From: Streptomyces albofaciens JCM 4342
GTDB taxonomy: Bacteria; Actinomycetota; Actinomycetes; Streptomycetales; Streptomycetaceae
DNA: 64,000 nucleotides
NCBI RefSeq assembly: GCF_008634025.1
Contig: NZ_PDCM01000001.1
Coordinates: 2,229,501-2,293,500 of the forward strand
Reading direction: 5' to 3'
The notes beneath the pieces are model-generated. The model searched no databases and was not told where the DNA came from. It was given only the letters and a program-made list of their open reading frames with translations. The first letter of the stretch is position 1; each line of letters begins with the position of its first letter. Below, piece after piece: positions 1 to 64,000 of this stretch. A program made the translations under genes and the position numbers.

Positions 1-360
1 CGGCAGCTGGAGATCTCCAGGGGAGGAGTTGTCGATGACCTGAACACGCTTGCCAATTTCGCCCGCGGACAGGGCGCTGCGAACAACCTCCGAGGTGATC
101 TGGTCAGGGCCATCGCCGTGACGTCCGAGGCGGCCCGCTTCCGCGACATCGAGGCGCGGGTACGCCAGGGGCTGGGCAGCTCGGCCACCTTGAGCAGTCA
201 GGAAGCCCGTGAGGAGAACGACTGGGGCCAGGGCTCCGCATTCATGTACCGGGCCAACAGGGTCCCGAACCCGGCGCCGACCCGCCTCGGCAACGAGACG
301 CTCAACAACTGGGGCCAAGGCGCGTCCCACATGGCCATGCTGCTGATCACCCAGAAGTAG
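1..360 (+). CDS. Ribosome-inactivating protein (rRNA N-glycosidase), C-terminal fragment cut by window edge
   Basis: The frame is open from base 1 to the TAG at 358-360, so the true start lies upstream. The fragment contains SEAARF (bases 124-141), the active-site signature of ricin-type rRNA N-glycosidases: the Glu and Arg carry out depurination of the sarcin-ricin loop. EENDWG follows at 211-228, where ricin has ENSWG with the conserved active-site Trp. Spacing between the two motifs also fits the ricin A-chain C-terminal half. The NDWGQG motif recurs as NNWGQG near the C terminus (from 304), an internal echo not expected from ricin. The N-terminal half, with the Tyr residues that stack the adenine, is outside the window. 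Streptomyces RIPs are known; whether this one is secreted cannot be judged here. A terminator hairpin follows. Confidence 0.75.
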   Translation, partial: RQLEISRGGVVDDLNTLANFARGQGAANNLRGDLVRAIAVTSEAARFRDIEARVRQGLGSSATLSSQEAREENDWGQGSAFMYRANRVPNPAPTRLGNETLNNWGQGASHMAMLLITQK

Positions 361-368
361 GCACCCCC

Positions 369-410
369 GTCCGGCCGGGTGTGGCGCCGCCGCGCCGCAC
401 CCGGCCGGAC
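369..410 (+). terminator. Terminator hairpin after the RIP gene
   Basis: A perfect 13-bp inverted repeat (369-381 with 398-410, arm GTCCGGCCGGGTG) lies 9 bases after the RIP stop codon. There is no T tract, as is usual in Streptomyces. Confidence 0.7.
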
Positions 411-422
411 GTGTGCCGTGCC

Positions 423-472
423 TTGACGGCCAGTTGAGGGCTCCCTATGGTCACGCTGACAGAGGACGTCCT
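423..472 (+). promoter_or_regulatory. Candidate promoter and operator of the sialidase operon
   Basis: TTGACG at 423-428 and TATGGT at 446-451 are separated by 17 bases, a good vegetative-type promoter. The palindrome AGGACGTCCT at 463-472 lies just downstream of the predicted start of transcription, placed like a repressor site. A GGGGAGG ribosome-binding site follows at 486-492, before the ATG at 497. The regulator is not in the visible sequence. Confidence 0.5.
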
Positions 473-496
473 ACGTCCGGCCGTCGGGGAGGACCC

Positions 497-1630
497 ATGG
501 CGCACGAGACTTCCCTTCCGTTCCGCGCCGGCTCCGAGGGCTACGCGAGCTTCCGCATCCCGGCCGTCGTCATCACCCGCCCCACCGCCCCGGCCGTGGA
601 CGGCGTCACCACCGCCCCCGGCACCCTGCTCGCCTTCGCCGAGGGCCGGGTGCGCAGCGCCGCCGACCACGGTGACATCGACCTCGTGCTGAAGCGCTCC
701 GCCGACGGCGGCCGCACCTGGGGACCGCTCCAGGTCGTCGCCCACAACGGCGCCGGTACGGCGGGCAACCCGGCTCCGGTGGTGCTGGACGGCGGCCGGA
801 TCGTCCTCCTCCACGTACGCAACGCCGCCACCGCCACCGAGGACCGCATCCGCCGCGGTCTGGTGTCCGCGGCCGACGGGCGGCGCGTATGGGTGCAGCA
901 CAGCGACGACGACGGCGCCACGTGGAGCGCGCCGCGCGAGATCACGGCGCAGGCCAAGCGTTCCAACTGGCGCTGGTACGCCACCACCCCGGGCCACGCC
1001 CTGCAACTGCGCAACGGCCCGCACGCCGGCCGCCTGGTCGTCCCCGCCAACCACTCCATCGCCCCCACCTACTCCGGCGACAACGGCACCGAGGGCCGCT
1101 ACAACGGCGGTCACGTCCTGCTCAGCGACGACGACGGCGCGAGCTGGCGCATCGGCTACACGGACAGCAAACCCAACAACTACATCAACGCCAACGAGAC
1201 CACCGCGGCCGAACTCCCCGACGGCGCCCTCTACTTCAACACCCGCAACGACTCCCCGGCCCCCGGCAACCGCGCCGACGCCCGCTCCGCGCCCGAGTCG
1301 GGCGGCGAGCGGCTGATCAAGCCCTTCCGCCCGCAGGCCGGGCTGACCGGGCCCGTCGTCGAAGGCAGCGTGCTGCACCTGGGCGAGCCCGACGTGCTGC
1401 TCTTCTCCGGCCCCGCCGACCCGGCCGACCGCGCGCTGATGACCGTACGGGCGAGCCGGGACCGCGGCGTGACCTGGTACGCGGCGCACACCGTCGACGG
1501 GCTCCCGGCCGCCTACTCGGACCTCGTACGGATCGACGCCGCGACCGTCGGGCTGCTCTACGAGACGGGCGATTTCAGCGCCTATTCGACGATCACCTTC
1601 CGCCGCATCCCTGTGGAGGAGCTGGTATGA
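497..1630 (+). CDS. Sialidase (exo-alpha-sialidase, BNR/Asp-box family)
   Basis: A 377-residue six-bladed-propeller sialidase of GH33 type, expected to release terminal sialic acid or a related nonulosonic sugar. FRIP at residues 19-22 supplies the first Arg of the carboxylate-binding triad. EGR...GDIDL around 49-62 is typical of the family. Asp boxes are SADGGRTW (68-75), SDDDGATW (136-143), SDDDGASW (210-217) and SRDRGVTW near 320. An AAYSDL segment near 335 probably carries the nucleophilic Tyr. The ATG at 497 is chosen for its GGGGAGG site; an in-frame upstream start at 413 lacks one. No signal peptide is evident, so the enzyme looks cytoplasmic. That would fit imported glycans, since the stop overlaps the start of a sugar ABC transporter lipoprotein gene (ATGA). 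Confidence 0.85.
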   Translation: MAHETSLPFRAGSEGYASFRIPAVVITRPTAPAVDGVTTAPGTLLAFAEGRVRSAADHGDIDLVLKRSADGGRTWGPLQVVAHNGAGTAGNPAPVVLDGGRIVLLHVRNAATATEDRIRRGLVSAADGRRVWVQHSDDDGATWSAPREITAQAKRSNWRWYATTPGHALQLRNGPHAGRLVVPANHSIAPTYSGDNGTEGRYNGGHVLLSDDDGASWRIGYTDSKPNNYINANETTAAELPDGALYFNTRNDSPAPGNRADARSAPESGGERLIKPFRPQAGLTGPVVEGSVLHLGEPDVLLFSGPADPADRALMTVRASRDRGVTWYAAHTVDGLPAAYSDLVRIDAATVGLLYETGDFSAYSTITFRRIPVEELV

Positions 1631-3108
1631 GCACCGGTACGTACGACGACGGCCGGGACCGGGGCCGAGATCCGGACCGGGGCCGAGATGCGGACCGGGA
1701 CCGGGACCCGCACCGGAGCCAAGACCCGCACCGGGACCGGAGCCAAGCCCCCTACCGGGACCGGAAGCCCGGCCGCATCCGCCGCCGGGCCCTGCTCGGC
1801 GGGGCGGCCACGGCCGCCGCGGCCGCCGCCGGGTTCACGCTGGCCGGCTGCGGAGACGGCGGCGACGGGGACGGCGGCGCGGCACCGAAGGAGCGCAAGA
1901 AGGGCCAGAAGATCCAGCTGTCCTTCTGGTCATGGGTGCCGGGCATCGACAAACCGGTGGACCTGTGGAACCGCGAACACCCCGACGTGCAGGTCAAGGT
2001 GGAGAAGGTGTCCGCCGTCGACGGCCGCCAGTACGCCAAGATGCACGCCGCCGTCAAAGCCGGCAACCCGCCCGACCTCGCCCAGATCGAATTCCCCGTC
2101 GTCCCCGGATTCCTGCTGGACAACGCCCTCTTCGACCTGTCCGCCCTCGGCGCCGCCCGCTACAAGGACCGTTTCGTGGGCTGGCAGTGGCAGCAGTCCG
2201 TGTTCGGCCAGGGGGTGTACGCCATCCCGCAGGCGTCCGGCCCGATGGGCTTCTTCGTACGCCATGACCTCCTCGGCAAGTGGAACATCCAGCTGCCGCA
2301 GACCTGGGACGAGTATGAGGAGGCCGCCAAGGCCGTCCGGCGGCAGGGCGCCTGGATCGAGACGTTCGCACCCACGAACGGCAACCGCTTCGCCGGGCTG
2401 GCCTGGCAGGCGGGCGCCAAATGGTACGCCGCCGAGGGCGACACCTGGACCGTGCACATCGACGACGAGCCCACCCGCAAGGTCGCCGACTACTGGGAGT
2501 CGCTGGTCCGCCGCAAGCTGGTCAAGACCGTCCCGGACCGGCAGAACGCCTGGTACAAGGACATCCAGACGGGCGCCGTCCCCGCCTGGATCGGCGCCAG
2601 CTGGGGCGACGCGCTGCTCGCGGGCAACGCGCCGGGCACCAAGGGGAAGTGGCGCGTCGCACCGCTGCCCCAATGGCAGAAGGGCGCCAACGCGCATGCC
2701 AACTGGGGCGGCTCCACCACGGCCGTCTTCGCGAAGGCCTCCTACCCCAAGGACGCGCTGGCCTTCGCCCTCTGGCTCAACTCCGACCCCAAGTCCATCG
2801 CGCTGCTGATAGAGGGCGGTTACGGCTTCCCGAGCGCGAAGAAGGGCTACGCCACCGGCGACCTCGACGTGTACCGCGACTTCTTCGGCGGCCAGGCGTA
2901 CAGCAAGGTGTTCGCGGACGCGGGCGCGCACGTCGACACGAGCTGGCAGTGGGGGCCGGGCGTGGACACCCTCTACCAGCGGCTCGGCGACGCCTTCACG
3001 GAAGCGCTGGACGACGGCAGCTCGTTCCGGTCGGTGCTGCGGACCGTACAGGCGCAGACCGTCTCCGACCTGCGGGGCAAGGGACTGAAGGTGGAGAGCG
3101 GCGGGTGA
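1627..3108 (+). CDS. Sugar ABC transporter substrate-binding lipoprotein
   Basis: A 493-residue extracellular solute-binding protein of family 1, delivering sugar to the two permeases encoded next. After about 50 hydrophilic residues come RIRRRALLGG, an Ala-rich hydrophobic stretch and the lipobox LAGC, i.e. a lipoprotein signal with a possible Tat twin-arginine. The mature part has typical SBP features (FWSWVPG, a Trp-rich sugar-binding region, WGDALL, NWGGSTTAVF). The odd part is the N-terminal extension: residues about 11-40 are Asp/Arg repeats encoded by an 18-base tandem repeat. No other start lies between the repeat and the signal, so the extension appears to be translated. The ATGA overlap with the sialidase suggests coupling and a substrate linked to sialidase products. 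No ATPase gene is present; Streptomyces often use the shared MsiK ATPase. Confidence 0.85.
   Translation: MSTGTYDDGRDRGRDPDRGRDADRDRDPHRSQDPHRDRSQAPYRDRKPGRIRRRALLGGAATAAAAAAGFTLAGCGDGGDGDGGAAPKERKKGQKIQLSFWSWVPGIDKPVDLWNREHPDVQVKVEKVSAVDGRQYAKMHAAVKAGNPPDLAQIEFPVVPGFLLDNALFDLSALGAARYKDRFVGWQWQQSVFGQGVYAIPQASGPMGFFVRHDLLGKWNIQLPQTWDEYEEAAKAVRRQGAWIETFAPTNGNRFAGLAWQAGAKWYAAEGDTWTVHIDDEPTRKVADYWESLVRRKLVKTVPDRQNAWYKDIQTGAVPAWIGASWGDALLAGNAPGTKGKWRVAPLPQWQKGANAHANWGGSTTAVFAKASYPKDALAFALWLNSDPKSIALLIEGGYGFPSAKKGYATGDLDVYRDFFGGQAYSKVFADAGAHVDTSWQWGPGVDTLYQRLGDAFTEALDDGSSFRSVLRTVQAQTVSDLRGKGLKVESGG
1656..1745 (+). repeat. 18-base tandem repeat (5 units) inside the solute-binding protein gene
   Basis: Five 18-base units (1656, 1674, 1692, 1710, 1728), the first two nearly identical, encode hexapeptides such as DRGRDP, DRDRDP and HRSQDP. 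The repeat sits ahead of the lipoprotein signal, and its copy number could vary between strains without breaking the frame. Confidence 0.7.
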
Positions 3109-4105
3109 GGGGAGCTAACCGGACACGCAGCCGGGCCGCCCGTCCGGCCCGCCCCGTACGGCGCTCCCGCCACCCTCACCACCCCGCCACCCCCGGCTCA
3201 CCCGTACCGAAGCCCGCAACGCCCGCGCCGCCGCCGGCTTCGTCCTGCCCTTCCTCGCCCTCTTCCTCCTCTGCTTCCTCGCCCCGATCGGCTACGCCGT
3301 CCACCAGAGCCTGCACCGCACCGAGCGCACCGGCCCGCTCGGCCTCGGCGGCCAGGAACGCGAGGTCTTCGCGGGCTTCGCGAACTACGCGCACGCGCTC
3401 GCCGACGACCGCTTCCTGACCGGCTTCGGCCGGGTCCTGCTCTTCGGTGCCGTCCAGATACCGCTGATGATCGCCTTGGCGACCGTCCTCGCCCTCCTCC
3501 TGGAGAGCGCGAGCGCGCGCGGCGTCACCTTCTTCCGCAGCGCGTTCTTCCTGCCGTACGGCGTCCCCGGCGTCATCGCCTCGATCCTGTGGGGCTTCCT
3601 GTACGTACCGGGCATCAGCCCGCTCGTGGAGCTCGCCGGGTCGCTCGGCCTGCACGTGGACTTCCTCGCCCGGGACACCGTCCTGTGGTCCATCGCCAAC
3701 ATCGTCCTGTGGCAGTTCACCGGCTACAACATGCTCGTACTGATCTCCCAGCTCAAGGCCGTGCCGGACGAGCTGTACGAGGCGGCGCGCATCGACGGCG
3801 CGAACGCCTGGCACATCGCCCGGCACATCAAGATCCCGCTGATCCGGCCCGCACTCGTGCTGACCACCGTCTTCAGCATCATCGGCACGCTCCAGCTGTT
3901 CGCCGAGCCGATGGTGCTGCGGCCCCTCGCCGCCACCATCGACTCCGGCTTCACCCCCAACCTGCACGCGTACAGCGAGGCGTTCGTGAGCAACAACCAG
4001 CACGTGGCGGCGGCCGAGGCGGTATTGCTGGCGCTGGTCGCCTGCGTGCTGTCGTTCGGCTTCCTGCGGCTGGTGGGGCAGCGGGGCGAGGGGGGCGACA
4101 GGTGA
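3105..4105 (+). CDS. Sugar ABC transporter permease (MalF/UgpA type), apparent 5' frameshift
   Basis: An inner-membrane permease with the cytoplasmic EAA loop (EAARIDGANAW). The main frame is open from 3119 to 4105 and begins with a normal first membrane segment (FVLPFLALFLLCFLAPIGYA). It has no ATG, GTG or TTG until 3467, and a stop at 3116-3118 closes it upstream. The only sensible start is the GTG at 3105, overlapping the preceding TGA (GTGA), in a different frame. A single missing base between about 3140 and 3205, a C-rich stretch, would join them. This is either a sequencing error or a recent inactivating mutation. If 3467 were used instead, the first membrane span would be lost. The frame disruption is seen directly; its cause is inferred. 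Confidence 0.75.
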
Positions 4106-5022
4106 CCCGTACCACTCTCCACGAGACCCCCCTACCCGTACGCCCGCCCGGGGCCGCCGCCCGCCCGTCCGGCACGGCCACCCGCCCACCCCTCCGCTAC
4201 CGCGTCATCACCGCCTCCCTCCTCACCGTCGCCGCGATCTACTTCCTCGTCCCCGTCTACTGGCTGATCGTCTCCGCCACCAAGAACAGCGCCGACCTCT
4301 TCGGCACCTTCGGCTTCTGGTTCGCCCACCCGCGCCCTCTGGAGTACCTCCGCGACGTCCTCACCTACGATCACGGCGTCTACGTCCGCTGGTTCGCGAA
4401 CTCCCTGCTGTACGCGGGCGCGGGCGCGCTCGCCGCCACCCTGCTCTCCGCCGCGGCCGGTTACGGGCTCGCCAAATTCCCGTTCCCGGGCCGCGAGGCC
4501 GTCTTCAACCTCGTCCTGGCGGGCGTCCTCATCCCCGGTACCGCCCTGGCGCTCCCCCTCTACTTCCTCTTCAGCTCCATGGGCCTGGCCAACACCTACT
4601 GGGCGGTGCTCCTCCCCAGCGTCGTGAGCCCCTTCGGCGTCTACCTCTGCCGGATCTACGCGGCGGCCGCCGTACCCGACTCGCTCCTGGAGGCGGCCCG
4701 CATCGACGGCGCGGGCGAGGCCCGCATCTTCGCCGGGCTGGGCCTACGCCTCATGACCCCGGCCCTGGTCACCGTCTTCCTCTTCCAGTTCGTCCACATC
4801 TGGAACAACTATTTCCTGCCGCTGGTCATGCTCGCCGACTCCGACCTCTACCCCGTCCAGCTCGGCCTGACGTCCTGGACCGGCTACGCGGACCGGCAGC
4901 CGGAGCTGTACCAGTACACGGTGGGCGGCGCGTTCCTGTCCGTACTGCCGCTGATGGTGCTGATGACGGTCCTCCAGCGGTACTGGCGTACGGGCCTCAC
5001 CGAGGGCAGCGTGAAGGCGTGA
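4102..5022 (+). CDS. Sugar ABC transporter permease (MalG type)
   Basis: A 306-residue second permease. It has about six membrane spans, a first span near ITASLLTVAAIYFLVPVYWL, and the EAA loop EAARIDGAGEARIF in the fourth cytoplasmic loop. This is the usual MalG/AraQ arrangement. The GTG at 4102 overlaps the stop of the first permease (GTGA), so it is translationally coupled. It is the last gene of the sialidase/importer operon; a small inverted repeat begins at its stop codon. Confidence 0.88.
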   Translation: MTRTTLHETPLPVRPPGAAARPSGTATRPPLRYRVITASLLTVAAIYFLVPVYWLIVSATKNSADLFGTFGFWFAHPRPLEYLRDVLTYDHGVYVRWFANSLLYAGAGALAATLLSAAAGYGLAKFPFPGREAVFNLVLAGVLIPGTALALPLYFLFSSMGLANTYWAVLLPSVVSPFGVYLCRIYAAAAVPDSLLEAARIDGAGEARIFAGLGLRLMTPALVTVFLFQFVHIWNNYFLPLVMLADSDLYPVQLGLTSWTGYADRQPELYQYTVGGAFLSVLPLMVLMTVLQRYWRTGLTEGSVKA

Positions 5023-5036
5023 CAGTATCGCTGTCA
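5020..5036 (+). promoter_or_regulatory. Inverted repeat between permease stop and npdG start
   Basis: TGACAG-TATCG-CTGTCA. The left arm contains the permease stop TGA, and the right arm ends on the A of the npdG ATG. It could be an operator or an RNA hairpin hiding the npdG start. No purine-rich ribosome-binding site is seen before npdG. Confidence 0.4.
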
Positions 5037-5770
5037 TGACTACTTCCGACGACGCACAGTCCGCCGCCACCACGGCCGAAGCAGCCAAGAAGAAGCCTGC
5101 GAAGGACCCCTGGGACCTCCCCGACGTCTCCGGCCTCGTCGTCGGCGTCCTCGGCGGCACCGGCGACCAGGGGCGCGGCCTGGCGTACCGGCTCGCCCGC
5201 GCCGGCCAGAAGGTGATCATCGGCTCGCGCGCGGCGGAGCGGGCACAGGCCGCCGCCGACGAGCTGGGCCACGGCGTCGAGGGCGCGGACAACGCGGAGT
5301 GCGCGCGGCGCAGCGACATCGTCATCGTGGCCGTACCGTGGGACGGCCACGCCAAGACCCTCCAGTCCCTCCGCGAGGAACTCGCGGGCAAGCTCGTCGT
5401 CGACTGCGTCAACCCCCTCGGCTTCGACAAGAAGGGCGCCTACGCGCTCAAGCCGGAGGAGGGCAGCGCCGCCGAGCAGGCCGCGGCCCTGCTTCCCGAC
5501 TCCCGCGTCACCGCCGCCTTCCACCACCTCTCCGCGGTCCTCCTCCAGAACCCGGAGATCGAGGAGATCGACACCGACGTGATGGTCCTCGGCGAGTCCC
5601 GCGCCGACACCGACCAGGTCCAGGCCCTGGCCGCCCGCATCCCCGGCATGCGCGGCATCTACGCGGGCCGCCTGCGCAACGCGCACCAGGTCGAGTCCCT
5701 GGTGGCCAACCTGATCTCCACCAACCGGCGCTACAAAGCGCATGCGGGCCTGCGCATCACGGACGTATAG
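5036..5770 (+). CDS. npdG: F420-dependent NADP+ oxidoreductase (NADPH-dependent F420 reductase)
   Basis: A 244-residue Rossmann-fold enzyme that moves hydride between NADPH and coenzyme F420. The dinucleotide motif GVLGGTGDQGRGLA lies at about residues 38-51, followed by IIGSRAAERA, where the Arg would bind the NADPH 2'-phosphate. IVIVAVPWDGH and the VDCVNPLGF segment are typical of the NpdG/Fno family, as is AFHHLSAVLL. The first 30 residues form a Lys/Ala-rich extension common in actinobacterial members. It lies 13 bases after the permease gene but its function is unrelated, so it is probably transcribed separately. Confidence 0.88.
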   Translation: MTTSDDAQSAATTAEAAKKKPAKDPWDLPDVSGLVVGVLGGTGDQGRGLAYRLARAGQKVIIGSRAAERAQAAADELGHGVEGADNAECARRSDIVIVAVPWDGHAKTLQSLREELAGKLVVDCVNPLGFDKKGAYALKPEEGSAAEQAAALLPDSRVTAAFHHLSAVLLQNPEIEEIDTDVMVLGESRADTDQVQALAARIPGMRGIYAGRLRNAHQVESLVANLISTNRRYKAHAGLRITDV

Positions 5771-5890
5771 TCCGGGCCGTCAGCCCCCTCCTCCTCCCAC
5801 GAAAAGGAATGGTGACGCCATGCAGTGGTTGCCCTAGCCGCCCGCCCGGAAGGTCCGGGAGCCCGGGCGGCGGGTTCCGGAAGGAACGCG

Positions 5891-6196
5891 ATGTCCCGCA
5901 CGGACAAAACGAAACCACTGTGGGTACGCCACGCGGAGCACGGCCCCCGGCCGGTCCACGACCACCGCTACGGCCCCTGCGACCTCCCGCCCCACCCGAC
6001 GCGGGAGGCCGCAGGCACCCGCTGTCGCTGGGAGCACCCCGGCACGCTCCTCCTCGGCCACACCTGCTGTGCCGGCTGCCAGCGGCGCGGCTGCACGAAG
6101 GAGTGGCAGGCGTACGTACGCTCCGGCAACCGCAGGACACGCCATGCGGCCCGGCGTGCGGCGAGGCGCTACGTCACCGGGGACTGGGCCGACTGA
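5891..6196 (+). CDS. Small Cys/Arg-rich hypothetical protein
   Basis: A 101-residue basic protein I do not recognise. It has one Cys in RYGPC and a cluster CCAGCQRRGC near residues 60-70, suggesting a small metal-binding or nucleic-acid-binding fold. An AAGGA ribosome-binding site is at 5880-5884. GC-rich coding usage in this frame and the Cys spacing support a real gene. A strong hairpin follows directly. Confidence 0.6.
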   Translation: MSRTDKTKPLWVRHAEHGPRPVHDHRYGPCDLPPHPTREAAGTRCRWEHPGTLLLGHTCCAGCQRRGCTKEWQAYVRSGNRRTRHAARRAARRYVTGDWAD

Positions 6197-6207
6197 CCTC
6201 CCTCTAC

Positions 6208-6245
6208 GGGCCCCTGGGGCGGCCGGGCGCCGCCCCAGGGGGCCC
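6208..6245 (+). terminator. GC-rich hairpin terminator
   Basis: The arms at 6208-6222 and 6230-6245 pair over 15 bp with one bulged base around a 7-base loop, 11 bases after the preceding stop. Confidence 0.65.
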
Positions 6246-6349
6246 GACCGTCCCCCGGTCCCCGGCCGCCCGGGGCCCTCGGCCCCCGCCCCACGGTCAT
6301 GGTGGACACTGGGAGAAAACACCACACCCCACCCACAGGAGCCGACCCC

Positions 6350-6547
6350 ATGCCCCGCCTCGCCGTCTTCGCCCTCGTCGTCTGCGCCCTCGCCGTCGCC
6401 GCGGCCGTCGTCTCGTTCGCCCAGGGCAGCTGGCTCGGCATCGTGTGGATCTTGATGGCGGGGATCAGCAGCAACATGGCGTGGTTCTATGTGCGGAAGG
6501 CGAAGATGGAGCGCGCGGGCCAGGACGGTGCGGCCGCAGCCGGCTGA
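6350..6547 (+). CDS. Small two-span membrane protein
   Basis: A 65-residue protein with two hydrophobic segments (about residues 4-22 and 27-46) joined by a short loop, then a charged C-terminal tail KAKMERAG. The ATG at 6350 is preceded by CACAGGAG at 6335-6342, a good ribosome-binding site. No enzyme motif is present. It ends 11 bases before the convergent XRE regulator. Confidence 0.6.
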   Translation: MPRLAVFALVVCALAVAAAVVSFAQGSWLGIVWILMAGISSNMAWFYVRKAKMERAGQDGAAAAG

Positions 6548-6558
6548 GAACCGCCTGG

Positions 6559-7725
6559 TCAGAGCGCGTACGGATCGGCGCGCACGGCGTCTCCGAGGTG
6601 CTTGAGGGCATCGCGGAGCGCGGGTGGGGCTCCGGTGGCGGCGAGGCCGTTGCGTACGGCCTCGTCCAGCAGCCGCCGGGTACGTACGGACGCGGTCTCA
6701 CCGACGGTGGGTACTATCGCGGCCACCAGCTCTTCGGCGTCGCGCCACGCGCGGAGGTGCAGTAGGCAGTCCAGGAGTCGGGCGGCGGCCATGCCCCGAT
6801 GCCCGACGACGGGTCCGCCTCGCTGCTCCGCGGAGCTCTGGAGGAAAGGGACGGCCCCTGCGTGGTCGCCCGCGGTCTGGATGGCGTGTCCGTGATGCCC
6901 GTCGATCTCATCAGTCAGGATCCACCACGACCACGCCGGATCTTGAGACGTGCCGTCGCACTCCAGCAGCGACCGCGCCCTGTCGAACAAGCGACCGGCC
7001 TCGGCGAGGGCACCGCAGCCCGCGAGCCCCTTCGCCTCCCGCACGCGGAAGATCGCCTCGACCCGGGGCGACAGGCGGTCCTGCTCGATGACCGCACGCG
7101 CCACGGCCAGCTCCTCGCGGCAGCGGCCGAGCCAGCCGGAATGCATCGCGATGTTCTGCAGAATGAGCAACTCCATCGACCGGTCGCCGGACAGCTTCGC
7201 CAGAAACAGCGCCTCTTGATTGAAACGCCGCGCGGCGTCGTGCAGCTCGGCGTCGAAGAGGGCCCAGCCGGCGACCTCGGCCAGCTCGCTCGCGGCCGAT
7301 CTGATGTCGCGTCCGTACGTGCTGTCGTAGTCGCCGTCTCCCAGCCGCCGGTGCACGCTTTTGAAGGTACGTGCCGCCACTTCGGCGATCGGCATTCCCG
7401 TCAACTCGTTGTCCAGAAAGATCAGCCGCTGGGACGCTTCCCGGATCGCCTGCGCGTACTCGGCCCCGCGCGTTTCGTTCAGACGCAGCAGCGGCACGCG
7501 CTCGTGCACGTCCTCGCGCAACCGCCCCACCGAAACGTCCAAGGCCGCGGCGATGAAGGGCAGCCATTCCCGGGGAACCCGCTTCCCCGTCTCCCACCTG
7601 CTGACTTCCTTCCGCGTCACAGGATCGCCGCAGACACCGGCGGCCTTGCAGACCTCACGCGCCAACCACGCTTGCGAGCGCTCGCCCCGGAGGTGACGGA
7701 TGCGAGCCCCGATGTTTTCCGGCAT
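6559..7725 (-). CDS. XRE-family transcriptional regulator with TPR-like C-terminal domain
   Basis: A 388-residue cytoplasmic protein. The N-terminal 70 residues form a Cro/CI helix-turn-helix (VTRKEVSRWETGKRVP is the recognition-helix region). The remaining 300 residues are helical and Ala/Leu-rich in a tetratricopeptide-like pattern, a layout common in Streptomyces regulators that sense peptides or protein partners. The ATG at 7725 is chosen because the helix-turn-helix begins directly after it. GGAG lies only 2 bases upstream, so the message may be leaderless. It is transcribed away from the small peptide and PIMT-like methyltransferase genes, so it is a plausible regulator of them. Confidence 0.82.
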   Translation of the reverse strand: MPENIGARIRHLRGERSQAWLAREVCKAAGVCGDPVTRKEVSRWETGKRVPREWLPFIAAALDVSVGRLREDVHERVPLLRLNETRGAEYAQAIREASQRLIFLDNELTGMPIAEVAARTFKSVHRRLGDGDYDSTYGRDIRSAASELAEVAGWALFDAELHDAARRFNQEALFLAKLSGDRSMELLILQNIAMHSGWLGRCREELAVARAVIEQDRLSPRVEAIFRVREAKGLAGCGALAEAGRLFDRARSLLECDGTSQDPAWSWWILTDEIDGHHGHAIQTAGDHAGAVPFLQSSAEQRGGPVVGHRGMAAARLLDCLLHLRAWRDAEELVAAIVPTVGETASVRTRRLLDEAVRNGLAATGAPPALRDALKHLGDAVRADPYAL

Positions 7726-7810
7726 GACTCCATACTGGCCGACACGGGGCCGACAAGAGGCCGGCATGGGGCGGCTGTTGTACGTGGTGGCGTGGCGACA
7801 CGATTGCCTC

Positions 7811-8010
7811 ATGAACCAATACCGAGGAACCCTCGACCCCCCCCCGTCCACCTGCTGGATCCGTTCGCAGGAGACATCAACCCCATTCCGAGGGACGGCT
7901 GCGCCCGTTGCGCGGCGGAGGCCGCGCGGCGGGAGGGGGCGCGGGATGCGGGGCATCTCTTCGTGGCCGTGGAAGCGAGCAATGAGATTCGTCGGCACCC
8001 GCGTCACCGG
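7811..8010 (+). pseudogene. Candidate small CxxC protein, frame broken at a run of nine C
   Basis: From 7846 to about 8010 one frame has coding-like third positions and reads DPFAGDINPIPRDGCARC, then a charged helix and SNEIRRHP. It resembles small CxxC proteins I recall beside XRE genes in Streptomyces. The only ATG nearby (7811) is in another frame; one extra C in the C9 run at 7837-7845 would join them. Otherwise the frame could start at GTG 7792 or TTG 7804 without good ribosome-binding sites. After about 8010 codon bias is lost, but no stop occurs until 8211, so the natural end also seems lost. It may be a decayed gene or one switched by slippage. Confidence 0.35.
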
Positions 8011-8082
8011 GTTGTTCAGGGGGACGTTAGTGGTGCGGGAGTGGGTCCCGGTCCGGTACAGCACAGGCGAGGAGCGTACGTC

Positions 8083-8211
8083 GTGGCTTGGTGGTTGACG
8101 AAGAACGGGAATCCGCAGGACGACAGCGACAGCGGCAACAAGCACGGGGGCGGCGGCTCGGACGAGGGCGGCAACACGAACGACGGCCAGGGCCCGGCGG
8201 AAGGCCGGTGA
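8083..8211 (+). CDS. Short acidic Gly/Asn/Asp-rich peptide, candidate RiPP precursor
   Basis: A 42-residue peptide starting with GTG, preceded by GGCGAGGAG ending 9 bases upstream. It starts with two Trp (MAWWLTKNGNP) and continues with a Gly/Asp/Asn/Ser tail including DDSDSGN, SDEGGN and NDGQ. It has no membrane span or fold. Its stop overlaps the GTG of the PIMT-like methyltransferase (GTGA), so the two are translationally coupled, as with a precursor and its modifying enzyme. The Asp34-Gly35 pair is the type of site where methylation by a PIMT homologue yields an aspartimide. The precursor role is inferred from context and composition only. Confidence 0.55.
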   Translation: MAWWLTKNGNPQDDSDSGNKHGGGGSDEGGNTNDGQGPAEGR

Positions 8212-9383
8212 CCGTGCACGAGGAAATGGCGGCGGGTCCGGAAGGGCTCGCCGCTGTGCTCATGGGGAAGGGGGCGCTGACGAGTGACTGGCTGCCGTCC
8301 TACGAGGCGGTGCCGCGTCATCGGTTTGTGCCCGAGGTGATCTGGCCCGGTCGTGGGGGTGGAAATCGGCAGGGTGATCGGGTGATGCGTGGTGAGGAGC
8401 CCGAGGCGTGGTGGGTGGCTGTTCATCGTGACGCGCCGATTACGACGCAATGGGATGACGGGGAGTACACCGGGCCCGGGAAGGGGCGCATTCCGTCCAG
8501 TTCCAGTTCGATGCCGACGATGGTGTTTTCGATGCTGGGCGCGTTGAGCGTGGAAAAGGGGCATCGGGTGCTGGAGATCGGCACCGGTACCGGGTGGAAC
8601 GCGGCGCTGCTGTCCCACCGGGTCGGGGCGGAGAATGTCGTCACCGTGGAGGTGGATGAAGGTAGCGCCCGGGACGCGCGGCGGCGCCTTGCGGAGGCGG
8701 GGTTCGAGCCGCTGGCCGTCGTCGGGGACGGGGCCGAGGGATACGCCGAGGGCGGACCGTACGATCGCGTGATCGCCACGTGTTCCATCGGCCGTGTGCC
8801 GCGGGCATGGGTGACGCAGACGAAGCCGGGCGGGATTGTGGTCGCCCCTTGGGGGCCGGTCTACGGGGGCGAGGCGGTGGTCCGGCTTTCCGTGGCCGGA
8901 GACGGGACGGCGGCGGGTCGGTTTGTGGGGGCCTCGGCATTTATGCGGCTGCGTGCTCAGCGTTCCGTCCGTAAACACGTACGGGAATATCTCGGAGGTC
9001 GTGATTGGCCGGCGGATGGGGTGCGCGGTACGACCTTTCTTTCCCCGGATGCGGTGGGGGACTGGCCGGTCATGTTCGCCATCGGGGTGCAAGTGCCGAA
9101 TGCGTTTCCGTGGATGGAACCGTACGAGGACGGCTCCTATACGTTGTGGCTCCGGGATACGGCTGTCACCTCGTGGGCGACGGTCGATTACGTACCGGGG
9201 TGTGTGGAGTTCGAGGTTTATCAGAGCGGTCCCCGGCGGCTGTGGGATGAAGTGGTTGCTGCCCATCGTTGGTGGGAGGGGCGGGGAAGGCCGGGGTTTG
9301 AGCGGTTCGGGCTGACCGTGGACGGGGGCGGCGAGTGGGTGTGGCTGGATTCGCCGGACAGGCCGGTGTCGGTGGTGGGCTGA
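8208..9383 (+). CDS. PIMT-like (protein-L-isoaspartate O-methyltransferase family) methyltransferase with C-terminal extension
   Basis: A 391-residue SAM-dependent enzyme. VPRHRFVP (residues 35-42) matches the PIMT substrate-side motif, and VLEIGTGTGW (121-130) is SAM motif I. The loop that is GQTISQP in housekeeping PIMTs is replaced here by a Ser run, SSSSSMP (97-103), as I recall for PIMT homologues in RiPP clusters. The protein is about 180 residues longer than repair PIMTs, with a C-terminal domain from about 240 rich in Trp and aromatic residues. The GTG at 8208 overlaps the stop of the short acidic peptide. Third positions are less GC-rich than in flanking genes, suggesting acquisition. 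It is more likely a peptide-modifying enzyme than a repair enzyme. Confidence in the fold is high, in the role moderate. Confidence 0.8.
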   Translation: MTVHEEMAAGPEGLAAVLMGKGALTSDWLPSYEAVPRHRFVPEVIWPGRGGGNRQGDRVMRGEEPEAWWVAVHRDAPITTQWDDGEYTGPGKGRIPSSSSSMPTMVFSMLGALSVEKGHRVLEIGTGTGWNAALLSHRVGAENVVTVEVDEGSARDARRRLAEAGFEPLAVVGDGAEGYAEGGPYDRVIATCSIGRVPRAWVTQTKPGGIVVAPWGPVYGGEAVVRLSVAGDGTAAGRFVGASAFMRLRAQRSVRKHVREYLGGRDWPADGVRGTTFLSPDAVGDWPVMFAIGVQVPNAFPWMEPYEDGSYTLWLRDTAVTSWATVDYVPGCVEFEVYQSGPRRLWDEVVAAHRWWEGRGRPGFERFGLTVDGGGEWVWLDSPDRPVSVVG

Positions 9384-9419
9384 CCGTTCGGGGGCGCCGG
9401 GAGGCGGTGGCCCGTACGG

Positions 9420-10232
9420 TTACGCCCCCCCTGCCCCACCCACCTGCGGAATCTGCGGTTCCCCCTGCCAGAACCGGAACAGTTCCTGGCCCCAGTATGT
9501 GTCCCAGTTGCTGACGCCGAGGCCGCGGAGGATCGCGTCGACCGCGTCGAAGAAGACGTGGTTGATTTCCGGGACCCACAGCAGGCCGAAGACGGCGATC
9601 AGGCCGAAGGGGGCGAAGGGTTCCACCTGGCGGCGGATGGTGTGGGAGAGCCAGGGTTCGAGGACGCCGTAGCCGTCGAGGCCGGGGACCGGGAGGAAGT
9701 TCAGGATGGCGGCGGTCACCTGGAGGAGGGCCAGGAAGGCCAGGGCGTAGCGGAAGTCGCGTGGGACGTCGTCCATGGCGCCGAGCCAGAAGGGGGCCGA
9801 GACGACCGCGGCGAAGAGGACGTTCGTCAGGGGGCCGGCCGCCGAGATCAGGCTGTGCCGCCAGCGGCCCCGGATGCGGCCGCGTTCGATGAAGACCGCG
9901 CCGCCCGGCAGGCCGATGCCGCCCAGGATCACGAAGATCACCGGGAGGACGATGCTGAGGAGCGCGTGGGTGTATTTGAGGGGGTTGAGGGTGAGGTAGC
10001 CCTTGGCGCCGATGGAGATGTCGCCGCTGTGCAGGGCGGTACGGGCGTGGGCGTACTCGTGGAGGCACAGCGAGACGATCCACCCGGAGACGACGAACAG
10101 GAAGACCGCGAAGCCCGGGCTGGCCGCGAGGCGTCCGGTCCAGACGGCCCACCCCGACACCGCCATGACGGCGACGAGCGCGAGGAAGACCGGGCTGACG
10201 CGGCGGTCGGCGCGCTGTGCTGCTGTGGTCAT
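9420..10232 (-). CDS. Membrane zinc metalloprotease, site-2 protease family (M50)
   Basis: A 270-residue multi-span protein. HEYAH at residues 58-62 is the HExxH zinc motif inside a membrane helix. FLPVPGLDGYG near residue 195 is the NPDG-type motif giving the third zinc ligand. Such proteases cleave membrane-spanning substrates, often anti-sigma factors, but short actinobacterial members without a PDZ domain have no assigned substrate. The ATG at 10232 fits the first span (VSPVFLALVAVMAVSGWAVW); the longer open frame upstream is low-complexity and non-coding in character. It is convergent with the PIMT-like gene. Confidence 0.85.
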   Translation of the reverse strand: MTTAAQRADRRVSPVFLALVAVMAVSGWAVWTGRLAASPGFAVFLFVVSGWIVSLCLHEYAHARTALHSGDISIGAKGYLTLNPLKYTHALLSIVLPVIFVILGGIGLPGGAVFIERGRIRGRWRHSLISAAGPLTNVLFAAVVSAPFWLGAMDDVPRDFRYALAFLALLQVTAAILNFLPVPGLDGYGVLEPWLSHTIRRQVEPFAPFGLIAVFGLLWVPEINHVFFDAVDAILRGLGVSNWDTYWGQELFRFWQGEPQIPQVGGAGGA

Positions 10233-10476
10233 CGTGTGGTGCTCCCGGTTTCGCTGTGACAGGCAGTCACGACCGTAATCCACGGACGCGGCGACCGTGC
10301 ACGGAAAACGACAGGCGGCGGGCCGGGAGTTCCGGGCAGGCTGGCCCCATGACGGATACGGGGGCGGGACGGACGGGGTGCTCCGGGCGGGCCCGGCGGG
10401 GGGACGGGCCGTACGGGGCCGTGGCGCGCGGGGAGTGTGGGCCGTGAACCGATCGTACGTACAGGACAATGGTCCG

Positions 10477-13400
10477 GTGCGCTACGGAATCCTCGGTACG
10501 GCCCAGGCCCACCGGAGCGACGGGACGCCCGTCGCCCTCGGCGGGCCCCGCCTGCGCACGCTGCTCACGGCGCTCGCGCTGCGCCCCGGCCGGGCCCTCA
10601 CCGCCGAGCTGCTGATCGCCGACATCTGGGGCCCGGAGCCGCCCGCCGACGCGACCGGCGCGTTGCAGGCGCTGATCGCGCGGCTGCGCCGGTCCGTCGG
10701 CCGGGAGGCGATCGCCTCCGTACCCGGCGGGTACCGGCTCTGTGCCGTCCCCGCCGACGTCGACCTGCACCGTTTTGAGCAGCTGGCGGACGAGGGGGCC
10801 GTGGCGCTGGCCGACGGCGATCCGGTCAAGGCCGCCGCGCTGCTCGACGACGCTCTGGCGCTGTGGCGCGGCCCGGCGCTGGCCGACCTCCCGGAGGCGG
10901 CGGGTGAGGCCGCCCGCGCCGAACGTGCGCACCTGGAGGCCCGGCGTGCCCGGCTCGCCGCCGAGGTCGCCCTCGGCCGGCCCGGCCAGGCCCTGCCCGC
11001 GCTGACGGCCCTGTGCGAGGACCATCCCCTCGACGAACCGCTCCAGGTCTTGCGTCTACGCGCGCTGCGGGCGGCGGGGCGCACGGCCGAAGCGCTCGAT
11101 GCGTACGCCTCGGTACGGGCCGCCATCGCCGACCGCCTCGGCACGGAACCTGGTCCCGAACTGCGCGCGCTGCACATGGGGTTGTTGCAGGAGGAGGAGC
11201 AGGCGGCGGGGGAGGCGGTGGCTCCGGCGGGGGAGGCGGTGGCTCGCCAGGCGGAGGAAGCGGCTGACGATCATCCGGCCCCGGCCCCTCGCCGCGGCAA
11301 TCTTCGTACCCGTCCCACCTCCTTCGTCGGGCGGGAGGACGACCTGGCGGTGATCCGGGCCGACCTGGGCATGCACCGGCTGGTGACGCTGCTCGGGCCG
11401 GGCGGGGCGGGAAAGACGCGGCTCTCGCAGGAGAGTGCCGAGGCGGCGGCCGCCGCGGCGCCCGGGATGTGGCCGGACGGCGTGTGGTTCGCGGAGCTGG
11501 CGCCCGTGGACGATCCGCAGACCGTGCCGGAGGCGGTGCTCACCGCGCTCGGGGCGCGTGAGACCGTCGTACGCACCACCGCCGACGAACTGCGCGCCGC
11601 CGCCGACCCGACCACGTACGACCCGATGGCGCGCCTCGCCGAGCACTGCGCGAGCCGCCGGATGCTGCTCGTCCTCGACAACTGCGAGCATGTGATCGGC
11701 GCCGCCGCCGACCTGGCGGACCGGCTGCTGGCCGAGTGTCCCGGGGTGACCGTGCTGGCCACCAGCCGGGAGCCGCTGGCCGTGCCGGGGGAGGCGCTGC
11801 GGCCGGTGGAACCGCTGCCCGACCCGGTCGCGCTGCGGCTGCTGGCGGACCGTGGTGCGGCCGCCCGGCCCGGGTTCCGCGTCGAGGACGACCCGGTCGC
11901 GTGCGCGGAGATCTGCCGACGGCTCGACGGGCTGCCGCTCGCCATCGAACTGGCCGCGGCCCGGCTGCGCTTGCTCACCCCGCGCCAGCTCGCCGACCGG
12001 CTGGACGACCGGTTCCGGCTGCTGACCAGCGGAAGCCGTACCGTACTGCCCCGGCAGCAGACGCTGCGGGCGGTGGTGGACTGGTCCTGGGACCTGCTCG
12101 ACGACCCCGAGCGCGCCGTGCTGCGCCGGCTGTCCGTCTTCTCCGGAGGGTGCGACCTCGCCCAGGCGGAGGTGGTCTGCGCGGACGGGGCGGGAGAACG
12201 GGGTACGGGTGGTCCGGTGGCTCCCCGCGACGTCGCCGCCCTGCTCGGGTCGCTGATCGACAAGTCGCTGGTCGTCGCCGCGCCGGGCGGGGACGGACGG
12301 ATGCGCTACCGGCTGCTGGAGACCGTCTCGGAGTACGCCGGTGAGCGGCTGGACGAGGCGGGGGAGCGGGCCGCGGCCGAGCGGCGGCACCTGGTCGCGT
12401 ACCGCGAACTGGCCCGTACGGCCGACCCGTTGCTGCGCGGACCGGCCCAGCGGGCCTGGCTGGAGCGGCTGGAGCTGGAGCACGACAACCTGCGGACCGC
12501 GCTGCGCCGGGCCGTCGCCGTCCGCGACGAGCAGGAGGCGCTGTGCCTGGTGCTGTCCCTCCAGTGGTTCTGGTCGCTGCGCGACCACCGCGCCGACGCC
12601 CGCGCCTGGTCGGCCGCCGTGGCGGCGCTCGGCCCCGATCCCTTCGCGCCGCCCGTCGTGCCCGCGCCCGATCTGTACGCGCGGCCCATCGACGCGCCGC
12701 CGCCGATGGATCCGGAGCAGTTGCAGGAGGCGCGTCGCGAGGTCCGGCTGGTGGGGCTGTCCAATTCGGACAGCGACATCGCGGTCCTGGGCAACCCGGA
12801 GCGGCGGGAGGAGCTGATGGGCATCCTGGCCGCGTACCGCAGCGGCATGCCGCAGACGTGCAAGGTGCCGGGCGTCCTGTGGTACTACGCGATGATGATG
12901 ACGGGCCGCTTCGACGACCTGGCGCACCTCGTCCACCAGGCGGTGAGCGCCTGCCGGGAGTACGGCTACGACTGGGAGCTGGCGTACGTCCTCCAGCTGC
13001 GCGCCAAGATCTTCAACGACCGCCGGGACGGGCTGGCCCAGGCCCGCCAGGACGCCGACGAGTCCCTGGAGATCTTCGTCCGGCTCGGTGACGCGTGGGG
13101 CGCGGCGGAAGCCCTGGCCGGGCGCGGCGAGGCCCGCGAGGGGCGGGGCGAGTACGCGCTCGCGGCCGACGACTACCGGGAGGCCATGCGCTACGCCGAA
13201 GCACTGGGGGCGTCCGGCCAGATCCTGCTGCTGCGGACCCGGCTCGGCAACGTCCTGATCGAGGAAGGGGCGGAGGCGGACGGCGAGCGCCTGTTGCGCG
13301 AAGTGCTCGAACAGGCGAAGAAGGGCAACAGCGGCCGGGACGCGGCACCGTTCGCGCACCTCACGCTCGCCATGCACCTCACCTGTGTCGGGCGGCTGCG

Positions 13401-13851
13401 GGAAGCGCGCGTCCACCTGGAAGAGGTGCGGGAGCTGTTCGCGCAGCGGGCCCCGCAGCTGTTCCAGGGCGTCGTGATCGCGGCACTGGTCGGCCTGGAC
13501 ATCGAGGAAGGGCGCTTCGACGATGTGCTGCCCCGCTTCCGCACGGCGATGCCCAAGTTCCGGGACGAGCTGGTGCAGGTGGTCGCGCCGGACCTGCCGG
13601 TCGTCCAACTGCTCACCGGCGCGCGGGCGGTGCTGGGCGTACGGCGAGAGGCGGGCGCGGCGGACGCGGCGCGGCTGATCGGTGCCTACGACGCGCTGCG
13701 CAGCAACTCCCACCGGCCGCCGCGGATCATCCGGAAGAACCGGGCGAGCGCCGAGGCGGAGGTCCGCGCGGTCCTCGACGACGCCGCCTACGAGCGGGCC
13801 CACGCCGAAGGCGGCGGCCTTTCTCTCGAAGAAGCCGCCGCTCTCATCTGA
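10477..13851 (+). CDS. AfsR/SARP-type transcriptional regulator with BTAD, ATPase and TPR regions
   Basis: About 1124 residues. The N-terminal 90 form an OmpR-like winged helix (GGPRLRTLLTALALRPG), followed by a bacterial transcriptional activation domain to about residue 240. A linker of Gly/Ala/Glu repeats precedes a STAND-type ATPase with Walker A GPGGAGKTRL near 306-315 and Walker B MLLVLDNCEH near 398. The rest is helical repeats that usually sense a ligand or partner. The GTG at 10477 (RYGILGT) is chosen because family members begin there and AGGA lies 10 bases upstream; GTG 10444 would add 11 residues. It is convergent with a DrrAB-like exporter, a plausible but unproven target. Confidence 0.87.
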   Translation: MRYGILGTAQAHRSDGTPVALGGPRLRTLLTALALRPGRALTAELLIADIWGPEPPADATGALQALIARLRRSVGREAIASVPGGYRLCAVPADVDLHRFEQLADEGAVALADGDPVKAAALLDDALALWRGPALADLPEAAGEAARAERAHLEARRARLAAEVALGRPGQALPALTALCEDHPLDEPLQVLRLRALRAAGRTAEALDAYASVRAAIADRLGTEPGPELRALHMGLLQEEEQAAGEAVAPAGEAVARQAEEAADDHPAPAPRRGNLRTRPTSFVGREDDLAVIRADLGMHRLVTLLGPGGAGKTRLSQESAEAAAAAAPGMWPDGVWFAELAPVDDPQTVPEAVLTALGARETVVRTTADELRAAADPTTYDPMARLAEHCASRRMLLVLDNCEHVIGAAADLADRLLAECPGVTVLATSREPLAVPGEALRPVEPLPDPVALRLLADRGAAARPGFRVEDDPVACAEICRRLDGLPLAIELAAARLRLLTPRQLADRLDDRFRLLTSGSRTVLPRQQTLRAVVDWSWDLLDDPERAVLRRLSVFSGGCDLAQAEVVCADGAGERGTGGPVAPRDVAALLGSLIDKSLVVAAPGGDGRMRYRLLETVSEYAGERLDEAGERAAAERRHLVAYRELARTADPLLRGPAQRAWLERLELEHDNLRTALRRAVAVRDEQEALCLVLSLQWFWSLRDHRADARAWSAAVAALGPDPFAPPVVPAPDLYARPIDAPPPMDPEQLQEARREVRLVGLSNSDSDIAVLGNPERREELMGILAAYRSGMPQTCKVPGVLWYYAMMMTGRFDDLAHLVHQAVSACREYGYDWELAYVLQLRAKIFNDRRDGLAQARQDADESLEIFVRLGDAWGAAEALAGRGEAREGRGEYALAADDYREAMRYAEALGASGQILLLRTRLGNVLIEEGAEADGERLLREVLEQAKKGNSGRDAAPFAHLTLAMHLTCVGRLREARVHLEEVRELFAQRAPQLFQGVVIAALVGLDIEEGRFDDVLPRFRTAMPKFRDELVQVVAPDLPVVQLLTGARAVLGVRREAGAADAARLIGAYDALRSNSHRPPRIIRKNRASAEAEVRAVLDDAAYERAHAEGGGLSLEEAAALI

Positions 13852-13879
13852 CGCGAGCCGGGCGAAGGTGACGCGTCAG
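13848..13879. terminator. Inverted repeat spanning two convergent stop codons
   Basis: CTGACGCG (13848-13855) and CGCGTCAG (13872-13879) are perfect 8-bp arms, each containing the stop codon of one convergent gene. It could act as a bidirectional terminator, but the stem is short and the loop is 16 bases. Confidence 0.4.
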
Positions 13880-14718
13880 GTCTTCTTGCGGAACTTGGCC
13901 ACGGCCAGGGGCGCGAACACCAGGGTGATGCCGGCGGTCCAGGCCAGGGTGATCAGCACCGGCTGGGCGACCGCGCCCTGCCCGTTCATCAGGGCCCGTG
14001 CCGCGTCCGCGAGGTTCGACAGCGGGTTGACCTTGGTGAACGCCTCCATCCAGCCCGGCATCGTGGTCGGCGGGGCGAATATGGAGGAGCCGAACTGCAG
14101 CGGCATCAGGACCATGAAGCCGACGCCCTGCACCGCCTGCGGGGTCTTCATGGTCAGGCCCAGCAGCATGAATATCCAGGTCAGCGAGGAGCCGAAGAGC
14201 AGCGCCAGGGCGACGGCCGCCAGCAGCTCCAGCGGGCCGGTCTTCAGGTCGAAGCCGATCAGGAACGCCAGCACCAGCAGGATGACGGTGGAGACCAGCA
14301 TCCGCCCGGACTCCACGACCATCTTCGCCGTCAGCACCGAGGAGCGGGCTATCGGCATCGTGCGGAAGCGGTCCATCACCCCCTTGTTGAAGTCGTCGTT
14401 GACGCCGGAGCCGACCGACATGGCGATGTTCAGACCGCCCATGGCCAGCAGGCCGGGGATGATGTAGTTCACGTACGCGGAGCGGTTGCCGCCGAGGCTG
14501 CCGCCCATCGCGCCGCCGAAGACGTACACGAACAGCAGCGTGAAGACGATCGGCATCAGCAGGGCGTCGATCATCGACTCGGGGTCGTTCTTGATCTGCA
14601 TCGCGTTGCGGCGCATCAGGGCGCTCGTGTGGCGCACATGGGCCCGCAGGCCGATCCGGCCCTCGTCGGCACCCGTCCGCTGCGGCTTGCCCGGCGCCGC
14701 CACCGTCGCGGCACTCAT
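13876..14718 (-). CDS. ABC-2 type exporter permease (DrrB-like)
   Basis: A 280-residue permease with about six spans. The first is ALLMPIVFTLLFVYVFGGAM, and the ABC-2 region SSIFAPPTTMPGW followed by NPLSNLADAARALM is typical of the DrrB daunorubicin-exporter family. It overlaps the upstream ATPase gene by 4 bases (ATGA) and would form a two-gene efflux system with it. The substrate is unknown; no antibiotic biosynthesis genes are adjacent. Confidence 0.87.
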   Translation of the reverse strand: MSAATVAAPGKPQRTGADEGRIGLRAHVRHTSALMRRNAMQIKNDPESMIDALLMPIVFTLLFVYVFGGAMGGSLGGNRSAYVNYIIPGLLAMGGLNIAMSVGSGVNDDFNKGVMDRFRTMPIARSSVLTAKMVVESGRMLVSTVILLVLAFLIGFDLKTGPLELLAAVALALLFGSSLTWIFMLLGLTMKTPQAVQGVGFMVLMPLQFGSSIFAPPTTMPGWMEAFTKVNPLSNLADAARALMNGQGAVAQPVLITLAWTAGITLVFAPLAVAKFRKKT

Positions 14719-15770
14719 GCCGGAACCTCCTCGTACTGCTTGTCCTGAACGCCCTGTGGGTCCTGCGGACCGTCCTGCGGGCCGCCGCCCGCGGCCTCCG
14801 AGGTCTTCTGGCCGGTGATGGCCAGGAACACCTCGTCCAGGCTGGGCAGATGGGTGTTGATGCCGGAGAGCACGAAGCCCCGCTCACCGAGCATGCCGAC
14901 CACGGCGGACAGCTGCTCGTCGCTGACGATCGGGACGTTGACCACGCCGTCCTCGTGGTCGGCGGTGGCGCCCGCGATGCCGTCCAGGCCGGCCTGCGCG
15001 ATGGCGCCGGCCATCCGGTCCAGCTCGGCGGCGTGCGCCGGGCGTATCTGGAGCGTACGGCCGCCGACCTTGGTCTTCAGCTCGTCGACCTTGCCGTCGG
15101 CGATGACCCGGCCGCGGTCGATGACCGTCAGCTCATGGGCCAGCTGCTCGGCCTCTTCCATGTACTGGGTGGTGAGCAGGACCGTGGCGCCGTCGCGCAC
15201 CATGCTGCGGACCTCGTCCCACACCTCGTTGCGGGTGCGGGGGTCGAGACCGGTCGTCGGCTCGTCCAGATACAGCACCGCGGGCCTGCCGATCATGGAG
15301 GCGGCCAGGTCGAGGCGGCGGCGCATACCGCCGGAGTACTTGGCGGCGGCCCGGCCGGCGGCCTCGGTGAGCGAGAACCGCTCCAGCAGCTCGTCGGCCC
15401 GCGCGCGGGCGTCCTTGCGGGAGAGGTCCAGCAGCCGGCCGATCATGTACAGGTTCTCGCGGCCGGAGAGCTTCTCGTCGACCGAGGCGTACTGGCCGGT
15501 GAGGCCGATCGTGCGGCGCAGCGCGCGCGGCTGGCGCACCACGTCGAAACCGGCCACGGTCGCCGTGCCGGCGTCCGGCACCAGCAGTGTGGACAGGCAG
15601 CGCACCAGCGTCGTCTTGCCGGCGCCGTTCGGCCCCAGCACGCCGAGGACGGTGCCTTCCCGCACATCGAGATCCACCCCGTCCACGGCCTTCACCTCGC
15701 CGAAGTGCTTGACCAGCCCCCGCACTTCGACGGCGTTCCCCGCGCCGTTGGATGTCGTCTTTCGCGTCAT
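14715..15770 (-). CDS. ABC exporter ATP-binding protein (DrrA-like)
   Basis: A 351-residue ATPase with Walker A GPNGAGKTT, Q-loop in GLTGQYASVDE, signature YSGGMRRRLDLA, Walker B VLYLDEPTTGLD and the H-loop Thr/Gln variant LLTTQYMEEAE usual in DrrA (Gln replaces His). The C-terminal 100 residues form the DrrA-type regulatory domain, ending in a Gln/Asp/Pro-rich tail. The ATG at 15770 has GAGGGG upstream. It powers the permease encoded immediately downstream. Confidence 0.9.
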   Translation of the reverse strand: MTRKTTSNGAGNAVEVRGLVKHFGEVKAVDGVDLDVREGTVLGVLGPNGAGKTTLVRCLSTLLVPDAGTATVAGFDVVRQPRALRRTIGLTGQYASVDEKLSGRENLYMIGRLLDLSRKDARARADELLERFSLTEAAGRAAAKYSGGMRRRLDLAASMIGRPAVLYLDEPTTGLDPRTRNEVWDEVRSMVRDGATVLLTTQYMEEAEQLAHELTVIDRGRVIADGKVDELKTKVGGRTLQIRPAHAAELDRMAGAIAQAGLDGIAGATADHEDGVVNVPIVSDEQLSAVVGMLGERGFVLSGINTHLPSLDEVFLAITGQKTSEAAGGGPQDGPQDPQGVQDKQYEEVPA

Positions 15771-15857
15771 GCCCCTCACGATGACAGCCCCCACTGACAA
15801 ACGACCGACAGCCGGCCGACAGCCGAGGTCGGGCCGTCGCCGGCGGGCCGCGCCGCC

Positions 15858-16316
15858 TCACCGGTCGGTCTCGATCTCCTTCATGGTCATGTGGGATTCG
15901 AGGCGGAGGACGGCGGGCAGACAGCTGAGCCGGCCGGTCAGGAAGGCTTCGTAGGCGGCGTGGTCGGCCACGGCGACGCGGATGAAGTAGTCGGGGCGCC
16001 CGTACATGCGGCGGAACTCGATGACCTCCTCGTAGGAGGCCACGGTGGCCTCGAACTCCTCGAAGCTCTTGCGGTCCTGGGCGTAGATCTCCACGGCGAC
16101 GAAGACCTCCAGCCCGCGGCCGATCGCCTGCGGGTCGACGACGGCCCGGTATCCGGCGATGACACCGGCCTCCTCCAGCCGCTTGACCCGGCGCAGGCAG
16201 GGCGGCGGGGTCAGGCCGACGCGCTTGGCCAGCTCGACGTTGGTCAGCCGCCCGTCCCGCCGGAGGTGAAACAGAATTTCCCGGTCTACCGCATCAAGGG
16301 TTATTTCATTGCGCAC
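15858..16316 (-). CDS. Lrp/AsnC-family transcriptional regulator
   Basis: A 152-residue protein with an N-terminal helix-turn-helix (LAKRVGLTPPPCLRRVKRL) and a C-terminal RAM ligand-binding domain (VFVAVEIYAQDR, YGRPDYFIRVAV). It is divergent from azlCD, the classic arrangement in which an Lrp protein senses a branched-chain amino acid and controls its exporter. The GTG at 16316 is exactly where transcription should begin from the TATAAT box at 16323-16328, so the mRNA is probably leaderless. The longer open frame upstream runs antisense to azlC and is not coding. Confidence 0.88.
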   Translation of the reverse strand: MRNEITLDAVDREILFHLRRDGRLTNVELAKRVGLTPPPCLRRVKRLEEAGVIAGYRAVVDPQAIGRGLEVFVAVEIYAQDRKSFEEFEATVASYEEVIEFRRMYGRPDYFIRVAVADHAAYEAFLTGRLSCLPAVLRLESHMTMKEIETDR

Positions 16317-16322
16317 CGGTCC

Positions 16323-16352
16323 ATTATAGAGCGATAAGAGGAAACCATATAA
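16323..16352 (-). promoter_or_regulatory. Promoter of the Lrp gene in an AT-rich divergent region
   Basis: On the minus strand, TTATAT (16352-16347), 18 bases and a perfect TATAAT (16328-16323) are followed 6 bases later by the GTG start at 16316. The whole 16290-16375 stretch is unusually AT-rich for this genome, as expected for an Lrp-bound control region shared with azlC. Confidence 0.6.
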
Positions 16353-16379
16353 GGCGGAATTCTTTCTAAGATTTCGCCC

Positions 16380-17132
16380 ATGGAAACAAGCCCTGCCGTC
16401 ACCGGGGGCCGTCCTCGGCCCGCACCTGATGTCCCCGTGTCCGCGGAACGTTCCGAGGCGCTCGCGGCGTTCAGAGAATCCGCCGGCGCCGTTCTGGGAT
16501 TCGTCCCGCTCGGCCTCGCGTTCGGGGCCCTGGTGACGCAGTCGGGGCTGGACTGGTGGTGGGCGGGGCTGTCCGCGGCGCTCGCCTTCGGCGGCTCGTT
16601 CGAGTTCCTGCTCATCGGCCTGGTCACCGCCGCGGCCCCGCTGGCGGCCATCGCGCTGTCCGCGTTCATGGTGAACGTCCGGCACGTCTTCTACGCGCTG
16701 TCCTTTCCCGTGCACCGCATATCCGGCCGCCTCGGCAAGACGTACGCCACTTTCGCGCTGTGCGACGAGGCGTACGTACTGGCCACCCGCGAACAGGCCC
16801 GTTCCTGGCCCGGCCGCCGCATTCTGTGGATGCAGTTCTTCCTGCATCTGTCCTGGGCGGGCAGCGCGATCGCCGGAGCCCTGCTCGGCTCCCTCATCCC
16901 GGAAAGCGTCACCGGCCTGGACTTCGCCCTGACCGCCCTGTTCGCCGTCCTCGCCATCGACGCCGTACGGGATATGCGCGGCGACCTGTCCACCCCCGGG
17001 CTCGCGCTGCTCAGCGCCCTCGGCGCCCGGATCCTGTTCCCCGGAGAGATGCTCCTGGCCGCCTTCGCCCTGTTCGCCGCCGCCCTCCTGGCCCGTCAGC
17101 TCACCACCAGCAAGAAGCCGAGCCATGCCTGA
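16380..17132 (+). CDS. azlC: Branched-chain amino acid exporter large subunit AzlC
   Basis: A 250-residue AzlC-family membrane protein (FVPLGLAFGAL at the first span, then GGSFEFLLIGL and a conserved FMVNVRHVFYALSF segment). With AzlD it exports branched-chain amino acids or analogues. Its first 30 residues are hydrophilic. The ATG at 16380 has no clear ribosome-binding site. The azlD start overlaps its last 8 bases. It is controlled presumably by the divergent Lrp protein. Confidence 0.88.
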   Translation: METSPAVTGGRPRPAPDVPVSAERSEALAAFRESAGAVLGFVPLGLAFGALVTQSGLDWWWAGLSAALAFGGSFEFLLIGLVTAAAPLAAIALSAFMVNVRHVFYALSFPVHRISGRLGKTYATFALCDEAYVLATREQARSWPGRRILWMQFFLHLSWAGSAIAGALLGSLIPESVTGLDFALTALFAVLAIDAVRDMRGDLSTPGLALLSALGARILFPGEMLLAAFALFAAALLARQLTTSKKPSHA

Positions 17133-17454
17133 CCCGCGCTACGCCGTCGCCGCCGTCCTCGTCACCGCCGCCGTCACCTGGGGCCTGCGTGCCCTGCCCT
17201 TCGCGGCCCTCACGCCCCTGCGTGCCAGCCGTACCGTCCGGTACCTCAGTGCCCGCATGCCCGCCGGCGTCATGGTGATCCTGCTCGCCTACTGCCTGCG
17301 CGACCTTCCCGTCACCCACGCGCGCGGCCTGGCCCCGCTGATAGCCCTGGCCGTCACGGTCGGCCTGCACCTGTGGCGCCGCAACGCGCTGCTGAGCATC
17401 CTCGGCGGCACGGCCGTGCACGTGGTTCTCGCCAGCGCGGTCTTCACGCACTGA
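17125..17454 (+). CDS. azlD: Branched-chain amino acid exporter small subunit AzlD
   Basis: A 109-residue protein with three to four hydrophobic segments (YAVAAVLVTAAVTWGLRALPF, MPAGVMVILLAYCL) typical of the AzlD/YgaH family. Its ATG lies inside the end of azlC, so the two are coupled. A strong hairpin follows. Confidence 0.87.
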   Translation: MPDPRYAVAAVLVTAAVTWGLRALPFAALTPLRASRTVRYLSARMPAGVMVILLAYCLRDLPVTHARGLAPLIALAVTVGLHLWRRNALLSILGGTAVHVVLASAVFTH

Positions 17455-17496
17455 GCGTCGCGGTCGCCATCTTCGCCACGGCCGCCGCCGTATGGA

Positions 17497-17539
17497 AAGG
17501 CCGGGCGGACGCCTTCTTCGCGGACGTCCGTCCGGCCTT
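17497..17539. terminator. Bidirectional terminator between azlD and panB
   Basis: The arms at 17497-17511 and 17525-17539 pair over 15 bp, with one G-U if transcribed rightward, around a 13-base loop. It lies between convergent genes. The sequence begins AAGG and ends CCTT, giving a few T in either direction. Confidence 0.7.
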
Positions 17540-17576
17540 CGTTCATCTCGGCGGAGGCTGTGCTCCGTGACCGGGA

Positions 17577-18497
17577 TCAGCGGAAGCTGTGCTCCTTCGC
17601 CGGGAACGCGCCGCCGACGACGTCCTCGGCGAAGTCCTTGGCCGCGTTGCCCAGCACCTCGCGCACGTTGGCGTACCGCTTCACGAAGCGCGGGACGTGC
17701 CCGCTGGTCAGGCCGGCCATGTCGGTCCACACCAGGACCTGCGCGTCACAGCCGACGCCCGCGCCGATGCCGACCGTGGGGACGTGCAGCGAGCGGGTGA
17801 CCTCGGCGGCCAGTTCGGCCGGTACGGCCTCCAGGACGACCGCGAAGGCGCCCGCGTCCTGCACGGCCTTCGCGTCGCGCAGCAGCTGCTGGGCCGCTTC
17901 CTCGCCGCGGCCCTGCACCGGGTAGCCCCCGTACGCGTTGACGGACTGCGGCGTCAGGCCGACGTGGGCCATGACCGGGATGCCGGCGGACACCAGCAGC
18001 TCGACCTGGTGGGCGGAGCGCTCGCCGCCCTCCAGCTTGACCGCGCCGACGCCGGCCTCCTTGACCAGGCGGGTGGCGTTGCGCAGCGCCTGGACCGGGC
18101 TCTCCTGGTAGGCGCCGAAGGGCAGGTCGCCGACGATCAGGGCGCGCTTGGTGCCGCGGACGACCGCCGCGGACAGGATGGTGATCTCGTCCATCGTGAC
18201 CGGCACGGTGGAGTCGTATCCGAGGTGGCAGTTGCCCATCGAATCGCCGACCAGCAGCACCGGGATGCCGGCCTCGTCGAAGACGGAGGCGGTCATCGCG
18301 TCGTAGGCGGTGAGCATCGGCCACTTCTCGCCGCGCTCCTTGGCGGCGGCGATGTCGCGCACGGTGACCCGCCGCGAGCTCTTTCCTCCGTACAGCGCCT
18401 TGGTGGAGCTGCTGTCGGACTTGGCGGGGGACGCGGCCCCGCCGGTCGCGGCGGTGCCCTCCGCGGCCGGAATCTGGGCAGGCGAAAGCTGCGTCAT
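17577..18497 (-). CDS. panB: 3-methyl-2-oxobutanoate hydroxymethyltransferase (ketopantoate synthesis)
   Basis: A 306-residue cytoplasmic enzyme of pantothenate/CoA biosynthesis, adding a hydroxymethyl group from methylene-THF to 2-oxoisovalerate. Seen are LTAYDAMTASVFDEAG, the metal-binding VGDSMGN, GAVKLEGG, AHVGLTPQSVNAYGGYPVQGR and GIGAGVGCDAQVLVWTDM, all standard PanB motifs. The first 40 residues are an Ala/Ser-rich extension common in Streptomyces. GGAGC lies upstream of ATG 18497. The substrate 2-oxoisovalerate derives from valine, which may be why azlCD is close by, though the terminator separates them. Confidence 0.95.
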   Translation of the reverse strand: MTQLSPAQIPAAEGTAATGGAASPAKSDSSSTKALYGGKSSRRVTVRDIAAAKERGEKWPMLTAYDAMTASVFDEAGIPVLLVGDSMGNCHLGYDSTVPVTMDEITILSAAVVRGTKRALIVGDLPFGAYQESPVQALRNATRLVKEAGVGAVKLEGGERSAHQVELLVSAGIPVMAHVGLTPQSVNAYGGYPVQGRGEEAAQQLLRDAKAVQDAGAFAVVLEAVPAELAAEVTRSLHVPTVGIGAGVGCDAQVLVWTDMAGLTSGHVPRFVKRYANVREVLGNAAKDFAEDVVGGAFPAKEHSFR

Positions 18498-18654
18498 GGT
18501 GACGGCTCCTGTTCGTCATCTCGAAGCGCCCTGACGGCGTCTCCGGACTCCCTTCCATGCTGGCACGCGGGCCCGGGGAGCGGAAGGGCGGGCCGGACCA
18601 CGTCCCGTGGGGCGGCCGCGGGCCCCGCTCCCGGCGATGCGGAACCACCCCCTC

Positions 18655-18677
18655 CGATACGGAACGGCCTCGTATCG
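18655..18677 (+). promoter_or_regulatory. Dyad operator upstream of the efflux pump/TetR operon
   Basis: CGATACG-N9-CGTATCG is a perfect 7-bp dyad 21 bases before the pump start codon at 18699. It is the obvious site for autoregulation by the TetR protein encoded second in the operon. Confidence 0.6.
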
Positions 18678-18698
18678 AAATAGGCGTACGCTGACCCC

Positions 18699-20318
18699 AT
18701 GACCAGCTCCGAACCCGCCGGCATATCCGCCGCGCCCCGGCACGTCCCCGAGCACATCCACCGCCGCCGCTGGGTGATCCTGTCCGTCCTCATGCTCAGC
18801 CTGCTGATCGTGGTGCTGGACAACTCCATCCTCAACGTGGCGATGAAGACGATCGCCACCCCGGCCCCCACCGGCCTCGGCGCCACGCAGAGCGAGCTGG
18901 AGTGGGCGATCAACTCGTACACGCTCGTCTTCGCGGGCCTGCTGTTCACCTCGGGACTGCTCGGTGACCGGCTGGGCCGCAAGAAGGTGCTGCTCTTCGG
19001 CCTGGTGGTGTTCGGTGTCGGCTCGGTGCTGGCGGCCTTCTCCGGGGCGCCGGCGGAGCTGATCGCCTTCCGGGCGGTGATGGGGCTGGGCGGCGCCTTC
19101 GTGATGCCGTCCACCCTCGCCGTGCTGATGAACGTCTTCGAGCGGGACGAGCAGCCCAGGGCGATCGGCATCTGGGCGGGCGGCGTGGGGCTGGCCATCG
19201 CGATCGGCCCGATCGCGGGCGGTCTGCTGCTGGACCACTTCTGGTGGGGTTCGGTCTTTCTCGTGAACGTACCGATCGTGCTCGTCGCTCTGGTCGCGAT
19301 GATCGTCCTGGTGCCCGACTCCAAGGACCCGCGGCCCGGGAAGCTGGACCCGGTCGGCGTGCTGCTCTCCGTCGTCGGCCTGGTGCTGCTGGTCTACGGG
19401 ATCATCAGGGGCGGGCAGCTGGCCGACTTCACCGACCCGCAGGTGCTCGGTACGGTCCTGGGCGGTCTGCTCGTCCTGGTCGGTTTCGTGCTGTACGAGA
19501 AGCGGATCGATCACCCGTCGATCGACGTCAATCTCTTCCGCAAGCCGGCCTTCTCCGCCGCCGTGGGCGCGATCGCGCTGGTCTTCTTCGCGATGCTGGG
19601 CGTCACGTTCTTCGTCGTCTTCTACGTCCAGAGCGTGCGCGGCTGTACGCCGCTCCAGGCCGGCCTGCTGATCCTGCCGCTGGCCGTGTCCCAGATGATC
19701 TTCTCGCCGAGGGCCCGGCACGCCGTCGACCGCTTCGGCTCGCGCGTCGTCTGCTCGGCCGGGATGCTGCTGGTCGCCGCCAGCATGGCCGGATTCCTGC
19801 TGCTGGACGCCGACACCCCCATCTGGGTGCTGGAGGTGCTCTTCTTCCTCCAGGGCACCGGCTCGGCGCACATCATGCCGCCGGTCACCGTCTCGATCAT
19901 GCAGTCCCTGCCGCGCGAGAAGGCGGGCTCCGGCTCGGCCCTCAACAACACGTTCCGGCAGGTCGGCGGCACGCTCGGGGTGGCCGTCCTGGGCTCGCTG
20001 CTGTCCACCGTCTACCGCGACGGCATCGACGGCACGCTGAACTCCGTACCGGGCCTGCCGGCGGGCGCGCGGCACGCGGCGGGCGAGTCCATCGAGGCCA
20101 CGCTCGGCGTCGCCCGGCACCTCGGACCGGCCGGAGAGCGGCTGATCGCCGACGCGTACGACGCGTTCATCCACGCCATGCACGTCACCGCGCTCGCCTC
20201 CGCCGGTGTCGCGGTCCTCGGCGCGGTGGTGGTGGCGGCCTTCCTGCCGGGCAGGATGGGTGGCGGTGCGCGCGGTACGGACCGGGCGAAGCAGGAAAAG
20301 GCGGGAGCACGGTCATGA
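18699..20318 (+). CDS. MFS drug-efflux transporter, DHA2 (14-span) family
   Basis: A 539-residue protein of the EmrB/QacA type. It has [10 protein letters not shown] in the first span (an acidic residue as in proton antiporters), motif [13 protein letters not shown], and a motif C-like [14 protein letters not shown]. About 14 hydrophobic segments are visible. The stop overlaps the ATG of a TetR gene (ATGA), so pump and repressor form an operon. The exported compound is unknown. Confidence 0.9.
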
Positions 20319-21079
20319 ACCGGACGGCGGACGCGGACGCGGCGGGGACAGCGGAAGCCGGTACGCCGGCAGGCGCGGCGGCCGCGCCCGCCCCGGAAAG
20401 GCAGGCCCCCGCCCCGGAAAGGCAGGCCCCCGCCCCGGAGACGCAAGCCCCCGCCCCGGAGAGGCAGGTCCCCGCCCCGGAGGCCCAGGCCCCCGACCCG
20501 CGCCGCGGCCGCCCCCGCAACGCCGCCGCCGACACCGCGATCATCGAGGCCGTGCTGCGCATGATCGAGGACGGGGTCTCCATCGGCGAGCTGTCCATGG
20601 AGCGCATCGCCCGGGAGGCGGGCGTCGGCAAGGCCACCGTCTACCGGCGGTGGCCCGGCAAGAGCGAGCTGCTGCTCGACGTGATGCGCTCGCTGGACAC
20701 CGACATCCCGCCGCCGGCCGGCGAGTCCGTGCGCGACGACCTCGTGGGCATCATCGAGTTCCTGCGCATCCGCGGCCTGGCCAAGCGCAACTCGGCGCTG
20801 CTGCGCACCATCGTCACGCACGTCAAGGCGCAGCCGGCGCTCTGGCGGGAGTACCACGAGACGGTCGTGCAGGCCCGCCGCGAGGTGCTGCTGTCCGTGC
20901 TGCGGCGGGGCATGGCGTGCGGTGAGATCCGTACGGACCGGGACATCGACCTGCTCGCCGACCTCTTCGTCGGCCCGGTGCTGTCCCGGGCCGTGCTCCA
21001 CGAATGGGCGGACCTGCCGCCGGGGCTGGCCGAGGAGATCGTGGACACGGTGCTGTACGGCGTACGGCCGCGTGTCTGA
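20315..21079 (+). CDS. TetR-family repressor of the efflux pump
   Basis: A 254-residue regulator. The helix-turn-helix ([22 protein letters not shown]) lies at about residues 92-115 and is followed by a TetR C-terminal ligand domain ([15 protein letters not shown]). The first 65 residues are unusual: a Pro/Ala/Glu/Gln linker made of five heptapeptides of the form APAPERQ, then RRGRPRN directly before the DNA-binding domain. The start ATG overlaps the pump stop. It probably binds the dyad at 18655-18677. Confidence 0.88.
20391..20495 (+). repeat. 21-base tandem repeat (5 units) in the TetR gene
   Basis: Five 21-base units, the first two identical (each beginning CCCCGGAAAGGCAGG), at 20391, 20412, 20433, 20454 and 20475. 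They encode heptapeptide repeats and could expand or contract without a frameshift. Confidence 0.8.
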
Positions 21080-21295
21080 ACGCGTGCGGCGCCGTGTGCC
21101 CGGTCCATGCCCGTACCTGACCGCTCCATGACGGGACTATGCCCGTTCTGTCACAGCCGCCGCCGGGGCCCCGCGCCCAGGAACCTCACGCCCTGAGCGG
21201 GCCGTCATCAGTTGTAAGAAAAGGCATTACAGGCCATCGCCTAGGGTCGGAGACCACAGGTGGGGCGCACGAGGCAAGGCAGTGAGGACGGCGGC

Positions 21296-22318
21296 ATGGC
21301 GCAGGCATACATGACGGAGTCGGGGCAGGGCCACGACCCTGAGCGGAATGCCTCCCGGGCGCGGCGCCTGCGCGACTGGTGGCGTCCGGAGGGCATGTGG
21401 CGGCGGGGCATCGTGCTCGCGGTACTGGCGGTCCTGCTCGGGCTGCTGATGCTGCTGCACGCGCAGGTCCCCAACACGGTGGGCAACCTGGGCAGTCTGC
21501 TGGAGACGTTCCTGCCGTGGCTCGGCCTGATCGGCATCCCGGTGCTGCTGATCGCCGCCGTGCTGCGCCGCTCCACGACCGCGCTCGTCGCGCTGCTGCT
21601 GCCCGCGGTCGTCTGGGTCGGTCTCTTCGGCGGGCAGGTCACGGACAAGAAGGGCACCGGCGGCAACCTCACCGTCGTCACCCACAACGTCAGCGACGAG
21701 AACCCCGACCCGGCGGGCACGGCCAGGGACATCGTGAAGTCCGGCGCGGAGGTGGTGGCCCTGGAGGAGCTGACCGGCGACGCGCTGCCCAAGTACAAGG
21801 AGGGGCTGGCCAAGGCGTATCCGTACCGCACGGTGCAGGGCACGGTCGGGCTGTGGAGCAAGTACCCGCTGTCCGACGCGGCGCCGGTGAACATCAAGAT
21901 GGGCTGGACCCGGGCGCTGCGCGCCACCGTCCAGACGCCCGGCGGCAAGGAGGTCGCCGTCTACGTCGCGCACCTGCCGTCGGTACGGGTCAAGCTCAAC
22001 GCGGGCTTCACCGCCAACCAGCGCGACAACAGCGCGGCCGCCCTCGGCGAGGCGATCTCCCGCGAGCGCGTCAAGCAGGTCGTCCTGCTGGGCGACCTCA
22101 ACGGCACGATGAACGACCGCTCCCTCGCCCCGGTCACCGCGCAGATGCGTTCGGCCCAGGGCGCGGCGGGCGACGGCTTCGGCTTCTCCTTCCCGGCCGG
22201 CTTCCCGATGGCGCGGATCGACCAGATCATGATGAAGGGGATCGACCCGGTGTCCTCCTGGACGCTGCCGCGGACCGGCAGTGATCACCTTCCGCTGGCC
22301 GCCTCGGTCAAGATCTGA
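21296..22318 (+). CDS. Membrane-anchored endonuclease/exonuclease/phosphatase family protein
   Basis: 340 residues. The N-terminal third has three membrane spans (GIVLAVLAVLLGLLMLL, FLPWLGLIGIPVLLIAAVL, ALVALLLPAVVWVGLFG). The rest is an EEP phosphoesterase domain on the outer face: VVTHNVSDEN, VVALEEL (metal-binding Glu), VAHLPSVR, LLGDLNGTMND and the C-terminal SDHLPL with catalytic Asp-His. Family members cut DNA, phospholipids or inositol phosphates, and the substrate cannot be told. The ATG at 21296 has GAGG 8 bases upstream. A perfect 20-bp terminator follows. Confidence 0.85.
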   Translation: MAQAYMTESGQGHDPERNASRARRLRDWWRPEGMWRRGIVLAVLAVLLGLLMLLHAQVPNTVGNLGSLLETFLPWLGLIGIPVLLIAAVLRRSTTALVALLLPAVVWVGLFGGQVTDKKGTGGNLTVVTHNVSDENPDPAGTARDIVKSGAEVVALEELTGDALPKYKEGLAKAYPYRTVQGTVGLWSKYPLSDAAPVNIKMGWTRALRATVQTPGGKEVAVYVAHLPSVRVKLNAGFTANQRDNSAAALGEAISRERVKQVVLLGDLNGTMNDRSLAPVTAQMRSAQGAAGDGFGFSFPAGFPMARIDQIMMKGIDPVSSWTLPRTGSDHLPLAASVKI

Positions 22319-22330
22319 CAAAGCCGGTGC

Positions 22331-22380
22331 GGCCCCTGACGGCCGGGGTGAGCGTGCTTCCACCCCGGCCGTCAGGGGCC
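22331..22380 (+). terminator. Perfect 20-bp terminator hairpin
   Basis: The arms at 22331-22350 and 22361-22380 are exactly complementary over 20 bp with a 10-base loop, 12 bases after the phosphoesterase stop. It is one of the strongest hairpins in the window. Confidence 0.85.
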
Positions 22381-22454
22381 GTCCGCGTGCGTCCGCCCGT
22401 GCGCCGGCCCGGGTGGCCCGCCCCTCCTCCGCAACATTCCGTTCTCCCGTCGGA

Positions 22455-22484
22455 ATGAATGGCCTGAGAGACTTTGTTCCGTAG
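22455..22484 (+). other. Possible leader peptide upstream of the second efflux pump
   Basis: A nine-codon frame (MNGLRDFVP, stop TAG at 22482-22484) lies upstream of two dyads and the pump gene. Its ribosome-binding site is weak (CGGA). It would matter only if transcription starts before 22455; if the dyad at 22474-22500 marks the promoter, it is not transcribed. Confidence 0.25.
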
Positions 22485-22500
22485 AAGAACTTACGGACAA
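22474..22500 (+). promoter_or_regulatory. Operator-like dyad upstream of the efflux pump
   Basis: TTGT-T-CCGTA and TACGG-ACAA half-sites face each other across a short centre. A TTGT...ACAA dyad is common for MarR and TetR regulators. No regulator gene is adjacent. Confidence 0.45.
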
Positions 22501-22515
22501 TCCAGCTCGCACCGT

Positions 22516-22570
22516 CGTACGGACCCCCTGCGCACCGCTCGTCGCACCACCGCGCCCGGGGGTCCGTACG
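22516..22570 (+). promoter_or_regulatory. 13-bp leader hairpin before the efflux pump
   Basis: CGTACGGACCCCC (22516-22528) pairs perfectly with 22558-22570, looping out 29 bases. It ends 10 bases before the GAAAGG ribosome-binding site (22581-22586), so it could attenuate transcription or translation of the pump. Confidence 0.5.
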
Positions 22571-22592
22571 CACCGTTTTCGAAAGGTCTCTC

Positions 22593-23807
22593 ATGCCCCT
22601 GGCGCTGCTCGCGCTGGCCGTCTCCGCCTTCGGCATCGGCACCACCGAGTTCGTGATGATGGGCCTGCTGCCCAATGTCGCGGGCGACCTGGGTACGTCC
22701 GTGCCCACGGCCGGCTACCTCGTCTCCGCCTACGCCCTCGGTGTCGTCATCGGCGCCCCGCTGCTGACCGCGCTCGGCGCGCGCGTCCCGCGCAAGCGGA
22801 TGCTCCTGCTGCTCATGGCGGTCTTCACGGTCGGCAACCTGGCCTCGGCCCTGGCGCCCAACTTCGGCCTGCTGATCGCGGGCCGGCTGCTCGCCGGGCT
22901 GCCGCACGGCGCGTTCTTCGGCGTCGGCGCGGTGGTCGCGGCCCGGCTGGTCAAGGAAGGCCGGCAGGCCCGCGCGGTGGCCACCATGTTCCTCGGGCTG
23001 ACCGTCGCCAACATCGTCGGCGTGCCCGCCGCGACGCTGCTCGGCCAGCACCTCGGCTGGCGCGCGACGTTCCTGGTCGTGGCCGCCATCGGGCTGGTCG
23101 CGATGGCCTCGCTGGCCCGGCTGGTCCCGCACATGCCGCGCGAGGAGCACGGCGGCGTGGCCCACGAGCTGCGCGCCATGGGCAACCGGCAGGTCGTCCT
23201 CGGCCTGGTCACCGCGGTCTTCGGCTTCGCCGGCGTGTTCGCCGTCTACAGCTACCTCGCCTCGATGATGACCGAGGTCTCCGGCTTCGCCGAGGGGTCG
23301 GTTCCGCTGGTCCTGGCGCTGTTCGGCGCGGGCATGACGCTGGGCGCGCTGGCCGCCGGGCCGCTGACCGACCGCGCGCTGCGGCCCACGCTGTACGGGG
23401 CGCTCGCGGCCCTCGCCGCGACCCTCGTGGTCTTCACCTTCGCGGTGCACGTGAAGTGGGCGGCCCTGATCTGCGTCGTGATCCTCGGCGCGGTCGGCTT
23501 CATGACCACCACGCCGCTGCAGATGCTGGTCATGCGCAAGGCGCAGCACGCGCCCACCCTGGCCTCCGCCTCCAACCACTCGGCGTTCAACCTGGCCAAC
23601 GCGGGCGGCGCCTGGGTCGGCGGGGTGGCCATCGCGGCGGGCTGGGGCTGGACCTCCCCGGCGCTGGTCGGCGCGGTCCTGGCCGTCATCGGCCTGGGCA
23701 TCGCGGTCACCGCGGGCCTGCTGGACCGCGGCGCCGCCGCCTCCTCCCGCGTCGTCGCGAGCAGCGAGGACGAGGTGCCGGCGGAACTGCCGGACCGGGT
23801 GGGCTGA
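22593..23807 (+). CDS. MFS efflux transporter, DHA1 (12-span) family, chloramphenicol/sugar-efflux type
   Basis: 404 residues with 12 hydrophobic segments. FGIGTTEFVMMGLLPNVA in span 1 and the antiporter motif region (LVSAYALGVVIGAPLLTAL) place it with the CmlR/AraJ-like arabinose and chloramphenicol efflux group. The loop ARVPRKRMLL is motif A. The C terminus is Ser/Glu-rich. GAAAGG lies 6 bases before the ATG. It is a single gene between two strong hairpins, so monocistronic, with an elaborate leader suggesting induced expression. Confidence 0.88.
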   Translation: MPLALLALAVSAFGIGTTEFVMMGLLPNVAGDLGTSVPTAGYLVSAYALGVVIGAPLLTALGARVPRKRMLLLLMAVFTVGNLASALAPNFGLLIAGRLLAGLPHGAFFGVGAVVAARLVKEGRQARAVATMFLGLTVANIVGVPAATLLGQHLGWRATFLVVAAIGLVAMASLARLVPHMPREEHGGVAHELRAMGNRQVVLGLVTAVFGFAGVFAVYSYLASMMTEVSGFAEGSVPLVLALFGAGMTLGALAAGPLTDRALRPTLYGALAALAATLVVFTFAVHVKWAALICVVILGAVGFMTTTPLQMLVMRKAQHAPTLASASNHSAFNLANAGGAWVGGVAIAAGWGWTSPALVGAVLAVIGLGIAVTAGLLDRGAAASSRVVASSEDEVPAELPDRVG

Positions 23808-23826
23808 GGCCGCGTCCCGTACCGCC

Positions 23827-23868
23827 CGGAGGGGCCGCGCCGTACCGCGTACCGGCGCGGCCCCTCCG
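23827..23868. terminator. Perfect 16-bp hairpin terminator between convergent genes
   Basis: The arms at 23827-23842 and 23853-23868 are exactly complementary (CGGAGGGG...), with a 10-base loop. It lies 19 bases after the pump stop and 37 bases from the stop of the convergent methyltransferase. Confidence 0.8.
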
Positions 23869-23905
23869 CCGTGTGCGGCCCCCGTCCGCCGGCCCGCAGA
23901 CCGGT

Positions 23906-24796
23906 CTACGGCTTGCGCGCGAAGACCGTGACGGAGTCGAGCAGGTCGACCTCCCGCCGGATGCGCCGGTGGTCGCTCCATTCCTTGACGAACTCCCGCG
24001 CGGCCTCGGGGTGCAGTTTCCCCAGGGCCTCCGGGTCGCTGACCAGGCCCGTCCAGTAGCGGTACCAGCCCTCCCACGTCCGGTCGCGGATCGAGGTCAC
24101 GTCCGGGTCGGTGAATCCGGCGTCGAGGAGCCGCCGGGTGTAGGTGTGCCGGTCGTACCAGTTGGCGTCCGGCACGCTGAACCGGTACAGGCTCAGGCGC
24201 GAGGACCTGAAGTCGGTCCGCGGGGTGGCGCCGCTCAGCGGGATGGTGTCGATGGCGGCCAGGACGCCGCCGGGCTTCAGGACCCGCAGCGCTTCCGTGA
24301 AGAAGGCGCCGCGGGTGTTGAAGTGCAGAGCGGAGTCGAGGGCGACGACGCGGTCGAACATGCCGTCCGGGTAGGGAAGCCCGGTGGCGCTGCCGACGCG
24401 GAAGTCGGCCCGGTCCCGCAGTCCTTCCGACTCGGCCTGGGCACGGGCACCCGCGACGTGGCGCGGGCTCACCTCCAGACCGTGGACCTTGTGGATCCGG
24501 TTGGCCCGCAGCCAGGCGAAGTCCTGCTCGCCGTAGCCGAAGCCGACGTCGAGGACGGTGTCGGCCGGCTCGAAGCCCGCCGTTCCGGCGAGTTCGAGGG
24601 CCAGGTCCTCACCGGCCCGGTCCGGGTCGGCGGTGCCGTCCTTCCAGTAGCCGATGTTGATGTACCGGGTGGTCCGGTGCGCGAATTGCTTCTCGGGGTC
24701 GGCGAGTTCATACAGCCGTCGAACGCGGGTGTCGGGATCGGATGTGGCCACGGCCTGGATGGCCTTGCCGATCGTCTTCACCTTGTTCAACACCAC
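23906..24796 (-). CDS. SAM-dependent small-molecule methyltransferase
   Basis: A 296-residue class I methyltransferase of the cyclopropane-synthase/sterol/UbiE-like group: VLDVGFGYGEQDFAWL is motif I, GLEVSPRHV motif II and VLKPGGVLAAID motif III. FINIGYW-type segments (RYINIGYW) upstream of motif I occur in secondary-metabolite O- and C-methyltransferases. Several in-frame GTG codons lie at the start; 24796 is chosen because GAAGGGA ends 6 bases before it, whereas GTG 24802 would touch the site. No biosynthetic genes adjoin, so the substrate is unknown. Confidence 0.82.
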   Translation of the reverse strand: MVLNKVKTIGKAIQAVATSDPDTRVRRLYELADPEKQFAHRTTRYINIGYWKDGTADPDRAGEDLALELAGTAGFEPADTVLDVGFGYGEQDFAWLRANRIHKVHGLEVSPRHVAGARAQAESEGLRDRADFRVGSATGLPYPDGMFDRVVALDSALHFNTRGAFFTEALRVLKPGGVLAAIDTIPLSGATPRTDFRSSRLSLYRFSVPDANWYDRHTYTRRLLDAGFTDPDVTSIRDRTWEGWYRYWTGLVSDPEALGKLHPEAAREFVKEWSDHRRIRREVDLLDSVTVFARKP

Positions 24797-24937
24797 GGAC
24801 ACTCCCTTCGGGGGCAGAAGTTCGATCTGCCACCACACCCCACTCGGGTCGCATAAATCCCTAGAGTCGCGGGCGGCACCCGGCGGCTCCGCGCCCCGGC
24901 CGCACACCGGCCCCGGGGCGGCTCGGCGAGCGGCCTC

Positions 24938-26707
24938 TCAGACCGCTTCCCGCCACCGGTTGGTGACCGGCAGCCGCCGGTCCTTGCCGAAGCCCTTGGC
25001 GGAGATCTTCGTGCCCGGCGGGTACTGCCGCCGCTTGTACTCGGCCGCGTCCACCATCCGCAGCACCCGCACCACCAGCTCGTCCTCGTATCCGCGCCCG
25101 ACGATCCGCTCGCGCCCCTGGTCGCGGTCGACGTACAGCTCCAGGATCGCGTCGAGGATCTCGTAGTCGGGCAGCGAGTCGGTGTCCACCTGTCCGGGGC
25201 GCAGCTCGGCGCTCGGCGGCTTGGTGATCGAGTTCTCCGGGATCGGCGGTGTACGCCCCTGATCGGCCGCCGACCGGTTGCGCCAGCGCGCGAGCCGGAA
25301 GACATCGCTCTTGTACACGTCCTTGATCGGACCGAAGCCGCCCACCGCGTCGCCGTACAGCGTCGAGTAGCCGCACGCCAGCTCGGACTTGTTGCCGGGC
25401 GCGAGGACGAGGTGGCCCTCCTGGTTGGAGAGCGCCATCAGCGTCGTGCCGCGCAGCCGGGCCTGGAGGTTCTCCTCGGCGACCCCGGTCAGCTCCAGTG
25501 ATGCCATGTACGCGTCGAACATCGGGGCGATCGGCACCGTGCGCAGCCGAAGCCCGGTACGCCGGGCCAGCTCGGCCGCGTCCTCCTTGGAGTGCTCGGA
25601 GGAGTAGCGGGAGGGCATCGAGACGCCGTACACGTTCCCGGCGCCGAGCGCGTCGCAGGCGATGGCCGCGACCAGCGCGGAGTCGATCCCGCCGGACAGC
25701 CCGAGCAGCACGCTGCGGAACCCGTTCTTGGTGACGTACCCCCGCAGCCCGGCGACCAGCGCGCCGTAGATCTCCTCGGTGTCCGCCAGGCGCGGGGCCT
25801 GCCCGCCGGTCTCCCGCGGCGCGTCGTCGGTCAGCGCGTCGTCGGGCAGCGGGTCCGGCGTCAGGACGGCGTGCTCGATCCGCAGCCCGTCGTCCACCAC
25901 CCCGGACGGCGCGCGGGGCGCGGCGGCCGGCAGGTCCAGGTCCAGCACCACGCAGCACTCCTCGAACTGCGGCGCCCGCGCGAGCACCGTGCCCTCCCGG
26001 TCCACCACGATCGAGTCGCCGTCGAAGACCAGGTCGTCCTGCGCGCCGGACATCGCCAGGTACGCGATCGTGCAGCCGGCCTCCCGGGCGCGCCGGCGGA
26101 CCAGCTCCAGCCGGGTGTCGTCCTTGTCCCGCTCGTACGGCGAGGCGTTGACGGAGACCAGCAGCCCCGCACCGGCCGACCGGGCCGCGGGCACCCGGCC
26201 GCCGTCCTGCCACAGGTCCTCGCAGATCGCCAGCGCCACGTCCACGCCGCGCACGCGGACCACGGGCAGCGTCCCGCCCGGCACGAAGTACCGGAACTCG
26301 TCGAAGACGCCGTAGTTGGGCAGGTGGTGCTTGGCGAAGGAGAGCGCGACCGCGCCCCGGTACAGCACGGCGGCGGCGTTCTGCGGGGCGCCCGCCGGCT
26401 GTCCGTACCGCGGCTGCGCCTGCTCGCAGCGGTCCAGGTAGCCGACGACGACCGGGACGTCCCCGCAGCCCTCGTCGGCGAGCCGGGCGGCGAGCGCGCG
26501 CAGCGCGGCCCGGCTCGCCTCCACGAACGACGACCGCAGCGCCAGGTCCTCGACGGGGTAGCCGGTCAGCGCCATCTCGGGGAACGCGATCAGGTGCGCG
26601 CCCCGCCGGGCGGCCTCCCGGGTCCACCGCACGATCGTTTCGGCGTTGCCGGTGAGGTCCCCGACGCAGGCGTCGGTCTGGTTCAGGGCGATCCGCAGGC
26701 GAGGCAC
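24938..26707 (-). CDS. nadE: Glutamine-dependent NAD+ synthetase
   Basis: 589 residues with two domains. Residues 1-270 form a nitrilase-type glutaminase with the triad Glu in FPEMALTGYP, Lys in FAKHHLPN and Cys in ALAICEDLW. Residues 300-570 form the ATP-pyrophosphatase synthetase with LGLSGGIDSAL near 332-342, which amidates nicotinic acid adenine dinucleotide using ammonia channelled from glutamine. The GTG at 26707 begins the conserved LRIALNQ strand. It is the last step of NAD synthesis and is essential in most bacteria. It probably stands alone; 88 bases separate it from the multicopper oxidase. Confidence 0.95.
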   Translation of the reverse strand: MPRLRIALNQTDACVGDLTGNAETIVRWTREAARRGAHLIAFPEMALTGYPVEDLALRSSFVEASRAALRALAARLADEGCGDVPVVVGYLDRCEQAQPRYGQPAGAPQNAAAVLYRGAVALSFAKHHLPNYGVFDEFRYFVPGGTLPVVRVRGVDVALAICEDLWQDGGRVPAARSAGAGLLVSVNASPYERDKDDTRLELVRRRAREAGCTIAYLAMSGAQDDLVFDGDSIVVDREGTVLARAPQFEECCVVLDLDLPAAAPRAPSGVVDDGLRIEHAVLTPDPLPDDALTDDAPRETGGQAPRLADTEEIYGALVAGLRGYVTKNGFRSVLLGLSGGIDSALVAAIACDALGAGNVYGVSMPSRYSSEHSKEDAAELARRTGLRLRTVPIAPMFDAYMASLELTGVAEENLQARLRGTTLMALSNQEGHLVLAPGNKSELACGYSTLYGDAVGGFGPIKDVYKSDVFRLARWRNRSAADQGRTPPIPENSITKPPSAELRPGQVDTDSLPDYEILDAILELYVDRDQGRERIVGRGYEDELVVRVLRMVDAAEYKRRQYPPGTKISAKGFGKDRRLPVTNRWREAV

Positions 26708-26795
26708 GCGGCCGAGCTTAGGGGCCCGGCCCGCGGCTCGCCGGGAGGCCGGACCGACTGCCTGCCGGGCAGGCCGGCCCGGTACCCCGTACCGC

Positions 26796-28448
26796 CTACC
26801 TCCGGTACCCGAGGACCGTCATCATCCCGGACTCCGCGTGGTAGACGTTGTGGCAGTGCAGCATCCACAGCCCCGGGTTGTCGGCGTCCAGATCGACGTC
26901 CAGACGGCGGCCCGGCAGCACGATCGCGGTGTCCTTGCGCGGCCCGCCGTCCGGCAGCGCGAAGGTGTGCCCGTGCAGGTGCATCGGGTGCCACATCGTG
27001 GTGTTGTTGCGGAACGACAGCCGTACCCGCTCCCCGGCCCGCACCGGATAGCGCTGCTGCGGCGTGTACTTCCTGCCGTTGACCGCCCAGTCGTACTTCG
27101 CCATGGAGCCGGTGAGGTCGAACCGGATCGTGCGGTCCGGCGCGCGCGACGCCAGGCGCACCGACCCGTCGGCCTTGAGCCGGTCGGCCGTCAGCAGCCG
27201 CCCGTCCAGTTCCTTCGGCCGTACGGACGCGTCGGGCGCCGCGCCGTCGCCGGTGCGCAGCAGGGCCAGCCCGGTGCGCTTCTTGCCCTCGGCGAGCGCG
27301 GTCAGCGGGAAGACGCCGTCCTCGGCCGTGACCACCACGTCGTAGCGCTCGCCCATGCCCAGCAGCAGGGCGTCCGTGGCGGCGTGGGCGACGGGGTAGC
27401 CGTCGGTGTGCGTCACCGTCATGGTGTGGCCGCCGAGCGCGACGCGGTAGGCGGTGTCCCCGCCCGCGTTGACGAAGCGGATGCGGATCCGGTCGCCGGG
27501 CTTGGCGCGGAAGGTCTGCGGGTCCTCCGGGGTACGGCCGTTGACCAGGTGGTACGGGTAGTCCACGTCGCCCGCGTCGCCGCCGAGCAGCTTGCTGGTG
27601 GCGCCCATCAGCATGCGGGAGGGGCCGCCGGGGGACGGCGCCTTGCGGCCGCCCATCGAGTGCGCCCCGTGGCCCGTTCCGCTGTGGTCCATTCCACCGT
27701 GGTCCATCCCGCCGGACCCGGACCCGTGATCCATGCCCCCGGATCCGGACCCGTGGTCCATCCCGCCCATCCCCTTGGACAGTTCGGCCAGCACCGCGTC
27801 CGGCGTGCTGCCGTCCACCCCGTCGACCCAGTCGTCCAGGACGACGACCCACTCCTTGTCGTACTTCAGCGGCTCCTTCGGGTCCTCGACGATCAGGGGC
27901 GCGTACAGGCCGCGGTCCTGCTGCACGCCCGAGTGCGGGTGGAACCAGTACGTGCCGGGGTGGCTGACGGCGAAGCGGTACGTGAACGAGCCGCCCGCCC
28001 TGACCGGGCGCTGGGTCACGTCCGGTACGCCGTCCATGTCGTTGCGCAGGGCCAGGCCGTGCCAGTGCAGGGAGGTGGCCTCGGGCAGGTGGTTGGCGAG
28101 CGTCAGTTCCAGGGTGTCGCCCGCGGTGATCCGTACCTCCTTGCCGGGCAGGCCGTCCCCGTAGGCCCAGCTGTTCACCGTACGGCCGCCCAGGTCGAGC
28201 CCGGCGGCGGTGGCGGTCAGCGCGACCTTCCGTACGGGGCCGGAGCCGCGCTCGGCCTCGGCGGCCCGCACCTCCGGGCCGTCGGGGGAGACGTAGCCGC
28301 CCGGCGCCCGGTCCGGGTCGCCTGCGGCGCCGTGGCCGGTGTGGTCCGCGCCGCCCTTCTGGCCGGTGGTCGAACAGGCGGCGAGCAGGCCGCTGCCGGC
28401 GGCCGCGATGCCCGCGCCGAGCACGGCGCGGCGGGTGTGCGTACGCAT
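26796..28448 (-). CDS. Tat-exported multicopper oxidase with Met/His-rich insert
   Basis: 550 residues. The signal is THTRRAVLGAGIAAAGSGLLAAC, a Tat-like twin-Arg with a lipobox-like LAAC, so it is exported and perhaps a lipoprotein. Copper ligands are HWHGLAL and HPHSGVQ in the first cupredoxin domain, HPMHLHGHTF and HCHNVYHAESGMM at the C terminus (type 1, 2 and 3 sites, with axial Met). Between domains lies a low-complexity insert of repeated GGMDHGSGS units rich in Met, His and Asp, like the copper-binding loops of CueO-type cuprous oxidases. Copper detoxification is thus more likely than laccase-type chemistry, though this is inference. The upstream gene on the same strand encodes a His-rich membrane protein. 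Confidence 0.9.
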   Translation of the reverse strand: MRTHTRRAVLGAGIAAAGSGLLAACSTTGQKGGADHTGHGAAGDPDRAPGGYVSPDGPEVRAAEAERGSGPVRKVALTATAAGLDLGGRTVNSWAYGDGLPGKEVRITAGDTLELTLANHLPEATSLHWHGLALRNDMDGVPDVTQRPVRAGGSFTYRFAVSHPGTYWFHPHSGVQQDRGLYAPLIVEDPKEPLKYDKEWVVVLDDWVDGVDGSTPDAVLAELSKGMGGMDHGSGSGGMDHGSGSGGMDHGGMDHSGTGHGAHSMGGRKAPSPGGPSRMLMGATSKLLGGDAGDVDYPYHLVNGRTPEDPQTFRAKPGDRIRIRFVNAGGDTAYRVALGGHTMTVTHTDGYPVAHAATDALLLGMGERYDVVVTAEDGVFPLTALAEGKKRTGLALLRTGDGAAPDASVRPKELDGRLLTADRLKADGSVRLASRAPDRTIRFDLTGSMAKYDWAVNGRKYTPQQRYPVRAGERVRLSFRNNTTMWHPMHLHGHTFALPDGGPRKDTAIVLPGRRLDVDLDADNPGLWMLHCHNVYHAESGMMTVLGYRR

Positions 28449-28547
28449 GCTGAAGAAACACCTCGTGGTGAAGTCGGTCTGTCGGTGAGCGGTGAGCGCG
28501 GGGGCCGGGCCGCGGACGCGCGCAGGCGTCGGCGGCCGGCCGCGCGT

Positions 28548-29057
28548 CTACACGCGCAGGACCGAGAGCCGGGCGAGGTGTTTGTGCCGGGGGACCGGTG
28601 GCGGTATGGGCCGCAGACCGCGCAGCAGCCGGGCCCGTACGGCGGCGAGCAGGTCGGCGGCGCGCCGCCCCAGCAGCCGTCCCGCACGGACCAGGACGAG
28701 CACCCACAGGGTGAGCACGGCCAGACAGACCGCGCCGGGGTTCATGGCGTGGTGGTCGTCGGCGAGGGAGGAGGCGCGGACCGTGTGTTGTCGGGCTGCG
28801 TGTTCCTGGTCCGCGTGTTGCCGGGCTGTATGTTCCCGGGCTGTGTGTTCCGGGGCTGCGTGCCGGCGGTGGGGGTCCGGCATCGGCTGCGCGTGTTCCT
28901 GGTGCGCCGCCGCCGTCGCCCCCGACCCGTGCCCGCCCACCGGATGTCCCAGTGTGTGCATCCCGACGATGCCGACGATCAGCGCGGCGAACAGCAGCAG
29001 GCGGCCGCACCACGCGGCGGCCTTCCCCTGTCCGCGTCCACGCGTCGCGTACGGCAT
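28548..29057 (-). CDS. His-rich small membrane protein (DUF6153-like)
   Basis: 169 residues. A first span (GRLLLFAALIVGIVGMHTLG) is followed by an outer loop with about 20 His, including tandem EHTAREHTARQHADQEH units. A second span (AVCLAVLTLWVLVLVRAG) and a basic tail follow. I recall this layout as the DUF6153 family. ATG 29057 is chosen for its GGGAGG site, 12 bases upstream; ATG 29081 is an alternative. The His-rich loop and the multicopper oxidase 99 bases downstream suggest a copper-handling operon. Confidence 0.7.
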   Translation of the reverse strand: MPYATRGRGQGKAAAWCGRLLLFAALIVGIVGMHTLGHPVGGHGSGATAAAHQEHAQPMPDPHRRHAAPEHTAREHTARQHADQEHAARQHTVRASSLADDHHAMNPGAVCLAVLTLWVLVLVRAGRLLGRRAADLLAAVRARLLRGLRPIPPPVPRHKHLARLSVLRV

Positions 29058-29168
29058 CTCTGCACGGCCTCCCGGAATCACTGCCCCGCAGCCTACCCCT
29101 ACGGGGTATGCCGCCCCAGAGCCACCCGGCCCGCCCCCGGCCCGCCACTTTGCTTATCCTTGACCTCG

Positions 29169-29873
29169 ATGTCCGAGCAGCCGAGCAAGAGCCGCCGCGC
29201 CGCCCCCGTACTCCTCCTGCTCGGAGCGGTGGCGTACACCGCCTGGGTGCTGGAGGTGGTGCTGTCCACCGGCCTCGATCCGGTACGGACGTACGTCAGC
29301 GAACTGGCCGCCGCCGACCAGCCGCTCGGCGGCCTGTTCCGCGCCACGGACCTGCTCGCCGGACTGCTCGTCCTGGCCGGCGCGGCCGCCGCCCTCCGCA
29401 CGCTCCCGCGCCGCCCCTGGGCGACGGCGGGCTGGGCCGCGCTCGCCCTGTTCGGCGCCGCCACCGCGGTCGACTCCCGGCTGCCGCTGAGCTGCGCGCC
29501 GACCAGTGACCCGGAGTGCGCGGCCCGCGAGACCGCGGGCCTGGTGCCCGCCACCCACACCGCGCACGCGATCAGCAGCTCGCTGGCCATGGTGGGCGCG
29601 CTGGCCGGTCTCGTCCTGCTGACCGTCGCCGCCCGCCGGTACGGCTGGTGGCCGCCGCTCGGCCGGATCGCGCCGTGGCTGACCGCCGCCGAACTGGCCG
29701 CCACCGTCTGGACCCTCTCCTCCATCGCCGCCTTCACCGAGGGGCACGGCACCTGGGCGCTCGGCGTCGGCCAGCGCCTCCAGGTGCTGCTCGTCGCCCT
29801 GTACGTGGGCCTGCTCGCGTGGTGCGTCGGGCGAGCGGGCACCACTACGGGGAGAGAAGGGGGAACGGCATGA
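29169..29873 (+). CDS. DUF998-family membrane protein
   Basis: 234 residues with six hydrophobic segments. After a short basic N terminus comes LLLLGAVAYTAWVLEVVL, then the family signature TYVSELAAADQPLGGLFRA. A Cys pair (LSCAPTSDPECAA) lies in an outer loop before a THTAHAISS helix typical of DUF998. The function of the family is unknown. Its stop overlaps the hydrolase start (ATGA), so they are co-translated. Confidence 0.78.
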   Translation: MSEQPSKSRRAAPVLLLLGAVAYTAWVLEVVLSTGLDPVRTYVSELAAADQPLGGLFRATDLLAGLLVLAGAAAALRTLPRRPWATAGWAALALFGAATAVDSRLPLSCAPTSDPECAARETAGLVPATHTAHAISSSLAMVGALAGLVLLTVAARRYGWWPPLGRIAPWLTAAELAATVWTLSSIAAFTEGHGTWALGVGQRLQVLLVALYVGLLAWCVGRAGTTTGREGGTA

Positions 29874-30775
29874 GCGGGGACGGTGACAAGCGCGCGGGCA
29901 CGGCCCCCGGCCGCATGCTGCGCGTGGACGGCACGGTGCTGCACGTCCTGCGCGAGGGCGAGGGGCCGGTGTGCGTGCTCAGCGGCGGGCTGGGCATGAG
30001 CTGGTTCGACTGGGACCCGGTCGCGGCCCGGCTCGCGCCGCACCGTACGGTGGTCCGCTTCGACCGGCCCGGCCTCGGGATGAGCGCGCCCGGCGCGGGC
30101 CCGCCCACCGCGGCGGGCGAGGCCGCCCGGATCGCGCACGTGCTGGACGCGCTCGGCCTGCCCGGGCCGTGCACCGTCGTCGCCCACAGCCTGGCCGCCT
30201 TCCACGCCGAGGCGTTCGCCCGGCTCCACCCGGGGCGCGCCGCCGGTCTCGTGCTCGTCGACGGCAGCGTGGAGGAGGATCCGCGCCCGCGGCTGCCGCG
30301 TACGGTCCGTACGGCCTGGGCCGGCGGCCTCGCGTCCGTCCTGTCGGCCGCCGGGCTGCCGCGCGCCCTCGGACCCACCGCGCGCCGTCTGACCGTCCGC
30401 GCCTCGACCGTGCGCAACCACCCGCGCGGCCCCCACGAGGCCGGTGCCTACCGCACCAGCCGGGTGCTGCGCGCCTGCGCCCTGGAGAACGCGACGTACG
30501 CCTACCAGGCCGCCGAGGTCGCCGCGCTGCGCCCGGACCATCCGCTGCGGGGCGTGCCGGTGACGGTCCTGGCGGCGTACGACGGCAGCGAGACGCCGCG
30601 CGAACTGCGCTGGCTGGAGCGCCAGCGGGCGCTGGCCACCCAGCTCGGCGGCACCTTCGCGGTGGCCGCCCCGGCCGGCCACCTGATCATGGCCGACGCG
30701 CCGGACGCGGTGGCCACCGCCGTGCTGTCCCTCACCGCCGACCCGGACCTGGAAGGGCCGCCGCGCGGGCGCTGA
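29870..30775 (+). CDS. Alpha/beta hydrolase
   Basis: 301 residues with the alpha/beta-hydrolase core: oxyanion region LSGGLGMSWFDWD, strand VVRFDRPGLGMS, the nucleophile elbow VVAHSLAAF and the terminal AGHLIM with the catalytic His. The elbow has Ala where G-x-S-x-G normally has both Gly (AHSLA), seen in some true hydrolases but worth noting. The acid is probably the Asp of AAYDGSE. No signal peptide. It is coupled to the DUF998 gene, so it may act on a lipid or ester at the membrane; the substrate is unknown. Confidence 0.8.
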   Translation: MSGDGDKRAGTAPGRMLRVDGTVLHVLREGEGPVCVLSGGLGMSWFDWDPVAARLAPHRTVVRFDRPGLGMSAPGAGPPTAAGEAARIAHVLDALGLPGPCTVVAHSLAAFHAEAFARLHPGRAAGLVLVDGSVEEDPRPRLPRTVRTAWAGGLASVLSAAGLPRALGPTARRLTVRASTVRNHPRGPHEAGAYRTSRVLRACALENATYAYQAAEVAALRPDHPLRGVPVTVLAAYDGSETPRELRWLERQRALATQLGGTFAVAAPAGHLIMADAPDAVATAVLSLTADPDLEGPPRGR

Positions 30776-30787
30776 ACCCGGGAGCGG

Positions 30788-31405
30788 TCACGGCTTGGCG
30801 GTGCGCCGCGCCCGCAACTCGAAGAAGTGCGGTACGGACGCCGCGCCGACGAGCGCGTCCCACAGCCGGTCGGCCTCCGCGCCGGTGGGCGTGGGCGCCA
30901 CCACGGGCCCGAAGAAGCCGCGTTCGCCGCGGCGCGTGGTGATGACCGTGACGGGCGAGCCCGCGTCCTCGCCGGAGAACTCCTGCGCCTGCTCGCGGGC
31001 CCGGGCCACCTGCCGGTCCAGCGCGGCGTCGTGCAGCACGTCGGCGTACGTCGCGGCGCCCGCTTCCGCCAGGCACCGTTCGGCCAGCTCCGGCGACGGG
31101 TCCGCGCCGCCGTCGAACACCGCGGCGCCGTACGCGGCGTACACCGTCCCGGTCAGGGTGTCCCGGCCGTCCGCGTGCGCGGCCTCGGCCAGCCGCAGCA
31201 GGCAGCGGCTCCCGGCGGCGGCCGGGCGGCGCTCGTCGGGCAGCTTCTCCAGGGGCGCGCCGTCGGTCAGGTCGAAGGCGCGGTAGGACAGCGGGACGCC
31301 CCGGCGCCCGGTGGCGTCCACCAGCCAGCGCGCGGTGCGCCACGTCCAGGGGCACGCGGAGTCGAAGTAGAACGTCACGGCCGTGACGTCGAAGTGCTTG
31401 CTCAC
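30788..31405 (-). CDS. DsbA-fold protein, mycothiol-dependent nitroreductase (Rv2466c) family
   Basis: 205 residues. After a first strand (VTFYFDSAC) comes CPWTW at the start of the first helix, the active-site position of DsbA-fold mycothiol-dependent reductases such as mycobacterial Rv2466c, which has CPWC. Here the second Cys is Thr, so only a monothiol mechanism is possible. The helical insert and GFFGPVV (cis-Pro region) agree with the family. The GTG at 31405 places the strand at residue 8. It is convergent with the hydrolase. Confidence 0.8.
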   Translation of the reverse strand: MSKHFDVTAVTFYFDSACPWTWRTARWLVDATGRRGVPLSYRAFDLTDGAPLEKLPDERRPAAAGSRCLLRLAEAAHADGRDTLTGTVYAAYGAAVFDGGADPSPELAERCLAEAGAATYADVLHDAALDRQVARAREQAQEFSGEDAGSPVTVITTRRGERGFFGPVVAPTPTGAEADRLWDALVGAASVPHFFELRARRTAKP

Positions 31406-31705
31406 GGGTTCTCCTCGGCCGTCGGCGGGCACTCGGCGAAAGGCGCGCGGATCAGGGCTGGTCCGGCGCGGCGGTACGGTCCCGGACGCCCGCGGAACAA
31501 AACGGGATGATCCGGGCCGCCCTCTCCCGGGGTACCGCCCGCCGCTCCCGGGCAAACGTGCCGGTGCCGCCGTGCGGCCCGGCGGTTCTGTTCCCGGCCG
31601 AGGGTGCGTAATGTGACGGTAACCCCCTCACGTGATACTGGTGTGCCACACCTCGTTGACCGGCGGGGGTGGACAGGCCGATTGACCTGCGAGGATTGGT
31701 GAGCC

Positions 31706-33067
31706 ATGGACAAGCAGCAGGAGTTTGTGCTCCGTACGCTGGAGGAGCGCGACATCCGCTTCGTACGACTGTGGTTCACGGATGTGCTGGGGTTCCTGAA
31801 GTCCGTCGCGGTGGCGCCCGCCGAGCTTGAGCAGGCGTTCGACGAGGGCATCGGCTTCGACGGCTCCGCGATCGAGGGCTTCGCGCGGGTATACGAGTCC
31901 GACATGATCGCCAAGCCGGACCCGGGCACCTTCCAGATCCTGCCGTGGCGCGCCGAGGCCCCCGGCACCGCCCGGATGTTCTGCGACATCCTGATGCCGG
32001 ACGGCTCCCCGTCCTACGCCGACCCGCGCTACGTCCTCAAGCGCATCCTCGCCAAGACCTCCGACCTCGGCTTCACCTTCTACACCCACCCCGAGATCGA
32101 GTTCTTCCTGCTCAAGGACAAGCCGGTGGACGGCACCCGGCCCAGCCCCGCGGACTCCTCCGGCTACTTCGACCACACCCCGCAGAACGTCGGCATGGAC
32201 TTCCGCCGCCAGGCGATCACCATGCTCGAATCCATGGGCATCTCCGTGGAGTTCAGCCACCACGAGGGCGCCCCCGGCCAGCAGGAGATCGACCTGCGCT
32301 ACGCGGACGCGCTGTCCACGGCCGACAACATCATGACCTTCCGCCTGGTGATGAAGCAGGTCGCGCTGGAGCAGGGCGTGCAGGCCACCTTCATGCCCAA
32401 GCCGTTCTCCGAATACCCGGGCTCGGGCATGCACACCCACCTCTCGCTCTTCGAGGGCGACCGCAACGCCTTCCACGAGTCCGGCGCCGAGTACCAGCTC
32501 TCCAAGGTGGGCCGCTCCTTCATCGCCGGCCTGCTGCGGCACGCGGGCGAGATCTCCGCCGTCACCAACCAGTGGGTCAACTCCTACAAGCGCATCTGGG
32601 GCGGCGCCAACCGCACCGCGGGCGCCGGCGGCGAGGCCCCCTCGTACATCTGCTGGGGCCACAACAACCGCTCCGCGCTCATCCGCGTCCCCATGTACAA
32701 GCCCGGAAAGATGGGCTCGACCCGGGTCGAGGTGCGCTCCATCGACTCCGGCGCCAACCCCTACCTGACCTACGCGGTGCTGCTCGCCGCCGGCCTCAAG
32801 GGCATCGAGGAGGGCTACGAGCTCCCGGCCGGCGCCGACGACGACGTGTGGGCGCTGTCCGACTCCGAGCGCCGCGCCCTGGGCATCGAGCCGCTGCCGC
32901 AGAACCTCGGTGAGGCCATCGACCTGATGGAGCGCAGCGAACTGGTCGCGGAGACCCTCGGCGAGCACGTCTTCGACTTCTTCCTGCGCAACAAGAAGCA
33001 GGAATGGGAGGAATACCGCTCCGAGGTGACCGCGTTCGAGCTGCGCAAGATGCTGCCGGTCCTGTGA
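31706..33067 (+). CDS. glnA2: Glutamine-synthetase-like ligase GlnA2 (probable gamma-glutamylpolyamine synthetase)
   Basis: A 453-residue GS-I fold protein with HPEIEFFL, GSGMHTHLS, NRSALIRVP and RVEVRSIDSGANPYL for metal, ATP and glutamate binding. The tail between the helices reads DDDVWAL where adenylylated GS-I has DKNLYDL, so the target Tyr is Trp and the enzyme cannot be adenylylated there. That and close resemblance to S. coelicolor GlnA2, reported to glutamylate polyamines, argue against it being the housekeeping enzyme. It starts at ATG 31706. Its stop overlaps the glnE start (GTGA). The 300-base gap upstream must hold its promoter; I could not assign it firmly. Confidence 0.85.
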   Translation: MDKQQEFVLRTLEERDIRFVRLWFTDVLGFLKSVAVAPAELEQAFDEGIGFDGSAIEGFARVYESDMIAKPDPGTFQILPWRAEAPGTARMFCDILMPDGSPSYADPRYVLKRILAKTSDLGFTFYTHPEIEFFLLKDKPVDGTRPSPADSSGYFDHTPQNVGMDFRRQAITMLESMGISVEFSHHEGAPGQQEIDLRYADALSTADNIMTFRLVMKQVALEQGVQATFMPKPFSEYPGSGMHTHLSLFEGDRNAFHESGAEYQLSKVGRSFIAGLLRHAGEISAVTNQWVNSYKRIWGGANRTAGAGGEAPSYICWGHNNRSALIRVPMYKPGKMGSTRVEVRSIDSGANPYLTYAVLLAAGLKGIEEGYELPAGADDDVWALSDSERRALGIEPLPQNLGEAIDLMERSELVAETLGEHVFDFFLRNKKQEWEEYRSEVTAFELRKMLPVL

Positions 33068-36000
33068 CCGCGCACCCCGCTCCGCAGCACCAGGGGCGGC
33101 GCAGCAGCGCGTTCTCCCGGCTGCTGCGGTACGGCTTCACCGACCCGTCGGCGGCCGGGCGGCTCCTGGAGGCGCCCGAACTGGCCGCCGTACGGGACGA
33201 CTCGGTGCTCCTGGAGGCGCTGGGCGCCACCGCCGACCCGGACCTGGCACTGACCGCGCTGGTGCGGCTGGCCGAGGCGCAGGACGCGGACGAGCGGCAG
33301 ACGCTGCTGTCCACGCTGATCACCGCGAAGCCGCTGCGCGACCGGCTGCTGGGGGTGCTCGGCGCGTCCGAGGCGCTCGGCGACCACCTCGTACGCCATC
33401 CGCGGGACTGGCACTCGCTGGTCACCTACGAGGCGGCCGACCTGCACCCGGCCACGCCCGAGTTCGAGGCGGCGCTCGCCGAGGGCGTCTGGGGCGAGCC
33501 GGGCCGGGAGCGGCCGCGCCCGGACGCGCTGCGCGCCGCGTACCGCCGCTGCCTGCTGGGCATCGCGGCCCGCGACGTGTGCGGCACCACCGATCTGGCC
33601 GAGACCGCCGCCGAACTGGCCGACCTGGCCACCGCGACGGTACGCGCCGCGCTGGAGATCGCCGCCGAGGAGCAGCCCACCGACGCCGCCGCCTGCCGCC
33701 TCGCGGTCATCGCGATGGGCAAGTGCGGCGGGCGGGAGCTGAACTACGTCTCGGACGTGGACGTCATCTTCGTCGCCGAGGCGCGCGACGGCACCGAGGA
33801 GCCCAAGGCCCTCCAGGCCGCGACCCGGCTGGCCGGCCGGATGATGCGGGTGTGCTCGGACGTCACCGCCGAGGGCACGATCTGGCCGGTGGACGCCAAC
33901 CTGCGCCCCGAGGGCCGCAACGGACCGCTCGTGCGCACCCTCAACAGCCACCTCGCCTACTACGAACGCTGGGCCAAGACCTGGGAGTTCCAGGCCCTGC
34001 TGAAGGCCCGCCCGATGGCCGGCGACATGGAGCTGGGCAAGGAGTACGTGGCCGCGGTCACCCCGCTGGTCTGGCAGGTCTCCGAGCGCGAGAACTTCGT
34101 GACCGACGTACGGCAGATGCGCCGCCGCGTGGTGGAGAACATCCCCGCCGCCCAGGTCGACCGCGAACTCAAGCTCGGCCCCGGCGGCCTGCGCGACGTC
34201 GAATTCGCCGTCCAGCTGCTCCAGTTGGTGCACGGCCGCAGCGACGCCACGCTGCACAGCCCGACCACCCTCGACGCCCTCTCGGCGCTGGCCGCCGGCG
34301 GCTATGTGGGCCGCGAGGACGCCAAGGCGCTGGACGCCGCGTACTGCTTCCTGCGCACGCTCGAACACCGCATCCAGCTCCACAAGATGCGCCGCACCCA
34401 CCTGATGCCCGAGGAGGAGCCCGACCTGCGGCGCCTGGCCCGCTCGATGGGCATGCGCACCGAGCCGGTGGAGACGCTGCGCAAGGAGTGGAAGTGGCAC
34501 GCCCGCGAGGTGCGGCGGCTGCACGAGAAGCTGTTCTACCGGCCGCTGCTGGACGCCGTGGCGCACCTGGAGGCGGGCGGCACCCGGCTCTCCGCCAAGG
34601 CCGCCGGCCAGCGCCTCGAAGCGCTCGGCTACGCCGACCCGGTCGCCGCGCTGCGCCACCTCGAAGCGCTGGCCTCCGGCGTCACCCGCAAGGCCGCCAT
34701 CCAGCGCACCCTGCTGCCCGTCCTGCTGGCCTGGTTCGCCGACTCCGCCGACCCGGACGCCGGACTGCTCAACTTCCGCAAGGTCTCCGACGCGCTCGGC
34801 AAGACGCCCTGGTACCTGCGCCTGCTGCGCGACGAGGGCGCCGCGGCCGAGAACCTGGCCCGCGTCCTGTCGGCCGGCCGCCTGGCCCCCGACCTGCTGC
34901 TGCGCGCCCCCGAGGCGGTCGCGCTGCTCGGCGCCAAGGACGGGCTCCGGCCGCGCGGCCGGGCCGCGCTGGAACAGGAGGTGCTGGCCGCGGTCGGCCG
35001 CGCGGAGAACGCCGAGCAGGCCGTCACGGCGGCCCGCGGGGTGCGGCGCCGGGAGCTGTTCCGTACCGCCGCCGCCGACCTGATCGGCGCGTACGGCACC
35101 GACGGCCACCCCGCCGAGCAGGATCGCGGCCACGCCGCCGACGTGGTCGGCGGCGCCGTCTCCGACCTGACCGCCGCCACCATCGCGGGCGCGCTGCGCG
35201 CCGCCGTACGCGACCAGTGGGGCGACACCCTGCCCACCCGCTTCACCGTCATCGGCATGGGCCGCTTCGGCGGCCACGAGCTGGGGTACGGCTCCGACGC
35301 CGACGTGCTGTTCGTGCACGAGCCGCGCGAGGGCGCCGACGAGCAGGAGGCCGCCAAGGCCGCGCACGCCGTCGCCAACGAGATGCGCCGCCTCCTCCAG
35401 CTGCCGTCCTCCGACCCGCCGCTGCCGATCGACGCCGACCTGCGCCCGGAGGGCAAGACCGGGCCGCTGGTGCGCACGCTCTCCTCCTACGCCGCCTACT
35501 ACCGGCGCTGGTCGCTCGTCTGGGAGGCGCAGGCCCTGCTGCGCGCCGAGCCGGTCGCGGGCGACGCCGAGCTGGGGGAGCGGTTCATCGAGCTGGTCGA
35601 CCCGCTGCGCTATCCGGTGGAGGGCCTGGGCGAGGACGCCGTACGCGAGATCCGCCGGCTCAAGGCCCGGATGGAGACCGAACGGCTGCCGCGCGGCGCC
35701 GACCCGACCACCCACACCAAGCTCGGCCGCGGCGGCCTGAGCGACGTGGAGTGGACCGTGCAGCTGCTCCAGATGCAGCACGCCTGGTCGGAGCCGGGCC
35801 TGCGCACGACCCGCACGCGTACGGCGCTGGCCGCGGCCCGCGACGCCGGGCTGCTCGCCACGGAGGACGCGCAGATCCTCGACGAGGCGTGGGTGCTCGC
35901 GTCACGGGTGCGCAACGCGGTGATGCTGGTGCGGGGCCGCCCCGGCGACACGTTCCCGTCGGACGCGCGGGAGCTGGCGGCGGTCGGCCGCTACCTCGGC

Positions 36001-36099
36001 TACGAGGAGGGGCACGTCGGGGAGATGCTGGACGACTACCGGCGCACCACGCGCCGGGCCCGTGCGGTGGTCGAGACGATCTTCTACGGGGCGTCCTGA
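33064..36099 (+). CDS. glnE: Bifunctional glutamine synthetase adenylyltransferase/deadenylylase
   Basis: 1011 residues with two related nucleotidyltransferase halves. The N-terminal half has GKCGGRELNYVSDVDVIF near residue 219 and DANLRPEGRNGPLVRTL (deadenylylation). The C-terminal half has GMGRFGGHELGYGSDADVLF near 731 and DADLRPEGKTGPLVRTL (adenylylation). Each is followed by a helical domain (KLGPGGLRDVEF and KLGRGGLSDVEW). It adds and removes AMP on the housekeeping glutamine synthetase according to nitrogen status. The GTG at 33064 overlaps the glnA2 stop. The adjacent GlnA2 lacks the modifiable Tyr, so the partner is elsewhere in the genome. Confidence 0.94.
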   Translation: MTAHPAPQHQGRRSSAFSRLLRYGFTDPSAAGRLLEAPELAAVRDDSVLLEALGATADPDLALTALVRLAEAQDADERQTLLSTLITAKPLRDRLLGVLGASEALGDHLVRHPRDWHSLVTYEAADLHPATPEFEAALAEGVWGEPGRERPRPDALRAAYRRCLLGIAARDVCGTTDLAETAAELADLATATVRAALEIAAEEQPTDAAACRLAVIAMGKCGGRELNYVSDVDVIFVAEARDGTEEPKALQAATRLAGRMMRVCSDVTAEGTIWPVDANLRPEGRNGPLVRTLNSHLAYYERWAKTWEFQALLKARPMAGDMELGKEYVAAVTPLVWQVSERENFVTDVRQMRRRVVENIPAAQVDRELKLGPGGLRDVEFAVQLLQLVHGRSDATLHSPTTLDALSALAAGGYVGREDAKALDAAYCFLRTLEHRIQLHKMRRTHLMPEEEPDLRRLARSMGMRTEPVETLRKEWKWHAREVRRLHEKLFYRPLLDAVAHLEAGGTRLSAKAAGQRLEALGYADPVAALRHLEALASGVTRKAAIQRTLLPVLLAWFADSADPDAGLLNFRKVSDALGKTPWYLRLLRDEGAAAENLARVLSAGRLAPDLLLRAPEAVALLGAKDGLRPRGRAALEQEVLAAVGRAENAEQAVTAARGVRRRELFRTAAADLIGAYGTDGHPAEQDRGHAADVVGGAVSDLTAATIAGALRAAVRDQWGDTLPTRFTVIGMGRFGGHELGYGSDADVLFVHEPREGADEQEAAKAAHAVANEMRRLLQLPSSDPPLPIDADLRPEGKTGPLVRTLSSYAAYYRRWSLVWEAQALLRAEPVAGDAELGERFIELVDPLRYPVEGLGEDAVREIRRLKARMETERLPRGADPTTHTKLGRGGLSDVEWTVQLLQMQHAWSEPGLRTTRTRTALAAARDAGLLATEDAQILDEAWVLASRVRNAVMLVRGRPGDTFPSDARELAAVGRYLGYEEGHVGEMLDDYRRTTRRARAVVETIFYGAS

Positions 36100-36136
36100 C
36101 GCGGGCGCCGCAGGCGCGGCGGCCGCAGCGGCGGCC

Positions 36137-36973
36137 TCAGACCGCGGCGACCCGGCGCGGCAGCCGGTGCGGCAGCGCCGCGTACCAGGCGAAGGCCAGG
36201 CCGATGCCGAAGGCCAGGCACAGGATGCCGCCCACCGCGTCCAGCCAGAAGTGGTTGGCGGTGGAGACGATCACCACGAGGGTGGTGGCCGGGTAGAGCA
36301 GGCCCAGCACCTTGGCCCACACGGGCCTGGCGATCAGCGCGATCATCACGCCGCACCACAGCGACCAGCCGATGTGCATCGAGGGCATCGCCGCGTACTG
36401 GTTGGACATCGAGGCCAGGTTGCCGGAGGCCATCGAGCCCCAGGTGTGGTGGACGATGACGGTGTCGATGAAGCCGCCGCCGTTCATCAGGCGGGGCGGG
36501 GCCAGCGGGTAGAGGTAGTAGCCGAGCAGGGCCACGCCGGTGGTCGCGAAGAGCGCCAGGCGGGCGGCGGCGTACCGGCCGGGGTGCCAGCGGTAGAGCC
36601 AGACCAGCACGCCGATGGTCAGTATGAAGTGCAGCGTGGCGTAGTAGTAGTTCATCGACACGATGAGCCAGGTCACCGAGTCGACGGCGTGGTTGATGGT
36701 CTTCTCGACCGCGATGCCGAGGGTGTGCTCGGCCCGCCAGATCCAGTCCGCGTTCTTCAGCGCCTGGGCCTTCTGCTCGGGCACGGCGTTGCGGATCATG
36801 GAGTAGACCCAGTAGCTGACCGCGATCAGCAGGATCTCGAACCAGAGCCGCGGGGTACGGGGGGAGCGCAGACGGGCCAGCCGGCCACCGGAGGACACGC
36901 TCGGCGCGGTGTCCTCGGCGGGCGGCGGTACGGCCGTACGGCCGTCAAGAGTCTTCACATGCGCTTCACCCAT
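36137..36973 (-). CDS. PAP2-superfamily membrane phosphatase
   Basis: 278 residues with six spans. The PAP2 (inositol-phosphorylceramide-synthase-like) motifs are AMPSMHIGWS, with the catalytic His, and STANHFWLDAVGG, with the nucleophilic His and its Asp. LGYYLYPLAPPRL matches the first part of this subfamily's signature. It probably hydrolyses or transfers a lipid phosphate on the outer membrane face. The ATG at 36973 is followed by a 40-residue Pro/Ser-rich tail before the first span. It is convergent with glnE and has no other neighbour on its strand close by. Confidence 0.87.
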   Translation of the reverse strand: MGEAHVKTLDGRTAVPPPAEDTAPSVSSGGRLARLRSPRTPRLWFEILLIAVSYWVYSMIRNAVPEQKAQALKNADWIWRAEHTLGIAVEKTINHAVDSVTWLIVSMNYYYATLHFILTIGVLVWLYRWHPGRYAAARLALFATTGVALLGYYLYPLAPPRLMNGGGFIDTVIVHHTWGSMASGNLASMSNQYAAMPSMHIGWSLWCGVMIALIARPVWAKVLGLLYPATTLVVIVSTANHFWLDAVGGILCLAFGIGLAFAWYAALPHRLPRRVAAV

Positions 36974-37068
36974 AGGCAGACAGTCTGCCAGAAAGGGGTC
37001 CGCGGCCGATCACCCTCCGGTCGGGTCCCGGAAGGCCCCGCGTAGCACTTCAGGGGGAGGGGGAACCC

Positions 37069-38139
37069 TTACGCTCGGCTTCCATCCGTATCAGAGGAGA
37101 CGGCCGGACCGGGAATCCGGGCGGCCCTCGGAACGGAAGCGGTGGAACCGCGCACCACCAGCTCCGGGTGGAAGACGAACTCGCTGTGCGGCGCCGGGGT
37201 GCCGCCGACCTCCTCCAGCAGCGCGCGCACGGCCGCCTGGCCCATCGCGGTGACCGGCTGCCGGATCGTGGTCAGCGGCGGGTCCGTGAAGGCGATCAGG
37301 GGGGAGTCGTCGTAGCCGACGACGGAGACGTCCCGGGGCACGTCCAGGCCCTGCTGCCGGGCGGCCCGGATCGCGCCCAGCGCCATCATGTCGCTGGCGC
37401 ACACCACGGCCGTGCAGCCGCGGGCGAGCAGCGCGGCGGCCGCGGCCTGCCCGCCCTCCAGGGTGTACAGGGAGTGCTGGACCAGCTCCTGGGCGGCGGC
37501 CCGGTCCAGGCCCAGCTGCTCGCCCATGCTGTGCAGGAAGCCTTCGATCTTGCGCTGCACGGGCACGAAGCGCTTCGGGCCGAGCGCCAGCCCGATCCGC
37601 TCGTGGCCCAGTGCGGCCAGATGGGTGACGGCGAGGCGGATCGCGGCCCGGTCGTCGGGCGAGATGAACGGCGCCTGCACCTTGTCGGAGAAGCCGTTGA
37701 TCAGGACGAAGGGCACGCCCTGGCCGCGCAGCTGCTCGTAGCGCTGCATGTCGGCGGAGGTGTCGGCGTGCAGCCCGGAGACGAAGATGATCCCGGCGAC
37801 GCCGCGGTCCACCAGCATCTCGGTCAGCTCGTCCTCGGTGGAGCCGCCCGGCGTCTGGGTGGCCAGCACCGGGGTGTAGCCCTGGCGGGTCAGCGCCTGG
37901 CCGATGACCTGCGCGAAGGCCGGGAAGATCGGATTGTCCAGCTCCGGCGTTATCAGGCCGACCAGCCCGGCGCTGCGCTGCCGCAGCCGTACCGGGCGCT
38001 CGTACCCGAGCACGTCGAGCGCGGCCAGCACGGACTGGCGGGTGGTCGCGGAGACGCCGGGCTTTCCGTTGAGCACCCGGCTGACGGTGGCCTCGCTGAC
38101 ACCCGCCTGCGCTGCGATGTCGGCCAGCCGGGCGGTCAT
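37069..38139 (-). CDS. malR: LacI-family repressor, MalR-like (copy 1)
   Basis: 356 residues. The LacI helix-turn-helix MTARLADIAAQAGVSEATVSRVLNGKPGV occupies residues 1-27, with the hinge helix near 48-58. The periplasmic-binding-like sensor domain follows (LVGLITPELDNPIFPAFAQ, GLHADTSAD, SVVGYDDSPLIAFTDPPLTTIRQP). It resembles S. coelicolor MalR, which represses malEFG in the absence of maltose. It lies downstream of an alpha-glucosidase gene on the same strand. A second LacI gene of the same design lies at the other end of the locus (44905-46041). Confidence 0.9.
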   Translation of the reverse strand: MTARLADIAAQAGVSEATVSRVLNGKPGVSATTRQSVLAALDVLGYERPVRLRQRSAGLVGLITPELDNPIFPAFAQVIGQALTRQGYTPVLATQTPGGSTEDELTEMLVDRGVAGIIFVSGLHADTSADMQRYEQLRGQGVPFVLINGFSDKVQAPFISPDDRAAIRLAVTHLAALGHERIGLALGPKRFVPVQRKIEGFLHSMGEQLGLDRAAAQELVQHSLYTLEGGQAAAAALLARGCTAVVCASDMMALGAIRAARQQGLDVPRDVSVVGYDDSPLIAFTDPPLTTIRQPVTAMGQAAVRALLEEVGGTPAPHSEFVFHPELVVRGSTASVPRAARIPGPAVSSDTDGSRA

Positions 38140-38234
38140 GGATGGGACTGTACCGGTCGCCTCCCGGATTGCCCACGTCGCCCACGCTTCCGGCGGGCGG
38201 GCGGCGCCGCGGGCCCGCCCGCCGAGGCCGTCCC

Positions 38235-39842
38235 TCAGAGGCCCCACCAGGTGCAGGAGTCACCCGGCAGCAGGGCGGTGTCCCCCTCGGCCGCGAGTGT
38301 CGTGGAGGAGAGCAACAGCCGCCCGGGGCGGGGGAGTTCGACGGCGCGGTCCAGGGTGTTGAGGGTGCACAGCAGGTCGGTGTGGCCCGAGCGGCCGGTA
38401 CGGGTGAAGGCCAGCACCCCCTCGGGCGCGTCCGCCCAGGCCAGGCTCCCGTCGCCGAGGCTGGTGTGGGCGCGGCGCAGGGCGAGCGCCGCGCGGTACA
38501 GCTCCAGGGTGGAGGCCGGGTCGCCGGTCTGGGCCCGTACGGACAGGTCCTTCCAGGCGCGCGGCTGGGGCAGCCAGCTGCCGCCCGGCCCGAAGCCGTA
38601 CGCGGCCGTCTCGCCGCACCACGGCAGCGGCACCCGGCAGCCGTCGCGGTGCCCGTCCTGCCCGTCGCCGCGGAAGAACGCGGGGTCCTGGCGCACCTCG
38701 TCGGGCAGGTCCGTGACCTCGGGCAGCCCCAGCTCCTCGCCCTGGTAGAGGTAGGCCGAGCCGGGCAGCGCGAGCATCATGAGCGTGGCGGCGCGGGCCC
38801 GCCGCAGGCCGCCGAGCCGGGTGGTGTGCCGCACCACGTCGTGGTTGGACAGCACCCAGGAGGTGGTGGCGCCGACCGAGGTGGTCGCCGCGAGCGAGGC
38901 GTCGATGACCGCGCGGAGCGAGGCGGCGGACCAGTCGGCGGTCAGGAACTGGAAGTTGAACGCCTGGTGCAGCTCGTCGGGGCGCACGTACAGGGCCAGC
39001 CGCTCGGGGGACGGCGCCCAGGCCTCGGCGACGCCGATGCGCTCGCCGGGGTAGGAGTCCAGCAGCCGGCGCCAGGCGCGGTGGATCTCGTGGACGCCGT
39101 CCTGGTCGAAGAAGGGCAGCACCTGGCTGCCGATGAGCTTGGCCTGCTCCTTGTGGCCGATGTCCGGCAGCCCCGGCGCCTTGATCATGCCGTGCGCCAC
39201 GTCGATGCGGAAGCCGTCCACCCCGAGGTCGAGCCAGAAGCGCAGGATGGCCTCGAACTCGGCGTGCACGTCCGGGTTCTCCCAGTTCAGGTCGGGTTGT
39301 TCCGGGGCGAACAGGTGCAGGTACCAGTCGCCGCGTTCGGTGCGGGTCCAGGCGGGCCCGCCGAAGACCGACTCCCAGTCGTTGGGCGGCAGCTCGCCGT
39401 CCGCGCCCTTGCCGGGCCGGAAGATGTAGCGCTGCCGGGCCAGTTCCGGGTCCTGGAACCAGGGGTGCTGGTCGGAGGTGTGGTTGGGCACGATGTCGAC
39501 GATCACCCGCAGGCCCAGCGTGTGCGCGGCCCGTACGAGGTCGTCGGCGTCCTGGAGGCTGCCGAACAGCGGGTCGACGGAGCGGTGGTCGGCGACGTCG
39601 TACCCGCCGTCGGCCTGCGGCGAGGCGTAGAACGGGGTGAGCCAGACGGCGTCCACGCCCAGGTCCCGCAGGTACGGCAGGCGCTGCCGGGCGCCGCGCA
39701 GGTCGCCGATCCCGTCGCCGTCGCAGTCCGCGAAGGACCGTACGTACACCTGGTAGATGACGGCGTCGCGCCACCAGCCCGTTCGGCCGCCGGGCGGGTG
39801 GCCCGCGTGGGCGCGGCCGGGCGAGGTCAGCTCCTGGGTCAT
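38235..39842 (-). CDS. aglA: Cytoplasmic GH13 alpha-glucosidase (copy 1)
   Basis: 535 residues, no signal peptide. The GH13 barrel begins WWRDAVIYQVYVRSF, and QVYVRSF is typical of oligo-1,6/alpha-glucosidases. Region I is DIVPNHTSDQH. The catalytic nucleophile Asp is in GFRIDVAHG near residue 210, the acid/base Glu in GVAEAW near 268, and the stabilising Asp in SNHDVV near 332. It hydrolyses imported maltose or maltodextrins to glucose. It is divergent from malE and shares a 354-base control region with it. A close paralogue lies in the malEFG operon (43286-44908). Confidence 0.92.
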   Translation of the reverse strand: MTQELTSPGRAHAGHPPGGRTGWWRDAVIYQVYVRSFADCDGDGIGDLRGARQRLPYLRDLGVDAVWLTPFYASPQADGGYDVADHRSVDPLFGSLQDADDLVRAAHTLGLRVIVDIVPNHTSDQHPWFQDPELARQRYIFRPGKGADGELPPNDWESVFGGPAWTRTERGDWYLHLFAPEQPDLNWENPDVHAEFEAILRFWLDLGVDGFRIDVAHGMIKAPGLPDIGHKEQAKLIGSQVLPFFDQDGVHEIHRAWRRLLDSYPGERIGVAEAWAPSPERLALYVRPDELHQAFNFQFLTADWSAASLRAVIDASLAATTSVGATTSWVLSNHDVVRHTTRLGGLRRARAATLMMLALPGSAYLYQGEELGLPEVTDLPDEVRQDPAFFRGDGQDGHRDGCRVPLPWCGETAAYGFGPGGSWLPQPRAWKDLSVRAQTGDPASTLELYRAALALRRAHTSLGDGSLAWADAPEGVLAFTRTGRSGHTDLLCTLNTLDRAVELPRPGRLLLSSTTLAAEGDTALLPGDSCTWWGL

Positions 39843-40196
39843 CTGGCATCCCTGTCGAGAGTGGGGCGTTTCGGGGCAGAGCGTCCATGCATCGTCTTGC
39901 AGGATCCAGGCATCGATCGACGGACGGTCGTTTACGGGATCAACGCGCGGGGCACGGCGGGGTGACGGGCGGTGAGCAGCACAAGGCCCAGGTGGGCGGC
40001 TTGCCGGGGGGCGCCGGGCGCGGTGCGCGCGGGCGCCGCTTCAGGCAAACCGTTCCAGCGACTTTGCAGAAAGTTGCCGCAAGGTCTTTCGAATTCATTT
40101 CCGCGCTGTTACGTTCCTGTCCGCCATCACAGGCGTTCCGAACGGCCGAGCGAGGCGTTCCGGCGCCATCTCGGGCGTTCCCTTTAAGGAGTTCAC
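39843..40196. promoter_or_regulatory. Divergent control region of aglA and malEFG
   Basis: The 354 bases between divergent starts contain no gene. Besides the 19-bp palindrome at 40064-40082 there is a TTGCAG half-site near 39897, which could serve the aglA side. The malE ribosome-binding site AAGGAG is at 40186-40191. I could not place -10/-35 boxes with confidence. Confidence 0.6.
40064..40082 (+). promoter_or_regulatory. MalR-type operator upstream of malE
   Basis: TTGCAGAAAGTTGCCGCAA is a 19-bp near-palindrome with outer TTGC/GCAA arms and an inner GxAA/TTxC core. It resembles the operator described for MalR in Streptomyces. It lies 115 bases before the malE start. Confidence 0.65.
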
Positions 40197-41462
40197 ATGC
40201 GGCGTGGCATGGTGACCACCGCGTTGGTCGCGGGGCTGGCAATGGCGGCGACGGCGTGCGGAGGCGGCGGCGGAGGCGACCAGCAGAGCGGGGGTGAGCT
40301 GTCGGGCACCGTGACCTTCTGGGACACCTCCAACGACGCCGAGAAGGCGACGTACAGGAAGCTGGCCGAGGCCTTCGAGAAGGAGCACCCCAAGGTCGAC
40401 GTCAAGTACGTCAGCGTCCCGTTCGGCGACGCCAACGCCAAGTTCAAGAACGCCGCGGGCGGTGGGGCCGGCGCCCCCGACGTGATGCGCACCGAGGTCG
40501 CCTGGGTCGCCGACTTCGCCAACCTCGGCTACCTCGCGCCGCTGGACGACACCCCGGCCCTGGACAACCCGGACGACTACCTCCCGCAGGCGTTCGGCAG
40601 CACGAAGTTCAAGGACAAGACCTACGCGGTCCCGCAGGTCATCGACACCCTCGGCCTCTTCTACAACAAGCGGCTGCTCAAGGAGGCCGGCGTCGAGGTC
40701 CCCAAGACCTTCGCCGAACTGACGGCCGCCGCCAAGCAGATCAAGGACAAGACCGGCGCCACCGCGCTCTACCTGCGCGGCGACGACCCGTACTGGTTCA
40801 TGCCGTACCTGTACGGCGAGGGCGGCGACATGGTCGACGCCCGCGACAAGGTCGTCACGATCGACGATGACGCCGGGGTGAAGGCCTTCAGGACCATCAA
40901 GGACCTGGTCGACTCCAAGGCCGCCGTCACCGACGCCACCGACGGCCAGGAGAACCAGCTCAAGGCCCTCAAGGACGGCAACGTCGCGATGGCGATCAGC
41001 GGCCCGTGGGACATCGAGGGCGTCCGGGCGGGCAAGGAGTTCAAGGACAGGAAGAACCTCGGCGTCGCGCCCGTGCCCGGCGGCAGCGCCTCCCAGGGTT
41101 CCCCGCAGGGCGGCTGGAACCTCTCCGTCTACGCCGGCTCGAAGAACCTCCAGGCCTCCTACGCCTTCGTGAAGTACATGAGCTCGGCGAAGGTGCAGCA
41201 GCAGACCACCGAGAAGCTGAGCCTGCTGCCCACCCGCAAGTCGGTGTACGAGATCCCGTCCGTCAAGGGCAACGAGATGGTCGGCTTCTTCAAGCCCGCC
41301 GTCGACAAGGCCGTCCAGCGCCCGTGGATCGCCCAGGGCAACTCCCTCTTCGAGCCGATCAAGGTCCAGATGAACAAGGTCCTCACCGGCGCCGCCACCC
41401 CCGAGCAGGCCGCCAAGGCCGTCGGTGACAGCTACCGCAAGCTCCTCAAGGACTACAAGTGA
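40197..41462 (+). CDS. malE: Maltose/maltodextrin-binding lipoprotein MalE
   Basis: 421 residues. A short signal ends in the lipobox TACG (MAATACGGG), so the mature protein is a lipid-anchored solute-binding protein. The body has the MalE-type pattern: VTFWDTSND, APDVMRTEVAWVADF, VPQVIDTLGLFYNK, MAISGPWDI and PQGGWNLSVYA, with aromatic sugar-stacking residues. A strong AAGGAG ribosome-binding site precedes the ATG. It is the first gene of malEFG-aglA-malR. The ATPase is probably the shared MsiK, as none is encoded here. Confidence 0.93.
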   Translation: MRRGMVTTALVAGLAMAATACGGGGGGDQQSGGELSGTVTFWDTSNDAEKATYRKLAEAFEKEHPKVDVKYVSVPFGDANAKFKNAAGGGAGAPDVMRTEVAWVADFANLGYLAPLDDTPALDNPDDYLPQAFGSTKFKDKTYAVPQVIDTLGLFYNKRLLKEAGVEVPKTFAELTAAAKQIKDKTGATALYLRGDDPYWFMPYLYGEGGDMVDARDKVVTIDDDAGVKAFRTIKDLVDSKAAVTDATDGQENQLKALKDGNVAMAISGPWDIEGVRAGKEFKDRKNLGVAPVPGGSASQGSPQGGWNLSVYAGSKNLQASYAFVKYMSSAKVQQQTTEKLSLLPTRKSVYEIPSVKGNEMVGFFKPAVDKAVQRPWIAQGNSLFEPIKVQMNKVLTGAATPEQAAKAVGDSYRKLLKDYK

Positions 41463-42445
41463 CGGAAGCGGTACGGATGTCCCGCGCCCGGCGCAAGCAA
41501 GCCGCCTCCGCCGGTGCGCCGGGCCGGGTGCGCAAAGCCCTGGCCACCCACTGGTACGCCTGGACCATGGTCGCCCCGGTGGTGCTCGTCATCGGCGTCA
41601 TCATCGGCTACCCGCTGGTCCGCGGCCTGTACCTGTCGCTGACCGACGCCAACGAGGCCAATGTCGAGCGCAACATCGGCATGAACCACATCCCGGCCAC
41701 CTACAAGTTCACCGGCCTGGACAACTACACCGCGATCCTCGGCGACGGCGTCTTCTGGGGCCGGCTCGGCTGGACCGTGGTGTGGACGGTGGCCTGCGTC
41801 GGCCTCACCTTCGCCATCGGCCTGACCCTGGCCAACCTGCTCAACCGCAAGCTGCGCGGCCGCACCTTCTACCGGCTGGCGCTGATCCTGCCCTGGGCCA
41901 TCCCGGCCTTCGTCTCCGTCTTCACCTGGCGGCTGCTCTACAACGAGAAGAACGGCCTGCTGAACAAGCTGCTGGCGGGCGGCGGCATCGACGCGGTGCC
42001 GTGGCTGAACGACCCGACCTGGGCCAAGCTGTCGGTCATCACCGTCAACGTCTGGCTGGGCGTGCCGTTCATGCTCGTCGCGCTGCTCGGCGGTCTCCAG
42101 TCGATCCCGGGCGAGCTGTACGAGGCCGCGGAGATGGACGGCGCCAACGCCTGGCAGCGGTTCCGCAACATCACGCTGCCCGGCCTGCGCGGGGTGAGCA
42201 GCACGGTGATCCTGCTCTCCACCATCTGGACGTTCAACATGTTCCCGGTGATCTACCTGCTCACCCGGGGCGGGCCCGGCGACGCCACGGAGATCCTGGT
42301 GACGTACGCCTACCGGCTCTCCTTCGTCGACAGTCCGCGCGACTTCGCCGGCTCGGCGGCCTGGGGCGTGCTGATCCTGCTCCTGCTGTCCATGATCGCG
42401 GTGGTCTACCGCCGTTCGCTCCGCAAGCAGGGAGAGGTGTGGTGA
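41459..42445 (+). CDS. malF: Maltose ABC transporter permease MalF
   Basis: 328 residues with about six spans, the first MVAPVVLVIGVIIGYPLV. The EAA loop is EAAEMDGANAWQRF, which contacts the ATPase. IGMNHIPATYKFTGLDNY lies in the external loop. It lacks the large periplasmic P2 domain of E. coli MalF, as usual in Gram-positives. The GTG at 41459 overlaps the malE stop. Confidence 0.92.
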   Translation: MTEAVRMSRARRKQAASAGAPGRVRKALATHWYAWTMVAPVVLVIGVIIGYPLVRGLYLSLTDANEANVERNIGMNHIPATYKFTGLDNYTAILGDGVFWGRLGWTVVWTVACVGLTFAIGLTLANLLNRKLRGRTFYRLALILPWAIPAFVSVFTWRLLYNEKNGLLNKLLAGGGIDAVPWLNDPTWAKLSVITVNVWLGVPFMLVALLGGLQSIPGELYEAAEMDGANAWQRFRNITLPGLRGVSSTVILLSTIWTFNMFPVIYLLTRGGPGDATEILVTYAYRLSFVDSPRDFAGSAAWGVLILLLLSMIAVVYRRSLRKQGEVW

Positions 42446-43284
42446 TGGCGAAGCCTTCGCGTCACAAGCGCGGTCCGCTGGCCTCCGTCGGCCTGCACGC
42501 GACCCTTCTGGTGGCCGCCGTCATCGCGGTCTTCCCGCCGCTGTGGCTGCTGGTCACCTCCTTCAAGCCGAAGAACGACGCCTTCACCACCGGTCTGGTC
42601 AGCAACTTCACGTTCGCCAACTACCGGCACGTGGTCGCCGACACCCAGTTCCTGACCTGGTTCGGCAACTCGGTGCTGGTCGTCGGTGTCACCACCGTCC
42701 TCGGCGTCTTCGTCGCCGCCACCACCGGCTACGCCGTCAGCCGCTTCCGCTTCCCCGGCATGCGCCCGCTGATGTGGCTGCTGCTGATCACGCAGATGTT
42801 CCCGGTCGCCGTGCTGATCGTGCCGCTGTACAACCTGATGGCGAGCCTGGGCCTGCTCAACCAGCCGGCCGGCCTGGTCATCACGTACCTGACCATCGCC
42901 GTACCGTTCTGCGCCTGGATGATGAAAGGGTTCTTCGACACCATCCCGGTGGAGATCGACGAAGCCGGACGCGTGGACGGCCTCAACCCCTTCGGCACCT
43001 TCTGGCGCCTGGTCCTGCCGCTCGCCCGCCCCGGCCTGGCCGTCACCGGCTTCTACACCTTCGTGACGGCCTGGGCCGAGGTCGCGTACGCCTCCGCCTT
43101 CATGACCGGCGAGGAGAACCTGACCCTCGCCGGCGGCCTGCAGACCTTCGTCAACCAGTACCTCAACGACTGGGGTTCGATGACCGCCGCCGCCGTGATC
43201 ATCGCGGTGCCCGCGGCCCTGGTCTTCGCCTTCGCCCAGCGCCACCTCGTCGCCGGACTGACCGCCGGCACCACCAAGGGATGA
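42445..43284 (+). CDS. malG: Maltose ABC transporter permease MalG
   Basis: 279 residues. Spans include ATLLVAAVIAVFPPLWLLVTSF and MWLLLITQMFPVAVLIVPLY, and the EAA-like loop is IDEAGRVDGLNPFGTF, with Ile-Asp-Glu-Ala-Gly as in MalG proteins. ATG 42445 and GTG 42442 are consecutive in-frame starts; GGAGAGG at 42431-42437 suits ATG. It overlaps the malF stop by one base. Confidence 0.92.
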   Translation: MAKPSRHKRGPLASVGLHATLLVAAVIAVFPPLWLLVTSFKPKNDAFTTGLVSNFTFANYRHVVADTQFLTWFGNSVLVVGVTTVLGVFVAATTGYAVSRFRFPGMRPLMWLLLITQMFPVAVLIVPLYNLMASLGLLNQPAGLVITYLTIAVPFCAWMMKGFFDTIPVEIDEAGRVDGLNPFGTFWRLVLPLARPGLAVTGFYTFVTAWAEVAYASAFMTGEENLTLAGGLQTFVNQYLNDWGSMTAAAVIIAVPAALVFAFAQRHLVAGLTAGTTKG

Positions 43285-43285
43285 C

Positions 43286-44908
43286 ATGACCACCGAGCAC
43301 AACGACGCCACCGGAGCGACCGCCCCCGCGCCCTCCTCCGACGCCACCCAGTGGTGGCGCGACGCGGTGATCTACCAGGTCTATCCGCGCAGCTTCGCCG
43401 ACGGCAACGGCGACGGCATGGGCGACCTGCCCGGCATCCGCGCCCGCCTGCCCTACCTCAGGGACCTGGGTGTCGACGCCGTCTGGCTCAGCCCCTTCTA
43501 CTCCTCCCCGCAGGCCGACGCCGGTTACGACGTGGCCGACTACCGCGTCATCGACCCGGCCTTCGGCACCCTCGCCGACGCCGAGGCCGTCATCCGCGAC
43601 GCGCACGCCTTGGGGCTGCGCATCATCGTGGACGTGGTCCCCAACCACTGCTCCGACCAGCACGCCTGGTTCCGGCAGGCGCTGGACGAGGGCCCCGGCT
43701 CGACGCTGCGCGAGCGCTTCCACTTCCGCAAGGGACGCGGCGAGAACGGCGAACTCCCGCCGAACGACTGGGAGTCCGTCTTCGGCGGCCCCGCCTGGAC
43801 CCGCGTCGCGGACGGCGAGTGGTACCTCCACCTCTTCGCCCCCGAACAGCCCGACTTCAACTGGGACAGCCCGGCCGTCCAGGACGAGTTCCGCTCCATC
43901 CTGCGCTTCTGGCTCGACCTCGGCGTGGACGGCTTCCGCATCGACGTGGCCCACGGCCTGGTCAAGGCCCCGGGACTGCCCGACATGGGCCGTACCGACC
44001 AGCTCAAACTGCTCGGCAACCAGGTGCTGCCCTTCTTCGACCAGGACGGCGTCCACGAGATCTACCGCTCCTGGCGCAAGGTCCTCGACGAGTACGCGGG
44101 CGAGCGCATCGGCGTCGCGGAGGCCTGGACCCCCAGCGCCGACCGCACCGCCCTCTACCTGCGCCCGGACGAGCTGCACCAGGCGTTCAACTTCCACTAC
44201 CTCGGAACCGGCTGGGACGCCGCCGAACTGCGCGCCGTCATCGACGCCTCCCTCGACGCGATGCGCCCGGTCGGCGCCCCCTCCACCTGGGTCCTGTCCA
44301 ACCACGACGTCGTACGGCACCGCACCCGCCTCGGCGGCGGCGAGCGCCGGGCCCGCGCCGCGGCCCTGCTCATGCTCGCGCTCCCCGGCTCCGCCTACGT
44401 CTACCAGGGCGAGGAACTGGGCCTGCCCGAGGTCACCGACCTGCCCGACGAGGTCCGCCAGGACCCGTCCTTCTTCCGCGCCAACGGCCAGGACGGCCTG
44501 CGCGACGGCTGCCGGGTGCCGATCCCGTGGTCCGGCGACACCGCCCCGTACGGCTTCGGTACGGGCGGCAGCTGGCTGCCGCAGCCGCCGGAGTGGGCAC
44601 GGCTGAGCGTCGCCGCCCAGACCGGCGACCCGGCCTCCGTGCTGGAGCTGTACCGTACGGCGCTCAAGCTCCGCCGCGAGCACCCCGGCCTGGGCGCGGG
44701 CGACGCGGTCCAGTGGCTGGACGCGCCCGAAGGCGTGCTGGCCTTCCGCCGCCCCGGCGGCTTCGTCTGCGTCGTGAACACGACCGCCGAACCGGTACGC
44801 GCCCCGGCCGAGCCGTCCTGGCGCCTGCTGCTGGCCTCGTCCGGCCTGCTCACCGCGGACGACGAGCTGATGGTCCCGGCGGACACCGCCGTGTGGTGGG
44901 AAGCGTGA
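43286..44908 (+). CDS. aglA: Cytoplasmic GH13 alpha-glucosidase (copy 2)
   Basis: 540 residues, same architecture as the glucosidase at 38235-39842. It has WWRDAVIYQVYPRSF, DVVPNHCSDQH, nucleophile GFRIDVAHG near 215, acid/base GVAEAW near 275 and SNHDVV near 338. Most of the barrel is near-identical to copy 1 (for example LPPNDWESVFGGPAWTR in both), with more differences at the termini. It begins one base after malG and so is part of the transporter operon. In copy 1 region I has THis; here the equivalent is Cys (NHCSDQ), a possible specificity difference. Confidence 0.92.
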   Translation: MTTEHNDATGATAPAPSSDATQWWRDAVIYQVYPRSFADGNGDGMGDLPGIRARLPYLRDLGVDAVWLSPFYSSPQADAGYDVADYRVIDPAFGTLADAEAVIRDAHALGLRIIVDVVPNHCSDQHAWFRQALDEGPGSTLRERFHFRKGRGENGELPPNDWESVFGGPAWTRVADGEWYLHLFAPEQPDFNWDSPAVQDEFRSILRFWLDLGVDGFRIDVAHGLVKAPGLPDMGRTDQLKLLGNQVLPFFDQDGVHEIYRSWRKVLDEYAGERIGVAEAWTPSADRTALYLRPDELHQAFNFHYLGTGWDAAELRAVIDASLDAMRPVGAPSTWVLSNHDVVRHRTRLGGGERRARAAALLMLALPGSAYVYQGEELGLPEVTDLPDEVRQDPSFFRANGQDGLRDGCRVPIPWSGDTAPYGFGTGGSWLPQPPEWARLSVAAQTGDPASVLELYRTALKLRREHPGLGAGDAVQWLDAPEGVLAFRRPGGFVCVVNTTAEPVRAPAEPSWRLLLASSGLLTADDELMVPADTAVWWEA

Positions 44909-46041
44909 CGGACCTCCCCGACGTGCCGTCGGCCGGGGGCAACGGCCCCCGGCTGGCGCACATCGCCGCGCAGGCGCAGGTCAGCGAGGCGACGGTCAGC
45001 CGGGTGCTCAACGGGAAGGCGGGCGTGGCCCGGGGTACCCGGCAGCGGGTCCTGGCGGCCCTGGACCTGCTCGGCGGCGAGCGCCCCGTGCGCCTGCGCC
45101 GCACCAGCGCGGGGCTGGTCGGCCTGATCGTCCCGGAGCTGACCAACCCGATCTTCCCGGCCTTCGCCCAGCTCATCGAACAGGCCTTGGCGGGCCACGG
45201 CTACACCCCCGTCCTGTGCACCCAGCTCCCCGGCGGCGCGACGGAGGACGAACTGGTCGAGCAACTGGAGGCCCGCGGCGTCACCGGCATCATCTTCCTC
45301 TCCGGCCTGCACTCCGACAGCACCACCGACCCCGCCCGTTACACCCGCCTCACCGACCGCGGAGTGCCGTACGTCCTCATCAACGGCCACCACGAGGGCA
45401 TCGCCGCCCCCTTCGTCTCCCCGGACGACCGGGCGGCGGCCCGCATGGCCGTACGCCACCTCGCCGAACTCGGCCACCGGAACATCGGCCTGGCCGTCGG
45501 CCCGGCCCGCTACGTACCGTCGCGCCGCAAGGCCGAAGGCTTCGTGGCGGCGCTCACCGACACGCTCGGCCTGCGACGCGAACACGCCGAACGCCTCATC
45601 CGCCACACCCTCTTCGGCGTCGAGGGCGGTCACGCGGCGGCTGCCTCCCTGCTGGACGCCGGCTGTACGGCGATCGTCTGCGGCAGCGACCTGATGGCCC
45701 TCGGCGTCGTCCGCGCGGCCCGGCAGCGCGGCCTCGACGTACCGGGCGGGGTCTCGGTCATCGGCTTCGACGACTCCCAGCTCATCGCGTTCACCGACCC
45801 GCCGCTGACCACCGTCCGCCAGCCGGTGCGGGCGATGGCCACGGCCGCCGTGGACGCGCTGATCGAGGAGGTCCGCGCGCGTGCGGACGGCGACCGGCCG
45901 CCGGACCGCCACACGGAGTTCGTCTTCCAGCCGGAGCTGGTGGTACGGGGCTCGACGGCCCCGGCCGCTGCGGTCGGGGCCGCCGATTCCCCGGCGGGCC
46001 GGGTCAGTGGTCCGGCGGAAGACGCAGGCGCCCGGAGATGA
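44905..46041 (+). CDS. LacI-family repressor, MalR-like (copy 2)
   Basis: 378 residues. The helix-turn-helix (HIAAQAQVSEATVSRVLNGK) begins about 16 residues later than in copy 1 because of an N-terminal extension. The sensor domain matches copy 1 motif by motif: LVGLIVPELTNPIFPAFAQ, FISPDD as FVSPDD, SVIGFDDSQLIAFTDPPL. The GTG at 44905 overlaps the glucosidase stop, so it is co-expressed with the operon it probably controls, unlike classical divergent malR. Its 3' end overlaps the convergent ANTAR gene by 38 bases. Confidence 0.9.
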   Translation: MTDLPDVPSAGGNGPRLAHIAAQAQVSEATVSRVLNGKAGVARGTRQRVLAALDLLGGERPVRLRRTSAGLVGLIVPELTNPIFPAFAQLIEQALAGHGYTPVLCTQLPGGATEDELVEQLEARGVTGIIFLSGLHSDSTTDPARYTRLTDRGVPYVLINGHHEGIAAPFVSPDDRAAARMAVRHLAELGHRNIGLAVGPARYVPSRRKAEGFVAALTDTLGLRREHAERLIRHTLFGVEGGHAAAASLLDAGCTAIVCGSDLMALGVVRAARQRGLDVPGGVSVIGFDDSQLIAFTDPPLTTVRQPVRAMATAAVDALIEEVRARADGDRPPDRHTEFVFQPELVVRGSTAPAAAVGAADSPAGRVSGPAEDAGARR

Positions 46042-46705
46042 CGGTGCGGGCGACGTGCAGCAGGGGCAGGTCGTGGCGCCAGGCGTGGGCGCGCAGCCGT
46101 ACCAGGGCTTCGTCGATGCTCACGTCGAGCTGGGCGGTGAGCATGCCGGCGGCCTGATGTACGGCGGCGCGGTGCAGGGCCGGACCGTCCGACCCGGTGG
46201 CCAGGGCGTGGGCCGGGGTGTGCAGCAGCAGTTCCAGTGCCACGCGGGCGAACCGGCTGAGGTCCTGGCACTGGGGGGCGGGGAAGGGGCCGGGGGCGAT
46301 GCGGTAGCCGGTCAGGACACCGGCGGTGGCGGCGCCCAGCAGGAGCGGCTCGGCGATGACGGCACGGGCCGGTGTACGGGACGCGGCGGGAGCGAACAGC
46401 GGCCAGCGGCCGTTGGGGGCGGCGCCCAGGTCGGTCTCGATGACGGTGCGCCCGGACCTGGCGGCCTCCAGGGTGGGGCCTTCGCCGAGGGTGTACTGCA
46501 GGTCCTCCAGTTCCGGGCCGAGCGGATCGGCGGGATCGGCCCACAGCAGTTCCAGCATGCCGCGCCGGGAGCGCAGGGCGAGGGTCAGGGCGTCGAGGCG
46601 CAGGAGCCGGGCGGCCTCGGCCGCCGGCGCGTCGGTCAGGTCGCCGCCGGTGTCGGCGGCCCGGCGCAGACTGTCCAGGAGATCGGTGAACTCACCGCGG
46701 ATCAT
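46004..46705 (-). CDS. GAF-ANTAR domain RNA-binding regulator
   Basis: 233 residues. A GAF-like sensor (about 20-165: LYTLGEGP-type YTLGEGPTLEA, WPLFAPAA) is followed by a C-terminal ANTAR domain (HQAAGMLTAQLDVSIDEALVRLRAHAW). ANTAR proteins bind dual-hairpin RNAs and act as antiterminators. The ATG at 46705 follows GGGGGGAC. A second GAF-ANTAR gene lies directly upstream on the same strand, so these are tandem paralogues. Confidence 0.85.
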   Translation of the reverse strand: MIRGEFTDLLDSLRRAADTGGDLTDAPAAEAARLLRLDALTLALRSRRGMLELLWADPADPLGPELEDLQYTLGEGPTLEAARSGRTVIETDLGAAPNGRWPLFAPAASRTPARAVIAEPLLLGAATAGVLTGYRIAPGPFPAPQCQDLSRFARVALELLLHTPAHALATGSDGPALHRAAVHQAAGMLTAQLDVSIDEALVRLRAHAWRHDLPLLHVARTVISGRLRLPPDH

Positions 46706-46769
46706 CACACGTCCCCCCCCTGGGCCGAGCAGGGGGGCAGAGAAACAACCGGCGTTGACGGGCCCCGGC

Positions 46770-47514
46770 TCATCGAGCGGGGGCGAGCAGGTCGGCGGGT
46801 ACGTCGCCCCGGGTGATCCGGGCCGACAGGTCGGTGAGTTTCTGCTGCCGGGAGCGGGCATGGGCGCGCAGCCGCTGGAACGCCTCGTCCATGCCGATGC
46901 CCAGGCGGGCGGAGAGCACCCCCTTGGCCTGTTCGATGACCAGGCGGCTGTCCAGCGCCGTCTGCAACTGGTCGAGCACCTGGTCCTTGTCGGCCAGTTG
47001 CTGCCGGAAGGCGAGGGCCGCACCGGCGGCGTCGGCGAGTGTCTGCGCCAGCCGCAGGTCCCGGTCGCCGAGGTAGGGCGGTCCGGCCATGAGCAGGTTC
47101 AGGGCGCCCCAGGGACAGCTGCGGCAGGCGCAGGTTCACCGCGGCCACCGCTCTGATCCCGGCCCGGCGGGCACGGGGGGCGAAGCGCGGCCACCGGATG
47201 CTGCCCGGCGGCTCGGTCAGCGAGAGCACCGGCAGCGGGCGGCGGGAGCGGGCACTGTCGAGGCAGGGGCCCTCGTTCAGCTCGCTCTGTTCCTCCTCCA
47301 GGGCCAGGCACAGTTCGTCGGACGCGGTGACGTACACGACGCTGGTGCCGTCCGGCTCCAGGACGGTGATACCGGCGCTGCGTACGGGCAGCAGGGCGAC
47401 CGCCTGGGCGGTCAGGTCGTGCAGCAGCTCCAGCGGGTCGAAGCCCGCGCGGCGGCGCGCGAGGCTGAGCACGCCGTGCGCGATCAGTACTTCGCGGTCG
47501 GTGGTGGTGGTCAT
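46770..47514 (-). pseudogene. GAF-ANTAR regulator with a one-base frameshift
   Basis: The first frame (47514 to about 47110) encodes a GAF domain (ALLPVRSAGITVLEPDG, LNEGPCLDSA, RWPRFAPRA) to LRLPQLSLG. The rest (PYLGDRDLRLAQTLADAAGAA and an ANTAR domain, VIEQAKGVLSARLGIGMDEAF) continues in another frame to the stop at 46770. Deleting one base from the run of four C (G on the coding strand) at 47107-47110 would restore SLGALNLLMAGPPYLGDRD, the expected family sequence. It is either a real inactivation or a sequencing error in a homopolymer; both halves keep normal codon bias, so the change is recent. Confidence 0.8.
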
Positions 47515-47904
47515 ACGGCGCCTGCCAATCGGCCGGCACCCGTCCCATGACGGCGGCGGGGTCAGGGCTGCGTCCGGCGGCGGGAGGTCGTCGGCCCCTC
47601 ACTCAGGCCATGTCGCGCCCGCTGACGAGAACTTCGCTGCTCGCCTCCCCTTCTTGGCTCGCCCGCCCGAGACCGCCGCGTCGGCCGGTTCCACGCAGCC
47701 CGGACGGCCTCACGGTGCGGTCGGGCAGCTACCCGTTCTCCGGGCTTCGAAACCGATGCCGTTCGGTGTTCGCGTCCGTATGTGTCCGCCTCGGCGTGTG
47801 CGCGGTGAGGCTTCGCAGGGATCAACGCAAATGACAGGATGACCCTCCGCGGCGGCCTTCAGCCGCGCCGCCGCAGCCACCACGGGAAAGGTGCCGGACG
47901 AACC
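47515..47904. other. Intergenic region, 390 bases, no gene seen
   Basis: This lies between divergent starts. Frames here lack coding bias and ribosome-binding sites. A GCGGCG/CGCCGC hairpin lies near 47850-47878, just before the start of the gene at 47905. Promoters for both neighbours must lie here but I cannot assign them. Confidence 0.5.
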
Positions 47905-48570
47905 ATGGCCATCATCCACCACACCACCCTCTCGCCCACCAAACTGGAACTGCTCGCCCCCTGGCTCCTCAACCAGCCCTGGTACGCGGGCGACGGCCGC
48001 GCGCCGGAGCTGACCAAGGCGGGCGGCTTCCGGCTCGACGACCCGGAGGGGGCGGTCGGCATGGAGTTCATGGTGGCCACCGACACGGCCGGACCCGAAC
48101 CGGTCACCTACCACGTCCCGTTCACCTACCGGGGCGCGCCCCTGGGCGGCGCCGGCCACGCGCTGGTCGGCACGCTCGAACACGGCGTACTGGGCAAGCG
48201 CTGGGTCTACGACGGCACCCACGACCCGGTCCTCGCGACCCAGCTCTTCGCCTGCCTCACCGGCACGGCCGCCCCGCAGGCCCAGAGCGAGACCGACGCC
48301 CTCGACCCCACCGTCCTCCCGCACTTCGCGGAAACCGGACACGAGGGGGCCACGGGGCCCGAGTCGGTGACGCAGGGCGAGGCTGCGACCGACATCCACA
48401 TCCAGTCGTCCCGCCCGCTGGTCCTGCGGGTCCACCGGGTGCTGACGGCGGGGGAGGAGGCGGCCGGCGGGACGCTCGGCCACATCAGCGCCACGTGGAC
48501 GGACACGGCGGGGGAGAAGGTACGGGGTGTGTTCGTCACGGCGCATGAGCGCGGGGAACCCGGCAGGTGA
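47905..48570 (+). CDS. Maltokinase N-terminal cap-like domain protein
   Basis: 221 residues. It opens HHTTLSPTKLELLAPWLLNQPWY, like the N-terminal cap of bacterial maltokinases (Mak_N_cap), then PFTYRGAPLGG and LEHGVLGKRWVYDGTHDP. The kinase lobes are absent, so it is a stand-alone cap-like protein and not a maltokinase. GGGAAAGG lies 13 bases upstream of the ATG. Its function is unknown; the nearby maltose genes may be coincidence. The 3' end overlaps the convergent methyltransferase by 35 bases. Confidence 0.75.
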   Translation: MAIIHHTTLSPTKLELLAPWLLNQPWYAGDGRAPELTKAGGFRLDDPEGAVGMEFMVATDTAGPEPVTYHVPFTYRGAPLGGAGHALVGTLEHGVLGKRWVYDGTHDPVLATQLFACLTGTAAPQAQSETDALDPTVLPHFAETGHEGATGPESVTQGEAATDIHIQSSRPLVLRVHRVLTAGEEAAGGTLGHISATWTDTAGEKVRGVFVTAHERGEPGR

Positions 48571-49276
48571 TCAGTGCGGCGTGCGGGCAGCGCAGGTACG
48601 GGGACCAGAAGTCGGTGCCGTACGAGCGGAGGGCGGCGGGGGACACCCGGAAGGGGTGCCAGTCGATGCCCGTGAACCCCGCGTCGGCCAGGGCTCGTCG
48701 CAGGGAGCCCCGGGTCCAGTAGCGTGCCGCGACATCGACCTCGTACGCGTCGAAGCACAGCTCCAGGGTGATCCGTGAGGCGTCCGCGCGGGGCTCGTCC
48801 TCGTGCAGCCGGATGCCGTACCGCTCGTAATAGGCGGGATCGCCGTCGTAGTCGGGATTGACCGGCAGGGCCACGAACAGGCCGCCCGGGACCAGTGCCC
48901 GGGCGGCCACCGCGCACAGTCCGACCAGTTCGGCGTAGGTCGTCGCGTACGGCAGCACGTACACGCCGAGCGCGATGTCGAACGCGCCGTCCGCGGGCGG
49001 CTCGGTCGTGTACCGGATGCCGAGCGGTTCCCAGGCCTCCCGCTCCGCCGCGTGCGCGATCATGCCCGCGGAGATGTCGTACCCGACCACCCGCCCGGCA
49101 CCGGCCCGCCTGAGCATCCGGCAGTACTGACCGGTGCCGCAGCCGATGTCCAGCACGGACCGGCCGCCGAGGCCGCCCAGCAGTTCCCGCACCGAGTACG
49201 ACTCCAGGTCCCGCCGCCACGGCAGCTCGGCCATGTCCTCGTACAACCGGGCCAGCGCGTCGAACTGGCTGCGCAT
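48536..49276 (-). CDS. Class I SAM-dependent methyltransferase
   Basis: 246 residues: VLDIGCGTGQYCRML is motif I, VVGYDISAGMI motif II, and LVPGGLFVALPV motif III. DALARLYEDMAELPWRRDLE at the start resembles ubiE-like small-molecule methyltransferases. It begins at ATG 49276, 10 bases downstream of the EF-hand gene on the same strand, so the two are probably co-transcribed. The substrate is unknown. Confidence 0.85.
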   Translation of the reverse strand: MRSQFDALARLYEDMAELPWRRDLESYSVRELLGGLGGRSVLDIGCGTGQYCRMLRRAGAGRVVGYDISAGMIAHAAEREAWEPLGIRYTTEPPADGAFDIALGVYVLPYATTYAELVGLCAVAARALVPGGLFVALPVNPDYDGDPAYYERYGIRLHEDEPRADASRITLELCFDAYEVDVAARYWTRGSLRRALADAGFTGIDWHPFRVSPAALRSYGTDFWSPYLRCPHAALITCRVPRAHAP

Positions 49277-49285
49277 CGCGTGCCG

Positions 49286-49843
49286 CTAACCCGCCGCGAG
49301 CGGCGACCCGAGCAGCCAGTTGCCCGGGGCCTCCGGGTCCGGGCTCAGGTAGAACTCCTCGATCGCCGTACGGAACTCCGCGTGGCTGATGGCCCCGCTG
49401 CCGTCCCGGTCCAGCCGCCGGAAGGCGGGCTGCGAGGTCGCCGGGTCGACGCCGAGCGCGTCGTACATGCGTACGTACTCGTCGGCGGTGAGCTGCCCGC
49501 TGCCGTCCGTGTCGAGTGCGCTCATCAGCGCGTCCACGATGGCCAGTACGACGTGCTCGAACGTCTTCGGCTCGGTCACCTGCGAACGCATCAGGTCGAT
49601 GAACGTCCGGCGCGCGACCCGCCCTTCACCGTCCACGCCACCCGCGTCGCGCAGCACGTCCCACCACCGCATGAAGGCGTCACGCATCGCGGTCCGGTTC
49701 CCGGTGTCCCCGGGCCGGACCAGCGCCGTGAACATCCCGGCCATCTGCTCGAAGTCCTCGCGGGTCAGCCAGCCGTCCTCGGTCCGGTCGAACCAGTCGA
49801 AGAGCATGCTGAACTTCCGGTCGAGGGTGTCGTACGCCGCCAT
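49286..49843 (-). CDS. EF-hand calcium-binding protein (calerythrin-like)
   Basis: 185 residues with calcium loops at 19-30 (DRTEDGWLTRED), 111-122 (DTDGSGQLTADE) and 145-156 (DRDGSGAISHAE). A degenerate loop near 66-81 (AGGVDGEGRVAR) is out of register. This 1-3-4 pattern with a weak second hand matches actinobacterial calerythrin-type sarcoplasmic proteins. Cytoplasmic, no signal. ATG 49843 is preferred to 49903 because the family starts near there. It is a likely calcium buffer or sensor; its partner is unknown. Confidence 0.88.
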   Translation of the reverse strand: MAAYDTLDRKFSMLFDWFDRTEDGWLTREDFEQMAGMFTALVRPGDTGNRTAMRDAFMRWWDVLRDAGGVDGEGRVARRTFIDLMRSQVTEPKTFEHVVLAIVDALMSALDTDGSGQLTADEYVRMYDALGVDPATSQPAFRRLDRDGSGAISHAEFRTAIEEFYLSPDPEAPGNWLLGSPLAAG

Positions 49844-50052
49844 GGAACCCACCGTCCTCTCGCGGTGGCCCTGGGGCAGGGCCGCGTCCCATGCAACTGC
49901 CAATGGGGGTGGCGGTCAACGACGGTGCGCGTCAGGTTGCGTAGGGGGAAGACCCGTACGGCATCCGGCGGGGCGAGGGGGTGGAAGGCGACTTCCATAC
50001 GGCCGCCGCCTTCCAGACCGCTGTGCTTGTGCCTGCGCCAGGTGTGTTCCAC
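49765..50052 (-). CDS. Possible degenerate DUF397-like small protein
   Basis: A frame starting GTG 50052 reads TWRRHKHSGLEGGGRMEVA, then DAVRVFPLRN. This has the DUF397 outline: a Trp, an S-G pair, a Gly pair, then EVA and a VR segment. DUF397 genes usually follow WhiJ-like XRE genes, as here. Against it, the usual Cys is Met, the frame overlaps the XRE 3' end by 121 bases and the EF-hand gene by 79, and the ribosome-binding site is weak. Confidence 0.3.
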   Translation of the reverse strand: MEHTWRRHKHSGLEGGGRMEVAFHPLAPPDAVRVFPLRNLTRTVVDRHPHWQLHGTRPCPRATARGRWVPWRRTTPSTGSSACSSTGSTGPRTAG

Positions 50053-50888
50053 GGTGTGGCCAGTTTCTCGCGCATTTGCTTCAGCAGCGCAACGGATGCA
50101 TCGGGCGAGAGCGCCTGCGAGCGCATCTTCGCATAGCGCTGGGTCAGCGTACTGACGTCTCCGGGGTCGGCGATCAGTTCACTGAATCGCTGGCCTTCGA
50201 CGTAGCCGAGCCAGCCGTTGTCGTGGGTCTCCATGATTTGCAGCGGGCCGTCATAACCTGCATGGTCCGGCTGCCACAGTGGCATGATCTGGAAGGTTAC
50301 GTTCGGCAGCTCGATGCACTCGAGCAGGTGCTCCATGAGCTTTCTGTTGACGCTGGGGCCCCCAATCTGCCTGCTCAAAACGGCTTGTTCGACGATGAAG
50401 CTGAGTGTGCATGTCGGCTCGCGACGCAGTAGCGCCTGGCGGGCCAGCCCGGCGGTGACCCAGCGTTCCACCTGGTCTTCGGATGACAAGGGTGGCGTGT
50501 TCCTCATGATTGCGCGCATGTATGCCTCGGTTTGAAGGAGGACCGGGACCACACGGCATTCGTATGTGCACTGGCTGAGTGCGCTTGCCTCCATGTCCGC
50601 CCAGATTTGGGTCCAGTTCGGCGGGGCCGGGTTCCGGGACAGATGCTTCGCCGCAGCTTTCAACACTCCGAAGGAGTTCAAGGTCCGCTCGGCCCGTTCG
50701 ACGAACCCCTCCGGCGGGAACCGGCGGCCTTGCTCGATCGAGGCGATGGTCTGCGGAGAGAATCGCACCAGAGGTGCAAACCCTTCCTGGGTCAGCCCGG
50801 CGCGTTCCCGGAAGATCTTCACCACGGCACCGAAGAATTTCAGTCCGTTCGACGGTACCGGCATTCCCATGCCCCGACTGCCGCCCAT
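49932..50888 (-). CDS. XRE-family regulator with DUF5753 domain (WhiJ-like)
   Basis: 318 residues. The helix-turn-helix LTQEGFAPLVRFSPQTIASIEQGRRFPP lies at about 32-59. The DUF5753 effector domain follows (WADMEASALSQCTYECRVVPVLLQTEAYMRAIM, QAVLSRQIGG, PLQIMETHDNGWLGYVEG), a layout shared with Scr1/WhiJ. ATG 50888 has GGAGG 8 bases upstream. The last 35 residues are atypical and overlap a possible DUF397 frame. It is divergent from an anti-sigma-like ATPase gene, the WhiJ/AbaA-type pairing. Third positions are less GC-rich than in neighbours. Confidence 0.85.
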   Translation of the reverse strand: MGGSRGMGMPVPSNGLKFFGAVVKIFRERAGLTQEGFAPLVRFSPQTIASIEQGRRFPPEGFVERAERTLNSFGVLKAAAKHLSRNPAPPNWTQIWADMEASALSQCTYECRVVPVLLQTEAYMRAIMRNTPPLSSEDQVERWVTAGLARQALLRREPTCTLSFIVEQAVLSRQIGGPSVNRKLMEHLLECIELPNVTFQIMPLWQPDHAGYDGPLQIMETHDNGWLGYVEGQRFSELIADPGDVSTLTQRYAKMRSQALSPDASVALLKQMREKLATPWNTPGAGTSTAVWKAAAVWKSPSTPSPRRMPYGSSPYAT

Positions 50889-50964
50889 TCGGGCCACCTC
50901 CAGTGTTCGTGCGCAACTCGGCCATGGTCACTGTCGGTGATTCACGATGTCCACCCTGCGTACT

Positions 50965-50984
50965 CGTACAGTTACGTCTGTACG
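50965..50984. promoter_or_regulatory. Perfect dyad between the WhiJ-like and ATPase genes
   Basis: CGTACAG-N6-CTGTACG, a perfect 7-bp dyad in the 143-base divergent intergenic region, well placed for the XRE protein to bind. Confidence 0.55.
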
Positions 50985-51031
50985 GGCTGGAAGCCTGGTC
51001 ACCGGAGTCGTACACGCGGAACCGTGGTTCC

Positions 51032-51553
51032 ATGCGAACCTCACTCATCACCCGCCCACCCAAGCCCCCCGTCACCGTACGTGTGTTCACCCAACGCTTC
51101 AGCAGCACGCGGCTGGGCGCGCGGTTGGCCCGTCATCTCGCCGTGCACCGGCTCGACGCGTGGGGGTTTCCGTACGGGACGTCGTTTTCCGATGATGTCG
51201 GGGCCGTCGTCGGGGAGTTGGTTGCCAACGCCGTCACGCACGGCCGCGTGCCGGGGCGGGACTTCGAGTTGCGGCTCGCGGTCGTCGGCGGGCTCGCCCG
51301 TACGGGGACGCTGCGGATCGATGTGACCGACACGCGGACCGAGCGGCGCCCACCGTCCCCCGGCGGCCTCGCCCCCGCGCCGCCCGACGCGGACGCCGGG
51401 CGCGGGCTGCTCGTCGTGGCCGCGCTCGCCACCCGGTGGACGGTCCTCGACCGGCTGCCGGTCGGCAAGACCGTACGTGCGGAGCTGGACCTCGCTCCGG
51501 GAGTCACTCCAGGAGGAAGCGCCAGCGGTCGGCCGACTCCATCATGTCCGTGA
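51032..51553 (+). CDS. Anti-sigma-factor-like HATPase (RsbW/AbaA-type)
   Basis: 173 residues of the small histidine-kinase-like ATPase family: N-box VGELVANAVTHG, then DVTDTRTERRP and the glycine box ADAGRGLLVVAAL, ending WTVLDRLPVGKTVRAEL. Such proteins are anti-sigma kinases or, in WhiJ-like loci, partners of the XRE protein. The ATG at 51032 lacks a clear ribosome-binding site. Its 3' end overlaps the convergent regulator by 50 bases. Confidence 0.83.
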   Translation: MRTSLITRPPKPPVTVRVFTQRFSSTRLGARLARHLAVHRLDAWGFPYGTSFSDDVGAVVGELVANAVTHGRVPGRDFELRLAVVGGLARTGTLRIDVTDTRTERRPPSPGGLAPAPPDADAGRGLLVVAALATRWTVLDRLPVGKTVRAELDLAPGVTPGGSASGRPTPSCP

Positions 51554-52178
51554 TGACCCGCTCCAGGAACGTCGCCGCCTTGGCGGACCGTTGCCCCACG
51601 GGGGTGTCCAGCCCGGCGGCCTCCGCCACCGCCATCGTGGCCCGTATCGTCGCGAGCGTCTGACGCGCGCTGGTCGCGACGGAGTTGTACCAGGCGTCGT
51701 CGTCGATCACGTAGAGGTCGCGGCGCCGGTGCGGGTCGCGCTCGCGCCGGACGTACCCGTGCTGGACGAGGAAGTTCACGGCCACGGAGACGGATGCCGG
51801 GCTGACCTTCAGGCGGCGGGCCAGCTCGGCCGCGGTGCGCCTGCCCTCCTCGGACAGCGCCAGGTCGACATGGACGCGCGCCGTCATCCTCGGCATCCCG
51901 GACCTGACCGCCAGTTCGACGATCTCCTCCTCCAGTGCGCCGCCCGACGCCTCGGCCGCGCGTGGCGGTGCCGGCATGCTGCGCCGCGCGCGCTGGACCG
52001 TCGCCCGGTGCGCCTGCTGGGAGCGGTAGCCGGCGGGGCCGCCGTTGCGTCCGACCTCCCGGCTGATGGTCGAGGTCGGCCGGTCGAGCCGCCTGGCGAT
52101 CTCCGCGTAGGGGAGCCCGTCGGCGAGTCCGTCCGCGATGCGCTGACGTTCCTGCTGGGTCAACCGTCCTCCTGGCAT
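51504..52178 (-). CDS. Two-HTH transcriptional regulator (transposase-type HTH plus MarR/GbsR winged helix)
   Basis: 224 residues. The N-terminal RLTQQERQRIADGLADGL and IARRLDRPTSTISREVGRNGG form an HTH_38 domain, as in IS30 transposases, without any catalytic domain. Residues about 95-165 form a MarR/GbsR winged helix (LARRLKVSPASVSVAVNFLVQHGYVRRERD). ATG 52178 fits the family start; ATG 52208 would add ten residues but has no ribosome-binding site. It is divergent from a P450 gene and probably represses it. Confidence 0.8.
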   Translation of the reverse strand: MPGGRLTQQERQRIADGLADGLPYAEIARRLDRPTSTISREVGRNGGPAGYRSQQAHRATVQRARRSMPAPPRAAEASGGALEEEIVELAVRSGMPRMTARVHVDLALSEEGRRTAAELARRLKVSPASVSVAVNFLVQHGYVRRERDPHRRRDLYVIDDDAWYNSVATSARQTLATIRATMAVAEAAGLDTPVGQRSAKAATFLERVITDMMESADRWRFLLE

Positions 52179-52209
52179 GCCGTCAGTATTGCCTTCGGCG
52201 GCAGCCATT

Positions 52210-52224
52210 GCAACGCGGCGTTGC
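52210..52224. promoter_or_regulatory. 15-bp palindrome near the two-HTH regulator start
   Basis: GCAACGC-G-GCGTTGC is a perfect 7-1-7 palindrome. A half-site (TGCAACG) recurs at about 52305, nearer the P450. It is likely an autoregulatory operator. Confidence 0.55.
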
Positions 52225-52317
52225 GTTCAGTCTCTGTGTCATTGCATCAATTAGGCGGCTCTGAGCTGGGATTGTGGGCTTTTGGTGATTGACGCATGGG
52301 TGAATGCAACGTAGCTT

Positions 52318-52347
52318 TCGCGATACGCCAAACGCGCACTATCGCGA
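52318..52347 (+). promoter_or_regulatory. Inverted repeat immediately upstream of the P450 gene
   Basis: TCGCGATA-N14-TATCGCGA, a perfect 8-bp dyad ending 4 bases before the GAGG ribosome-binding site of the P450. It may be an operator or a leader hairpin. Confidence 0.5.
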
Positions 52348-52361
52348 GATGAGGAATGGTC

Positions 52362-53552
52362 ATGAGCGAGTCCGTCCACACCGTCCCGCCGCTGCCCACC
52401 GGGCCCCGGGCCGGCTGTCCCTTCGCCCCGCCGAAGGAACTGCTCGATACCCGCGGGCAGGGCCCGATCGGCCACTACACCCACCCGGGCGGGAAGCCGG
52501 GCTGGATGATCACCGGATACGACCTGGTGCGGTCCGTCCTCGCCGACCCGCGGTTCAGCTCGCGCAAGGAGCTGATGAACGTGGTCGACTTCGAGATCCC
52601 GCCGCCCCCGCCCGGCGAGTTCGTCCTCATGGACGACCCGCAGCACCGGCGCTACCGCAAGCCGCTGATGGGGAAGTTCACCGTACGGCGGATGCGGCTG
52701 CTCACCGAGCGCGTCGAGCAGGTCACCGCCGAGCGCCTGGACGCCATGGAGAAGGCGGGCCCGCCGGTGGACCTGGTGACCGCGTTCGCCCGGCCCATCC
52801 CCGCCATCGTCATCTGCGAGCTGCTGGGCGTGCCGTACGAGGACCGGGACTTCTTCCAGGGGCGGGTCGACTCGTTCATGAACGGCGAGACGAGCGACGA
52901 GGACCTGATGGCGGCCTACACCGAGGTCCAGGGCTACCTCGCGGACCTGGTGGCCGCCAAGCGCGCGAACCCCACCGACGACGTGCTCAGCGATCTCACC
53001 GACACCGACCTGACCGACGAGGAGCTGAAGGGCATCAGCCTGATCCTCCTGACGGCCGGGCTCGACACCACCACGAACGTGCTGGCACTGGGCACCTTCG
53101 CGCTGTTGCAGCACCCGGAGCAACTGGCCGCCCTGCGCGCCGATCCGGCGCTGGTCGAAGGGGCCGTGGAGGAGCTGCTGCGGTACCTCAGTGTTGCCAA
53201 GCAGTTCTGGCGGACGGCGCTGGAGGACGTCGAGCTGGGCGGCCAGACCGTCAAGGCCGGCACGACGGTCGCCATATCGCTCAGCACCGCCAACCGCGAC
53301 CCCGGGCGTTTCGCCGACCCCGATGTGCTCGACATCCGGCGGCAGAACCGCGGGCACCTGGCCTTCGGCCACGGCGTCCACCAGTGCCTGGGGCAGCAAC
53401 TGGCCCGTGTGGAGCTGCGGGTGGCGTTCTCCGGGCTGTTCCGCCGTTTCCCCACGCTGCGTCTGGCCGTACCGGCCGAAGAGGTGGAACTGCGCCCGGA
53501 GTCCGCGGACATCTTCGGGGTGAAGCGGCTTCCGGTCGCCTGGGACGTGTGA
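52362..53552 (+). CDS. Cytochrome P450
   Basis: 396 residues, soluble bacterial class. The I-helix oxygen-activation motif is LLTAGLDTTTN near 228, the K-helix ExxR is EELLR near 270, and the haem loop is FGHGVHQCLGQ with the thiolate Cys near residue 342. PQHRRYRKPL is the usual C-helix region. ATG 52362 suits GAGG at 51-54 upstream; ATG 52356 is closer to the site. It has no ferredoxin gene beside it. The substrate is unknown; CYP105/107-like families are candidates, from memory of such motifs only. Confidence 0.93.
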   Translation: MSESVHTVPPLPTGPRAGCPFAPPKELLDTRGQGPIGHYTHPGGKPGWMITGYDLVRSVLADPRFSSRKELMNVVDFEIPPPPPGEFVLMDDPQHRRYRKPLMGKFTVRRMRLLTERVEQVTAERLDAMEKAGPPVDLVTAFARPIPAIVICELLGVPYEDRDFFQGRVDSFMNGETSDEDLMAAYTEVQGYLADLVAAKRANPTDDVLSDLTDTDLTDEELKGISLILLTAGLDTTTNVLALGTFALLQHPEQLAALRADPALVEGAVEELLRYLSVAKQFWRTALEDVELGGQTVKAGTTVAISLSTANRDPGRFADPDVLDIRRQNRGHLAFGHGVHQCLGQQLARVELRVAFSGLFRRFPTLRLAVPAEEVELRPESADIFGVKRLPVAWDV

Positions 53553-53611
53553 GCGCGCAGCGGCGGTACGGGGGAACCCGCCGGGGGAGCCCGCCGTAGC
53601 AGCGCTGTAAT

Positions 53612-53630
53612 CTCTTGCGCAAACTCTTGC
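53612..53630 (+). promoter_or_regulatory. Direct-repeat regulatory site upstream of the amylase gene
   Basis: CTCTTGC occurs at 53612-53618 and again at 53624-53630, 12 bases apart, with a TTGCGCAA palindrome between. TTGC-based repeats of this kind lie upstream of Streptomyces amylase and chitinase genes and resemble the TTGCAG operator near malE, so a MalR-type protein may act here. An AGGAGG ribosome-binding site follows at 53681-53686. Confidence 0.6.
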
Positions 53631-53691
53631 AACAATCAACCGTGGCGGATAGAACAACGGCCGAACACCTCCCACCCCCTCAGGAGGAACC

Positions 53692-55104
53692 ATGGCCCCC
53701 GCCCGCCGACGCCCGTCCGCCCGCAGAACCACGGCCGCCGCCCTCACCCTCCTCGCCGGCGCGGCGGCGGCCGTCCTCGCCCCGCCGCCGCGGCCCGCGC
53801 ACGCGGCGCCGCCCGGTGCGAAGGACGTGACCGCCGAACTCTTCCAATGGCGTTACGACTCGGTGGCCAGGGAGTGCAAGGACACGCTCGGACCAGCCGG
53901 TTACGGCTACGTGGAGGTCTCCCCGGCCACCGAGCACATCCAGGGCGGCCCGTGGTGGACCTCGTACCAGCCGGTCAGCTACCGGATCGCCGGACGGCTC
54001 GGTGACCGGGCCGCCTTCAAGAACATGGTGGACGCCTGCCACGCGGCCGGGGTCAAGGTCGTCGCGGACGCGGTGATCAACCACATGTCGGCCGGGTCGG
54101 GTACGGGAACGGGCGGATCCCCGTACACGAAGTACGACTACCCGGGCATCTACCAGCGCCAGGACATGGACGACTGCACCGAGCGGATCACGAACTACCG
54201 CGACCGGTGGAACGTCCAGCACTGCGAACTGGTCGACCTGGCCGACCTGGACACCGGCGAGCCGTACGTCCGCTCGCGCATCGCCGCGTACCTCGACGAC
54301 CTGCTGTCGCTCGGTGTGGACGGCTTCCGCGTCGACGCGGCCAAGCACATGCCGGCGGAGGACCTGGCCGCGATCAAACGGCAGCTGAAGAACCCGTCCG
54401 TGTACTGGAAGCAGGAGGCGATCCACGGGGAAGGCGAGGCCGTATCGCCGACGGAATACCTCGGGAACGGGGACGTGCAGGAATTCCGCTACGGGCGGGA
54501 CCTCAAGCGCGTGTTCCAGAACGAGAAGCTGGCGTATCTGAAGAACTTCGGGGAGGGCTGGGCGTACATGCCTTCCGGGAAGTCCGGGGTCTTCGTCGAC
54601 AACTGGGACACCGAGCGCAACGGCTCCACGCTCAACTACAAGGACGGCGCGAACTACACCCTCGCCAACGTCTTCATGCTGGCGTGGCCGTACGGGGCGC
54701 CGGATGTGCATTCCGGGTACGAGTTCACCGATCACGACGCCGGGCCTCCCCAGGGGGGCGCTGTGCGTGCGTGCTGGCAGGACGGGTGGAAGTGCCAGCA
54801 CAACTGGCCCGAGATCCGCTCCATGGTCGGGTTCCGCAACGCCACTCACGGCGCGGCCGTCACCGACTGGTGGGACAACGGCAACAACGCGATCGCCTTC
54901 GGGCGGGGCGACAAGGGCTACGCCGTCATCAACCACGAGGGCAGCCCACTCACCCGTACGTTCCAGACCTCCCTCCCCGCCGGAACGTACTGCGACGTAC
55001 AGAGCCGCAAGCCGGTGACCGTCGGTGCCGACGGCCGCTTCACCGCCACGCTCGCCCCGAACACCGCGCTGGCGCTGCACGTCGGCGCGCGCAGCTGCGG
55101 CTGA
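53692..55104 (+). CDS. Secreted alpha-amylase (GH13)
   Basis: 470 residues. The N terminus has many Arg, then a hydrophobic core and RPAHA-A, a signal-peptidase site, so it is secreted. Barrel motifs are [11 protein letters not shown] (region I), GFRVDAAKH with the nucleophile near residue 212, and [11 protein letters not shown] with the acid/base Glu near 242. Region IV reads FVDNWDTER instead of the usual NHD, so the substrate-contacting His is Trp. The C-terminal beta domain ends in Cys residues ([13 protein letters not shown]). No starch-binding module is present. It degrades extracellular starch to maltodextrins and is followed 60 bases later by a pullulanase gene, probably in one transcript. 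Confidence 0.92.
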
Positions 55105-55164
55105 TCCGGTGCGACCGGTCCGGCCCCGCCCCGCCCGCCCCGAACGTCCTGAAGGAGTCCTTAC

Positions 55165-57804
55165 GTGAGGCGCACCCTCCGCCGTACCGTCACAGCCGTG
55201 GCCATGGCCCTGTGCGCGGCGGTCCTGCCCGCCCCGCTCTCCGCGAACGCCGCACCGCCACCGGCTCCCGCCCCGGCGGCGGCTCAGTGGATCGACCGCG
55301 ACACCGTGGTGTGGAAGGGCGCCCGGCACGCGGCCGCCCAGCTGGAGTTCGGGGCGGAGGGGGAGGGGGAGCGGCGAGGGCTGATACGTCTTGCGCCCGC
55401 CGCGCTCAGCCCCGCCGAGCGGGCAGCGTATCCGCACCTGAAGGACTTCCCGGCCTTCGCCGTCGATCCGCGTGACCAGCGGCTCGCGGCCGCCGCGCTG
55501 CGGGAACGGCTCGTCGCCGTGCAGCCGGACGCGGACGGGCGGCGCGTCAGCACCGGCGTGCAGATCCCCGGCGTACTGGACGACCTGTACGGGCCGGCCG
55601 CCGCCAAGGTGCCGCTCGGCCCGGTCTTCCGGCGCGGCCGTCCCACGCTCGCCGTCTGGGCGCCGACCGCCCGCACCGTCGCGCTGGAACTCGACGGGCG
55701 GACGGTGCCGATGCGGCGGGACGATGCCAGTGGCGTGTGGCAGGTGCGGGGCGCGCGGGGCTGGGCGGGCAAGCCGTACCGGTACGTCGTGACCGTCTGG
55801 GCGCCCAGCGTCGGCCGCTTCGTCACGAACAAGGTCACCGATCCGTACGCGACCGCCCTGACCGCCGACTCGCGGCGCAGCGTAGTCGTCGACCTCACCG
55901 ACCCGCGCCTCGCGCCGAAGGGGTGGGCGAGGCTGAGGAAACCCGCCGCGGTGCCGCTGAACCGGGCCCGCATACAGGAGCTGCACATCCGGGATTTCTC
56001 GATCGCGGACCGCACCTCGCACCATCCCGGTCAGTACCTGGCCTTCACCGATCGCCGTTCGGACGGAATGCGTCACCTGAAGGCGCTCGCGGACGCGGGA
56101 ACCTCGTACGTCCACCTGCTGCCCGCCTTCGACATCGCGACCATCCCGGAGCGGCGCGCCGACCAGGCCCGCCCCGACTGCGACCTGGAGGCACTGCCCG
56201 CCGACTCCGAGCGGCAGCAGGAGTGTGTGGGCGAGGCCGCCGCGCGCGACGCCTACAACTGGGGGTACGACCCGTTCCACTACACCGTGCCGGAAGGCTC
56301 GTACGCCTCCGACCCCGACTCACCGCGCGCGCGGACCGTGGAATTCCGGCGCATGGTGCAGGGGCTGAACGGGGCCGGGCTGCGTACGGTCATGGACGTG
56401 GTCTACAACCACACCGCCGCCAGCGGGCAGAGCGCGCTGTCCGTGCTCGACCGGATCGTGCCCGGCTACTACCACCGGCTGCTGGACGACGGCTCCGTGG
56501 CCACCTCCACCTGCTGTGCGAACACCGCGCCCGAGCACCTGATGATGGGGCGGCTCGTGGTCGACTCGATCGTCACCTGGGCGAAGCAGTACAAGGTCGA
56601 CGGCTTCCGGTTCGACCTGATGGGCCACCACCCGAAGGCCAACATCCTGGCCGTGCGCAAGGCGCTGGACGCGCTGACCGTCGCCGAGGACGGCGTGGAC
56701 GGAAAGGCGATCATCCTCTACGGAGAAGGCTGGAACTTCGGCGAGGTCGCGAACGACGCGCGCTTCGTGCAGGCCACACAGCGGAACATGGCGGGCACCG
56801 GCATCGCCACCTTCAACGACCGCTCGCGCGACGCGGTGCGCGGCGGCGGGCCCTTCGACCCGGACCCGCGCGTCCAGGGCTTCGGCTCCGGCCTCTACAC
56901 GGCCCCCAACCCCTCGCCCGCCAACGGCACCCCGGCCGACCAGCGCGCCCGCCTGCTGCACTACCAGGACCTGATCAAGGTCGGGCTGACCGGCAACCTC
57001 GCCGACTACACCTTCACGGACACCTCGGGCCGTACGGTCAAGGGCTCGCAGGTCGACTACAACGGCGCGCCCGCCGGGTACGCCGCGGCGCCCGGCGACG
57101 CCCTCGCGTACGCCGACGCCCACGACAACGAGACGCTGTACGACGCCCTCGCCTACAAGCTCCCGCAGGGCACCTCCGCCGCCGACCGGGCCCGGATGCA
57201 GGCCGTGGCCATGGGCGTCGCGGCGCTCTCGCAGGGCCCGGCCCTCGCACAGGCGGGGAGCGATCTGCTCCGGTCCAAGTCCCTGGACCGCAACTCCCAC
57301 GACAGTGGCGACTGGTTCAACGCGCTGCACTGGGACTGCCGCGACGGCAACGGCTTCGGGCGCGGCCTGCCGCCCGCCGCCGACAACAAGGACAAGTGGC
57401 CGTACGCCCGGCCGCTGCTCGCCGACCCGGCCCTGCGACCCGGCTGCGCGGAGATCACCGCCGCTTCCGCGGCATACCGGGACCTGCTCCGCATCCATGC
57501 CGCGGAGCCGGTATTCGGCCTGGACAGTGCCGGTGCCGTGCAGGAGGCGCTGTCCTTCCCGCTGTCGGGGACGGCCGAGACGCCGGGCGTGGTGACCATG
57601 CGGCTGGGCAAGCTGGTCGTGGTCTTCAACGCGACGCCGCAGCGGCAGGTCCAGCGGGTCCCGGCGCTGGCGGGACAGCGGTACGGGCTGCACAGCGTCC
57701 AGGCGCGCGGCGCCGACCCGGTGGTCAAGACCGCGTCGTACGAGAAGCGGACCGGGACGTTCGCGGTGCCGGGGCGGACGGTGGCGGTGTTCGCGGCGCG
57801 GTAG
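55165..57804 (+). CDS. pulA: Secreted pullulanase (type I, GH13)
   Basis: 879 residues. A signal ends at about ANA-A. An N-terminal module ([11 protein letters not shown]) and a CBM48-like domain (FAVWAPTA-type [15 protein letters not shown]) precede the barrel. YNWGYDP near 362-368 is the pullulanase signature. The catalytic Asp is in [10 protein letters not shown] near 478, the Glu in YGEGWNFGE near 519, and the third Asp in [11 protein letters not shown] near 652. It cleaves alpha-1,6 branches, complementing the amylase upstream. The GTG at 55165 has AAGGAG 7 bases before it. Its predicted products feed malEFG. A perfect hairpin follows the stop. Confidence 0.93.
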
Positions 57805-57828
57805 GGGGTGCGCTCGACGCTGTTGGTG

Positions 57829-57864
57829 GGGCCGTTCATGGGCCGCCCTGCCCATGAACGGCCC
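57829..57864 (+). terminator. Perfect 15-bp terminator after pullulanase
   Basis: The arms at 57829-57843 and 57850-57864 are exactly complementary, with a 6-base loop, 24 bases after the stop. Confidence 0.8.
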
Positions 57865-58008
57865 ATCCGCCGTAGGCGGCTCCGGGGCCTGGTTTCCCCC
57901 GTGGATCTCTCCCATGGTTCCCCCATCGTCCGCCGGAGCGGACTCCATGGGCCCCCGTGATCCCTTGACCCGCAGGCCCCGGTGACATCCACTTTCCCGG
58001 CTCGGGGG

Positions 58009-58040
58009 ATTGTCCGAAAGGGCTGTCCGCGCCGGACAAT
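58009..58040. promoter_or_regulatory. Dyad in the amylase-locus/GNAT intergenic region
   Basis: ATTGTCCG-N16-CGGACAAT, perfect 8-bp arms with a wide spacer. No gene starts nearby on the plus strand, so its role is unclear. The surrounding 57865-58122 stretch holds no gene I can support. Confidence 0.35.
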
Positions 58041-58122
58041 GGCCCGTACAACTCGTTCTGGTTGTGCGGCGCCGAGTCGCGCGCCGGTGCTGTGCGCCGG
58101 TTGCGCGCCGGGTGTGTACCCC

Positions 58123-58734
58123 CTATACGCCCTGGTCCGGGCCCGGTTCAGCGCTCTGGTCCGGGCCCGGCTTCGCGCCCTGGTCCGGGCCCGGTTCCGC
58201 GCCGTGGGCCGCGTCTGCTCCGGGCAGCCGCTTCTCCAACAGCGTGACGGTGTACCTGCTGCCGTCCGAGCCCACCTTCGCCGGCTGCTCGCCGACGGCG
58301 CGGTAGCCCGCGCTCTCGTAGTACGGGCGCAGGCGCGGATTGCTCGACTTGCAGTCGAGGCGGCTCAGCGGACGGCCCTCCGCGGCGATCCGCCGCTCCG
58401 CGCGGGCCAGCATCGCGCGGCCGGTACCCGCCGGGGCCCGGTCGTGGTCGACCATCAGGCGGTGCAGATAGCCCGCCACGGGCGGCTGCGGACCCCACGC
58501 GGGCAGGTCCTCCCACCACAGTTCCCACGCGCCGACGATCTCCCCGCGCAGCTCCGCGAACCACACCTCGTCCTGCTTGATGTGGAGCCGGAAGTGCGCG
58601 GCGTCCCGTTCGCCCGGCGCCCACTGGTCGATGCCGCGGCTCTGCATCCAGCGGGCGGCGCCGTCGTAGAGGGCGACGAGGGCGGCCACGTCGGCATCGG
58701 TGTCCTCGGCGAGCCGGTAACTGATCATGTCCAT
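58123..58734 (-). CDS. GNAT-family N-acetyltransferase with C-terminal repeat tail
   Basis: 203 residues. The acetyl-CoA motif A is around YLHRLMVDHDRAPAGTGRAML, then RLDCKSSNPRLRPYYESAGY, where the Tyr is the usual acid; the fold runs to about residue 170. Ten residues from the end begins a tail of three near-identical octads (AEPGPDQG, AKPGPDQS, AEPGPDQG) encoded by 24-base repeats. The ATG at 58734 lacks a good ribosome-binding site; ATG 58728 is close. The substrate is unknown. Confidence 0.85.
   Translation of the reverse strand: MDMISYRLAEDTDADVAALVALYDGAARWMQSRGIDQWAPGERDAAHFRLHIKQDEVWFAELRGEIVGAWELWWEDLPAWGPQPPVAGYLHRLMVDHDRAPAGTGRAMLARAERRIAAEGRPLSRLDCKSSNPRLRPYYESAGYRAVGEQPAKVGSDGSRYTVTLLEKRLPGADAAHGAEPGPDQGAKPGPDQSAEPGPDQGV
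58132..58203 (-). repeat. 24-base tandem repeat (3 units) at the 3' end of the GNAT gene
   Basis: Units at 58132, 58156 and 58180, each beginning CTGGTCCGGGCCCGG, encode the octapeptide tail. The perfect CCGGGCCCGG core is itself palindromic. Confidence 0.8.
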
Positions 58735-58872
58735 GCGCGGATTGTGCCGCAGGGGAGCAAGGACCGGCAGCCGGTCCCGGGCCGGGCCGGAACGCCGCGG
58801 TCCGGGGTGTGACGGCCGGTGGGGGCAGGGCCGGAAAGCGTTCGCTGCGCAGACCGGCGCCCGCCCCGTGGC

Positions 58873-59211
58873 TCAGGCCGTGTTGGTCGCCCAGATCGGC
58901 TTGTCACTGGCGTTGTAGATGACGATGTTGCCGTCGTCCTGCACGGAGAGCTTCGCGCCGTGGTTCCCGCCGGTGTCGGAGTGCCAGATCTGCCGGCCGG
59001 AGGAGTCGTAGACGACCAGGTCGCCGTCCATCTCGAAGGCGGCCGTGTCGCCGTTCGGGTAGACGCCGTCCGCCTGCCAGGACGCCTTGCCGTCGCGGTA
59101 CGCGACGAAGTTGCCGTCCTCCTGGAGGCGCAGCAGGGTTTCGCCGTTACCGGACGTCCACGCCTGGTTGCGGCGGATGAACGTCCTGGGCTGGAAGTCC
59201 GCGTTCGCCAT
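58873..59211 (-). CDS. GNA-type mannose-binding lectin (bulb-lectin domain)
   Basis: 112 residues, a single B-lectin domain with three sugar-binding repeats: LQEDGNFVAYRDG, EMDGDLVVYDSSG and QDDGNIVIYNASD (QxDxNxVxY consensus; the second has lost Gln and Asn). Each is followed by a Trp (ASWQADG, QIWHSD, PIWATN), as in snowdrop lectin. No signal peptide is visible, so export would need another route. The ATG at 59211 has GAGGGGG upstream. It may bind mannose on fungi or phage, or act as a toxin-like lectin as in some Pseudomonas bacteriocins; this is inference. Confidence 0.85.
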   Translation of the reverse strand: MANADFQPRTFIRRNQAWTSGNGETLLRLQEDGNFVAYRDGKASWQADGVYPNGDTAAFEMDGDLVVYDSSGRQIWHSDTGGNHGAKLSVQDDGNIVIYNASDKPIWATNTA

Positions 59212-59697
59212 GTCTGCCCCCTCGCTTCGGCCCGGGGCCCTTCCCCGGGCCGTCAGCCAAGGTAGTGCTGCGGACCGTGGGGACCTCAGGGGCGATAACG
59301 CCGACTGGTTCGCTCTGTTTCTGCCGGTGCGGGAGACGAGTTCGCGGCCGTTCGCGGTCGTCCGGGACGGTACGGCGGGGGCTGGCCGCGCGGGAGGGGG
59401 CGCTGTTTCGGCTGGGGCGCCGGAGAGCGGGGTCCGGGCCGGCGGGCGGCGGCCCGGTCCGGCGCAGGAACCTTTCCGCCGGGCGCACCCGGCAGTCGGG
59501 CCCCGGCCACCGGCCGACGCGTCCGGCCGGTAAAACTGGCGCACCCGCCGTCTTGTGATCAGCCGCGGTACCGGGGAGGCCGTCACCTGTGCCCCGGCGT
59601 CGCCCCGTAAACGGGAGCCGATGGCAGAACCGGCCGCGGGCGGTGTGCCTCCGTCCCCGGCCGCGGGCGGTGTGCCTCCGTCCCCGGCCGCGGCGCC
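59212..59697. other. Intergenic region, 486 bases, no gene seen
   Basis: Apart from the 27-base repeat near its right end, I see no frame with convincing codon bias or ribosome-binding site. The left part must contain the lectin promoter. Confidence 0.5.
59631..59684 (+). repeat. 27-base direct repeat (2 copies plus partial third)
   Basis: CGGCCGCGGGCGGTGTGCCT begins each unit, at 59631-59657 and 59658-59684, and a truncated third copy starts at 59685. It lies just past the TetR stop codon. Its function is unknown; it is not a hairpin. Confidence 0.8.
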
Positions 59698-60414
59698 TCA
59701 CGTCGGCTGCGGCGCCAGCGCCACCAGCCGCGTCAGCAGGTCGCCGAACGGGCCGTCGGACGGCTCACCGGCCAGGACGCGGCCCAGGATGTCCGCCATC
59801 TCCTCGTCGTACGCGGCACTCACCGCCGCCAGCGCCGCGAAGTCGTGCACCAGCTGCCGTTCCAGCTCGCCGCGCGGAATGGCGCGGCTGTCGAGCCAGA
59901 TCAGCGCCGTGGTCTCGGCGAGCGATATCCAGGAGCGGACCACCAGCTCCATCCGCGGCGCCGGGCCGGTCACCCCGAGGTGGGCGAGGATCTGCTCGTA
60001 CGCGGCCTGGCGCACCCCGTCGATCATCGCGCGCGCCCGGCCCGAGCCCGCCGCCTCCATCGCGCCGATCGACGGCCCGCCGCGCATCAGCGCGGAGAAA
60101 CCGGGGCCGTGCTCCTCGACGAAGTCGAAGAAACGCTCCATCACGCGCAGCAGCCGGGCGCCGAGCGGCCCCTCGTGCGGCTCGACGAACCGGGCGGCCA
60201 GTTCGTCGGCCGCCCGGCGCAGCGCCGCCTCGTACAGGCTCTGCTTGCCCGGGAAGTAGTGGTAGACCAGCGGCCGGGAGATGCCGGCCGCCTCCGCGAT
60301 CTCGTCGATCGAGACCTCTTCCGGGGCCCGGTGACTGAACAGGTCGAGCGCCACGGCGATCAGCTGCTCGCGTCGTTCCTCGACACCCATCCTGCGGCGC
60401 GCCCCGTTGGTCAT
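59698..60414 (-). CDS. TetR-family regulator of the reductase/diiron-protein group
   Basis: 238 residues. The helix-turn-helix IAEAAGISRPLVYHYFPGKQSLYEAAL lies at about 39-66, preceded by a basic RRRMGVEERREQLI. The ligand domain has the TetR_C pattern of Actinobacteria with a Trp-rich SWISLAETTALIWLD segment. It is followed upstream by the reductase and diiron-like genes, all on the minus strand. The site at 62646-62659 is of a type recognised by fatty-acid-responsive TetR proteins, so this may be its repressor. Confidence 0.87.
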   Translation of the reverse strand: MTNGARRRMGVEERREQLIAVALDLFSHRAPEEVSIDEIAEAAGISRPLVYHYFPGKQSLYEAALRRAADELAARFVEPHEGPLGARLLRVMERFFDFVEEHGPGFSALMRGGPSIGAMEAAGSGRARAMIDGVRQAAYEQILAHLGVTGPAPRMELVVRSWISLAETTALIWLDSRAIPRGELERQLVHDFAALAAVSAAYDEEMADILGRVLAGEPSDGPFGDLLTRLVALAPQPT

Positions 60415-60523
60415 GCGAACACCCTAGCGACCGGGGCGGCACCGCGGAATCGAGTGACCGGAGAGCGGACAGCGGTCTCCGCGGAGCGGCCGGAGGCCGG
60501 GCACCACCCGCTTTCCGCGGCCT

Positions 60524-61618
60524 TCAGAGATCCAGCACCAGCCGCTCCCCCCGGGCCCGCGAGACACAGATCAGCAGCGAGTCGTCGCGCTCGGCGTCGG
60601 TGAGCAGGTCGTCGCGGTGGTCCACCTCCCCGGCGAGCACCCGCTGCTGGCAGGTGCCGCAGAAGCCCTGCTCGCAGGAGTACGGCAGGTCGGGCAGCGC
60701 CTGGTCGCGGATGGCGCGCAGGACGCTGCGGTCCGCGGGGACGGTGACCGTACGGCCGGTACGCCGCAGCTCGACCTCGAACTCCGCGTTCTCCCCGGCC
60801 GGCACGGCGGCAGCGGGCGCGAACCGCTCGGTGTGCAGGGTCAGTCCGCGCGCGCCGTGCGGCAGCAGCGCGGCGACGGCGTCCATCAGCGGGTCGGGGC
60901 CGCAGCAGTACACGGCGGCGTGCGGCGGCGCGTCGGCGAGCGCGGCGGCCAGGTCGGGCAGGCCGTTCTCGTCCTCGGAGACCACCGTCACCCGGTCCGA
61001 CGCGGCGCCCGCCAGCTTCTCGATCTCCGCCAGGAACGGCATCGACGCCCGCGTCCGCCCGCCGTACACCAGCCGCCAGGGCACGCCCTCGGACTCGGCC
61101 TGCCGGAGCATCGGCAGGATCGGGGTGATGCCGATGCCGCCCGCGATGAAGAGGTAGGCGTGGCACTCCTCCAGCCGGAAGCGGTTGCGCGGCCCGCGCA
61201 CCTCGACCACCGTGCCCTCGTGCAGCTGCTCGTGCACCTCCCGCGAGCCGCCCCGGCCGTCCTCGATCAGGCGCGTCGCGATCGTGTACGAGCCGGTGTC
61301 GGCGGGGTCGCCGCACAGCGAGTACTGGCGTACGGCGCCGGACGGCAGCACCAGGTCCACGTGCGCGCCCGGCTCCCAGCCCGGCAGGCCGTCGCCCTCC
61401 AGGCGCAGCCGTACGACGCCCTCGGCCTCCTCGGCGCGCTCCACGACCAGCAGTTGCCGGGGGCCGGAACGGTCCCGGGTCCGGCCGGAGACGGGGTGCT
61501 CCAGGGCGGGCATCGGCCACAGCGGCGACCGGCCGATGCGCCGCCGCAGCGCCCGCCGGACGACCAGCGCGGTTCCGGCGGCGACCAGGACCGTGGGTAT
61601 GCGGGGGAGGGACGGCAT
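60524..61618 (-). CDS. Ferredoxin-NAD(P)H reductase with C-terminal 2Fe-2S domain (phthalate-dioxygenase-reductase/VanB type)
   Basis: 364 residues. After a short N-terminal hydrophobic stretch come an FAD domain (YSLCGDPADTGSYTIAT, RGPRNRFRL), an NAD domain (LFIAGGIGITPILPML, VYCCGPDPLM) and a plant-type ferredoxin domain with CEQGFCGTC and a distant Cys in LLICVSRA, giving four cluster ligands. It passes electrons from NAD(P)H via FAD and the iron-sulfur cluster to an oxygenase. The upstream gene ends 1 base before its start region, so the two are co-transcribed and the diiron-like protein is the natural partner. Confidence 0.9.
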   Translation of the reverse strand: MPSLPRIPTVLVAAGTALVVRRALRRRIGRSPLWPMPALEHPVSGRTRDRSGPRQLLVVERAEEAEGVVRLRLEGDGLPGWEPGAHVDLVLPSGAVRQYSLCGDPADTGSYTIATRLIEDGRGGSREVHEQLHEGTVVEVRGPRNRFRLEECHAYLFIAGGIGITPILPMLRQAESEGVPWRLVYGGRTRASMPFLAEIEKLAGAASDRVTVVSEDENGLPDLAAALADAPPHAAVYCCGPDPLMDAVAALLPHGARGLTLHTERFAPAAAVPAGENAEFEVELRRTGRTVTVPADRSVLRAIRDQALPDLPYSCEQGFCGTCQQRVLAGEVDHRDDLLTDAERDDSLLICVSRARGERLVLDL

Positions 61619-61619
61619 C

Positions 61620-62636
61620 TCAGGCGGCTCCTGTCGGGCGGGTGTGCTGCGTCGGGCGGGAGCTGTGCGTCGGGTGCGCCTCGGCGGTGGATGTGGCGGT
61701 CGCGGTGGACGTGGCGGCCGCGGCGGTCGCGGCCGGCGACTTCGCGAGGTAGGCGGCGGCCTGCGCGGTGCTGCCGTACCGCGACGGGTGGTAGGAGCGG
61801 CTCAGGTACTGCGGGATGGAACGGGCCATCGCGCCCGGGGTGGGCAGCACGCCCTGCCGCGCGCCCCGCGCGTACTTCCGGAAGCCGGCCCGGCCGTCCG
61901 GGAGCGTCGGGTCGTTCGCCATGAAGAAGCGGACGCCGCGCTGCCAGAGGAAGACCAGCGCGGTGAAGGCGGTGGCCCAGGTCCGCACCCGCCGCCGGTA
62001 GCCGCCGTCCACGTGCATGAACAGGTCGAAGGCCACCGAGCGGTGCTCGACCTCCTCCGCGCCGTGCCACCGCAGCAGGTCCAGCATCGTCGGATCGGCG
62101 CCCCGCGCGTCCAGCGCCCCGGCGTTGAGCACCCAGTCCCCGAGGAACGCGGTGTAGTGCTCGATCGCGGCGATCGTCGCGACCCGCTCCATCAGCCACC
62201 ACTGGCGCGCCCGGCCCGGTGGCGATGGGGACACCGCCCACGCGTTGCGCAATGGGGGACGGTCCCCGAGCAGCTTCTCGAAGAGCCAGTCCACCTGCGC
62301 GGTGTACGGGGTGGGGTCGAGCCCGAGCCGCTTGAGATGCGGCAGCACGTCGTCGTGCGCCTGCGAGTGCATCGCCTCCTGCCCGATGAAGCCGAGCACG
62401 TCCTCCCGCAGCCGCGCGTCGCGGATCTGCGGCAGGACCTGCTTGTAGACGTGCACGAACCACCGTTCACCGGCGGGCAGCAGCAGGTGCAGCACATTGA
62501 TCGTGTGGGTGCTGTCCGGGTCACCGGGAATCCAGTGCAACGGGGTGTCCGCCCAGTCGAAGGCGACGTTGCGGGGCTTCAGCGGGGTGTGCTCGGACGC
62601 GACCGGCCGGGGCCGCAACGAGGCCGTATTAGACAT
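61620..62636 (-). CDS. Ferritin-like/diiron metal-dependent hydrolase family protein (PF10118-like)
   Basis: 338 residues. FIGQEAMHSQAH near 92-103 and HGAEEVEHRSVAFD near 190-203 each contain an ExxH, and ERWFVHVYK lies upstream. Two ExxH helices are the signature of carboxylate-bridged diiron sites, although this family is usually annotated as a metal-dependent hydrolase. The C-terminal 40 residues are Ala/Thr-rich and low complexity. The ATG at 62636 appears leaderless: TACATT lies at the right distance and a TetR operator sits over it. With the adjacent ferredoxin reductase this looks like a diiron oxygenase or desaturase, which is inference. Confidence 0.8.
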   Translation of the reverse strand: MSNTASLRPRPVASEHTPLKPRNVAFDWADTPLHWIPGDPDSTHTINVLHLLLPAGERWFVHVYKQVLPQIRDARLREDVLGFIGQEAMHSQAHDDVLPHLKRLGLDPTPYTAQVDWLFEKLLGDRPPLRNAWAVSPSPPGRARQWWLMERVATIAAIEHYTAFLGDWVLNAGALDARGADPTMLDLLRWHGAEEVEHRSVAFDLFMHVDGGYRRRVRTWATAFTALVFLWQRGVRFFMANDPTLPDGRAGFRKYARGARQGVLPTPGAMARSIPQYLSRSYHPSRYGSTAQAAAYLAKSPAATAAAATSTATATSTAEAHPTHSSRPTQHTRPTGAA

Positions 62637-62638
62637 GG

Positions 62639-62672
62639 CGTCAATGTACTGGTGAGTACGGCATGGGCAACA
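62639..62672 (-). promoter_or_regulatory. Promoter overlapped by a TetR-type operator
   Basis: On the minus strand, TTGCCC and TACATT are separated by 16 bases, and the ATG at 62636 follows 7 bases later, so the mRNA is probably leaderless. The 14-bp palindrome GTACTGGTGAGTAC at 62646-62659 (TACT-N4-AGTA core) covers the -10 box and spacer, so binding should block RNA polymerase. The core is typical of TetR proteins that answer to lipophilic ligands. Confidence 0.6.
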
Positions 62673-62715
62673 GGGTCACGACGGGGAATTGCCGCAGCCC
62701 TTCACGGATCGCCCG

Positions 62716-64000
62716 CTACCGCAGCCCCGACACCCGCGCCCCGCCCGGCAGCCGTGCCGACAGCTCGGCCTGGGCACCCGCGGCGGCCGGTACGGCGAGC
62801 AGCGGCCCGGCCGCGCGGCCCGTCACCCCGCCCCGCGCGGTGATCTCCGTGAGCTGTTCGCTGCCCGCGGCCACCAGCCACCACCGGCCGCCCTGCGCCT
62901 TCCACAGCACACCGGCCAGCACCCACGGCTCGCGCGGGCCGCAGCCGGGGCCGCCTTCGGAGCGGGCCACGACCGTGCCCGGTGCGTCGGCCCGCCCCGC
63001 CTTGCCGGGGGTCTGGATCTGGGTGAAGGTGCGGGCGCCGGGGCCGCGCCAGGTTTCGGCGCGGGTGCACAGCCATGCGGCGGTGCCGCCGCCGGCGGGC
63101 AGGGGACCGCGGGCGAACTCCCAGGTGTTGACGGCCCGTACGCCCTGGCCGCGCAGCCCGCCGAGATGGCATGCCGTACGGGCCCAGGCGGCGCGCGCCT
63201 GCGGTCCGGACGGGTCGCCGGGCCGGTCCGGTGCGCCGTACGTCAGGCGGGCCGGGAGCAGTTCGCCCAGGTCGGTGAAGAGGTGGCCGTCCATGCGCAG
63301 GGCCTGCCAGGCGGCGCAGGCGGTGGCCTGGGCGGGGGACGGTACGGGGCCGGTCGTGCCGCCGTCGAGGTGCAGCGGCTGGGGGCCGTCGGTGGGCTTC
63401 AGGAGGTCGGCCAGGTCCGCGCGGTCGATCCAGGGGGCGGTCAGGTAGCGGACGTTGCTGTCCGCGCGGTTGAGGACCAGGGCCGGGGCGGAGACGTCGT
63501 CGGCCCCGTCCGTGCGGGCGAAGTCCAGCGCCGCGCCGGGGCCGCCCTCGCTCCGCTCACCCGCGCCGTCCGCCGGCTCGGCATAGCGCACCACGCGCAG
63601 CCCGTCGTACAGCACCACCACCGCGGACCGGTCCACCACGCCCGCGTAGAGCAGCTGTGGCGGACCGGCCGCGGGGCCCTTGGCGGTGCCCGGGGTGGCG
63701 GAGACCCGCACGTCCGGGCCGGGCCTGGCCCACACGGCCAGGGCGCGCCGCAGCAGCGCCCGGTCGTGCGTGCGGTCGCCGCGGGCGGGCCAGGCCGCAA
63801 GACCCCGCCGTGTCGCGTTCCGCCAGGCCCCGGCGGGGGCCCGCGTCACCTTGGCGGGGTCGAGGGCGGCCTGGGCCGCCGCGTTCTGGGCGTACGGGGG
63901 AGCCGCGGCGCCATCGGGGCCCCAACCGCCGCCCGGCAGCCCCAGCAGCGCACCGCACACCAGCACCGCCGCCCCGGCCGCCAGCACCGCGCGGGTGTGC
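62716..64000 (-). CDS. Secreted or membrane-anchored hypothetical protein, 5' end at window edge
   Basis: At least 424 residues; the frame is open to base 64000, so the true start may be outside, with GTG 63987 the first internal candidate. The N-terminal hydrophobic stretch AAGAAVLVCGALLGLPGGGW suggests a signal or anchor. The rest is Ala/Gly-rich with Cys in pairs (TACAAW, TACHLG, WLCTRA, GPGCGPRE), expected for an exported protein with disulfides. LLYAGVVDRSAVVVLYDGLRVVRY looks like a repeated beta-strand unit. I do not recognise the family. Confidence 0.7.
   Translation of the reverse strand, partial: HTRAVLAAGAAVLVCGALLGLPGGGWGPDGAAAPPYAQNAAAQAALDPAKVTRAPAGAWRNATRRGLAAWPARGDRTHDRALLRRALAVWARPGPDVRVSATPGTAKGPAAGPPQLLYAGVVDRSAVVVLYDGLRVVRYAEPADGAGERSEGGPGAALDFARTDGADDVSAPALVLNRADSNVRYLTAPWIDRADLADLLKPTDGPQPLHLDGGTTGPVPSPAQATACAAWQALRMDGHLFTDLGELLPARLTYGAPDRPGDPSGPQARAAWARTACHLGGLRGQGVRAVNTWEFARGPLPAGGGTAAWLCTRAETWRGPGARTFTQIQTPGKAGRADAPGTVVARSEGGPGCGPREPWVLAGVLWKAQGGRWWLVAAGSEQLTEITARGGVTGRAAGPLLAVPAAAGAQAELSARLPGGARVSGLR

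Follow-up and report, generated by a model that had tools for sequence, protein, structure and literature searches.

The locus described here lies in a stretch of 64,000 nucleotides from Streptomyces albofaciens JCM 4342 (hereafter the window) and consists of a gene for a short peptide, a methyltransferase gene overlapping it and a divergent regulator gene. The putative precursor peptide gene (8083..8211, forward strand) runs from a GTG at 8083 to a TGA ending at 8211 and encodes 42 amino acids followed by the stop; an AGGAG at 8070..8074 on the same strand, 8 nt 5' of the GTG, reads as its putative ribosome-binding site. The downstream gene (8208..9383, forward strand; start codon GTG at 8208) codes for a PIMT-like L-aspartyl O-methyltransferase (PAMT) of 391 residues and shares a GTGA overlap with the peptide gene, by which the two are probably translationally coupled. 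On the reverse strand, at 6559..7725, lies the gene for an XRE/HTH regulator of 388 residues with an NsdA-family, TPR-like architecture. The 42-codon peptide, the GTGA overlap with a PIMT-family enzyme and the divergent regulator had all been recognized in the initial annotation and are borne out by the ORF coordinates and profile matches; of the regulator gene, only the 5' end falls at 7725, where that annotation began the locus. The window peptide contains no cysteine, and scanning it in frame against family profiles matched no family.

Among 392 Streptomyces genomes, 31 contain the peptide, at 33 places in all, with E-values reaching down to 9e-18 in 30 genomes other than that of the window, and at every one of these 33 places a methyltransferase gene is located within 120 nt on its 3' side, the enzyme frame being interrupted at one of them (L071). 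Searching in reverse from the enzyme yielded 25 places with at least 55% identity, 23 with an intact peptide and two with a damaged one. The initial annotation had named homologues lacking a conserved neighbouring peptide as evidence against its proposal, and by these counts (33/33 and 23/25) the pairing holds in both directions; the region upstream of some distant PAMTs showed no plausible peptide. A search for peptide-enzyme fusions among the long homologues showed the longest of them (P0096 and P0097) to be extended C-terminally instead, and a small gene that precedes the peptide in the L009 form of the locus has no Pfam match. Outside the genus, a class-wide search of 296 genomes gave no enzyme above 50% identity among the matches listed; a protein search placed relatives of 64-77% identity in Kitasatospora, Actinacidiphila, Allostreptomyces and others among the best 120 of 2735 matches.

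Codon-level comparison indicates that purifying selection acts more strongly on the peptide core than on the enzyme, with a pN/pS of 0.165 over 27 core codons versus 0.46 for the PAMT; the other two reading frames across the peptide give 2.0 and 2.3. In 17 of the 24 variable codon columns of the core the change is silent only. The recurrence of the peptide in other genomes and the purifying selection on its frame establish a conserved peptide/PAMT pair that goes beyond chance. The aligned peptides also contain the conserved aspartates whose absence the initial annotation would have counted against it: Asp13 and Asp14 are present in 57/57 and Asp34 in 56/57. Asp14 (codon 8122..8124, forward strand) is thus invariant, and it is spaced nearly constantly from an invariant histidine; the corresponding D-x6-HGG pattern occurs in 58 of 60 peptides, and outside the family the shorter D-x6-HG appears in 4 of 33 loci. 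From this pattern we consider Asp14, in the QDD-S context, the most probable site of modification, with roughly even odds of being the modified residue. The site originally favoured, Asp34 followed by Gly35 (Asp34 codon 8182..8184, forward strand), is indeed conserved; nevertheless, it is not singled out, because conservation at Asp13 and Asp14 is no lower, and judging from the alignment Asp34 in its ND-G context would be the second candidate, at about one chance in three.

The peptide core remains nearly constant across enzymes down to about 54% identity, which is unusual for the core of a natural product and would suit a small partner, cofactor, activator or inhibitor of an enzyme whose true substrate is another protein. 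We regard this as unlikely, given that related PAMTs have short Asp-containing peptides at the same place and that NmaA and SpaA, peptides of type I, are published PAMT substrates.

The enzyme itself has a PCMT fold (Pfam PCMT, 98.7 bits, ending at residue 242) that matches repair PIMTs of known structure, with these profile matches ending at residue 239 or before. Beyond it extends a C-terminal region of about 150 residues (about residues 240-391; 8925..9380, forward strand), which contains WEGRGRP (residues 356-362; 9273..9293, forward strand), a version of the WxxxGxP motif described for RiPP-associated PIMT homologues (PMC13001092) and present in 32 of 36 family enzymes. The best NCBIfam match is TIGR04188, the ATP-grasp peptide maturase methyltransferase, at 321 bits and below the cut-off of 380, and PADLOC reports the SAM fold of the enzyme as a partial match to mad2 (58 bits), with no match for the peptide or the regulator. 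The serine-run loop, SSSSSMP (residues 97-103; 8496..8516, forward strand), to which the initial annotation had drawn attention, is present as described and has nothing unusual about it: such runs are normal for the family, 120 homologues including SSSNSMP (50), TSSNSMP (27) and SSSSSMP (18). In a quick tree, from which the validated SpaM and NmaM are absent, the 37 PAMTs accompanied by this peptide group together in a single clade (SH-aLRT 99), whose sister group holds 13 of the 14 rows to which we gave the label Pro-rich, for precursors of the type I pamtide/imiditide kind. The extension, the motif and the grouping with other peptide-coupled PAMTs agree with the earlier identification of a RiPP-type PIMT homologue. 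That the enzyme might instead repair damaged proteins, with the short ORF being incidental, is suggested by its fold and by the matches to repair PIMTs; this is very improbable in view of the extension and motif, of a coupled peptide that is conserved in both search directions and under purifying selection, and of scores far under the cut-offs of the repair-PIMT equivalogs in NCBIfam (four models at 81-106 bits versus cut-offs of 159-359, e.g. 105.8 of 188 and 81.9 of 159). Least probable of all is a role of the short ORF as a leader or attenuator that governs translation of the enzyme and yields no product of its own, as close spacing could suggest (of 38 pairs, 14 have a 4-nt overlap and 12 are abutting, i.e. 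26/38), since its amino acids are kept while codons change (variability of 0.204 at third positions versus 0.045 and 0.051 at the other two) and its Asp, His and Gly residues are conserved.

The regulator scores above cut-off with both NsdA_fam_reg (NCBIfam; 158 bits, cut-off 75) and HTH_31 (Pfam; 27.1 bits, cut-off 27). Of 23 cassette places examined, nearly all have an HTH-type gene no more than 3.6 kb upstream, as against none of 39 control windows, and the divergent HTH regulator is likely to control the peptide-PAMT pair. We also considered an arbitrium-like receptor-ligand pairing for the HTH-TPR regulators, which we think unlikely because unlike regulators precede nearly the same peptide. 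That the pair stays constant while the HTH regulators in front of it can be exchanged hints at the way in which such cassettes are controlled.

The same cassette is carried by five Streptomyces phages (Austintatiousvirus) and by a second phage lineage, a distribution that the initial annotation did not foresee, and further copies occur on plasmids. In the phages it borders the lysogeny region on its endolysin side, where near-identical peptide-PAMT cargo lies behind unlike regulators. The enzyme matches phrog_13505, a methyltransferase of Streptomyces phages, over its full length (485 bits); these phage genes are preceded by the same kind of peptide, although the family is annotated solely as a methyltransferase and the phage peptide as a hypothetical protein. 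With the window peptide as query the phage collection returned no match, and the phage peptides were identified from the sequence that precedes the phage enzyme genes. When 20 phage proteins from PapayaSalad and its relatives were compared with the 64 kb window, matches were confined to the PAMT and a single type of regulator, and therefore the window copy looks chromosomal; a prophage was set aside for phages of the types that these queries cover. The third-position GC of the enzyme gene is 0.772 versus a mean of 0.926 for 34 gene-like window ORFs, a set pre-filtered at GC3 > 0.8 with some ORFs overlapping, and the suggestion of mobility initially drawn from this difference is supported by the phage and plasmid copies.

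Together, we propose with a probability of about 0.8 that the two genes constitute a RiPP cassette of the imiditide/type I pamtide kind that has a regulator of its own. The peptide and the PAMT would be made together under control of the divergent HTH regulator; the PAMT would methylate the side chain of one Asp in the peptide, and the methyl ester would close to an aspartimide that opens mainly to isoaspartate, with no further tailoring enzyme needed. The cassette would move as a module, sometimes via phages and plasmids. The modification, its site, control by the regulator and any biological role are read from genomic context, and for the role the very small variation of the peptide core favours a conserved target or phage-linked competition over a diversifying antibiotic; such near constancy points to one fixed target. 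More tentatively, the Asp-modified peptide might serve Streptomyces phages in lysogenic conversion or in competition. The imiditide cassette, gated by an HTH regulator, would then occupy a cargo site next to the genes for lysogeny and lysis; its regulators would be swapped around an unchanging peptide, and it would also reside in bacterial chromosomes like this one. We see the phage link as the interesting part of the finding: a 2026 review (PMC13001092) names the connection of aspartimidylated RiPPs to function as the bigger challenge, and Streptomyces venezuelae ATCC 10712, a laboratory strain, is host for a phage-borne copy, which makes the role of the cassette testable.

Among known RiPP classes, group 13 graspetides with a PIMT homologue (TIGR04188 with the TIGR04187 ATP-grasp) share the best, sub-threshold NCBIfam match of the enzyme; however, TIGR04187 matches occur in 28 of the 31 genomes, many of them draft assemblies, and no match shares a contig with a peptide place at a distance of 260 kb or less; the graspetide reading was set aside for this lack of an ATP-grasp gene near the peptide. 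Lanthipeptides and lasso peptides were set aside as the window contains no LanC-like or Asn-synthase-like gene at E <= 0.001; the earlier statement that no cyclase, ATP-grasp or lanthionine enzyme is visible agrees with these results. Cysimiditides/type II pamtides likewise have two-gene PAMT loci, but their two CxxCxGxG motifs are absent from the Cys-free window peptide, and this reading was set aside as well. The closest systems are the imiditides/type I pamtides (NmaA-NmaM of Nonomuraea maritima and SpaA-SpaM of Streptomyces sparsogenes), most frequent in Streptomyces and Actinomadura, in which a precursor of about 45 residues with a conserved Asp near Gly is paired with a PAMT bearing a C-terminal extension, without a cyclase. 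In published two-gene type I loci the PAMTs act on linear precursors, and loci whose only tailoring enzyme is a PIMT homologue, as initially supposed here, are already a published class. As in imiditides, which have no other known RiPP modifying enzyme, a short precursor is accompanied at all 33 places by a PAMT, with no TIGR04187 gene near it in the 31 genomes and, for the window genome, no LanC-like or Asn-synthase-like gene within the window, and the extension, with its WxxxGxP motif, exceeds 100 residues. Unlike them, the locus has an HTH regulator and phage carriage, neither being mentioned in the main texts of the imiditide and pamtide papers compared here, and its precursor is Pro-poor and acidic, with a QDDS...HGGGG core. 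Over 38 peptides with script-chosen start codons, Pro makes up 4.2%, Gly 30.7% and Asp 14.2%, and the net charge (K+R minus D+E) is -9 to 0; Pro averages 16.8% in the published type I precursor set, a set average rather than a stated criterion, and the strong positive charge and charge-charge recognition of imiditides are likewise a review's description (PMC13001092), not a criterion. The locus is best read as an imiditide-like two-gene RiPP with a Pro-poor, acidic variant of the precursor.

In the window, which corresponds to C1:2229501-2293500 of its genome (G000), a forward-strand gene (8083-8211) encodes a 42-residue putative precursor peptide, VAWWLTKNGNPQDDSDSGNKHGGGGSDEGGNTNDGQGPAEGR, from a GTG start with AGGAG situated 8 nt before it. 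The stop of this gene overlaps the GTG start of the gene for a PIMT-like methyltransferase (PAMT) of 391 residues (8208-9383, forward strand), whose closest relative among the protein-database matches listed is from Streptomyces rimosus (95%), and a regulator gene coding for 388 amino acids diverges from both on the reverse strand (6559-7725). Between regulator and peptide lies a small gene (7811-8082) with an apparent frameshift at a run of nine Cs (7837-7845) relative to another of the loci, L009, which could be either real or a sequencing error; the remainder of this gene continues in frame into the peptide. An M50-type peptidase gene (9420-10232) is convergent with the methyltransferase gene and was not seen among the recurrent neighbors of the cassette loci, i.e. 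those with both peptide and enzyme.

The initial annotation had posited a minimal RiPP locus consisting of a peptide and its methyltransferase, and this pair is real. Searches with the peptide recovered 33 places in 31 of 392 Streptomyces genomes, all of which were inspected (the 30 loci L042-L071; L075 and L077, each the second hit in its genome, G104 and G050 respectively; and L141 of G237): at every one a methyltransferase is encoded 3' of the peptide on the same strand, mostly at a distance of no more than 12 nt (maximum 118 nt), with the methyltransferase frame interrupted at L071. The reverse search of 199 genomes with the PAMT yielded 25 enzyme places at 55-100% identity, 23 of them with an intact peptide. 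Diverged yet intact peptides are seen at L019 (EDDEDHGARHGGGG) and L140 (QENDGQSGAGHGGKG), while contig C133 of G047 has a peptide lacking the N-terminal half, and in G012 (L028) the peptide is fused in frame to an enzyme missing its first ~85 residues. Many, not all, of the enzymes at or below 50% identity are accompanied by a different Asp-containing peptide at the same position, often a Pro-rich one (e.g. ...PPTPDGGPGVPNPPK), and for several of them no plausible peptide was seen in that place; the L109 peptide resembles the zinc-ribbon precursor of type II pamtides (cysimiditides).

The peptide frame is also under purifying selection. Across 32 pairs and 27 core codons, the peptide has a pN/pS (mean pN over mean pS) of 0.165 and the enzyme one of 0.46, with the peptide DNA giving 2.0 and 2.3 when read in the other two frames; 6 of 38 pairs whose core departs from the fixed pattern (L019, L021, L023, L025, L026 and L071) were left out, as was L070, where no intact peptide was matched. 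Of the 27 core codon columns 24 are variable, and the amino acid is constant in 17 of those 24. Asp13, Asp14 and His21 are invariant across 57 aligned peptides, of which 38 come from the loci and 19 from the protein database, with partly overlapping organisms. A D-x6-HGG pattern is present in 58 of 60 peptides (the 57 plus three further ones), and the exceptions retain the Asp (L026 with an insertion and P0005 with HGD). In the L140 peptide Asn replaces Asp13 and Asp14 is retained. Given that Asp14 is kept throughout and the D-x6-HGG spacing recurs in this manner, Asp14 is the best anchored candidate for modification. Position 34, which had earlier been favored as the target, is Asp in 56 of the 57 aligned peptides, with L021 realignable by eye to retain it, and the residue following this candidate (Gly) is the more usual one. 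The position of Glu40 in the window peptide is occupied by Asp in 47 of 57. Outside the family, a D-x6-HG peptide is found at 4 of 33 loci (L095, L098, L102 and L115).

All 37 family enzymes group together (SH-aLRT 99) in a tree of 73 PAMTs built by a quick maximum-likelihood method, and their sister group comprises 13 of 14 enzymes from the Pro-rich group, related loci with type I pamtide-like precursors (support 99), the 14th (L118) lying elsewhere; the Pro-rich labels were assigned by eye, and the validated imiditide enzymes SpaM and NmaM are absent from this tree. A WxxxGxP motif is present in 32 of 36 family enzymes, and the C-terminal extension is uncovered by solved structures, as sequence matches to these stop at residue 257 or earlier. 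The genome of the window contains a second imiditide-like locus (C1:1178699-1179772; L002, L138; peptide MAKKGGDDSGRPDTSDSDGHRDRPPGPTKPYEPPKG), flanked on both sides by HTH_31 genes within ~1.5 kb, as well as, at C1:67154-69441 and C2:2171819-2174424, PIMT-homologous stretches adjoining a graspetide-type ATP-grasp gene and a LanC-like gene.

Regulators of differing kinds adjoin the cassette: HTH proteins with TPR matches, HTH-DUF5753 proteins and the DUF5919 type. A local HTH model matched within 3.6 kb upstream of the cassette at 20 of 23 places with sufficient flank (22 fetched plus the window), a count that is partly circular as 14 of the 23 went into building the model, and at none of 39 control windows farther out in the same loci; it missed the window's own regulator. 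Among 19 regulators picked by eye, 17 passed a Pfam HTH cut-off; that of L075 fell narrowly short (25.9 vs 27), and in that of L038 only DUF5919 passes. The HTH calls at L084, L085, L087 and L089 are based on the local model. In the Pro-rich group, whose loci were not used in building the model and have no control windows, an HTH gene is found upstream in 9 of 19 loci.

Phages are known in general to carry biosynthetic genes. PHROG 13505 matches the window enzyme along its full length, and the enzyme (~59% identity) is encoded in eight phage records representing five phages, PapayaSalad, Austintatious, Ididsumtinwong, Bioscum and Alderaan, with Streptomyces venezuelae ATCC 10712 as host. In all five a peptide patterned as MSGKHGGGSGSGSGGSQQDDS...HGGGGSETSGGNSSDGSGP.. 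stops 8 nt ahead of the enzyme; the window peptide itself had no match in the phage collection, probably because it is short and of low complexity. The phage cassette sits in the interval separating the repressor-side genes from the endolysin, and the late genes are encoded on the other strand. An annotated integrase adjoins the cassette in PapayaSalad, Ididsumtinwong and Bioscum, and none is annotated in the examined parts of Austintatious and Alderaan, the latter having apparently lost its integrase and turned lytic (PMC7650747). Eight phages are similar across this tail region, with SV1, Picard and Mojorita (79-88%) lacking the enzyme and having the slot filled by genes of other kinds, which follow an annotated regulator reading divergently from them; this regulator is a DUF5753 protein in Picard and had no match in a Pfam scan in SV1. 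Similarity between PapayaSalad and Ididsumtinwong is 94% over a region extending from the small genes, across peptide and enzyme, as far as the tail genes, and their regulator genes have just a short DNA stretch in common: that of PapayaSalad encodes an HTH protein with 37-48% identity to HTH-TPR regulators of chromosomal loci, and that of Ididsumtinwong is almost identical to the DUF5753 regulator of Austintatious. The Alderaan regulator is of the DUF5919 type, with 74% identity to the product of a cassette-adjacent gene of S. musisoli (L038). A tRNA gene separates the small genes from the peptide gene in PapayaSalad (L145 5675-5768), Ididsumtinwong (L148 5675-5771) and Bioscum (L163 2175-2271). 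The phage cassette is accompanied by a pair of small proteins, 82 and 75 residues long and without Pfam matches (PapayaSalad L145 5004-5252 and 5261-5488), and their relatives occur only in the phage-like L152-L154 among the loci searched; at L154 (G374) the cassette is degenerate, with enzyme and regulator in fragments, and is apparently left over from a prophage.

On the bacterial side, contigs of G004 (37,780 bases) and G237 bear the cassette amidst phage genes mostly 84-98% identical to those of PapayaSalad, and G367 (L087) combines tail genes only 41-59% alike to those of PapayaSalad with a peptide of the same type as in the window; its enzyme is identical to that of an IMG/VR locus (L143). 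Streptomyces sp. NBC_00239 carries HTH gene, peptide and enzyme together on a linear plasmid. The phage enzymes occupy two places in a tree of 53 enzymes, which has two duplicate rows and in which "chromosomal" means merely not known as phage. L090 (G224) has two PAMT genes in facing orientation, and the product of the second shares 48% identity with the enzyme of PapayaSalad.

A word search of the main texts of PMC10787088 and PMC13001092 gave no occurrence of phage, virus, plasmid, regulator or XRE. This family of peptides may well be included in the published count of 1,414 type I pamtides. The peptide is covered by no model in NCBIfam or Pfam. Net charge ranges from -9 to 0 in 38 family peptides and from -5 to +4 in ten hand-picked peptides of related loci. 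Compared with the published type I pamtide set (Gly 17.3%, Asp 10.2%, Pro 16.8%; PMC10787088), the family peptides are richer in Gly (30.7%) and Asp (14.2%) and poorer in Pro (4.2%; n=38, with starts chosen by script).
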